NCBI GenBank assembly: GCA_938045315.1
Contig: CALINM010000050.1
Span: forward strand, 1 to 40,015
DNA: 40,015 nucleotides
Direction of reading: 5' to 3'
Source of the DNA: an uncultured bacterium
GTDB taxonomy: Bacteria > CALINM01
Of the stretch, positions 1 through 40,015 are shown in pieces. Position numbers and translations under genes: made by a program. The notes under the pieces are model-generated. The model saw nothing but the letters and a program-made list of their open reading frames with translations, did no database searches and was not told where the DNA came from. Position 1 is the first letter of the stretch, and every line of letters begins with the position of its first letter.

Positions 1-125
1 AGCGATACCGAAATTAGGGTTAGCGAAGTTCCAGATATCCTGCCATTTTTGTGCTTTATAGAAGTCTTAGGCCTTCTTGATTTGTCTTCTAAGTCACCAT
101 CTCTTGATCTTCTTACGGTATTTCT
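1..125 (-). pseudogene. Possible transposase/integrase HTH fragment (degenerate)
   Basis: Reverse-strand reading gives ...TVRRSRDGDLEDKSRRPKTSIKHKNG..., resembling the 'GLEGLxDRSRRPK' segment of IS481/IS3-like transposases; no intact ORF. Confidence 0.3.
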
Positions 126-516
126 CGTTGTTTAAAATAAAATGGGAGTCTTATAAACATTGCCACCCTTACTTAATAAAACCCTTCTTATCATCTCTAC
201 TCATCATGGTAAACAAAGTGTCTGTCCCCAATTTTCTGTATAGGATATAATACTCATACGCTTTGCCTCCATCCTGTTAGAAATTTTGGGATTCTATCCC
301 AAGTTAGGTGTAGTGACATAATTATGCCAAGAATGTGAGATATAGCAGTCAATATTTTTACCTTTCCTAACTTTTTACTTTCACTCATATCTCTTCCTAA
401 AAAAACTTTTTCTTCACATTTACTACACACTTGCTGGTTAATATGTCCATACCTATTTGAGCCTTTTTTAAATCAAAGGGTTGACAAAAAAAGTTATTAA
501 TTTTAATGTAAAATAC

Positions 517-1461
517 ATGAACATTGCAGTATTTGGGCTTGGAGCAATAGGCATTGTTTATGCTGTTTCTTTAAAAAATGCTGGTCATAGAGTTTTTGGG
601 GTAACCAAAGAAATATATCTAAAATATTTTAAAGACAAAAAATTTAAAATTAAAGGTATCTTTGGCGAAAAAGAAGTGGTACTTGATGGTGTATACAGTG
701 ACTGTGAGCCTCTAAAAAATTATGACATTGATTTGGTAATACTCTCAGTTAAATCTTTTGACACACAAAGGGCAATAAAGGAAATAAAAAAAATTGTTAA
801 AGCCAATACATACGTCCTTTTAGCTCAAAACGGGTATGGTAATTATGAAATAGCAAGTAGGGTATTGGGCGTAGAGCATGTTATATTAGGTAGAGTAATT
901 TTTGGATCCAAGCTTGTAAATAAAAATTTTGCAGAAGTTACAGTTATAGCAGATGATGTAATAATCGGGCAGCCTGATCAAGCTATTGACAGGTCAGTCC
1001 TTGTCGGAATCTCTGAAATGATGAATGAAGGAGGTATTCCTACTAAATATTCAGAGGATGTATATCCAATTTTGTGGGATAAAATAATTTATAATTGTGC
1101 GCTAAATCCTTTAGGTGCCATATTAGAATGCAATTATGGCACACTGGCTTCAAATAAAAATACGAGAAAAATTATGAATAGTGTAATTAAAGAAATCTTT
1201 ACTGTTACAAAGGCAAATAACATTAAACTAAACTGGCAAAACCATGAAGAATATATTGATTTTTTTTATAATAAACTAATTCCCCCCACAAAAGAGCATT
1301 ATCCATCTATGTATTATGATTTAAAAGCAGGGAAAAAAACAGAAATTGATGCTTTAAACTTTGCAATTGTGATTTTAGGTAATAAAAAAAATGTAACGTG
1401 CCCCGTAAATGAAGTTTTATCTAATCTCATAAAATCAAAAGAGAAATTTTTTAATCACTAA
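517..1461 (+). CDS. Ketopantoate reductase-like (ApbA/PanE family) dehydrogenase
   Basis: N-terminal Rossmann motif MNIAVFGLGAIG, VILSVKSF, LLAQNGYGN; C-terminal PSMYYDLKAGKKTEIDALN typical of the ApbA C-domain. ORF opens at 481 (TTG), ATG at 517 preferred. Confidence 0.85.
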   Translation: MNIAVFGLGAIGIVYAVSLKNAGHRVFGVTKEIYLKYFKDKKFKIKGIFGEKEVVLDGVYSDCEPLKNYDIDLVILSVKSFDTQRAIKEIKKIVKANTYVLLAQNGYGNYEIASRVLGVEHVILGRVIFGSKLVNKNFAEVTVIADDVIIGQPDQAIDRSVLVGISEMMNEGGIPTKYSEDVYPILWDKIIYNCALNPLGAILECNYGTLASNKNTRKIMNSVIKEIFTVTKANNIKLNWQNHEEYIDFFYNKLIPPTKEHYPSMYYDLKAGKKTEIDALNFAIVILGNKKNVTCPVNEVLSNLIKSKEKFFNH

Positions 1462-1475
1462 TCGAAGTGGCAGTT

Positions 1476-1497
1476 TTTAACCGTTTTTTTGGTTAAA
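1476..1497. promoter_or_regulatory. Inverted repeat TTTAACC-N8-GGTTAAA: candidate enhancer-binding site (or weak terminator of the upstream gene)
   Basis: Perfect 7-bp arms; similar element (TTTTAACC-N9-GGTTATA) at the equivalent position upstream of oah. Confidence 0.4.
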
Positions 1498-1579
1498 TTT
1501 TATCTTTAAAAAATATTATGAGATATTTTTTTGTGATATAAATTTTTCAATACTATCAAATAATCAATCAACGAAAAAA

Positions 1580-1597
1580 TTGGCATAACGATTGCTT
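1580..1597 (+). promoter_or_regulatory. Sigma-54 (-24/-12) promoter
   Basis: TTGGCATAACGATTGCTT: TGGCA(C>T)-N5-TTGC, GG to GC spacing 12 as in the consensus; upstream of the bcr/bzd-like operon. Confidence 0.7.
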
Positions 1598-1641
1598 TTA
1601 ATCTTTTTAAAACGATTTTTTATTTATTTAAGGATGAAGAT

Positions 1642-2415
1642 ATGTATTTTGCAGGGCTTGATGTGGGTGCCCGATATACCAAAACTTTAATAATTGATGG
1701 TGATGCAAGAGTTTTATCAAAGAAAATGAGTACATCTGGTTTCGATAACAATATAATTTCGAAAAATTTACTCAACAACCTGTGTATGGAACTGGGCATT
1801 ACATTAGAGGAGATAAATAAGATAGGAGTTACTGGTTGTGGTAAAAAAAATATCGATTTTGCAAATTATGAGTTTTCAGAAACTATGGTAGCAGCAAAAT
1901 CTGTATTTTTTTTTAATAAAAATGTAAGAACAATAATAGAGGTGGGAGCTGAAGAAAGCAGGGTTGTGAAATTAAATAGCGATGGCAGGATAATTGATTC
2001 AGTGATTAATGAAAAGTGTGCTGCGGGGACAGGTACATTCGTTGAGCTCATGGCAAGAACTCTGGAGATAACACTTAAAGATTTTAGTGAGTTATCCATG
2101 AAGTCAGAAAAGAAGATCCCTATGAATGCCCATTGTATTGTATTTGCTGAGTCAGAAGTTGTTTCGTTAATCCACTCAGGTGTGGACAAAAAAGACATTG
2201 TAAGGGCTGTAAATGATGCTATAGCAAGTAGAATTGCCTCTATGGCAAGAAGGGTCAAAGTGGAAGCAGAAGTTGCTCTTATAGGGGGGCTTGCAAAAAA
2301 TTCTGGATTTGTTTTTTCGTTAAAAAATAACCTTGAATTGGATAACATTGTAATACCAGACGATCCAGAATATATGGGTGCCTTTGGTGCTGCACTTTTA
2401 ACAAGGGAGTTATGA
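1642..2415 (+). CDS. Benzoyl-CoA reductase ATPase subunit, BadF/BadG/BcrA/BcrD family (BzdP/BcrD-like)
   Basis: GLDVGARYTKTLII, EVGAEESRVVKL, NEKCAAGTGTFVELMA, GGLAKNSG, GAFGAALL: ASKHA ATPase motifs with Cys ligands of the activator family. Confidence 0.85.
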   Translation: MYFAGLDVGARYTKTLIIDGDARVLSKKMSTSGFDNNIISKNLLNNLCMELGITLEEINKIGVTGCGKKNIDFANYEFSETMVAAKSVFFFNKNVRTIIEVGAEESRVVKLNSDGRIIDSVINEKCAAGTGTFVELMARTLEITLKDFSELSMKSEKKIPMNAHCIVFAESEVVSLIHSGVDKKDIVRAVNDAIASRIASMARRVKVEAEVALIGGLAKNSGFVFSLKNNLELDNIVIPDDPEYMGAFGAALLTREL

Positions 2416-2436
2416 TTCTTTTTTGAGAGGAATAGG

Positions 2437-3318
2437 ATGTTAATGGGGAAAAAAGATTATTGGAGATGGTCAGAAAATGTTTATATAGATAGAAATAAGG
2501 ACTGGAGGCAGGGTGAAATTATAACCTGTGGTATTGATGTTGGCTCGGTAAGTACTAAAGCTGTTATCATGGTTGATGGTAGTTTGTATGCTTATAGCGT
2601 TATAAGAACGGGAGTAAATGCTCAGGAAAATGCAAAAAAAGCATTTTTCCCCATGGAAGAGGAGACGGGAATCAAAATTGAGAATTGCAGTTATATCGTT
2701 GGTACAGGTTATGGCAGAATTAATATCCCTTTCGCCCACAAAACAATTACTGAAATTGCATGTCATGGTAAAGGTGCAAGTTTTGTGGGAGGGAAAAAAA
2801 TAAGAACCATTCTTGATATGGGTGGACAGGATTGCAAGGCTATTCATATAGACGAAGAAGGTAGAGTTACAAATTTTCTTATGAATGATAAATGTGCCGC
2901 GGGAACAGGAAGGGGACTGGAACTACTTGCAGAACTCCTGGAAATACCAATAGAAGAATTAGGTACAAGATCTTTCGATATTGATGAAGAACCTGAACCT
3001 ATAAGCAATGTTTGCGTTGTTTTTGCAAGAACAGAAGCATATGGTTTGTTAAAGAAGGGGTGGTCGAAGAACAAAGTGCTTGCAGCCTATCTTAGGGCAA
3101 TAGCTGAAAGAGTGTCTTCTTTAATCATGAGAATAGGTGTGGAACCAGAGTTTTTTGTATCCGGAGGTATTAGCAAAAACGTGGGAATTGTAAAAAGGAT
3201 TGAAAGGATAATTGGTCTGGAAGCTGTTAAGGTTGATATTGATTCCCAGATTATTGGTGCTCTTGGTGCAGCCATATTTGCAAAGGCATTATATGAAAAA
3301 GAAAGAGGTATAATTTGA
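2437..3318 (+). CDS. Benzoyl-CoA reductase ATPase subunit, BadF/BcrAD family (BzdQ/BcrA-like)
   Basis: KKDYWRW...ITCGIDVGSVSTKAVIMVDG, DMGGQDCKAI, NDKCAAGTGRGLE, FVSGGISKN, GALGAAIFA. Confidence 0.87.
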   Translation: MLMGKKDYWRWSENVYIDRNKDWRQGEIITCGIDVGSVSTKAVIMVDGSLYAYSVIRTGVNAQENAKKAFFPMEEETGIKIENCSYIVGTGYGRINIPFAHKTITEIACHGKGASFVGGKKIRTILDMGGQDCKAIHIDEEGRVTNFLMNDKCAAGTGRGLELLAELLEIPIEELGTRSFDIDEEPEPISNVCVVFARTEAYGLLKKGWSKNKVLAAYLRAIAERVSSLIMRIGVEPEFFVSGGISKNVGIVKRIERIIGLEAVKVDIDSQIIGALGAAIFAKALYEKERGII

Positions 3319-3596
3319 TAGTTCATTATGGTTATTTAGATGCTTCCGGTGAATATTTTATTACTGTTGATGATTCTAAATGTTCAGTTTGTATCGAGAA
3401 AGGTTGTATTAAAGCATGTCCAAAATCGATTTTTATGGAGAGTGAAAATGACTATGGAGAGAAGGTCATGATGGTAAAGGATGAAGTAAGAAAGATGCTT
3501 AAATATATTTGTGCCGAATGTAAACCGAGTGTAAATAGACCTCCTCTTCCCTGTGTTACGGCCTGTCCATATGATGCAATAACTCACAGCTGGTAG
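3315..3596 (+). CDS. Ferredoxin-like [4Fe-4S] protein (putative electron donor/partner of benzoyl-CoA reductase)
   Basis: Cys motifs CSVCIEKGCIKACP and CAECKPSVNRPPLPCVTACP; TTG start overlapping the upstream stop. Confidence 0.75.
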   Translation: MIVHYGYLDASGEYFITVDDSKCSVCIEKGCIKACPKSIFMESENDYGEKVMMVKDEVRKMLKYICAECKPSVNRPPLPCVTACPYDAITHSW

Positions 3597-3598
3597 TT

Positions 3599-3814
3599 AT
3601 GAGAGAAGAAGACTTGATAAAAGATGGATGGGAAAAGAGGGGGGTATATAGTGAACCAAGGCTTTCAGAGATATGTGAATTATATAGTGAACTGGGGTAT
3701 GAAGTTTTAGTGATATCCAATAAGGTTGCTGATAATGGTGAATGTAAAGTTTGTTACGATAAAGATAATAAGTTTGATCTTAAAACTGTTTTTACAAAAA
3801 AAGTAAAAAAGTAG
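3599..3814 (+). CDS. Small protein of unknown function with CxxC motif (71 aa)
   Basis: Operonic ORF; GWEKRGVYSEPRLSEICELYSELGYEV...GECKVCYD. Confidence 0.65.
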   Translation: MREEDLIKDGWEKRGVYSEPRLSEICELYSELGYEVLVISNKVADNGECKVCYDKDNKFDLKTVFTKKVKK

Positions 3815-3819
3815 GGAAT

Positions 3820-4257
3820 ATGGATATAATTATCAGGCCTTTAAAGAGAGAAGATCTAAATGATATTATAAAGATCGACTTTTCGATTACTGGTAAAGAT
3901 AGAAAAAATTATTACACAAGAAAGTTAGATGAAATTTTCATGGCAGGGAAGTTGTCCTGTTCTTTGGTAGCTGATGTGGATAATAAAGTCATAGGATTTC
4001 TAATAGGTCAGGTTTTTGAAGGTGAGTTTGGAATACCTGAAGGAGCTGCATATATTGATTCTTTAGGTATTTTGCCAGAGTATCAGAAATTAGGTATTGG
4101 TAGTCGATTAATGGAACAATTTATATCTAATATGAGAGCTGTAATGGTTAAAAAGATTTATACTTTAGTTGATTTTGATGATCTTAGACTAATAAAGTTT
4201 TTTGGTGCCCAGGGTTTTGTACCATCTAAAAGAATAAGTTTAGAACTGGAGTTATAA
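3820..4257 (+). CDS. GNAT-family N-acetyltransferase
   Basis: IIRPLKREDL, AYIDSLGILPEYQKLGIGSRLMEQF (acetyl-CoA binding motif), LRLIKFFGAQGF. Confidence 0.87.
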   Translation: MDIIIRPLKREDLNDIIKIDFSITGKDRKNYYTRKLDEIFMAGKLSCSLVADVDNKVIGFLIGQVFEGEFGIPEGAAYIDSLGILPEYQKLGIGSRLMEQFISNMRAVMVKKIYTLVDFDDLRLIKFFGAQGFVPSKRISLELEL

Positions 4258-4258
4258 T

Positions 4259-6121
4259 ATGCCAATTACAAGAAAAAGATTAACTATTGATCTAACGGAA
4301 AAAAAAGTATTTTGTGAAGAGATAAGTTTAAATGAGAGAAGAAGGTTCCTTGGGGGAAGGGGGTTAAATATTTCTAAACTTTTTAAAATGACCCACCAAA
4401 ATACAGATCCCCTTGGACCCGATAATGTATTGATTATTGGCGGAGGATTGTTGAATGGTCTTTATTTCGGAAGGTTGAACATTTCTGCTAAATCACCTGA
4501 AAGCGGATATTTGGGAGATTCAAATATTGGTGGATATTTCCCTTCTGAACTTGCAAGAACTGGTATCGGGCAGATTATCATTACCGGGAAGAGTAAAGAT
4601 CCAGTTTATATATTGATAAATAACAACAATGTAGAGATAAGAAAAGCATCCCATTTATGGGGGCTCGATACATATGAAACTCAGATAAAAATAAGAGAAG
4701 AGTTGAAATGTCCTGATGCAAAAATTTTATGCATAGGACCTGCGGGAGAAAATCTTGTTCGCTTTGCCAGTGTAGCTTCGGGATATAAGAGCATGGCTGG
4801 AAGAACTGGAATGGGGGCAGTTTTTGGAAGTAAAAATTTAAAGGCCCTAGTAGCAATTGGTTCTAAACCATTTCAAATATTTGATCCATCCATGTTTCAA
4901 AAAACGATTATAGCAGTAACAGAAAAATTAATGAAAACTGGATGGGCTAAGGCTTTAGGCAGATTTGGGTCACCCCTCTTATTACATTATGCCAACGAAA
5001 AGGGTTTTTTAAGCTATAGATATCATCAAAAAACAAGCATAGGAAGAGATGCTGAAAGTATAGAAGCTGAGGCGCTTGATAAATATGCCACAGGTATGGT
5101 TGCATGTAGTGGATGTCCTGTTCATTGTAGACACAGGTATAACTCAGATTCTAAATTTGGTATGCTTAAGGGTGAAGGCCCAGAATATGCATCGGTCTCA
5201 TCTTTTGGAAATCAATTAGGAAATCTTGATATTGAGGCAGTACTTCATTTAGTGGGAATATGTAATCGTCTTGGTATTGATACCATATCTGGTGGAGGTT
5301 ATTTAGGATGGGCTTTAACACTATATGAAAAGGGTATTATCGATGAGAAGCTTACGGGACTGAAGTTAGAGTGGGGCAATGTAGATGCTATAGAAAAGCT
5401 TCTGTATAAAATCGCAAAAAGAGAGGATTTTGGCGATATCCTTGCTGATGGCGTTTTTGCTGCTAAAAAACTGCCTGAAGAAGCAAAAAAGTATTTAATG
5501 CATATTAAGAATATTAGCATTGAAATGACCGATGAGAGGGTAGTTAAGGCTTTTGCGCTCGGGCTTGCAACATCTACCAGGGGTTGCTGTCATATGAGAA
5601 GCAGGGTGTCAATTGATGTTGTTCAGTACCCGAGGGAGCTATTGGCCAAATTTTATGAGGCAGATGTGGGACAAAGTTACAAAGAATATACTGGTAAATC
5701 AAAAATGGTTCACTGGCACGAGGTTTTCAATGCTATGGTTGATTCTGTAGGGATTTGTAGATTTGCAAGCGTTTTTAGTAGTATCAATGCAATAGATTAT
5801 GAGGATATTGCAAAACTTCTTTACAGTGCTACGGGGATTGATTTAACGCCCTTAGAACTTAAAGAATTAGGTGAGAGAATTTATACCCTTGAGAGATTAT
5901 ATATTGTTAGAGAGGGTATAAGGAGAAAAGACGATACCCTGCCTGATCACTACTTTGATGTGCCTGTACCTGATGGACCCGCTAAGGGACATTTTATTGA
6001 TAGGGCTGAATTTGAAAAAATGTTGGATGAATATTATGAACTTCATGGGTGGGATAAAAATGGAGTTCCAAAAAAGGAGACATTAGTAAAATTAGGTCTG
6101 GAGGAGTACAGTGAAAATTAA
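4259..6121 (+). CDS. Aldehyde:ferredoxin oxidoreductase (AOR) family tungsten enzyme
   Basis: FLGGRGLNISKLF, ACSGCPVHCRHRY ([4Fe-4S] ligands), YASVSSFGNQLGNLD, GLATSTRGCCHMRSR; AOR domain layout. Confidence 0.9.
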   Translation: MPITRKRLTIDLTEKKVFCEEISLNERRRFLGGRGLNISKLFKMTHQNTDPLGPDNVLIIGGGLLNGLYFGRLNISAKSPESGYLGDSNIGGYFPSELARTGIGQIIITGKSKDPVYILINNNNVEIRKASHLWGLDTYETQIKIREELKCPDAKILCIGPAGENLVRFASVASGYKSMAGRTGMGAVFGSKNLKALVAIGSKPFQIFDPSMFQKTIIAVTEKLMKTGWAKALGRFGSPLLLHYANEKGFLSYRYHQKTSIGRDAESIEAEALDKYATGMVACSGCPVHCRHRYNSDSKFGMLKGEGPEYASVSSFGNQLGNLDIEAVLHLVGICNRLGIDTISGGGYLGWALTLYEKGIIDEKLTGLKLEWGNVDAIEKLLYKIAKREDFGDILADGVFAAKKLPEEAKKYLMHIKNISIEMTDERVVKAFALGLATSTRGCCHMRSRVSIDVVQYPRELLAKFYEADVGQSYKEYTGKSKMVHWHEVFNAMVDSVGICRFASVFSSINAIDYEDIAKLLYSATGIDLTPLELKELGERIYTLERLYIVREGIRRKDDTLPDHYFDVPVPDGPAKGHFIDRAEFEKMLDEYYELHGWDKNGVPKKETLVKLGLEEYSEN

Positions 6122-6497
6122 GGTTGATGAAAAAAAGTGTACCGGCTGTGGACTTTGTGAAGTCATTTGTAGCCTTTCCCATATGGGTATTGTTGATAGA
6201 AATCAGTCAGCAATAAGGATCATTATGGATGATTTAGGCGATAGCATACATAAACCAAGAGTTTGTAGACAGTGTATTAAAATGAAATGCTTGGAGGATG
6301 ATTTGGGGAAAAATCCATCCCTAAACGTAGAGGAGGAGCGGAAAAAGTTTATATGGGAATCTATAAAACGATATGAGTTATGCCCCTTTGAGGGATGTTT
6401 TGCGTATAATGACAAAGTTTATCACTGCAATTTATGCGATGGCGAGCCCCAGTGTGTCAAAGTTTGTACTCAGGGGGCTCTAACTATAACAGAATAA
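6111..6497 (+). CDS. [4Fe-4S] ferredoxin-type partner of AOR (AorB/BamC-like)
   Basis: CTGCGLCEVICS, CRQCIKMKC, CNLCDGEPQCVKVC; start overlaps the AOR stop. Confidence 0.8.
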   Translation: MKIKVDEKKCTGCGLCEVICSLSHMGIVDRNQSAIRIIMDDLGDSIHKPRVCRQCIKMKCLEDDLGKNPSLNVEEERKKFIWESIKRYELCPFEGCFAYNDKVYHCNLCDGEPQCVKVCTQGALTITE

Positions 6498-6508
6498 GGA
6501 GAAGGAAG

Positions 6509-7699
6509 ATGAAAGAAGCTTATAATGACATAGTTTTTGTATCCGCTGTAAGAAGTCCTATGGGAAAGTTTGGTGGCACACTCAGAGATATGCCAGTATA
6601 TGAATTAGGTGGACATGTAATTAAAGAAGCTCTAAAAAGATGTTGTATTCTACCCCATGAGATTGATGAAGCGATTTTAGGTAATTGCAGGCAGGCTGGA
6701 AATGGTCCAAATCCCGCAAGGAGTGCAATTCTTTTAGGTGGAGTAGACAAAAAAGTGCCAGCAAATACTGTAAATATGGCATGTCCATCGGGTATGCTCA
6801 GTATGTATTATGCTATAAGAGCAATAAAAGATGGTTCAAATATTGTTCTGTGTGGCGGTATGGAGAGTATGAGTACAATACCTTATCTATTAAAAAATGT
6901 AAGGTGGGAAGGCTTCAGGATGGGTGACAGGGTTCTTATGGATGGTTGGGGAGACAGTATTGATCCCATTGTTAATATGGGCATGGGTATGACGGCGGAA
7001 AATCTTGTGGAAAAATATGGATTGAAAAGGGAAGAATTAGATGAATTTGCTGTTGAGAGTCATTTGAAAGCAGCTAAAGCAAAGAATAGTGGTTATTTTA
7101 AAGAAGAGATTGTTCCAATACCGGTTAAAACAAAAGATGGGGGTGAGATTATTTTTTCAGAGGATGAATCTATAAGGGAAGACACGAATTTAGATAAAAT
7201 GGCTAAAATTCCTCCTGCTTTTAAAAAAGGGGGATGTGTTACAGCGGGTAACTCCTGTGGTCTTACAGATGGTGCTGCAATGCTTGTTGCTATGAAAAGA
7301 GATGTGGCTAGGGCTCGTGGACTGAAGCCCCTTTTCTCATTGGTAAATTTTGCCCAAACGGCTTGTGAAAATGCATATATGGGAGAAGGACCTGGGTATT
7401 CAATTCCCATGGTGCTGGAAAAATCAGGCCTGACACTTAATGATATTGACTTAATAGAGGTCAATGAAGCCTTTGCAGCACAGATGCTTACAAATGAGAG
7501 GATGCTTAAATGGGATAGAAGTAAAGTTAATATAAATGGTGGGGCTATTGCTCTAGGACATCCAACAGGTTGTAGCGGTGCAAGGATAGTAGTTACTCTT
7601 TATTATTCTTTAAAAAGACTGGATAAAGAACTAGGACTTGCAGCAATTTGTGGTGCCGGTGGTGTAACTACCGCGTGCATCATAAAAAGAGAAAGTTAA
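6509..7699 (+). CDS. Thiolase (acetyl-CoA C-acyltransferase)
   Basis: VRSPMGKFGG, NMACPSGM (active Cys), EVNEAFAAQ, NGGAIALGHPTGCSGAR, CGAGGVTTACI; ATG at 6509 with RBS. Confidence 0.92.
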   Translation: MKEAYNDIVFVSAVRSPMGKFGGTLRDMPVYELGGHVIKEALKRCCILPHEIDEAILGNCRQAGNGPNPARSAILLGGVDKKVPANTVNMACPSGMLSMYYAIRAIKDGSNIVLCGGMESMSTIPYLLKNVRWEGFRMGDRVLMDGWGDSIDPIVNMGMGMTAENLVEKYGLKREELDEFAVESHLKAAKAKNSGYFKEEIVPIPVKTKDGGEIIFSEDESIREDTNLDKMAKIPPAFKKGGCVTAGNSCGLTDGAAMLVAMKRDVARARGLKPLFSLVNFAQTACENAYMGEGPGYSIPMVLEKSGLTLNDIDLIEVNEAFAAQMLTNERMLKWDRSKVNINGGAIALGHPTGCSGARIVVTLYYSLKRLDKELGLAAICGAGGVTTACIIKRES

Positions 7700-7740
7700 T
7701 CTACATATTTTTAAAAAGTCTTTTTAATAGGGAGGTATAT

Positions 7741-8487
7741 ATGATTGATCTTAAAGGTAAGGTTGCTCTTGTAACAGGAGGTTCAAGGGGTATTGGTGCT
7801 GAGATAGTTAAAACATTAGCTAAATGTGGGGCTGACCTGGCATTTAATTATGTAAAAAGTGAGGATAAGGCACTTTCTTTAAAAAAAGAAATTGAAGATA
7901 TGGGCAGAAGGTCGTTTATTTATAAGTGTGATGTTGTTGACTACCAGGATGCTGAGAATATGGTCAAAGAAGTTATTGCAAACCTTGGGGGGATACATAT
8001 ATTGGTTTGCAATGCTGGGGTCAACTGGGATGGCGTACTCTGGAAAATGACACCCGAGCAATGGAATAGAGTCATCTCAGTTGATCTAACTGGTACTTTT
8101 AATTTTATGAGGGCAGTAGCACCTATTTTTAAAGAACAAAATTATGGGAAAATCGTTAATATAACCTCTATTAATGGTTTAAGGGGTAAGTTTGGACAGA
8201 CGAACTACTCAGCAGCCAAATCAGGTGTTCATGGTTTAACAAAAGCAGCTGCTAAAGACTTAGGGAAATTTGGTATAAATGTTAATGCTGTAGCACCGGG
8301 TTTTATATTAACAGAAATGGGCGAATCCATGCCCGATGAATTCAAAAAAATAGCTATTGAAGAAAGTGCATTAAAAAGACCTGGACTTCCAGAGGATGTG
8401 GCAAACCTTGTAGCTTTTCTTGTATCTGATTTGGCTAAACACATAACTGGTGAGATCATTAAAGTAGATGGTGGGCAATATATTTAG
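7741..8487 (+). CDS. Short-chain dehydrogenase/reductase (FabG-like; candidate 3-hydroxyacyl-CoA dehydrogenase)
   Basis: VALVTGGSRGIGAE, CNAGVNWDG, NYSAAKSG, VAPGFILTEM; ATG at 7741 with AGGGAGG. Confidence 0.9.
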   Translation: MIDLKGKVALVTGGSRGIGAEIVKTLAKCGADLAFNYVKSEDKALSLKKEIEDMGRRSFIYKCDVVDYQDAENMVKEVIANLGGIHILVCNAGVNWDGVLWKMTPEQWNRVISVDLTGTFNFMRAVAPIFKEQNYGKIVNITSINGLRGKFGQTNYSAAKSGVHGLTKAAAKDLGKFGINVNAVAPGFILTEMGESMPDEFKKIAIEESALKRPGLPEDVANLVAFLVSDLAKHITGEIIKVDGGQYI

Positions 8488-8555
8488 TTTTTTAATAACA
8501 GGGAAGCCGTTAAAAAAATTTAGCCCTTGTAACTAAAATTTGAGAGTGAGAGAAG

Positions 8556-9602
8556 ATGCTGGAATTTAAAAAGGTTATGGAGAGAACATTTATGGTTGAT
8601 TCAGAGGGGAAGCTATTTGAACAAATAATAGAACAAAGGGTAGATCCTTTAACAGGAAATGTTGCTTCTATAAATACTTTTTTGAGCGAAAAAGCAAAGG
8701 CATTTCTGGGAAACTCTGATATTGAAGTAATGAAAGAATTAGAATCTAAAACTAAAGAGAATTGCCCTTTTTGCCATGTCTTTGAGAAGGGAACGAAGTA
8801 TGTGAAATCTTTTTGTCCAGAGGGTCACTTTGTACTTGAAAATAGCGTAGCAATGCCAAATCTATTTTCCAAGTGTACCTTTGATTCTGTGTTAATAATC
8901 AACTATAAAAATCATACTCTCTTCCCTAAAAAAATAGATACTCATGATTTTGCAAATTCCATAACTTTAGCAAAAGAAATTTTAGAGAGGGCATTGCAAT
9001 ATGATAAGGAGCTTGTTCATCACATTTTAGGTATGAATTTTCTTAATCCCGGTGGTTCAAGTGTACCCCATCCTCATTTTCAGTTACACATAAGAAAGAT
9101 CCCCTATTCAGGGGTCGATAGAATAATAGAACTTTCGAAAATATATTTTAAAAACAGTGGAGAAAATTTTTGGCAGTGTCTTTACAATGAAGAGAAAAAA
9201 AAATCGGAAAGATTTATTGCTGAAGAGGGTGATGTTTTTTGGTTAGCTCCCTTTTCCCCTTCCCATCAGAGAGAGATATGGGGTATTTTGAAGGGAAAAT
9301 CAAGCTTATTAGATATTAACAAAGAGGATATACAAAATTTTGCAAGGGGTATTTCCAAGATTGTCTCTTATTATGAGGATATAAATAATCATCCCTTTAC
9401 TTTTGCCTTTTTTTCATCACCAGATCCTGAAAGGAGAGATTATTTTTGGCTTCAATTAAGAATATGTTCCAGGCCAGCTTTCAAAAATCTTTATAGCAAT
9501 TATGATACATGGTTTGCCCCTAAATTTGTTGGCGATGAGGCACATACAACAGCGCCTGAAGAATATGCAAAACAGTTAAGAGAAAAATGGAACTTATTAT
9601 AG
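8556..9602 (+). CDS. Galactose-1-phosphate uridylyltransferase-like / HIT-superfamily protein
   Basis: NCPFC, LGMNFLNPGGSSVPHPHFQLHIR (HPHxQ HIT/GalT-type triad). Confidence 0.65.
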   Translation: MLEFKKVMERTFMVDSEGKLFEQIIEQRVDPLTGNVASINTFLSEKAKAFLGNSDIEVMKELESKTKENCPFCHVFEKGTKYVKSFCPEGHFVLENSVAMPNLFSKCTFDSVLIINYKNHTLFPKKIDTHDFANSITLAKEILERALQYDKELVHHILGMNFLNPGGSSVPHPHFQLHIRKIPYSGVDRIIELSKIYFKNSGENFWQCLYNEEKKKSERFIAEEGDVFWLAPFSPSHQREIWGILKGKSSLLDINKEDIQNFARGISKIVSYYEDINNHPFTFAFFSSPDPERRDYFWLQLRICSRPAFKNLYSNYDTWFAPKFVGDEAHTTAPEEYAKQLREKWNLL

Positions 9603-9614
9603 AAGGAGGGAAAA

Positions 9615-10385
9615 ATGTTTGAGTATATTAGATACAAAAAAGAAGGACGGATTGCTGAAATAGTTATTAATAAGCCACCTTACAATGTGCTTGACATTAA
9701 AACAATGGATGAAATCAATTCCGCCCTTGATGATGTTAAGATTTCACAGAGTGAATTAAATGTATTATTAATAACATCAGAAGGAGATAAGGCTTTTTCA
9801 GCTGGTGTTGATGTGGCTGACCATACAAAGGATAAGATGGAGAAGATGCTTGATTCTTTCCATGGCATTTTCAGAAGGCTTGAAATGCTTGACATTGTGA
9901 CAGTCGCAGGTGTTAAAGGTGCAGCGCTTGGTGGGGGATGTGAACTTGCAATAGGATGTGATTTAATAGTTTGTGCAGATAATGCAAAATTTGGACAGCC
10001 AGAGATAAAATTAGCAGTTTTTCCACCTGTTGCTATTACCTATCTAACCCAGATAGTGGGAAGAAAGAGGGCTTTTGAAATAATAGTTCTTGGTGAGAAT
10101 ATAGGGGCTGAAGAAGCAAAGGTTATGGGGCTTGTAAATCAGGTATTTTCTCTTCAAAATTTTAATGAAAAATTAAAAGAGTATTTAGAGAAATTTGAAT
10201 CAATGAGTGGTTCTGCATTAAAGGTTACCAAGCAAACCTTTAAAAAAGCTTTAAATTTTGATTTTGAAAGAACACTATCCATAGCAGAAGCATTGTACAT
10301 AAAAGATTTGATGAGCTTAGATGATGCTAATGAGGGGATCAACTCATTTTTGGAGAAAAGAAAGCCCCTTTGGAGACATAAATAG
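9615..10385 (+). CDS. dch: Cyclohexa-1,5-diene-1-carbonyl-CoA hydratase (Dch/BamR/BzdW-like)
   Basis: Crotonase fold: GVKGAALGGGCELAIGCDLI, SAGVDVADHT, INSFLEKRKPLWRHK; followed directly by the had-like gene. Confidence 0.85.
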   Translation: MFEYIRYKKEGRIAEIVINKPPYNVLDIKTMDEINSALDDVKISQSELNVLLITSEGDKAFSAGVDVADHTKDKMEKMLDSFHGIFRRLEMLDIVTVAGVKGAALGGGCELAIGCDLIVCADNAKFGQPEIKLAVFPPVAITYLTQIVGRKRAFEIIVLGENIGAEEAKVMGLVNQVFSLQNFNEKLKEYLEKFESMSGSALKVTKQTFKKALNFDFERTLSIAEALYIKDLMSLDDANEGINSFLEKRKPLWRHK

Positions 10386-10431
10386 TATTTGAAAACAGGG
10401 GAATAAAAAAATTTTTGAAAAGGGGGGTAAC

Positions 10432-11499
10432 ATGGCAGTAGATAAAATAAAAACTTATCAGATGATAGAACCGGGAAAATTATTAAAAACAGAGATACCA
10501 AAACCAGAACTCAAAGAAGATGAAGTTTTGGTGGAGATTAAAGGTTGTGGTGTTTGTCATACAGATCTTAGCTACTTTTATCAAGGTGTGCCCACTGTAA
10601 CAAAACCCCCATTGACACTTGGGCATGAGATTTCTGGGGTTATTGTTGAGGGCAAAGGGGAGTTAATTGGTAAAGAAGTTATAATTCCAGCAGTTATGCC
10701 ATGTAATAGTTGTCCAATCTGTGCAAAGGGGAGAGAAAATAGATGCCTCAACCAAAAAATGCCAGGAAATAGTTTAGGTATTTACGGTGGGTATTCCAGT
10801 CACATACCTGTACCTTACAGAGATCTATGTTTTATTGAAAATAGAAAAGATTTTCCCATTGAAGTTCTTGCAGTTGTTGCAGATGCAGTAACTACCCCAT
10901 ACCAGGCAGCTTTAAGAGGGGGGTTAGAGGTTGGTGATTTAGTAATTGTTATAGGTGCAGCTGGTGGTGTTGGAACCTATATGACACAAATGGCAAAGGC
11001 TTTTGGTGCTAAATGTGTTATTGGTTTTGATATTGCAGAAGAAAAGCTTGAAAATATGAAAAATTATGGACTTGATTATGCTATAAACCCAAAGGACAGG
11101 GATATAAAAGAATTGAAAGAAATTTTTAAAAACATATGTAAGGAAAATGGTTATCCTTCAAATTATGGCTGGAAAATATTCGAGTGCACAGGTACTAAAC
11201 CAGGGCAGGAGTTAGCTTTAGAATTTCTTTCCTTTATTGGTAGACTTGTAGTTGTAGGATATGGACCTCATAAAATTGAATATATGATCTCAAAACTGAT
11301 GGCCTTCGATGCTGAAATTATAGGCACATGGGGTTGTCCCCCAAAACATTACAACAACGTTTTAAAACTTGTTCTTGATGGAAAAGTTCAGATAAAACCC
11401 TTTGTAGAAATAAGACCTATGAGCCAAATTGAAGAGGTTTTTGAATTAGCTCACCACGGTAAATTAACAAAAAGAGTGGTCTTAACCCCCGATTTTTAA
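10432..11499 (+). CDS. had: 6-hydroxycyclohex-1-ene-1-carbonyl-CoA dehydrogenase (Had/BamQ/BzdX-like)
   Basis: Zn-ADH: GCGVCHTDLSYFYQGVPTVTKPPLTLGHEISG, CNSCPICAKGRENRC, VIVIGAAGGVGTYM; genomic context. Confidence 0.87.
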   Translation: MAVDKIKTYQMIEPGKLLKTEIPKPELKEDEVLVEIKGCGVCHTDLSYFYQGVPTVTKPPLTLGHEISGVIVEGKGELIGKEVIIPAVMPCNSCPICAKGRENRCLNQKMPGNSLGIYGGYSSHIPVPYRDLCFIENRKDFPIEVLAVVADAVTTPYQAALRGGLEVGDLVIVIGAAGGVGTYMTQMAKAFGAKCVIGFDIAEEKLENMKNYGLDYAINPKDRDIKELKEIFKNICKENGYPSNYGWKIFECTGTKPGQELALEFLSFIGRLVVVGYGPHKIEYMISKLMAFDAEIIGTWGCPPKHYNNVLKLVLDGKVQIKPFVEIRPMSQIEEVFELAHHGKLTKRVVLTPDF

Positions 11500-11520
11500 T
11501 AAAACTTCCCCTCCCCACCG

Positions 11521-11563
11521 CAGATAGGTAAGCAAATATTATTTGCTTCCTATCTGATTTTTT
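11521..11563 (+). terminator. Rho-independent terminator
   Basis: CAGATAGG-t-AAGCAAAT-att-ATTTGCTT-CCTATCTG followed by ATTTTTT. Confidence 0.85.
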
Positions 11564-11600
11564 AACATTGTTTGATTTTAAAGTCATTTTTATTGGTAAT

Positions 11601-11624
11601 TTTTAACCACAAACAATGGTTATA
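11601..11624. promoter_or_regulatory. Inverted repeat TAACCA-N7-TGGTTA: candidate enhancer-binding site
   Basis: TTTTAACCACAAACAATGGTTATA; resembles the element at 1476-1497; about 105 bp upstream of the -24 GG. Confidence 0.4.
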
Positions 11625-11715
11625 TTTAATCAAATATAAAACAACGTTTAATTAAATAATGTGGAAAAATAATTGTTTCAATTCATTTTTTGTTGTAATA
11701 TTCAAATCAAAGCCC

Positions 11716-11733
11716 TTGGCATAAGGGTTGCTT
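11716..11733 (+). promoter_or_regulatory. Sigma-54 (-24/-12) promoter
   Basis: TTGGCATAAGGGTTGCTT: TGGCAT-N5-TTGC with GG to GC spacing 12. Confidence 0.72.
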
Positions 11734-11787
11734 AGAAATGGACACCTATTTAATAAAAAATAAACGATGTTAATTAAGGAGGATAAA

Positions 11788-12918
11788 ATGGGATTAGAAT
11801 GGATTCCAAGAGATAATGAATTGAAAAATCACTCTCTTTTTGGTGATGAACATTTTGGAAAAGAAGCACCATGTACAATTTATGAGAAAAGGCCATTGAA
11901 AGATCCTGATGGTAGAATAGTTGAAGATTTGTATGTGTCCTGGATTATATTAAATAACCCTGCCCAGTACAATTCTTACACTACAGAAATGGTGAAGGGT
12001 GTTATTGCAGGTTTTCAAAAAGCTTCGTCTGATAGATCTGTTGTAGCAGTTGTATTTACAGGTGTTGGTGATAAAGCTTTTTGCACGGGTGGTAATACGG
12101 TTGAGTATGCATATTACTACTCAAAACGACCTAATGAGTATGGCGAATATATGGATCTTTTTAATGCCATGGTTGATGGGATTCTTAACTGCAAAAAGCC
12201 AGTTATATGCAGGGTTAATGGTATGCGCGTTGCAGGGGGACAGGAAATAGGTATGGCATGTGATATCTCAGTGTCGTCTGATTTAGCAGTCTTCGGTCAG
12301 GCTGGTCCAAAACATGGGTCCGCTCCGGATGGTGGAGCAACGGATTTTTTACCATGGTACCTTTCTATGGAAGATGCTATGTGGAACTGTGTATCCTGTG
12401 AGGTCTGGAGTGCTTATAAGATGAAATTTAAGGGGTTAATTTCAAAAGTTGTGCCTGTTTTGAAAAAAGATGGGAAATGGGTTAGAAATCCTCTTGTTAT
12501 AACTGAAGATTTTATTAGAGATGGGGAAATTGTCTATGGAGAGAATAAAACAGGAGAGGAACTTGAAAAAGGTAAAGCCTTGATGAAAGAATGTACAGTG
12601 GATTTTGAACTCCTTGATAAAGCGGTTGATGAAGTAGTCTGGAAATTTGCCAATCTGTTCCCCCAATGTTTGATGAAATCAATCGATGGAATTAGAAGTA
12701 AGAAAAGGTATTTCTGGGATATACTTAAAGTGCCAAATCGCTACTGGCTTGGTGCTAATATGAACTATGAAGCTTTTCCAGGCTTTACAGCCTTTTCCAC
12801 AAGGAAAATAACTGGTCATGATCTTGTTGATTTCATAAAGTTTAGGCAGTTAATTGCTAAAGGTGCTTTAGCTGATGATACCACTTGGGAAGAGATATTG
12901 CCAAAGCCAAAAAAGTAG
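11788..12918 (+). CDS. oah: 6-oxocyclohex-1-ene-1-carbonyl-CoA hydrolase (Oah/BamA/BzdY)
   Basis: LFGDEHFGKEAPCTIYEKRPLKDPDGR, NPAQYNSYTTEMVKGVI, DKAFCTGGNTVEYA, GMRVAGGQEIGMACDISVSSDLAVFGQAGPKHGSAPDGGATDFLPW: strongly characteristic of BamA; ATG at 11788 after AAGGAGG. Confidence 0.95.
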   Translation: MGLEWIPRDNELKNHSLFGDEHFGKEAPCTIYEKRPLKDPDGRIVEDLYVSWIILNNPAQYNSYTTEMVKGVIAGFQKASSDRSVVAVVFTGVGDKAFCTGGNTVEYAYYYSKRPNEYGEYMDLFNAMVDGILNCKKPVICRVNGMRVAGGQEIGMACDISVSSDLAVFGQAGPKHGSAPDGGATDFLPWYLSMEDAMWNCVSCEVWSAYKMKFKGLISKVVPVLKKDGKWVRNPLVITEDFIRDGEIVYGENKTGEELEKGKALMKECTVDFELLDKAVDEVVWKFANLFPQCLMKSIDGIRSKKRYFWDILKVPNRYWLGANMNYEAFPGFTAFSTRKITGHDLVDFIKFRQLIAKGALADDTTWEEILPKPKK

Positions 12919-12948
12919 TCTATTAATAATAGTTGGGTAGGATTGTAA

Positions 12949-13776
12949 ATGATAATTGATTTTCATTTTCATTTAGCAAGGAGAAACGAGCTTTACAGAG
13001 ATGTTTACCAGTTTTGTGAAAAGGTATGGGAAAAGGAAGGGGGAAGCTTTCTTGATATTGTAAACGGTGATATAGATGAATATTTAAAATCACAGGGTGT
13101 AGATTATGCTGTTGGCCTTGCAGAGATAAGTCCAATTACAACAGGCATAATAGATAATGAAGAAGTAATTGAAATTTGTAAGCGAAATAAAAGGCTTATT
13201 CCTGGTGGCAATATAAATCCCTATATGGTAAGAAGTGTTAGAGAGGAAGTTAAAAGACTGCATAAAATGGGGATAAGAGTTATAAAGCTATATCCCACTT
13301 ATCAGTATTTTTATCCCAACGAAAGCTTCCTCTATCCCCTTTATGATGCAGCTCAACAGCTGGAAATACCAGTAATGTTTCATACAGGCAGCTCTATTTT
13401 CAAAGGGGCAAGAATTAAGTATGGTGATCCCACTTTTCTTGACGATGTGGCTGTAGATTTCCCTGAGTTAAAGATTTTACTTGTTCATGGAGGGAGAGGG
13501 TTCTTTTATGACAGGGCTTTTTTTCTTGCCAAACTTCACAAGAACGTTTATTTGGAAATATCAGGATTGCCGCCTCAGAATCTCTTGAAATACTATCCTG
13601 ATATGGAAAAGATTGCTGAAAAAATTATTTTTGGCAGTGATTTTCCAAGTACTGGGAATGTGAAGAAACTTATTGATATGATTAAAAAACTTCCATTGAG
13701 TACGGAAAGTAAAAAGAAGATTTTAGGTGAAAATGCAAAAAAAATTTTGAAATTAAATGGAGGGAAAAAAATATGA
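12949..13776 (+). CDS. Amidohydrolase-2 family metal-dependent hydrolase
   Basis: MIIDFHFHL, VMFHTG, LLVHGG, IIFGSDFPSTG. Confidence 0.8.
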   Translation: MIIDFHFHLARRNELYRDVYQFCEKVWEKEGGSFLDIVNGDIDEYLKSQGVDYAVGLAEISPITTGIIDNEEVIEICKRNKRLIPGGNINPYMVRSVREEVKRLHKMGIRVIKLYPTYQYFYPNESFLYPLYDAAQQLEIPVMFHTGSSIFKGARIKYGDPTFLDDVAVDFPELKILLVHGGRGFFYDRAFFLAKLHKNVYLEISGLPPQNLLKYYPDMEKIAEKIIFGSDFPSTGNVKKLIDMIKKLPLSTESKKKILGENAKKILKLNGGKKI

Positions 13777-14723
13777 AGTATGCAATAGTAGGGGCTGGAG
13801 CTCTAGGAGGCACTTTTGGGGCAGTTATGACCCTGAATGGTGCTGAGAATGTCTGGCTTGTGGAAGTTGATAAACCGAGAGTGGATCTTATAAAAAAAGA
13901 GGGGATCAATATAACATTACCTGATGGTTCAAAACACAACGTAAAAGTAAAAATAACAGGTGATCCAGAAGAGGTTGGCATTTGTGATGTTGTGCAAATT
14001 TCAGTCAAAGGTTTTCATACTGAATCTGCCGTTCAAATGAGTAAGCCCATGATAGGACCAGATACATATCTATTGTCTGTACAAAATGGACTTGGTAATC
14101 TCGAAATAATATCAAAGTATGTTGGACCTGAGAGAACTATAGGTGGGGTTACTGCTCATAGTGCGCAACTTCTTGGACCAAACGAAATAAGATATGTTGG
14201 TGGTATGGGATATATATATGTTGGCAGAATTGATGCAAAAGAAGACCCAAAGGTAAATGCGATTGCAGAATTTTTAACTAAATATGGTTTTAAAACAGAT
14301 GTAAGTAAGGAGCCGATTGAAATACCCATATGGAGAAAACTAATTGCCAATGTTGCCTGTAATGCCTTTCTAGCAGTTACAGGTATGACAGGTAATGAAG
14401 CGTTAGCCTGTGAAGATGCTAAAGATTTTATAAAAACTGTTGCTGAAGAAATGGCTAAAGTTGCGCATGCTAAGGGATTTACTTTCGATGTCTTTAATAA
14501 TCCCGGTGAATTTGCTCTTAAAGCATTAAGCGGGGTTAAAGATAATAAAGTATCAACTTTACAGGATTTAGAAGCGGGGAGAAAAACAGAGATAGACAAT
14601 TTAAATGGTGCTATAGTAGAGCTGGGAAAAAAGTTTGGGATTGAAACACCATACAATTTAGCATTGGTGAAGATGGTTAAATCTATTGAAGCAAGAAATG
14701 CTATGAGAAAAAATAAGCAATAA
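13773..14723 (+). CDS. Ketopantoate reductase-like (ApbA/PanE family) dehydrogenase
   Basis: MKYAIVGAGALGGTFGA, QISVKGFHT, LSVQNGLGN, LQDLEAGRKTEIDNLNGAIV. Confidence 0.87.
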   Translation: MKYAIVGAGALGGTFGAVMTLNGAENVWLVEVDKPRVDLIKKEGINITLPDGSKHNVKVKITGDPEEVGICDVVQISVKGFHTESAVQMSKPMIGPDTYLLSVQNGLGNLEIISKYVGPERTIGGVTAHSAQLLGPNEIRYVGGMGYIYVGRIDAKEDPKVNAIAEFLTKYGFKTDVSKEPIEIPIWRKLIANVACNAFLAVTGMTGNEALACEDAKDFIKTVAEEMAKVAHAKGFTFDVFNNPGEFALKALSGVKDNKVSTLQDLEAGRKTEIDNLNGAIVELGKKFGIETPYNLALVKMVKSIEARNAMRKNKQ

Positions 14724-14772
14724 AAGATGCTTGCAAGTGAAACATATTCTGAGTGAAAAAGGAGGTTAATAA

Positions 14773-15942
14773 ATGAGAAAAGTTTGTATTATAGCAGGTG
14801 GGATGTCCCAATGGGGTATCAGGCAGGCGACCTTAAGAGAAATGTTTCAAGAAGCTGGTAAAGCGTGTTTTGAGGACAATCCAATGGTTACAAATAAAGA
14901 CATTGATGGGCTCATTGTCGCGTCGGCATATACGGAAAGGCTTGCAACTCAAACACATTTAGCACCTTTAATAGCAGAATCCTTAGGTATAAAAACAAGA
15001 AGTGTATGTGCCCGAGTAGAGCTTCTTTGTGCCAGTGGATCCAGTGCAATAATAATGGCTTACGGATTGATTAAGTCTGGGGTTGCAGATGTTGTAATGG
15101 TGGCAGGGGGCGAAAAACTAAACACCCCCCAAAAATGGGAAGCATTTTACAGTCAGTTATGCTCAGTTGATCATGATTTTGATGGTGCTCATGGTTTAGG
15201 TCTTCCACCAGCAGCGCTTGCAATGGTAGCAAAACTTCATATGAAAAAGTATGGGACAACAGAAGAGCAGATGGCGATGGTTTCAGTTAAAAATAGAAGA
15301 AATGGTATTAATAATCCAAAAGGTCAGTTTAGAGAATGTATCGATTTAAATACTGCAATGTGTGCGAAAGTAGTTGCAAAGCCACTCAAACTATATGACT
15401 GCTGTCCTTTGACAGATGGTGCAGCGGCAGTGATTTTAGCCTGTGAAGAGAAAGCTAAATATTTAACTGATAGACCCCTAGTTTATATTATGGGTACTGG
15501 GCAGTGTACTCTTTATAATGCTTCTGCAAATAAGGTAGACTGGACAAGTTGGGAAGCACTAAGAATTGCATCTCAGAAAGCTTATAAAGAGGCTGGTATT
15601 ACACCAGATCATATAAAGGTAGCGCAGACCCATGATTGCTTTACCATATCTGAAATTATCGAATATGAAGAGCTGGGCTTTTGTAAAAAGGGAGAGGGTG
15701 GTCCCTTTGTAGAGTCCGGGCAGTCAGATTTTGGTGGAAAAGTTGCTGTGAATACAGATGGTGGGCTTCTTTCCTGTGGCCATCCCTTTGGGGGTACTGG
15801 TATAAGACAGGCAATCGAGATTATGAAACAACTGCAAGGCAGGGCTATGAGAAATGTAGAAGATGCCCAGTTTGGATTGACACAGAACTTCAGTGGTATG
15901 ATAGCAGCACAAACAGTACTTGTTTATGGGAGGGAAATATGA
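14773..15942 (+). CDS. Thiolase-family protein (SCP2/BbsB-like)
   Basis: ELLCASGSSAIIMAYGLIKSG, CCPLTDGAAAVILA, AQTHDCFTISEIIEYEELGFC, GGLLSCGHPFGGTGIRQ. Confidence 0.88.
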   Translation: MRKVCIIAGGMSQWGIRQATLREMFQEAGKACFEDNPMVTNKDIDGLIVASAYTERLATQTHLAPLIAESLGIKTRSVCARVELLCASGSSAIIMAYGLIKSGVADVVMVAGGEKLNTPQKWEAFYSQLCSVDHDFDGAHGLGLPPAALAMVAKLHMKKYGTTEEQMAMVSVKNRRNGINNPKGQFRECIDLNTAMCAKVVAKPLKLYDCCPLTDGAAAVILACEEKAKYLTDRPLVYIMGTGQCTLYNASANKVDWTSWEALRIASQKAYKEAGITPDHIKVAQTHDCFTISEIIEYEELGFCKKGEGGPFVESGQSDFGGKVAVNTDGGLLSCGHPFGGTGIRQAIEIMKQLQGRAMRNVEDAQFGLTQNFSGMIAAQTVLVYGREI

Positions 15943-16436
15943 GAGGCATTTCGAGGTTAGAAGGTAAATATGCTGTAACAATGGATCTCTATCCACCACA
16001 AGGTAAGGAATTTACAAGAATTCAGCCTTTTTTTGACAATTTAAGGCAAAATAGATTCACAACCACCAAATGTAAAAAATGTGGAAAACTCTCTTACCCA
16101 CCAAGGGTTATATGCCCTGAATGTTTATCAGAAGATTTAGAATGGGTTGATTTGCCAAAGGAAGGAACAGTTGTGGAGTCTGTTGTTGAGGAAATTGGAG
16201 TCCCAATAGGTTTTGAAACACCTTTAGTGCTTGCCATGGTCGAAATACCTGGCGCTTTTACTTTTATTGTAAGAATTATAAATTGCAAACCTGGAGCACT
16301 TCAAGCGGGTGATAAAGTTAGACTTAGTGTTTTTGAAGTAGAGCCTTTTCCTGCTGAGTTTGGAAGAGAGACTGTTGAAATAGCAAGGGTTTATTTTGCT
16401 TTTGAGCCTGTAGATCCAGAGAAAAGGATAAATTAA
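15939..16436 (+). CDS. DUF35 Zn-ribbon/OB-fold protein (thiolase partner; BbsA-like)
   Basis: CKKCGKLSYPPRVICPECLSEDLEWVDLPKEGTVV; overlaps the thiolase stop (ATGA). Confidence 0.87.
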   Translation: MRGISRLEGKYAVTMDLYPPQGKEFTRIQPFFDNLRQNRFTTTKCKKCGKLSYPPRVICPECLSEDLEWVDLPKEGTVVESVVEEIGVPIGFETPLVLAMVEIPGAFTFIVRIINCKPGALQAGDKVRLSVFEVEPFPAEFGRETVEIARVYFAFEPVDPEKRIN

Positions 16437-16476
16437 GAATATTACTGTTATGTTTAATTACTATTAATGCAGGGTA

Positions 16477-17604
16477 TTGACTTTAAAATTTAAAAGGGAG
16501 AGATTCGAAAATAAAATGGATTATTTAGGGTTTTTAAATGAGATTGCTAAGAGTAGAAAAGTTATTGGTTACTTTGACACATATTTCCCGGAAGAATTTG
16601 CCTATGCCATGGGGCTTCATCCAGTAAGAATAATGAGTGATGATGAGGAACCAGTTAGGGCTAATGAGTTTTTGCAGGGGTTTTGTTGTCCCTATGCAAA
16701 AAATATACTTGAACAGGCACTGAAGAAGAAGCTTAATTTTTTATCTGCTGCTATTTTTACAAGATATTGTGATTCATTAAGGGGCGTTTATGAGGTGTGG
16801 AAATCAGAAAAACTGAGCCCTGTTGTTGAGTTTATAAGATATTCACAGGTTGTAAGGGAAACGGCAAAGGATTACCTGAGTTTAGAGTTTAAGGATGTTT
16901 TTAATAGAGTAAAAAAAGCACTGGGATGTGATTATGATTATGATAGCCTTAAATATGCCATATCAAAAGTTAATAAGAAGAGAAAAGCTCTTCAAAGACT
17001 TTATTCAATGAGGAAGGAAGGGAAATTAAATATTTCATCTGAAGATTTTTATAAAACAGTCTTTTCGTCTACCTGGAAGCCCATCGATGAGTTTTTAAAA
17101 AGCTGTGAAGCTTTATTTTTACGAAACAATTCTGTAAACGTGAATTTTGATGATAAAAAAGTTGTACTCTCAGCCACAGAACTTGATAATTTAAATTTTT
17201 TCAAGTTACTTGATGAAATAGGATTTTTCATAGTTAGTGATGATATAGCCAGTGGAACGAGATATGTAAAAGATTTTGTATCTGAGGAGGGTGATACACT
17301 TGATGATCTCATTGAAAATATCGCTTTAAGATACATAATGAAACCGCCATGTTCTGTAAAAGATCCTTCGGATAGGAGGATTGATGAGCTTATAGAAGAG
17401 GTTAAAACAAGCGGTGCGAAGGGTGTTATTTTTTTCAGAACCAGGTTCTGCGATTCTGAAGGCATAGAATATGCATTTATAAAAAGAAGGTTAGAAACTG
17501 AAAAAATTCCCCATTTATATATTGAAAGTGACCACAGGCTTTCAAATTACCAACAGCTAAGAACAAGATTGGAAGCCTTTTATGAACAAATAGTGGGGAT
17601 TTAA
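16477..17604 (+). CDS. bcrC: Benzoyl-CoA reductase subunit C-like (2-hydroxyacyl-CoA dehydratase family; BcrC/BzdN)
   Basis: VIGYFDTYFPEEFAYAMGLHPVRI, QGFCCPYAKNILEQAL, IFTRYCDSLRGVYEVW, FRTRFCDSEGIEYAFIKRRLETEKIPHLYIESDH. Confidence 0.85.
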   Translation: MTLKFKRERFENKMDYLGFLNEIAKSRKVIGYFDTYFPEEFAYAMGLHPVRIMSDDEEPVRANEFLQGFCCPYAKNILEQALKKKLNFLSAAIFTRYCDSLRGVYEVWKSEKLSPVVEFIRYSQVVRETAKDYLSLEFKDVFNRVKKALGCDYDYDSLKYAISKVNKKRKALQRLYSMRKEGKLNISSEDFYKTVFSSTWKPIDEFLKSCEALFLRNNSVNVNFDDKKVVLSATELDNLNFFKLLDEIGFFIVSDDIASGTRYVKDFVSEEGDTLDDLIENIALRYIMKPPCSVKDPSDRRIDELIEEVKTSGAKGVIFFRTRFCDSEGIEYAFIKRRLETEKIPHLYIESDHRLSNYQQLRTRLEAFYEQIVGI

Positions 17605-17654
17605 CAGGATAATGGGGGAATACTAAGTAGTTTAAAGAAGAAAAAGGAGATCTG

Positions 17655-18866
17655 ATGGGAAAAAGATTGAAGGCCACAGAGAGTCTAAAAAGGTTGATAA
17701 AAAACTACTACGATGAGTATTTTTCCTGGGCAAAGGAAGGCAAGCCTACAGCATGGCTTAATGTGGGTGTGCCCTGTGAAGTATTTTATGCTATGGATGT
17801 TTTCCCCTTTTATCCCGAAAACTATGGTGCCATGTGCGGTGCTCAAAAGGTAACACCAGAACTTTCTCAAATAGCAGAATATCAGGGTTTTACGAACGAT
17901 ATATGTTCCTATGCGAGGGCGAATATTGGCTCACTCCTTTCCAAAAAAGGTCCTGTGGGAGAGCTTCCAATTCCCACTATTCAGGTGGAGACTACTAATT
18001 CTTGCATAATGATTATGACCTGGTGGAGGGCGGTGGAAAAATTGTTTAATGTCCCCACATTTGTTATAGATGCTCCATTGGTAAAGATGGATTCTGAAGG
18101 TCATCATCTTGATTATATGGAAATGGAACTTAAAAGGATGATTGATTTTATAGAAGAAAAAACGGGCAATAAATTTGATAAAGATAGGTTTACAGAGATT
18201 GTTAAAATCTCAAATGAAGGCAAAAGGTTATGGGCAGAAATACTGGAACTTAGAGCAAATGTCCCATGCCCGATGAATGCGGGAGATATATTTACACATA
18301 TGTTTCCCATGGTAGCATTAAGGGGTACACCCCCATATGTGGAGCATTTAAAATTTCTGAGAGACGAACTGAAGGAGAGAATTACCAATAGAGATTTTCC
18401 TGTTCCCCATGAAAAAGTGAGGCTCCTCTGGGACAATCTTCCCATATGGTTTGACTTAAGACTTTTTGATGAACTTGAACAGTATGGGATAATATTTGTC
18501 ATCGATACCTACACACAGGCCTGGGGCCCTCGCTTTATGGGTATAGTGGATGAAGAAAATCCTATTAGAAGCTTCGGGTATTATTTAGGTTCAGGATTTC
18601 TGAATGTACAGATTGAGAGAAGATGGCAACTTATGCAGGATTTAATCAAAGAATACAAAGTTGATGGTGTTGTCTTCCATTCCGATAGAAGTTGTAAACC
18701 CTACTCCCTTGTTCAACCAGAACTTTCAAAATTAATAAGGGATAATCTTAGTGTTCCCTCATTGATAATAGAGTCTGATCACAATGACCAGAGTGGTTAT
18801 GATAGAAATCGTGTAATAGAAAGAATAAAAGAGTTTAGTCAAATGATAGAAATGGGGAGGAAATAA
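17655..18866 (+). CDS. bcrB: Benzoyl-CoA reductase subunit B-like (2-hydroxyacyl-CoA dehydratase family; BcrB/BzdO)
   Basis: WLNVGVPCEVFYAMDVFPFYPENYGAMCGAQK, NDICSYARANIGS, VFHSDRSCKPYSL, LIIESDHNDQSGYDRNRV. Confidence 0.88.
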   Translation: MGKRLKATESLKRLIKNYYDEYFSWAKEGKPTAWLNVGVPCEVFYAMDVFPFYPENYGAMCGAQKVTPELSQIAEYQGFTNDICSYARANIGSLLSKKGPVGELPIPTIQVETTNSCIMIMTWWRAVEKLFNVPTFVIDAPLVKMDSEGHHLDYMEMELKRMIDFIEEKTGNKFDKDRFTEIVKISNEGKRLWAEILELRANVPCPMNAGDIFTHMFPMVALRGTPPYVEHLKFLRDELKERITNRDFPVPHEKVRLLWDNLPIWFDLRLFDELEQYGIIFVIDTYTQAWGPRFMGIVDEENPIRSFGYYLGSGFLNVQIERRWQLMQDLIKEYKVDGVVFHSDRSCKPYSLVQPELSKLIRDNLSVPSLIIESDHNDQSGYDRNRVIERIKEFSQMIEMGRK

Positions 18867-18867
18867 A

Positions 18868-20442
18868 ATGGGATGGGTAACAATTGGTGAAATAATCAAG
18901 ATGTTTGCAGAAAGAACACCTAATAAGGTAGCTACCCTTGATAAAAGGAGAAAACTAACATTTAAAGAGTGGAATGAAAGAGCAAACAAGATTGCCAATG
19001 CTTTGATGGGGCTTGGCATTGGGAAGGGCGATAGAGTAGCTGTTCTTGCATATAATTGCATTGAGTGGATGGAAATTTATGCTGCTGCAGCAAAAGGTGG
19101 CTTTATAGTAGTGCCTGTGATGTTTCGGCTTGCCCCTCCTGAGATGAAATATGTAATTAATCATTCAGGTGCAAAAGCACTGATATATTCAGAAGATTTT
19201 AACGATACAGTGAATCTATTAAGCAGGGATATTCCTGAAGTTAAAGTCTATGTGAAGTTTAATGGCATCGAATGTGAATGTGGATGTGAGGATGAGACAA
19301 CCTATCTATATGAAGGATTGATTGAAAAGGCAAGTTTTGATGAACCTGATGTTAATGTTACCAGTAAAGATATTTGGATAATCATGTACACAGGTGGTAC
19401 AACGGGTCTGCCAAAGGGTGTTATTAAAACCCATGAATCTCTGATAGCTCAATTCTTAGTCACTGCTTATGAAAAGGGATTTATCGAAACGGATATTGGT
19501 ATGGTTGTAATGCCCCTTTGTCATATTAATTCAGTTTATTATGGCTTTACTTTCACATATATTGGAGCAACATGTTATGTATATCCCATGCGAAGTTTCG
19601 ACCCTGAAGACTTACTAAAAACAATCTCAGAAGAGAGGATAACATTTACTTCCCTTGTGCCAACTCATTATATAATGATTCTCGCTTTACCAGATAATGT
19701 AAAATCAAAGTATAACGTTGATTGTATAAAGAAGCTGCTTTGCTCTTCTGCACCAGTTAGAAGGGACACAAAACTTAAGATCTTAGAGTTTTTCAAGAAT
19801 TCACAACTTTTTGAAGCCTATGGCTCCACCGAGGCAGGTATTGTAACGATTTTAAGACCCCATGAACAATTGATAAAGCTTGGATCTATTGGAAGAGAGG
19901 TTATAGGTATTGACAGAATCAAGCTGCTTGATGAGAATGGTAATGAAGTTCCAGTGGGTGAGGTGGGCGAACTATATTCAAGGGGGCCTATGATGTTTTC
20001 AGGTTATTGGAATGAGCCTGAAAAAACAGCGAAAGCTTTTAGGGGTGAGTATTTTAGTGCTGGTGATATGGCTTATAAAGATGAAGATGGCTTTTTTTAC
20101 CTTGTAGATAGAAAGGCCAACATGATTATAACGGGTGGGGAAAATGTTTATCCCTCGGAAGTAGAAAATGTTGTAGGATCACATCCTGCAGTGAAAGACG
20201 TAGCAGTTATAGGGGTACCCCATGAAAAATGGGGTGAACAGGTTACAGCGGTTGTAGTATTGCATGAGGGTAAATCAGCAACTGCTCAAGAAATAATTGA
20301 ACATTGCAGGGGAAAGATTGCGGGATTTAAGATACCCAAAGAGGTTATTTTCATAAAGGACGAAGAGATGCCAAGAAGCGGAGCAGGTAAAATATTGCAC
20401 AGGGTATTAAGGGAAACATACGGAAAAGAGATGAGGAGATAA
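18868..20442 (+). CDS. AMP-forming acyl-CoA synthetase (candidate aromatic acid/dicarboxylic acid-CoA ligase)
   Basis: IIMYTGGTTGLPKGVIKTH, EAYGSTEAG, YFSAGDMAYKDEDGFFYLVDRKANMIITGGENVYPSEVE, PRSGAGKILHRVLR. Confidence 0.92.
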   Translation: MGWVTIGEIIKMFAERTPNKVATLDKRRKLTFKEWNERANKIANALMGLGIGKGDRVAVLAYNCIEWMEIYAAAAKGGFIVVPVMFRLAPPEMKYVINHSGAKALIYSEDFNDTVNLLSRDIPEVKVYVKFNGIECECGCEDETTYLYEGLIEKASFDEPDVNVTSKDIWIIMYTGGTTGLPKGVIKTHESLIAQFLVTAYEKGFIETDIGMVVMPLCHINSVYYGFTFTYIGATCYVYPMRSFDPEDLLKTISEERITFTSLVPTHYIMILALPDNVKSKYNVDCIKKLLCSSAPVRRDTKLKILEFFKNSQLFEAYGSTEAGIVTILRPHEQLIKLGSIGREVIGIDRIKLLDENGNEVPVGEVGELYSRGPMMFSGYWNEPEKTAKAFRGEYFSAGDMAYKDEDGFFYLVDRKANMIITGGENVYPSEVENVVGSHPAVKDVAVIGVPHEKWGEQVTAVVVLHEGKSATAQEIIEHCRGKIAGFKIPKEVIFIKDEEMPRSGAGKILHRVLRETYGKEMRR

Positions 20443-20507
20443 GCCTGTAAAGGAAATGGAAGCTAATGAGAAAATGGTTTGTTTTAAACTAAATAGAGGG
20501 AGGTAAT

Positions 20508-21290
20508 ATGGGAAACTATAATTTTTTGACAATTGAAAGGGATGAAGCGGTCGCAATTATTAAAATGAACAGGCCACCAACAAATCCTATTAACAGGGAT
20601 TTTGTTGAGGAAATAAATAGTGCATTTGAAGAACTTAAAACTGAAGATGACTCAAAAACAATAATAATAACAAGTGCTATTGAAAAATTTTTTGTTGCTG
20701 GAGCAGACATAAAGATGATTGCAAATATGACAGAAAAGGATGCTGATGAGGTTACTGCATTTTTTCAGGAAACCTTCCAGAAAATAAATGAATTAGAGAA
20801 AATTGTCATTGCCGCTATAAATGGGTTTGCTTTAGGTGGAGGGTGTGAGCTGGCACTTGCTTGTGATTACAGATTTATGGCAAGGGGTGATTATAAAATT
20901 GGACTTCCAGAAGTAACCCTGGGTATCATCCCGGGCGCTGGTGGGATCCAAAGACTGGGAAGATTAATGGGACCAAAAGCATTAGATTTATTAATAAATA
21001 AAACTATGCTCAGTCCCGAGGAAGCACTTAATGTGGGACTCATAGATGCTTTATATGAACCACAGGATTTAATGATTGAGACAGTAAGGTTTGCAAAAAA
21101 GTTGTCAAAGGGAGCTACAAAAGCTATGGGTATCATAAAAAGATGCTTGAATAGGGGTTTTGATTTAAATATCAGAGATGGCTTAAGGCTTGATAAAGAT
21201 GGGTTTGTGGAGGTGTTTAAAACAGCTGATGCAAAAGAAGGTTTAAATGCCTTTATTGAGAAAAGAAAACCAGTTTTTACAGGTAAATAA
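20508..21290 (+). CDS. Enoyl-CoA hydratase/isomerase
   Basis: FVAGADIKMI, NGFALGGGCELALACDYRFMA, GIIPGAGGIQRLGRLMG, FIEKRKPVFTGK. Confidence 0.92.
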   Translation: MGNYNFLTIERDEAVAIIKMNRPPTNPINRDFVEEINSAFEELKTEDDSKTIIITSAIEKFFVAGADIKMIANMTEKDADEVTAFFQETFQKINELEKIVIAAINGFALGGGCELALACDYRFMARGDYKIGLPEVTLGIIPGAGGIQRLGRLMGPKALDLLINKTMLSPEEALNVGLIDALYEPQDLMIETVRFAKKLSKGATKAMGIIKRCLNRGFDLNIRDGLRLDKDGFVEVFKTADAKEGLNAFIEKRKPVFTGK

Positions 21291-21311
21291 AACTAAATTG
21301 AGGAGGGAGCT

Positions 21312-22181
21312 ATGGAGTTAAGCGATATCAAAATAATTGGTGTATGTGGGAGTGGGTCAATGGGTGCAGGAATTATTCAGGTTGCAGCTCAAACGGGGTT
21401 TACTGTGAAGGTGCTGGAGGCTAATGAACAGGCAATTTCAAGGGGAAAATCAATTATTGAAGGTGGTTTGAAAAAGCTCGTTGATAAAGGTAAGATGGCG
21501 CCTGAAGAAAGAGATGCGGTGATTTCGAGAATTACATTTTATACCGATGCATCTAATTTAAATGATGTGGATTTTATAATTGAGGCAGTTTTTGAAAATA
21601 TGGATGTGAAGAAAGAACTCTTTCAAAGACTGGACAAAGTTACAAAGGATAATGTAGTCTACGCAAGTAATACATCATCACTTTCTATAACTGAAATGGC
21701 ATCTTTCTGTAAAAGACCGAATAAGTTTATAGGTATGCACTTTTTTAATCCAGTGCCTGTGATGAAGCTTGTTGAGATAATTCCAGCACTTCAGACAGAT
21801 GAAGATACAATTAAACTTGCAAGGGGATTGGCAGAAAAATTTGGCAAAACAACTGTTCTCTGCAAGGATACCCCTGGGTTTATAGTTAATAGACTTCTTG
21901 TTCCAATGATGCTTGATGCAGCAAGATTGTATGAAGCAGGCATAGCTTCGGCGGAAGACATAGATAATGCTATGGTTTTAGGTACAAATATGCCAATGGG
22001 GCCATTAAAACTTATGGATTTTACGGGTGTAGAAATTGCTTATTACGTGGGAAACATCTTCTATGAATATACAAAAGACCCAAGATTTAATCCACCAGAT
22101 ATAATGAGAAAGATGGTAAAAGCAGGATACCTAGGCATGAAAACAGGTAAAGGTTTTTATGATTATACAAAAAAAGATTAA
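21312..22181 (+). CDS. 3-hydroxyacyl-CoA (3-hydroxybutyryl-CoA) dehydrogenase
   Basis: IGVCGSGSMGAGI, SNTSSLSI, GMHFFNPVPVMKLVEII, KDTPGFIVNRLLVPM. Confidence 0.93.
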   Translation: MELSDIKIIGVCGSGSMGAGIIQVAAQTGFTVKVLEANEQAISRGKSIIEGGLKKLVDKGKMAPEERDAVISRITFYTDASNLNDVDFIIEAVFENMDVKKELFQRLDKVTKDNVVYASNTSSLSITEMASFCKRPNKFIGMHFFNPVPVMKLVEIIPALQTDEDTIKLARGLAEKFGKTTVLCKDTPGFIVNRLLVPMMLDAARLYEAGIASAEDIDNAMVLGTNMPMGPLKLMDFTGVEIAYYVGNIFYEYTKDPRFNPPDIMRKMVKAGYLGMKTGKGFYDYTKKD

Positions 22182-22196
22182 AGGAGGAGGTAGAAA

Positions 22197-23546
22197 ATGC
22201 CGATATGGAGCAACGTTGAAACATTAAGCAGGGATGAGTTAAGAAAAATACAGTCTCAAAGACTAAGACATGTTTGTGAGAGGGTCTATGAGAGAGTCCC
22301 TTTTTACAAAAAAGCTTTTGATGAGAAGGGCATAAAACCTTCGGATATCAAGTCCATAGATGATATAGTAAAACTACCTTTTACTACAAAGGCTGATCTA
22401 AGGGATAACTACCCTTTCAACCTTTTTGCTGAACCCCTTTCAAATATTGTAAGAATCCATGCTTCATCAGGTACCACTGGTAAGCCCACTGTTGTTGGTT
22501 ACACGAGATATGATATCGAAATGTGGGCAGAAGCGATGGCCAGAACAATGAGTGCAGCGGGTGTAACAAAATACGATATTGTGCAAAATGCCTATGGTTA
22601 TGGTCTTTTTACTGGTGGACTTGGTGCCCATTATGGTGCAGAAAAGATTGGTGCGGCAGTTATTCCCATATCTGGTGGGCAGACACAAAAACAGATAATG
22701 CTAATGCAAGATTTTGGTAGTACTGTGCTTTGCTCTACTCCATCATTTGCACTTTATATTTATGATGAGATGCAGAGAATGGGTATAAATCCCCTTTCAT
22801 TAAAATTAAGAGTAGGTATTTTTGGTGCTGAGCCCTGGACAGATGCAATGAGAAAGGATATCGAAAAACATCTTAATATTAAAGCAATCGATATATATGG
22901 TTTGAGTGAGATTACAGGTCCTGGTGTATCCTTTGAGTGTGAAGAAGCCCAAAGTGGTCTTCATGTAAATGAGGATCTCTTCTATCCAGAGATAATTAAC
23001 CCTGATACGGGCGAGCCATTACCATATGGTGAAGAGGGTGAGCTAGTTCTAACCACCCTTGCAAAAGAAGGGATTCCCCTAATTCGCTACAGAGTTAAAG
23101 ATATTACTAAACTAAATCCCGAAAAATGTATCTGTGGTAGAACATTTGTCAGAATGGATAGGGTACGTGGTAGAAGTGATGATATGTTAATAATTCGTGG
23201 TGTGAATGTATTCCCCTCTCAAGTTGAATCAGTTCTTTTAAAATCTCCAGAAATAGCTCCCCATTATATGATTATAGTAGATAGGAAAGGCAGACTTGAT
23301 GAAATGACTGTTCAGGTTGAGGTAACACCGGAATTTGCGGAAAAGTATTGTAAAACTATGTTATCTGAGGATGGTAAGAAGTTTGCCGGTGAAAATGATG
23401 AGATGAGAAAATTGAAAAACATTGCTCAGAAAAACATAAAAGAAATTATTGGTGTAAATACAAACATTGTTCTTATGCCACCCCAGACCATTCAGAGAAG
23501 TGAAGGTAAAGCAAAAAGGGTGATAGATAATAGACCTAAAGAATAA
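22197..23546 (+). CDS. Phenylacetate-CoA ligase (PaaK-like)
   Basis: [81 protein letters not shown]. Confidence 0.92.
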
Positions 23547-23619
23547 ATGGAGAATAAATGGGTAAAAGGATTTAAAAGGTGGCAAATGATTAAAGAATAT
23601 ATAAAACTTAGGAGGCTAA

Positions 23620-25377
23620 ATGAAAGTAATTCTCTCAGGCAATGAAGCAATAGCGAGGGGCTTCTATGAAGGAGGGGGTAAGGTTGTTTCTTCCTATCCG
23701 GGAACTCCTTCAACAGAAGTAACTGAAACACTTGCTGAAAGTTACAAAGATAAAGGGATTCATGTGGAATGGGCAGCAAATGAAAAAGTAGCCTTTGAAG
23801 TAGCTATAGGTGCTTCCCTATCTGGTGTGCGTTCTATGGCATGTATGAAGCATGTGGGTGTTAATGTGGCAGCTGATCCTCTTATGACAGTGGCTTATAC
23901 GGGCGTTAATGGCGGTTTGATACTTATGGTTGCTGATGATCCTGGCATGTTTAGTTCTCAGAATGAACAGGATAGTAGGCACTATGCAAGATTTGCCAAG
24001 ATACCCTGTTTAGAGCCCTCAGATGCTCAGGAAGCAAAAGATTTTGTAAAAAAGAGTTTTGAGATAAGTGAAATGTTTGATACCCCCGTGATTTTGAGGA
24101 CCACCACAAGAATATCTCATTGTAAAAGTGTTGTTGAACTAAAGGATGGAGAGATAATTGAAGGCAGAGGGCTACAAAGGGATTTTCAAAAGTATGTAAT
24201 GCTTCCTGTAAACGCACAAAAGAGGCATGTTTTTGTTGAAGAGAGGCTTAAAAAATTAAAAGAGTTTGCAGAAACGACGGAACTTAATATTTGGGAAAGG
24301 GGATCATCAGCCCTTGGTATAATCACCAATGGTATATCCTATCAGTATGCAAAAGAAGCTTTCCCGGAAGCATCCTTTTTAAAATTGGGAATGACATGGC
24401 CGCTTCCTGAAAATAAAATTAAAGAGTTTGCCAGAAGCGTAGAAAAACTAGTAGTTATAGAAGAGCTTGATCCCATTATAGAGGATACTATTAAAGCGAT
24501 TGGAGTTGAGGTACATATTGGCAAAAATAGGTTTCCCCTTTGTGGAGAGTATAGTAAGACCCTTGTTTACGAGATTGTATCAGGGGAAAAAGTAGAAAAG
24601 AAGGAGCCATTAACAAACTTAACAAAGAGACCACCAACATTCTGCCCTGGCTGTTCCCATAGAGGGCTTTTTACAGTTTTATCAAAATTAAAACCCTTTG
24701 TGTCTGGGGACATTGGTTGTTATACTTTGGGTGCTCTACCACCATTTACATCCATGCATAGTTGTATTTGTATGGGTGCGAGTGTATCGGGTGCTCATGG
24801 TATTGCGATGGGGTTAAAAACTCAAGGGATAAAAGACAAACCAGTAGCTATTATTGGAGATTCCACTTTTATACACTCCGGCATTACAGGTTTGATAAAT
24901 ATGGTATATAACCAGGGTGATGCGATAGTTGTAATTATGAATAATGATACAACAGGAATGACTGGCGGGCAGGAGCACCCAGGGACAGGTAGAAAGGCGA
25001 CGGGGGAAGAAACAGTAAAGTTGAATATAGAGAAATTATGTCAATTGATTGGTGCAAAGAGGGTTATTGAAATTGATACTTACAACCTGAAAGAGCTTGA
25101 ACAAATATTTAAAGAAGAAATGGAAAAAGAAGGTCCCAGTGTTTTAATTTCCAATGATCCCTGCGTTTTAAGATACAGGGTTTCTAAAAAACCTTTAAGC
25201 GTAAATAAAGAAAAATGTACAGCATGTAAAATGTGTCTGAAAGTAGGGTGTATAGCATTAACCTTTATTGAGAAAGCCGAGGCAAAATATACAGAGATAG
25301 ATCCTTTGCTTTGCAACGGCTGTACTGTTTGTCAGCAAATGTGCAAGTTTGATGCAATCGAAGGGGGTGAAAAATGA
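23620..25377 (+). CDS. iorA: Indolepyruvate:ferredoxin oxidoreductase alpha subunit
   Basis: LSGNEAIARGFYEGGGKVVSSYPGTPSTE, RPPTFCPGCSHRGLF, GDIGCYTLG, C-terminal double [4Fe-4S] ferredoxin domain. Confidence 0.93.
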   Translation: MKVILSGNEAIARGFYEGGGKVVSSYPGTPSTEVTETLAESYKDKGIHVEWAANEKVAFEVAIGASLSGVRSMACMKHVGVNVAADPLMTVAYTGVNGGLILMVADDPGMFSSQNEQDSRHYARFAKIPCLEPSDAQEAKDFVKKSFEISEMFDTPVILRTTTRISHCKSVVELKDGEIIEGRGLQRDFQKYVMLPVNAQKRHVFVEERLKKLKEFAETTELNIWERGSSALGIITNGISYQYAKEAFPEASFLKLGMTWPLPENKIKEFARSVEKLVVIEELDPIIEDTIKAIGVEVHIGKNRFPLCGEYSKTLVYEIVSGEKVEKKEPLTNLTKRPPTFCPGCSHRGLFTVLSKLKPFVSGDIGCYTLGALPPFTSMHSCICMGASVSGAHGIAMGLKTQGIKDKPVAIIGDSTFIHSGITGLINMVYNQGDAIVVIMNNDTTGMTGGQEHPGTGRKATGEETVKLNIEKLCQLIGAKRVIEIDTYNLKELEQIFKEEMEKEGPSVLISNDPCVLRYRVSKKPLSVNKEKCTACKMCLKVGCIALTFIEKAEAKYTEIDPLLCNGCTVCQQMCKFDAIEGGEK

Positions 25378-25961
25378 GAGTTTTTAATGTAGTTATTGCA
25401 GGTGTAGGTGGTCAGGGTGTATTACTTACAAGCAAAATTATATCAGAAACGGCATTACTTCAGGGGTTTGATGCGAAACAAAGCGAAGTTCATGGAATGG
25501 CTCAAAGGGGTGGTAGCGTAATAAGTCATGTAAGGTTTGGTGAAAAAGTTTATTCACCCATAGTAAGTGAAGGTGAAGGAGATTTGCTTATTGGCTTTGA
25601 GCCCTTGGAGACAGCCAGATACATTCATTTTTTGAAAAAAGATGGGATAGTTTTATACAATACCTACCGGGTAAGCAGTATTACAGTTTCTATTGGGGCT
25701 GAAAAATATCCTGATGATATTGATGAAATTATTAGAAAAAATGCTAAAAATGTATTTGCCCTTGATGGCACAAAACTGGCTGTTGAAGCAGGAGACAAAA
25801 GAGCTTTGAATGTTGTATTATTAGGAGCTTCTTTAAAATTTTTACCTCTTGATAAAAACATTGTTTTAAAAGCTCTTGAAAATAGCATAAGCAAAAAAGT
25901 TTTAGCAATTAATAAGAAAGCATTCGAGTTAGGATTGGAATTTTTTAATGATATAAAATAA
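25374..25961 (+). CDS. iorB: Indolepyruvate:ferredoxin oxidoreductase beta subunit
   Basis: VVIAGVGGQGVLLTSKIISETALLQGFDAKQSEVHGMAQRGGSVISHVRFG. Confidence 0.92.
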   Translation: MRVFNVVIAGVGGQGVLLTSKIISETALLQGFDAKQSEVHGMAQRGGSVISHVRFGEKVYSPIVSEGEGDLLIGFEPLETARYIHFLKKDGIVLYNTYRVSSITVSIGAEKYPDDIDEIIRKNAKNVFALDGTKLAVEAGDKRALNVVLLGASLKFLPLDKNIVLKALENSISKKVLAINKKAFELGLEFFNDIK

Positions 25962-25977
25962 AATGGCATTTTATTTT
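25955..25977 (+). terminator. AT-only hairpin, possible weak terminator after iorB
   Basis: AAAATAAAAT-GGC-ATTTTATTTT, 10-bp perfect arms. Confidence 0.35.
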
Positions 25978-26022
25978 GCATTGTAGTAATATAATGCTAT
26001 AAAACTAAATAAGGAGGTAATT

Positions 26023-27186
26023 ATGAAGGGAAAAGGTAGGAGTTTTTGGAAGTACTTGGTAGTGGGGCTTGCTATTGCCATTTTAGCTAAAGTAAGCTTT
26101 GCAAAGGAGCCCTACAAGATTGGTGCTATTTTCGCTGTTACGGGAGCAGCTTCGTTTTTGGGTGAGCCTGAGAAAAACACTGCTATTTTGATTATGGAAC
26201 AGATTAACAAAGCGGGTGGTATTAACGGTCATCCTCTCGAGATTATTATCGAAGATTCAAAGAGCCAGGAAGCTGATGCTGTATTGGCAGCCAAAAAACT
26301 ATTAGAGAAAGATAAGGTTTTAGCCATTGTTGGACCTTCAACAACAGGCGAATCTATGGCTTTGGTTCCTATTATGAACAATGCAAAAACACCACTTATC
26401 TCCTGTGCAGCTGGATATGGAATAACAAACCCTGTAAGTGAGAGGTACTGGATATTCAAAACTCCTCAACATGATCTTAGTGCAGTACAGGCAATTTATA
26501 ATCATATGAAAAAGAAGGGCATCAAAAAAGTAGGAATTATCACTATTTCTACGGGGTTTGGTGATGCAGGTAGAAAGGCACTTCTCGATGAGGCACCAAA
26601 ATGGGGCATAGAAATTGTTGCTGACGAGAGATATGGTCCAAAAGATAGCGATATGACAACACAATTAACAAAAATAAAAACATCGGGTGCACAGGCTGTA
26701 ATAAACTGGTCAGTGGGTCCCGGGCAAGTGGTTGTAACTAAAAACTGGCATGATTTAAAACTTGGAATTCCCCTTTACCAGAGCCATGGATGGGGTAGCA
26801 AAAAGAATATTGAACTTGCAGGCAAAGCAGCTGAAGGGGTAATAGCCCCATTAGGCAGGCTGGTTGTATGGGATAAACTACCTGACAATCATCCACAAAA
26901 AGCGCTCCTTAAAAAGTATGAAACGGACTATAAAGAGAGGTTTAAAAGTGAGCCAGGCACATTTGGTGGTCACGCGTATGATGCTATTATGATGGTAGTT
27001 GAAGCACTTAAAAAAGTTGGTCCAGATAAAAGTAAGATCAGGGATTATATAGAAAAAAATATTAAGAATTGGCCTGGAACAGGTGGTATTTTTAATATGT
27101 CGGAACATGATCACTGTGGACTGGATATGAATGCCTTTGAAATGGTTGTTGTTAAAAATGGAGACTGGGAGATACTTAAAGACTAA
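26023..27186 (+). CDS. ABC transporter substrate-binding protein (branched-chain amino acid/aromatic acid type, LivK-like)
   Basis: Signal peptide; YKIGAIFAVTGAASFLGEPEKNTAILIMEQINKAGGINGHPLEIIIEDSKS. Confidence 0.92.
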   Translation: MKGKGRSFWKYLVVGLAIAILAKVSFAKEPYKIGAIFAVTGAASFLGEPEKNTAILIMEQINKAGGINGHPLEIIIEDSKSQEADAVLAAKKLLEKDKVLAIVGPSTTGESMALVPIMNNAKTPLISCAAGYGITNPVSERYWIFKTPQHDLSAVQAIYNHMKKKGIKKVGIITISTGFGDAGRKALLDEAPKWGIEIVADERYGPKDSDMTTQLTKIKTSGAQAVINWSVGPGQVVVTKNWHDLKLGIPLYQSHGWGSKKNIELAGKAAEGVIAPLGRLVVWDKLPDNHPQKALLKKYETDYKERFKSEPGTFGGHAYDAIMMVVEALKKVGPDKSKIRDYIEKNIKNWPGTGGIFNMSEHDHCGLDMNAFEMVVVKNGDWEILKD

Positions 27187-27200
27187 TAAATTAAAAATAT

Positions 27201-27222
27201 GGGGACTGTATAATCAGTCCCC
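27201..27222. promoter_or_regulatory. Intercistronic hairpin between SBP and permease genes
   Basis: GGGGACTG-TATAAT-CAGTCCCC, 8-bp perfect stem, no U-tract on + strand. Confidence 0.55.
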
Positions 27223-27252
27223 TCTATAAAAAAATCAAGGGGTTATTAATCA

Positions 27253-28140
27253 ATGTTTACAGTTTTGTTACAGTTTATTTTATCGGGAATTACAGTAGGT
27301 GCCATATATGCCCTTGTAGGGTTAGGATTCAATATAATTTATAATGCCACGTCTATAATTAACCTTGCTCAGGGTGAGTTTGTAGTTATGGGTGGCCTGA
27401 TTATGTGGTTTTTTTCTCAGTCCTTGCAGTTACCCTTCTTCACATCTATTATATTAACTATACTATTGGTAGGTCTTATTGGATTAATGATGGAAAGGCT
27501 GACAATAAACCCTTTAAAAAATGCTGATTTGCTACTGATGATAATGATTACTGTTGCAGTTTCAATTGTACTTCGTGGTATTCTAATGTTTAAGTTTGGT
27601 AAAGACCCATATAGTTATCCACCTTTTACTGAGGGTGAACCAATAGTTATATTAGGTGCAGTAATTCAACAACAGGTGCTTTGGGTTTTAGGAATAACCC
27701 TTACATGCATCGGTCTTATATTTCTATTTTTCAATAAAACTATGCTTGGGAAAGCAATGAGTGCTTGTGCAGTAAATCCGACTGCTGCAAAGCTAGTGGG
27801 GATAAACGTAAGTAGAATGATTATGTTATCCTTCATTTTAAGTGCAATTTTAGGAGCGATAGGTGGTATTGCGATTACACCCATATCTCTCATGGAATAT
27901 GATAAGGGACCATCTCTTGCAGTAAAAGGGTTTTGTGCAGCTATCATGGGTGGACTTGGTAATGGAATGGGTGCGGTTGTTGGTGGATTTATCATTGGAA
28001 TACTTGAATCCCTGACTGCGGGCTATATCCATTCGGGATTTAAGGATGCCGTAGCATTAGTAATACTTCTTGGAATTTTGTTTTTTAAACCTGCCGGTCT
28101 ATTTGGTAGCAAAGCAACATTATCTGTGAGGAAGTTTTGA
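27253..28140 (+). CDS. ABC transporter permease (LivH-like)
   Basis: GAIYALVGLGFNIIYNATSIINLAQGEFVVMGG; many TM segments. Confidence 0.92.
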   Translation: MFTVLLQFILSGITVGAIYALVGLGFNIIYNATSIINLAQGEFVVMGGLIMWFFSQSLQLPFFTSIILTILLVGLIGLMMERLTINPLKNADLLLMIMITVAVSIVLRGILMFKFGKDPYSYPPFTEGEPIVILGAVIQQQVLWVLGITLTCIGLIFLFFNKTMLGKAMSACAVNPTAAKLVGINVSRMIMLSFILSAILGAIGGIAITPISLMEYDKGPSLAVKGFCAAIMGGLGNGMGAVVGGFIIGILESLTAGYIHSGFKDAVALVILLGILFFKPAGLFGSKATLSVRKF

Positions 28141-29075
28141 TGAGAAAACATGTAAATTATATAGTGCTCCTTGTTTTAATAATAATTTTTCCTTTTTTAA
28201 TTAAGGACAACTACACTCTTACGATAGGCATCTTTGCGGGAATTAATTCTCTTGTTGCTATGGGATTATCACTCCTTATGGGGTATGCTGGTCAGGTTTC
28301 CCTGGGACAGGCTGGTTTTTATGGTATTGGAGCCTACGTTTCGGCTATATTAGCACTTAAGTTTGGGGTTCCCGTTGTTTTATCAGCTATCGTTGCAGCA
28401 CTGGTATCCGCATTTGCAGCAGTTTTGCTTGCAATTCCAGCCTTAAAATTGAAAGGACATTATTTAGCAGTGGCTACACTGGGTTTTGGTGAGATTATTT
28501 ACATTATCCTTAATGAATTGGGGCCGGGGGGGCCTTCAGGCTTTGGTGATATTCCACAAGTTTCTTTCATGGGCTATAAAATGACAGGACAAATAAGTTA
28601 CTTCTATCTAATATGGGGTATTGTTTTTATACTAATAATTTTTTCATACAACATAATTAATTCAAGAATTGGTCGTGCCATGAGAGCAATTCACGATACA
28701 GAAACGGGAAGTAGTGCTATGGGTGTTGATGTATCAGCTTTAAAGATAAAGATTTTTATATTGAGTGCAGTATATGCATCAATAGCAGGAAGTTTTTATG
28801 CCCATTATATAACCTTCATTAGCCCCACTACATTTTCTCTATTTCATTCAGTATTGATACTAACGATGGTGGTTATTGGGGGTGCTTCAAATCTTTTCGG
28901 GGCAGTAGTTGGAGCAATTATAATTACTGTACTTCCTGAAGCTTTAAGAAAATTTGAAGAATTAGATGTACTGGTATATGGATTAATATTAACCTTTTCA
29001 CTGCTGTTTATCAGGAAGGGTATTGTTCCCACATTATTACAGAGATTGAAAAAGAAAGGGATGGCAAATGCTTAA
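28137..29075 (+). CDS. ABC transporter permease (LivM-like)
   Basis: MGYAGQVSLGQAGFYGIGAY; GEIIYIILNELGPGGPSG. Confidence 0.92.
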   Translation: MMRKHVNYIVLLVLIIIFPFLIKDNYTLTIGIFAGINSLVAMGLSLLMGYAGQVSLGQAGFYGIGAYVSAILALKFGVPVVLSAIVAALVSAFAAVLLAIPALKLKGHYLAVATLGFGEIIYIILNELGPGGPSGFGDIPQVSFMGYKMTGQISYFYLIWGIVFILIIFSYNIINSRIGRAMRAIHDTETGSSAMGVDVSALKIKIFILSAVYASIAGSFYAHYITFISPTTFSLFHSVLILTMVVIGGASNLFGAVVGAIIITVLPEALRKFEELDVLVYGLILTFSLLFIRKGIVPTLLQRLKKKGMANA

Positions 29076-29832
29076 AGTCGAGGGTATATGGAAAACTTTT
29101 GGTGGCATAACTGCATTAATGGATGTAAGTTTTAAAGTGGAATCACAGGAGATTAAAGCAGTTATAGGCCCAAATGGTGCAGGCAAAACAACACTTTTTA
29201 ATGTTATAAGCGGTGTTTATAGAGCAGACAGAGGCAACATATATTTTAACGAAAAAAAAATAGATAACTTAAACCCCGTTAAAATAGCAAGATTAGGTAT
29301 TTCAAGAACCTTTCAAAATGTTGAGCTCTATGGTCATATGACGGTTCTTGAAAATGTTATGGTGGGTAGATATTGTAAAACAAAGTCTGGCTTTTTAAGT
29401 TGTGGCTTCAGACTACCAAACATGGTTAAGGAAGAGAGAGAGATAAGAAAAGTAAGTGAAGAGCTGCTTGAATATGTGGGACTATATGATAAAAGGGATT
29501 ATTTAGCCAGTGAGCTGCCAATAGGTTCACAGAGGATTTTAGAAATAGCAAGAGCTCTTGCAACGGAACCAAAGTTAATAATGTTTGATGAACCCGCTTC
29601 AGGACTTAATGATGCGGAAACTAAAGAACTTTCATTATTTATAAAAAGACTAAGAGAGGAAAAAAAACTTACCATTATTCTTGTTGAACACGATATGGGA
29701 CTTGTAATGGATATATCTGACAATATAGTTGTTCTTAACTTTGGCGAGAAACTGGCAGAAGGGACACCAGGAGAAATAAGAAATAATAAACTCGTAATAG
29801 ATGCTTATCTGGGTGAGGAGGAGCTTGAATAA
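29068..29832 (+). CDS. ABC transporter ATP-binding protein (LivG-like)
   Basis: Walker A GPNGAGKTT; RTFQNVELYGHMTVLENVMVG; IMFDEPASGL. Confidence 0.93.
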   Translation: MLKVEGIWKTFGGITALMDVSFKVESQEIKAVIGPNGAGKTTLFNVISGVYRADRGNIYFNEKKIDNLNPVKIARLGISRTFQNVELYGHMTVLENVMVGRYCKTKSGFLSCGFRLPNMVKEEREIRKVSEELLEYVGLYDKRDYLASELPIGSQRILEIARALATEPKLIMFDEPASGLNDAETKELSLFIKRLREEKKLTIILVEHDMGLVMDISDNIVVLNFGEKLAEGTPGEIRNNKLVIDAYLGEEELE

Positions 29833-30545
29833 TGCTGGATATAAGAGATATAAATGTATTTTATGGTGGTATCCATGCAGTCAAAGGACTAAGTATAAAT
29901 ATTCAAGAAAAAAAAATAGTAAGTGTTATTGGTGCTAATGGTGCTGGGAAATCTACACTTCTTAAAGCAATAATGAATCTGGTACCAGTTAAATTTGGAG
30001 AAATCTATTTTCAGGGGAAAAGGATTGATAAATTAAGTACACAAGAAATAGTTAAAAATGGTATTAGTTTAGTGCCCGAGGGAAGGATGTTATTTACCCA
30101 CTTAACAGTGAAGGATAATCTACTTTTGGGGGCTTATAACTATTACAAAAAAATTACAAAGAGTGAATTAGAAAAGAGAATTGATAAAGTTTATGAGCTT
30201 TTTCCCATCTTGAAGGAGAGACAAAAGCAGATTTCAGGAACCTTGAGTGGTGGTCAACAACAGATGTTAGCTATAGGTAGGGCATTAATGACCGATCCAA
30301 AGTTACTAATATTAGATGAACCTTCTATGGGCCTTGCACCTCTTGTAGTAAAAGAAATATTTAAAGTTGTTAAATACCTCAATGAGCAAGGTATGACTAT
30401 TCTAATGGTAGAACAAAATGCCCGTGCGGCGCTAAAGCTATCAGACTATGGTTTTGTTTTAGAAGTAGGTGAAGTGGTAACGTGGGGAAGATCCGAGGAG
30501 CTACTTGCTGATGAAAAGATAACAAAAGCATATCTTGGTGGCTAA
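29832..30545 (+). CDS. ABC transporter ATP-binding protein (LivF-like)
   Basis: GANGAGKST; LSGGQQQMLAIGRALM; LILDEPSMGLAP. Confidence 0.93.
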   Translation: MLDIRDINVFYGGIHAVKGLSINIQEKKIVSVIGANGAGKSTLLKAIMNLVPVKFGEIYFQGKRIDKLSTQEIVKNGISLVPEGRMLFTHLTVKDNLLLGAYNYYKKITKSELEKRIDKVYELFPILKERQKQISGTLSGGQQQMLAIGRALMTDPKLLILDEPSMGLAPLVVKEIFKVVKYLNEQGMTILMVEQNARAALKLSDYGFVLEVGEVVTWGRSEELLADEKITKAYLGG

Positions 30546-30606
30546 AAATATTAGGTATAAAAGAATCTGTTAGAAGATAAATAATCTAAAAAAGTGGAGG
30601 AATATT

Positions 30607-31782
30607 ATGGCAAAGTACAAAGGTGTGGATTTTATGAACCTTGATTCGCTCTTTTCAAAAGAAGAGCTAATGTTGAGGGATACGGTTAGAAAGTTTGTTG
30701 AAGAAGAGATTATACCAATTATAACTGAACATCACAGAAACTGCACATTCCCAAAAGAGCTTGTCCCGGCCTTCGGTGATATGGGGCTATTGGGAATGCA
30801 TTTAGAAGGGTACGGCTGCCCCGGGGGGACAAACGTAGAATATGGTATAGCTATGCAAGAGTTAGAAAGAGGTGATAGCGCGATAAGAAGTTTTTGTTCC
30901 GTTCAGGGTAGTTTATGTATGTTTCCCATTTGGAAATATGGCTCAGAAGAGCAAAAAAATAAATATCTACCAAAGATGGCAAAAGGTGAGCTTATTGGAT
31001 GTTTTGGTTTAACAGAACCAGATGCTGGATCTGATCCAGGTAGCATGAAAACAAAGGCCATTAAGGATGGGAATAGTTATATTTTAAATGGTGCCAAGAT
31101 GTGGATAACTAATGGAACAATTGCGGATCTTGCCATTGTTTGGGCAAAGACGGAAGATGGGAATATTCGTGGATTTATTGTTGAGAAGGGCACTCCAGGT
31201 TTTGAGGCACCAGAGATGCATGGGAAATTTTCCTTAAGAGCATCTGTTACTTCTGAGCTTGTTTTTAATGATTGTAGAATACCTGCTGATAACATACTCC
31301 CGGGTTCAAATGGGCTTAAGTCACCCCTGAGTTGTCTTTCAGAAGCAAGATATGGTATATCATGGGGAGCATTAGGTGCTGCAATGGCCTGTTATGATGC
31401 CTCATTAAATTATTCTAAAGAAAGGATACAGTTTGGTAAACCTATAGCAAGCTTTCAGCTCGTTCAGCACAAGCTTGTTTATATGCTTACAGAGATTGTT
31501 AAGGGTCAGCTCCTTGCAATCCAATTGGGTAGAGAAAAAGATAAGGGAACTCATAATTACGCAATGATCTCGATGGCAAAAATGAATAATGTGAGAGTTG
31601 CAAGGGAGTGTGCAAGACTGGCAAGAGAAATCCATGGGGCAAATGGGATTAGCGATGAATATGTTCCAATCAGACACATGTTAAATATTGAATCTGTCTA
31701 TACATATGAGGGAACCCATGATATTCATGAATTAATAATTGGACGATACATCACAGGTCTTGATGCTTTTGGTGGCAACTAA
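30607..31782 (+). CDS. gcdH: Glutaryl-CoA dehydrogenase-like acyl-CoA dehydrogenase
   Basis: IGCFGLTEPDAGSDP, MWITNGTIADLAIVWAK, SEARYGISWGALGAAMAC, YTYEGTHDIHELIIGRYITG: typical of GCDH. Confidence 0.87.
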   Translation: MAKYKGVDFMNLDSLFSKEELMLRDTVRKFVEEEIIPIITEHHRNCTFPKELVPAFGDMGLLGMHLEGYGCPGGTNVEYGIAMQELERGDSAIRSFCSVQGSLCMFPIWKYGSEEQKNKYLPKMAKGELIGCFGLTEPDAGSDPGSMKTKAIKDGNSYILNGAKMWITNGTIADLAIVWAKTEDGNIRGFIVEKGTPGFEAPEMHGKFSLRASVTSELVFNDCRIPADNILPGSNGLKSPLSCLSEARYGISWGALGAAMACYDASLNYSKERIQFGKPIASFQLVQHKLVYMLTEIVKGQLLAIQLGREKDKGTHNYAMISMAKMNNVRVARECARLAREIHGANGISDEYVPIRHMLNIESVYTYEGTHDIHELIIGRYITGLDAFGGN

Positions 31783-31789
31783 CTTTAAT

Positions 31790-31818
31790 AAGCTCTGGCT
31801 TTCATTGAGCCAGAGCTT
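31790..31818. terminator. Bidirectional terminator between convergent gcdH and mqnA
   Basis: AAGCTCTGGCT-TTCATTG-AGCCAGAGCTT, 11-bp perfect stem at convergent gene ends. Confidence 0.8.
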
Positions 31819-32639
31819 TAAATAAATTTTAATTTGGGTGTTTCGTCGATAAAATTATTTTTCTTAAGTAATTCAAAAAAAAGATTTAAACTATCCACAT
31901 GCCTTGCTTCTAAACTGAAATCTAAATGCTCCCAATATTCCATAATCTGCTCTGAATTAAAGTCATACTTTCTTTGATAAAATTCGGCTAATAATAGTTT
32001 ATTGTTCAAAAAAAAGTCATATGACTTATATAAAGTGTCAATTGCATTTTTTATACCTTCTTTTTTTTTAGACTCTCTGGGTATTTGCCATAGAGCAAAT
32101 GTGAAGGGTAGTCCCTTGGTCTTTTCATACCATATTTTTGCTAAATCATATTTAAATTTAAAATTTAGGGGATAGGAGTTTTTTAAATCGTAATTAAGGG
32201 CTATGTCACCAATGTGAAGAATGCCCACAACTTTTGCTGTACTGGAAAAATTATTAGTAAAGGGATCAAAGACTTCATAGTTTAAATGAACGTTGTAAAA
32301 TTCAGTAAAAATAATTTTTGTTAGTAATGAAGAGGTTGCTGAGTGGGAAGTTATAAGAATAGTACCCCTTTCTATTTCTTCAATTCTTACCTTTGTAAAT
32401 AATAGTATACTTTTAACGTCAGATTTGCTTGAGATGGAGAGCTTGGGTACAACATAATGGCCATGTATTATCTCTACAGATGAAGAGGGTGAAATATCCA
32501 CATAACCTAAAAGAAGCATCTTATTTAGATAATATGGGGTTCCAGTGATAATTCTACCTTCGAAAGGTATTTTTTTTAGCAATATTGCCCCGTGTACGGG
32601 TATACAATTAAGATAATCGATGTGTCCTAATGTAACCAT
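31818..32639 (-). CDS. mqnA: Chorismate dehydratase MqnA (futalosine menaquinone pathway)
   Basis: LGHIDYLNCIPVHGAI, GYVDISPSSSVEI, ITSHSATSSLLTKIIF, LHIGDIAL, LAKIWYEKTKGLPFTFALW. Confidence 0.85.
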   Translation of the reverse strand: MVTLGHIDYLNCIPVHGAILLKKIPFEGRIITGTPYYLNKMLLLGYVDISPSSSVEIIHGHYVVPKLSISSKSDVKSILLFTKVRIEEIERGTILITSHSATSSLLTKIIFTEFYNVHLNYEVFDPFTNNFSSTAKVVGILHIGDIALNYDLKNSYPLNFKFKYDLAKIWYEKTKGLPFTFALWQIPRESKKKEGIKNAIDTLYKSYDFFLNNKLLLAEFYQRKYDFNSEQIMEYWEHLDFSLEARHVDSLNLFFELLKKNNFIDETPKLKFI

Positions 32640-33298
32640 TTTGCAAGTAGTATAACAATAACCAAAGATGGTAGCATATTTAAAGTTTTAATATTCTTAA
32701 GCTTAAGCAAATTAAGTCCTATAGAAAGAATAATAAAACCACCAACTGCATCAATATAACCCATCATCAAAGAAGAAATTAGAAATGTAAGGTATTTAGA
32801 GAAAACCGTTATTAAGCCCTGAATTATAAATACAGTAAATGCTGAAAAGATAACGCTATAGCCATATTGAGATGCAAGAAGGATTGAAGCAAATCCATCC
32901 ATAATTGATTTTGTTTTTATTAAAATCATATCGTTATACAACCCATCTTTTATGGAGCCAATAATCGTCATAGAACCCACGCAAAAAAGTGTACTTGCAA
33001 TAATAAATCCTTCAACATATCTAACGGAGGCAAAATATTTTTCCTTGAGGATATTTAGCCCTTCATGTATTCTTTCCTCAATCTTCAAATAGCTCCCAAT
33101 GATTGTTCCTGTAACAAGACTTATTACAACATAAATTATATTTGGTGATGCGAAAGTCATCTTCAAACCAATAAATAATGTTATAAGTCCCAGGGTATGG
33201 AATATAATTTCTTTAACATCTTCTTTTATTTTTTTGCCAGCTATTATTCCCAATATGCTTCCACCTAATACAAAAAGCGTATTTATAATAAATCCCCT
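32627..33298 (-). CDS. DUF554 family membrane protein
   Basis: GTIIGSYLKIEERIHEGL, STLFCVGSMTIIGSIKDGL, KSIMDGFASILLASQYG; ATG at 33298 preferred. Confidence 0.85.
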   Translation of the reverse strand, partial: RGFIINTLFVLGGSILGIIAGKKIKEDVKEIIFHTLGLITLFIGLKMTFASPNIIYVVISLVTGTIIGSYLKIEERIHEGLNILKEKYFASVRYVEGFIIASTLFCVGSMTIIGSIKDGLYNDMILIKTKSIMDGFASILLASQYGYSVIFSAFTVFIIQGLITVFSKYLTFLISSLMMGYIDAVGGFIILSIGLNLLKLKNIKTLNMLPSLVIVILLAKWLH

Positions 33299-33308
33299 CA
33301 TGGTGTAA

Positions 33309-33354
33309 TATTTTAACATTTTAAATTTGAAATTTCCCTCAAAATGTTAAAATA
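33309..33354. repeat. 14-bp inverted repeat in divergent intergenic region
   Basis: TATTTTAACATTTT ... AAAATGTTAAAATA, perfect arms. Confidence 0.7.
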
Positions 33355-33380
33355 ATAGAAAATTTTACGGAGGGGGAGGA

Positions 33381-34004
33381 ATGACAATTAGATATATAAT
33401 TACTGCATTAATCATGGTAAACCTTTTTTTTATAGAAAGAGGCTTTTCCCAGAGTTTAGGTTATGATTTTGGTTATAAGGATGCGAAAAAAACTACAGAT
33501 GAATTTTCTCTCTCAGCGGGACAGTTGAATTTCAATAATGAATGGAAAGCAAGGGCCTTCTTTCAATTAGAAATTATGGAAAGAGATGAAAAATATGGAT
33601 TTGGTCTTGGACTGGGGTGGACAAACATTGATAGTAAAAGATTTACAGAAAACCTGATAAATTACAAGGAATCTGTTGACTTTATACCAGTTGAATTAAA
33701 TGGGAAAAGATTTTTTCAGCTAAACAACCTTGAATTTGGAATTGGCATTGGGGTTAGTATGAATTTTTTTAATTATCAACTTGACAATGTTGATATAAAT
33801 AAAAATTTAGAATCCAAAACCAGGGTACTTTTTGGTGCCCAGGGAATGGGTGAATTCAAAATTCTTTTTCCCTCCTCTTATGGCAAAAATGCCTTTGTAG
33901 GTTTAGAAGGAAAGTATCAATGGGTTGATAAAGCAAACACGTTTTTAGACCATAGAGAACTTAGCAATTATAGATTGATCATAAAATTAGGAGGTATTTT
34001 TTAA
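33381..34004 (+). CDS. Secreted/outer-membrane beta-barrel-like protein of unknown function
   Basis: N-terminal signal sequence (ALIMVNLFFIERGFSQ), alternating amphipathic Gly/aromatic-rich strands, C-terminal LGGIF; RBS GGAGG. Confidence 0.6.
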   Translation: MTIRYIITALIMVNLFFIERGFSQSLGYDFGYKDAKKTTDEFSLSAGQLNFNNEWKARAFFQLEIMERDEKYGFGLGLGWTNIDSKRFTENLINYKESVDFIPVELNGKRFFQLNNLEFGIGIGVSMNFFNYQLDNVDINKNLESKTRVLFGAQGMGEFKILFPSSYGKNAFVGLEGKYQWVDKANTFLDHRELSNYRLIIKLGGIF

Positions 34005-34039
34005 TATCAAAAATTAATTTTTACTAAAAAATCTGGAAG

Positions 34040-34120
34040 CTACAAATTTTTTAATAACCAAAATGGGTACAGGCACAAAAACCTTTCACTTTTTTTGGTT
34101 AACATGTTCATACCTATAGA
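34040..34120. mobile_element. Possible IS/transposon terminal remnant
   Basis: AATGGGTACAGGCACAAAAACCTTTCACTTTTTTTGGTTAACATGTTCATACCTAT; shares GGTTAA(C/T)ATGT(T/C)CATACCTAT with 436-456. Confidence 0.3.
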
Positions 34121-34139
34121 AAATTTTTTTAAAAAAGTA

Positions 34140-34168
34140 TTGACGTTTAGGTTAATATGTGTTACATT
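34140..34168 (+). promoter_or_regulatory. Sigma-70-type promoter
   Basis: TTGACG-N17-TACATT about 33 bp upstream of ATG 34201. Confidence 0.5.
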
Positions 34169-34200
34169 TTTCACATGCAATTTTAAAATAAGGTTATAAG

Positions 34201-36114
34201 ATGATAAACTCAGTCGATTTATTGCTATTATTAATTTCAATCACTATATCGTTGTTTGGTTTCATTAGAATTTTCCAGAGATGGAAAATTGGCCAGAATG
34301 ATCCAAATATAAAAAGCAATTTTAAAATAGCTTTAAGCAGAGTTCTTAAGCATACAGATGTTTTACGTGAAAGAGAAATGGGATTCTTTCACCTGTTCCT
34401 TTTCTATCTCTTTGTTGTTGCAATCTTGCTTGTAATAATTTTTCAATTTCCCATTAAGTTCATAAAGCCCATTGCGTTCGTACAATCTATTGCGCTTGAT
34501 ATAATTGGTTTTATTGCCCTTTCAGGAGTTATTTACTTTATTTATCGTAGAATAAAGGTTAAAGACAAAGGGTTTGACAATAAAAGAGAAGATTTCATTA
34601 TACTCTATTTGCTTTTGATAATCTTGTCTACGGGGTTTCTAATGGAGGCCCTAAGGGTTAAAGTTGAGGGAAGATACTATTTTTCTCCCATCGGTACTGT
34701 TTTTTCTATTATAATTCCTAACATAAAGGACATTTACCCAGCACTATCTTTGATCTTCTGGAGAGCTCACTTTTTTTCAATACTAGTATTTATTGCTTAT
34801 CTTCCCTATTCTAAGTTAGCACACATTATATTGATCCCCTATAATTACATGAACCAGAGTGTCGCACCTAAAGGTGTTTATAAACTTCTTGATCTCGATA
34901 ATGCAGAGGAGTTTGGAGCAAATAAACTGGCAGATCTAACATGGAAAGATCTCTTAGATTTAGATACCTGTGTAAGATGTGGAAGATGTCAGGATAACTG
35001 TCCTGCAAATATAACTAAAAAGCCTCTTTCTCCCAAGAAGGTGATTCAGGACCTAAAGAAGGTTCTCGATAATTATAAGAATAATCCATCAGCACCACTC
35101 ATAAATGAAGATATAACAGATGAGGTAGTGTTTGCTTGTACTACGTGTAGAGCCTGTGTGGAAAATTGTCCAGCTGGTATAGATCATCTGAATAAAATGA
35201 TAGAACTCAAGAGATATCTTGTTTTAATGGAGGGCTCAATTTCACCAGAAGCACAGCTGTTATTCAAAAATCTTGAGAGAAATGGTAATCCCTGGGGCAT
35301 GCCCGCTTCTACAAGAGGGGATTGGGTAAAGGATTTAGAAGTGCCATTTCTTGCTGAGCTGGAAAACCCAGAAGAGATTGATTTTCTATTTTGGCCCGGT
35401 TGTGCTGGTGCCTTTGATGATAGATATATGAAGGTTGTTAAAAGGTGTGTGGAGATATTCAAAAAGGCGGGTATAAAGTTTGCTGTGTTAGGTGAGGAAG
35501 AGACATGTTGTGGTGATCCAGCGAGGAAATTGGGCAATGAGTATCTTTATGATATGCTAGCAAGACAAAATGTGGAAACTATGAACAATTATAAAGTAAA
35601 GAAAATAGTAACCTCATGTCCCCATTGTTTTAATACCCTTGCCAAGGATTACAAACAGATTGATGGTAATTATGAGGTTTTAACACACGCGCAATTAATA
35701 CTATCTCTGTTAAGAGACGGAAAAATAAAGCTTATTAATAAGTTTGATGGCAAAGTTGTTTATCACGATTCCTGCTATTTGGCCAGATATAATGGTATTT
35801 ACGATGAGCCAAGGGAGATTATAAAATCAACGGGTGTAAGATTGGTTGAGTTTGAAAGAAGGGGTATAAAAGGATTCTGCTGTGGTGGTGGTGGTGGAAA
35901 TATGTTTCTTGAAGAACATGCACCTCGTATGAATGATACAAGGCTTTCTCAAATACTTGAATCTCCACAGGGCGAGGGTTTAACAGGTGTTGCTGTAGCC
36001 TGTCCCTTCTGTCTGACCATGATGATAGATGCTACAAAGACATATAATAAAGAGGAAGAAATTTCAGTAAAAGATTTATCGGAGCTTGTTTACGATGCTA
36101 TGGAAAAAAATTAG
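34201..36114 (+). CDS. Membrane-bound HdrD-like Fe-S oxidoreductase (candidate ETF:menaquinone electron transfer protein)
   Basis: N-terminal TM domain; CVRCGRCQDNCPA and CTTCRACVENCPAG; two CCG domains (ETCCGDPARKLGNE...SCPHCF; FCCGGGGGNMFLEE...CPFC). Confidence 0.88.
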   Translation: MINSVDLLLLLISITISLFGFIRIFQRWKIGQNDPNIKSNFKIALSRVLKHTDVLREREMGFFHLFLFYLFVVAILLVIIFQFPIKFIKPIAFVQSIALDIIGFIALSGVIYFIYRRIKVKDKGFDNKREDFIILYLLLIILSTGFLMEALRVKVEGRYYFSPIGTVFSIIIPNIKDIYPALSLIFWRAHFFSILVFIAYLPYSKLAHIILIPYNYMNQSVAPKGVYKLLDLDNAEEFGANKLADLTWKDLLDLDTCVRCGRCQDNCPANITKKPLSPKKVIQDLKKVLDNYKNNPSAPLINEDITDEVVFACTTCRACVENCPAGIDHLNKMIELKRYLVLMEGSISPEAQLLFKNLERNGNPWGMPASTRGDWVKDLEVPFLAELENPEEIDFLFWPGCAGAFDDRYMKVVKRCVEIFKKAGIKFAVLGEEETCCGDPARKLGNEYLYDMLARQNVETMNNYKVKKIVTSCPHCFNTLAKDYKQIDGNYEVLTHAQLILSLLRDGKIKLINKFDGKVVYHDSCYLARYNGIYDEPREIIKSTGVRLVEFERRGIKGFCCGGGGGNMFLEEHAPRMNDTRLSQILESPQGEGLTGVAVACPFCLTMMIDATKTYNKEEEISVKDLSELVYDAMEKN

Positions 36115-36964
36115 TTTAATAATATTTATTCTTTGTATACCTGTTATGGCACAGGCTGCTTACAGGGAACAAGATAAAAAATGTATGGAAGAGTGCCATG
36201 GTAAGGATAGTTTTTATTATACCCCTGCATCTAATTGGGGTAATTTACATGCCCTGTATGTAGATTATGAAAAGTTTCTAAAGTCGAAGCATGGGATTTT
36301 TACATGTCTTGATTGTCATCCCGATGCAGATGCAGGCGAAAAAGCCCATTTTCCTTCAAGAAAAAATGTTAAATGTGAGGCATGTCATGGCCCTTATACC
36401 TTGATGCCTGAGAGTATAAAAAAAGTGTTTCAAGAAAAGGGCATATCAATGCCAGAAAACAAAAGGGTATATTTAGATTATATTGATAGTTTGCATGGAA
36501 AAGCCTACTATCAACAAAAGAGAAATGCTCCTTACTGCTCGAATTGTCATGACCCTCACAATGCAAATAAAAACGATAAAGATTTTTCTGTAAGTCTGGA
36601 AAATCTTCCCGGGACATGTGGTAAATGTCATCCTTCTCAAACAAAGCTTGAAAAGACAATATTTTCCAGACTCGCATTATTTAGAATAAATGGACACCAA
36701 AAGGGTGATTCAGCAACAGATTTTACTGCTAAAAATTGTGTTTCCTGCCATCAAGGTGATGCAGCCCATGGCAAAAGAGCAAATGAGCATGTTTGTATGG
36801 ATTGTCATAGGAGAAAATCAAGCTTTCTTGCTTCAGATTTTCATGGAAATGAACTACCCGGGCTGGCAATATTGATGAATTTTGGGCTTTTATTCGGGCT
36901 AGTTTTAGTAGGTGGCTTTGTAATAGCATACAAGCTATCAGAGAAAGTTAAAAAGAAGGAATAG
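36095..36964 (+). CDS. Multihaem cytochrome c with C-terminal membrane anchor
   Basis: Six CxxCH motifs (CLDCH, CEACH, CSNCH, CGKCH, CVSCH, CMDCH) plus one CxxxCH (CMEECH); signal peptide; C-terminal TM helix. Confidence 0.9.
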   Translation: MLWKKISLIIFILCIPVMAQAAYREQDKKCMEECHGKDSFYYTPASNWGNLHALYVDYEKFLKSKHGIFTCLDCHPDADAGEKAHFPSRKNVKCEACHGPYTLMPESIKKVFQEKGISMPENKRVYLDYIDSLHGKAYYQQKRNAPYCSNCHDPHNANKNDKDFSVSLENLPGTCGKCHPSQTKLEKTIFSRLALFRINGHQKGDSATDFTAKNCVSCHQGDAAHGKRANEHVCMDCHRRKSSFLASDFHGNELPGLAILMNFGLLFGLVLVGGFVIAYKLSEKVKKKE

Positions 36965-36966
36965 GC

Positions 36967-37548
36967 ATGAAAAAAAGATATGCAATAGGAATAGATTTAA
37001 ACAAATGTATTGGTTGCCATACCTGTGAGATTGTATGTAAATTAGAAAATAAAGTTCCCATATCAGTTTGGAGAATATGGATAAAAGAGGGATTAAAAGG
37101 AAAATATCCACTTGTAAGGAAGGTATTTTTACCAGTTTTGTGTAATCACTGTGAAAATCCCACATGTGTAACAGTTTGTCCTGTAAAGGCTTCAATCAAA
37201 AGAGAAGATGGAATTGTTATTGTAGACCCCCATAGATGTATTGGTTGCAGGTATTGCATGGCAGCATGTCCCTATGGGATGAGACATGTTAATCCATTAT
37301 TAGGCATCGTACAAAAATGTGATTTCTGTTTACATAGAATCGAAAATAATAGTAAGCCAGCCTGTGTAGCTTCATGCCCTGCAAAAGCATTTGTTTTCGG
37401 AGATTTAAATGATAAAAATAGTGAAATCTATAAATTTGTCATAGAAAATAATATTTCAGTTTTAAAAGAAGATACGGGCAATCTTCCTCAGGCTTTTTAT
37501 GCAGGATTAGATTTTACACTTGCTGATAAAAAGGGGATGCCGGAGTAA
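36967..37548 (+). CDS. PsrB/PhsB/QrcC-like [4Fe-4S] electron transfer subunit
   Basis: CIGCHTCEIVCKLENKVP, CNHCENPTCVTVCPVKAS, CIGCRYCMAACPYGMR, CDFCLHR...CVASCPAKA: four-cluster ferredoxin subunit. Confidence 0.9.
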   Translation: MKKRYAIGIDLNKCIGCHTCEIVCKLENKVPISVWRIWIKEGLKGKYPLVRKVFLPVLCNHCENPTCVTVCPVKASIKREDGIVIVDPHRCIGCRYCMAACPYGMRHVNPLLGIVQKCDFCLHRIENNSKPACVASCPAKAFVFGDLNDKNSEIYKFVIENNISVLKEDTGNLPQAFYAGLDFTLADKKGMPE

Positions 37549-37551
37549 ACT

Positions 37552-38448
37552 ATGGATACAATGCTTATATACAATGTTCCCATGCAAGAGACCTTTGGTG
37601 TATGGATTGCTGTTTATTTCTATCTAACTGGGCTTAGTGCGGGATCTTTTATACTATCAACATTAAGATATGTTTTTGGATTCGAACAGTTTAAACCTCT
37701 TGCAAAACCAGGTGTGGTTCTTGCCGCTTTACTTTTAATTCTGGCTCCTATGGCACTTTTGATACATTCTGGTCAACCAATGAGAGCGTGGCATCTATTT
37801 GTATTTATAAATCCCTCTTCACCTCTGTCATGGGGGTCTTTCTTATTGACAATTTATCCCATTATTTCTGTGATTTATGGGTACTTTATGTTTAAAGAAA
37901 ATAAAAAATGGGCAAAGATAATGGGTATTATTGGTATACCATCTGCAATTGCTGTTCATGGGTATACAGGTTTTGTACTTTCTGTGGCTAAAGCTCGAGC
38001 ACTCTGGGCTACCCCTATTATGCCTTTATTGTTTCTTATATCAGCAATAATTTCAGGTATTGCTATGATGATGATTGTAAATGTAATACAGGGGTACTTC
38101 TTCACAAAGGAAAGAAAAATTAACACTGACTTACTCTTTATTCTTGGTAAGATGCTAATATGGATTATTATCTTCGATCTTTTCTTGGTTTTTTGTGATA
38201 TTATAGCTCACTATACGGGACACAAAGAGGGTATAGAAGTAGTAAAGCATATGTTTACGGGCACTTTTGGGTTTCTCTTCCTCTTTGCTGAAGTGTTAGT
38301 GGGTAAGGTAGTGCCTCTTGTTGTATTTTCTGTGCCTAAGTGGAGAAAAACATCTATTTACTTAATCATGGCGATAATAATTATGATTGGAATCTTTATT
38401 ATGCGTTATAACGTAGTGGTCGGTGGGGAACATATCCCTATTGTTTAA
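37552..38448 (+). CDS. NrfD/PsrC-like integral membrane quinone-interacting subunit
   Basis: WIAVYFYLTGLSAGSFIL, LIHSGQPMRAWHLFVFINPSSPLSWGSFLL; multiple TM segments. Confidence 0.87.
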   Translation: MDTMLIYNVPMQETFGVWIAVYFYLTGLSAGSFILSTLRYVFGFEQFKPLAKPGVVLAALLLILAPMALLIHSGQPMRAWHLFVFINPSSPLSWGSFLLTIYPIISVIYGYFMFKENKKWAKIMGIIGIPSAIAVHGYTGFVLSVAKARALWATPIMPLLFLISAIISGIAMMMIVNVIQGYFFTKERKINTDLLFILGKMLIWIIIFDLFLVFCDIIAHYTGHKEGIEVVKHMFTGTFGFLFLFAEVLVGKVVPLVVFSVPKWRKTSIYLIMAIIIMIGIFIMRYNVVVGGEHIPIV

Positions 38449-38462
38449 AGGATGAGATTGTT

Positions 38463-40015
38463 ATGAAGAGAAGAGAGTTTATAAAATTAACCGGGTTGGT
38501 TGGTACATCACTAATAGGTGGTGTAAACATTGATGAAGCTAATCCATATAATCTTTGGAAGCCTATTCCTATCAATAGGCTGGAAAAGACTCAAACTATC
38601 TGCGCCCTATGTAAAAACCATTGTGTACTTAATGTATATAAAAGAAAAGAACTGGTTATTAGTTTGGAGCCCGATGAAAAAAATGTCCTATGCCCTAAGG
38701 TATTAGCATATCACAATATTTTGTATGATAGAGACAGGATAAAAACGCCTTTATTGAGAAGTGGCAAGAGGGGTAGTTTTAATTTTAAAACTATAAGCTA
38801 TGAGAAAGCTATTGAGATACTGAAAGAAAAGATAAATGAAGGGCTGTATGTGGATGCTTTGGCAAAGGGTGAGTTAGAAAAATACTACTTGTATCATATA
38901 TCTAATAAAATTAATTTTGTTCCTGATTTTAGATTTAAAGAAGTTTTAGGTGTCGATTGTGTATATTTTGATATAGAAAGATCAGATTTAATCCTTAATT
39001 TTGGTTCTGATATTATCCTTGACAATATGTTTTATACCCTTGCCCAGCATATGGGTAAGTATGCAAAGAAAATAATAAACTTTACACCTATGATACCAAA
39101 TGATAGTTTTCTCGGAAGTCAGTGGTATCCTACAAAAACTGAAGAACTGGGTGTGATAGCAAATAAAATAATCAATGGATTAAAAGGCTCATTGGTAGAT
39201 GTTAAATTGCAACCAGTAATTGATAAAATCAAAAATTCTAAGAATATATGCATCGTATTTAGTGAGGGTATTTTAGAAAGTAAGGCTGGTATTAATAGTT
39301 TAATCCAAATTATTAATCTGGCCAAAGCAGTTAATGGTATTAATAGAGAGGGAGGAATTTATTTTTACAAACACCAATATGGTAGTAGACCCTTTAATTT
39401 GTTTAGAGAAAAAATTAATAATTATGGAGTTTACAATTTTGATCCATTTTTAATCTACATTTTAGATGATTTTAGAAAGGCTCTTGATTCCATACCTTTT
39501 ATTGTCTATTTTGGCAGTGAAAAGACAGAAATAGCAAAATTTGCTGATTTAATAATCCCTATACCCTATTTCTTTGAAAGAAGTGATATCTATATTAGAA
39601 GGACTAGCCAGGGGTTTAATTTATCATTGTCACCCCATGCGATTTCAGGTGGTGTTGAGGCAATAGATATGAGAGATAGAACAAGTATTGAGCTTTTATT
39701 TCAGAAGATATTTAATTATAAAGCTCCATACGGTATAAAAGACATATCCCAACTGGTATTAACAATCAATAGTAAATTGCTAGAAAAAGATGTCTTTGTG
39801 AATAATCTAAAATTAAAGGTCCCCTTAATTCAGGCAAACCCAAATTCTCCAGAGGCTGCATCTACCATTAATGATAAAAAGTTAAGTCTTTATTTATATA
39901 ATGATTCGGTTATTTCCTTGAAAACCAGGGGGAGTAAATGGGCTGAAGAGATGGGCCACTCAAATGCTTTGCTTATTAACCCAAAAACTGCTGCAAAATA
40001 TGGATTGAAACATGG
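38463..40015 (+). CDS. Molybdopterin oxidoreductase (MopB) superfamily subunit, truncated by window end
   Basis: Manual translation MKRREFIKLTGLVGTSLIGG... (Tat-like), [4Fe-4S] CALCKNHC...VLCPK, DRDRIKTPLLRSG, SDLILNFGSDIILDN, NGINREGGIYF, DLIIPIPYFFERSD; ORF open to position 40015. Confidence 0.8.
   Translation, partial: MKRREFIKLTGLVGTSLIGGVNIDEANPYNLWKPIPINRLEKTQTICALCKNHCVLNVYKRKELVISLEPDEKNVLCPKVLAYHNILYDRDRIKTPLLRSGKRGSFNFKTISYEKAIEILKEKINEGLYVDALAKGELEKYYLYHISNKINFVPDFRFKEVLGVDCVYFDIERSDLILNFGSDIILDNMFYTLAQHMGKYAKKIINFTPMIPNDSFLGSQWYPTKTEELGVIANKIINGLKGSLVDVKLQPVIDKIKNSKNICIVFSEGILESKAGINSLIQIINLAKAVNGINREGGIYFYKHQYGSRPFNLFREKINNYGVYNFDPFLIYILDDFRKALDSIPFIVYFGSEKTEIAKFADLIIPIPYFFERSDIYIRRTSQGFNLSLSPHAISGGVEAIDMRDRTSIELLFQKIFNYKAPYGIKDISQLVLTINSKLLEKDVFVNNLKLKVPLIQANPNSPEAASTINDKKLSLYLYNDSVISLKTRGSKWAEEMGHSNALLINPKTAAKYGLKH

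Follow-up and report, generated by a model that had tools for sequence, protein, structure and literature searches.

A GalT-fold enzyme, apparently intact and unlike the Leloir type, encoded within a benzoyl-CoA gene cluster

Within the HIT superfamily, an invariant glutamine in place of the third histidine of the nucleophile motif marks the branch of transferases and phosphorylases. Two described members of this branch come closest to P0001, the protein that we discuss here. The first is the ADP-glucose phosphorylase of Arabidopsis (At5g18200; structures 1z84 and 2h39), which has the same two-domain layout and HxHxQ nucleophile motif and is the best fold match, with 18% identity in the structural alignment; it differs at the residues that are specific to the family of P0001, P101-N102, W229 and D317. 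The second is GalT of Escherichia coli (1hxq, 1gup), about 13-14% identical to P0001, which shares with the family the HPHxQ motif and a Cys-x-x-Cys/His/His metal site. More remote within the HIT/GalT fold are the yeast Ap4A phosphorylase Apa2 and the mycobacterial Rv2613c, both with low TM-scores. The GalT-like families DUF4931 and DUF4921 are matched weakly in Pfam searches by 12 and 15, respectively, of 69 members of the P0001 family and not by P0001 itself, and the solved DUF4931 protein 4qvu, a fold match at 8e-8, has a shorter chain, of 265 residues, of which 217 are modelled. Hint-type hydrolases, finally, are short single-domain proteins with the third histidine of HxHxH, whereas P0001 has 348 residues, two domains and an invariant Gln176. 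In open-licence papers, mostly judged by title, we found none describing a GalT-like gene in benzoyl-CoA clusters; the one paper that pairs the two looks coincidental, as far as its title and term counts tell.

The gene lies at positions 8556 to 9602 of the forward strand of the window, the whole stretch of 40,015 nucleotides from an uncultured bacterium that was analysed. Its reading frame starts with ATG and is open throughout its 348 codons, whereas stops abound when the complementary strand is read in the same register, and its GC content, about 33-34%, is in line with that of the neighbouring genes. The two motifs from which a sequence-only reading had recognised a GalT/HIT-type protein are CPFC (residues 70-73, positions 8763 to 8774) and HPHFQLH (residues 172-178, positions 9069 to 9089). 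Since they recur in eight full-length relatives of 46-53% identity and in a fragmentary one, the gene is real and its motifs are beyond chance.

All the features of the cluster given here are on the forward strand. Two BcrAD/BadFG ATPase subunits are encoded at 1642 to 3318, and two HGD-D subunits of the BcrB/BcrC type (PF06050) at 16477 to 18866. As a curated model (TIGR03192, 437 bits, over cut-off) identifies the second BadF-type subunit as BzdQ, the benzoyl-CoA reductase of the window is, judged by its sequence, of class I, bzd-type and ATP-dependent. The genes run in one direction from AFOR and ferredoxin-like genes through a thiolase gene to an SDR/FabG-like oxidoreductase gene (7648 to 8487), P0001, a dch-like gene (9615 to 10385), had (10432 to 11499) and oah (11767 to 12918), and then, on the same strand, to amidohydrolase, PanE-like and thiolase/OB genes, the two HGD-D subunits, an acyl-CoA ligase gene and beta-oxidation genes. 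Both had, the 6-hydroxycyclohex-1-ene-1-carbonyl-CoA dehydrogenase gene (TIGR03201, 495 bits), and oah, the 6-oxocyclohex-1-ene-1-carbonyl-CoA hydratase/hydrolase gene (TIGR03200, 578 bits), exceed their cut-offs; the cyclohexadienoyl-CoA hydratase/ECH-type dch-like product, with 138.9 bits for TIGR03189, stays under its own and is named by context. From the SDR stop to the start of P0001 there are 68 nt, and from the stop of P0001 to the dch-like start 12 nt, with AGAAGGAGGG preceding that start. The true start of the SDR gene is probably further in than 7648, because its domain begins only near residue 33-38. The earlier description of P0001 as sitting between SDR and dch among benzoyl-CoA genes thus holds, with had, oah and BzdQ all over their cut-offs. 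It had also remarked on a lack of sugar genes nearby, and indeed there are none near P0001 among the scanned genes of the window; a GalT-type gene of the ordinary kind, recognised by Pfam, is found elsewhere in the genome, on contig C45, flanked by genes for pyruvate kinase and starch synthase.

What kind of enzyme, then, would this gene specify? No Pfam family matches P0001 at E<=0.01, and its sole NCBIfam match is GalT NF008724, at 1.2e-6, with 28 bits where the cut-off is 448. A profile of the family (69 members, P0001 included) nevertheless retrieves E. coli GalT from the PDB at 1.2e-18, and an AlphaFold2 model built from that 69-member alignment (pLDDT 93.2, pTM 0.92) finds 1z84/2h39 as its top PDB matches (E 5e-17, TM up to 0.69/0.78), followed by 1hxq. 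The matches to 1z84, 1hxq and 1gup have probability 1.00 and extend over the full length with its two HIT-like domains, so that this confident model assigns P0001 to the full-length GalT/ADP-glucose-phosphorylase fold, in the GalT branch of the HIT superfamily. Nine residues (C70, C73, H120, N161, G167, H172, H174, Q176 and R219) are identical in 95 of 95 aligned family members. Among them are the predicted metal ligands Cys70, Cys73, His120 and His172, the putative nucleophile His174 and Gln176; on the assumption that our knowledge of GalT carries over to these residues, P0001 is apparently a catalytically intact nucleotidyl-His enzyme.

It is tempting, when the best fold matches and the only NCBIfam match all point to these enzymes, to see in P0001 an ordinary Leloir GalT or an ADP-glucose phosphorylase that came to lie here by chance. 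We consider this very unlikely, as the NF008724 score falls far below its cut-off, Pfam is silent, and the residues that contact the hexose are replaced. E. coli K311, Y316, E317 and Q323, which we take to be the hexose-phosphate contacts seen in the 1gup complex, stand in the profile alignment opposite D317 of the family and what follows it; there the profile has D, q, k and v, respectively, and none of the four is kept. The AGFExGxG-type C-terminal motif of the GalT-type paralogues, presumably diagnostic for ADP-glucose phosphorylase, is likewise replaced in P0001, and a tree sets the family apart from the group of these paralogues. With its hexose contacts replaced and a separate Pfam-recognised GalT-type gene in the genome, P0001 does not look, from its sequence, like a Leloir enzyme, which agrees with the earlier suspicion of a GalT-like protein outside the ordinary Leloir type.

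Hydrolysis of acyl-adenylates by a Hint-like enzyme, as had been proposed, or of aminoacyl-adenylates, would be at home in a cluster that has two acyl-CoA ligases, and distant HIT-fold proteins do appear in the fold search from rank 26 onward. The third histidine of HIT hydrolases is, however, glutamine in 95 of 95 family members, as in transferases and phosphorylases, and the match to two-domain GalT is full length; the proposal is therefore disfavoured, and we hold it to be highly improbable. Activity on adenylylsulfate in the manner of ADP sulfurylase (APAT), or on Ap4A in that of Ap4A phosphorylase, would fit the presence of many relatives in sulfate reducers, and Apa2 and Rv2613c are among the fold matches, at ranks 21-25. 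Yet the Apa2 match is weak (TM 0.37/0.43, rmsd 12), the 11 hits at E<=1 of the family profile against the PDB include no Ap4A phosphorylase, and the family extends to lineages that are not known for sulfate reduction, all of which makes such an activity markedly improbable.

Scanning the contigs of species genomes with P0001 alone as query gave no match, whereas an alignment of six relatives recovered 228 loci, 80 of which were fetched. Four of these 80 are 48-53% identical to P0001 and the remainder 24-34%, the latter from sulfate reducers, Desulfotomaculum-type Firmicutes, Archaea, Chloroflexi and others; a plasmid search returned two distant, uninformative matches only. The family is thus a large one, mostly of anaerobes, for which neither Pfam nor NCBIfam has a model; within the GalT fold it forms an uncharacterised branch outside the Leloir type. 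To the four, which belong to the P0001 subclade, genome searches added further members in genomes G214, G436, G474, G480 and G485 (the coordinates given for G427 are those of G214, a genome that is 100% complete). Across nine sampled genomes this subclade spans 45-53% identity, and in the tree its nine members form a fully supported group on a long stem, some of the deep joins of that tree possibly reflecting long-branch effects. Residue 282 is Asn in 86 of 86 other family members and in 6 of 6 GalT-type paralogues, and Thr in 8 of the 9 members of the subclade, possibly a change of specificity.

Two genomes close to that of the window, G001 and G002, from the same genus and the same family, have no oah, and their sole family member is a distant relative, placed last in an ilv-leu operon; P0001 was therefore probably acquired by the lineage of the window, or else lost in both of them. 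In these related genomes (L031:1974-11026, L032:2925-9747) the distant member, 25-28% identical to P0001, is the last gene of an operon which in G001 comprises, by Pfam, acetolactate synthase subunits, ilvC, psd, a CDP-alcohol phosphatidyltransferase gene, leuA, leuC and leuD; the genes of G002 correspond by size, and leuD also by sequence.

If P0001 were dedicated to anaerobic benzoyl-CoA metabolism, it might repair stalled acyl-adenylates as a regulatory or repair nucleotidyltransferase, or recycle AMP and ADP beside the ATP-dependent reductase. Its place between SDR and dch in a unidirectional run of genes speaks for this, and so does the presence of oah in the genomes of all four closest relatives of the contig scan (G060-G063), where the family gene and oah are on different contigs. 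In the order to which one of these, the metagenome-assembled Myxococcales genome G062, belongs (117 genomes), the subclade is present in 8 genomes, oah in 16 and both in 5, that is, oah accompanies 5 of 8 carriers against 11 of 109 others (Fisher p 0.0011); in a spirochaete order of 46 genomes the single carrier is among the four with oah, and the combined p for both orders is about 0.001, values which overstate independence, since the carriers are kin; a shared anaerobic lifestyle acts as a confounder. Against such dedication, a sample of 386 genomes drawn broadly from the bacteria contains 18 others with oah, all 18 of them without a family member at E<=1e-12, and 3 of the 8 sampled carriers in the order (G427, G436 and G480) have neither oah nor HGD-D. 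HGD-D itself is found in 9 of 12 family carriers and in 13 of 105 others of the same order (p 1e-5), with a fainter excess between bacterial families, where it is present in 8 of 13 carriers and in 109 of all 385 genomes, a link that the shared anaerobic lifestyle could explain.

Genomic linkage, moreover, is confined to the window. The sequence-only reading had called for a survey of the neighbourhoods of homologues for dch, had and oah; none of these genes was seen near the family gene in the nine subclade loci (L042-L045, L143, L155, L158, L160 and L162), short views included, L155, L158, L160 and L162 being of about 4 kb or less and L043 and L143 reaching about 2 kb on one side. A link to the pathway, which it had entertained, is upheld in part: a conserved place beside dch, had and oah is not supported, co-occurrence with oah points both ways, and the enrichment in the subclade leaves open a weaker functional link to aromatic metabolism. 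On balance, dedication to the benzoyl-CoA pathway appears unlikely.

Neighbouring genes, called with a composition-aware ORF caller (a few calls in high-GC loci are possibly wrong) and clustered, were lineage-specific, none recurring across lineages. In Desulfotomaculum-type genomes they are, for example, a gene for a long membrane-type protein and a PFK-like gene, and in Dehalococcoidia coaX/coaBC-like genes. In two metagenome-assembled Dehalococcoidia genomes (L065:2863-5870, L115:2314-5420) a gene resembling type III pantothenate kinase follows the family member, and in L065 a CoaBC-like gene comes next, both names being given by reading the sequences. With no neighbour common to several lineages, guilt by association was dropped as a guide to the function of the family. 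An AMP-forming ligase is a close same-strand neighbour in 4 of 94 loci, against 1.4% of other genes (p 0.04, uncorrected for kinship and drawn from two lineages only), a single hint towards adenylylated by-products as substrate, to which we attach little weight.

We are thus led to a reading that we hold to have about an even chance of being right, in which P0001 is an intact non-Leloir enzyme of the GalT fold that recycles nucleotidylated by-products and was recruited here as an accessory. The mechanism is most likely, by analogy with GalT, either a ping-pong transfer through nucleotidyl-His or a phosphorolysis, with a substrate other than a hexose. With the phosphate held by Gln176, His174 would attack the alpha-phosphate of the substrate and so become covalently nucleotidylated; a small acceptor, for which inorganic phosphate is the likeliest candidate, would then take over the nucleotide, and an adenylylated or otherwise nucleotidylated by-product would thereby be recycled to NDP. 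A hexose phosphate is an improbable substrate, and a first guess would be acyl-AMP or ApnA, formed by AMP-forming acyl-CoA ligases as adenylylated by-products; no residue or neighbour of P0001 pinpoints nucleotide or acceptor. The other members of the subclade lie outside aromatic clusters, and the placement within a benzoyl-CoA cluster, found in the genome of the window alone, probably marks a recruited accessory enzyme rather than a core step. A more ambitious version would see in the subclade a previously unrecognised enzyme of nucleotidyl transfer or phosphorolysis, rescuing acyl-adenylates or dinucleotide by-products in anaerobic CoA-ester metabolism and recruited into the benzoyl-CoA operon; this we regard as quite unlikely. 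Were it true, the clean-up of nucleotidylated by-products would be a missing accessory activity of that metabolism. Be that as it may, a family with 228 loci in one scan of species genomes, and with no Pfam or NCBIfam model to itself, consists of apparently active enzymes.

Several observations were made along the way. A metagenome-assembled genome assigned to Candidatus Hodarchaeum mangrovi, an Asgard archaeon, has had-, dch-, AFOR- and ferredoxin-like genes near an oah gene of 562 bits (L152, G064:C41:2000-21900), and appears to carry a benzoyl-CoA ring-cleavage cluster, a binning error being possible. In metagenome-assembled genomes labelled Myxococcales, Anaeromyxobacter and Deltaproteobacteria (L151, L153 and L154) oah adjoins BcrB/BcrC-like (HGD-D) genes, with had alongside oah in two of the three. 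On the 3' side of the cluster of the window, genes at 34201-38448 for a CCG/Fer4/nitrate-reductase-gamma-like protein, a multihaem cytochrome-like protein and an NrfD protein suggest a membrane electron-transfer complex, and a VitK2_biosynth gene of the MqnA/MqnD type lies on the minus strand at 31818-32639, after an acyl-CoA dehydrogenase gene.
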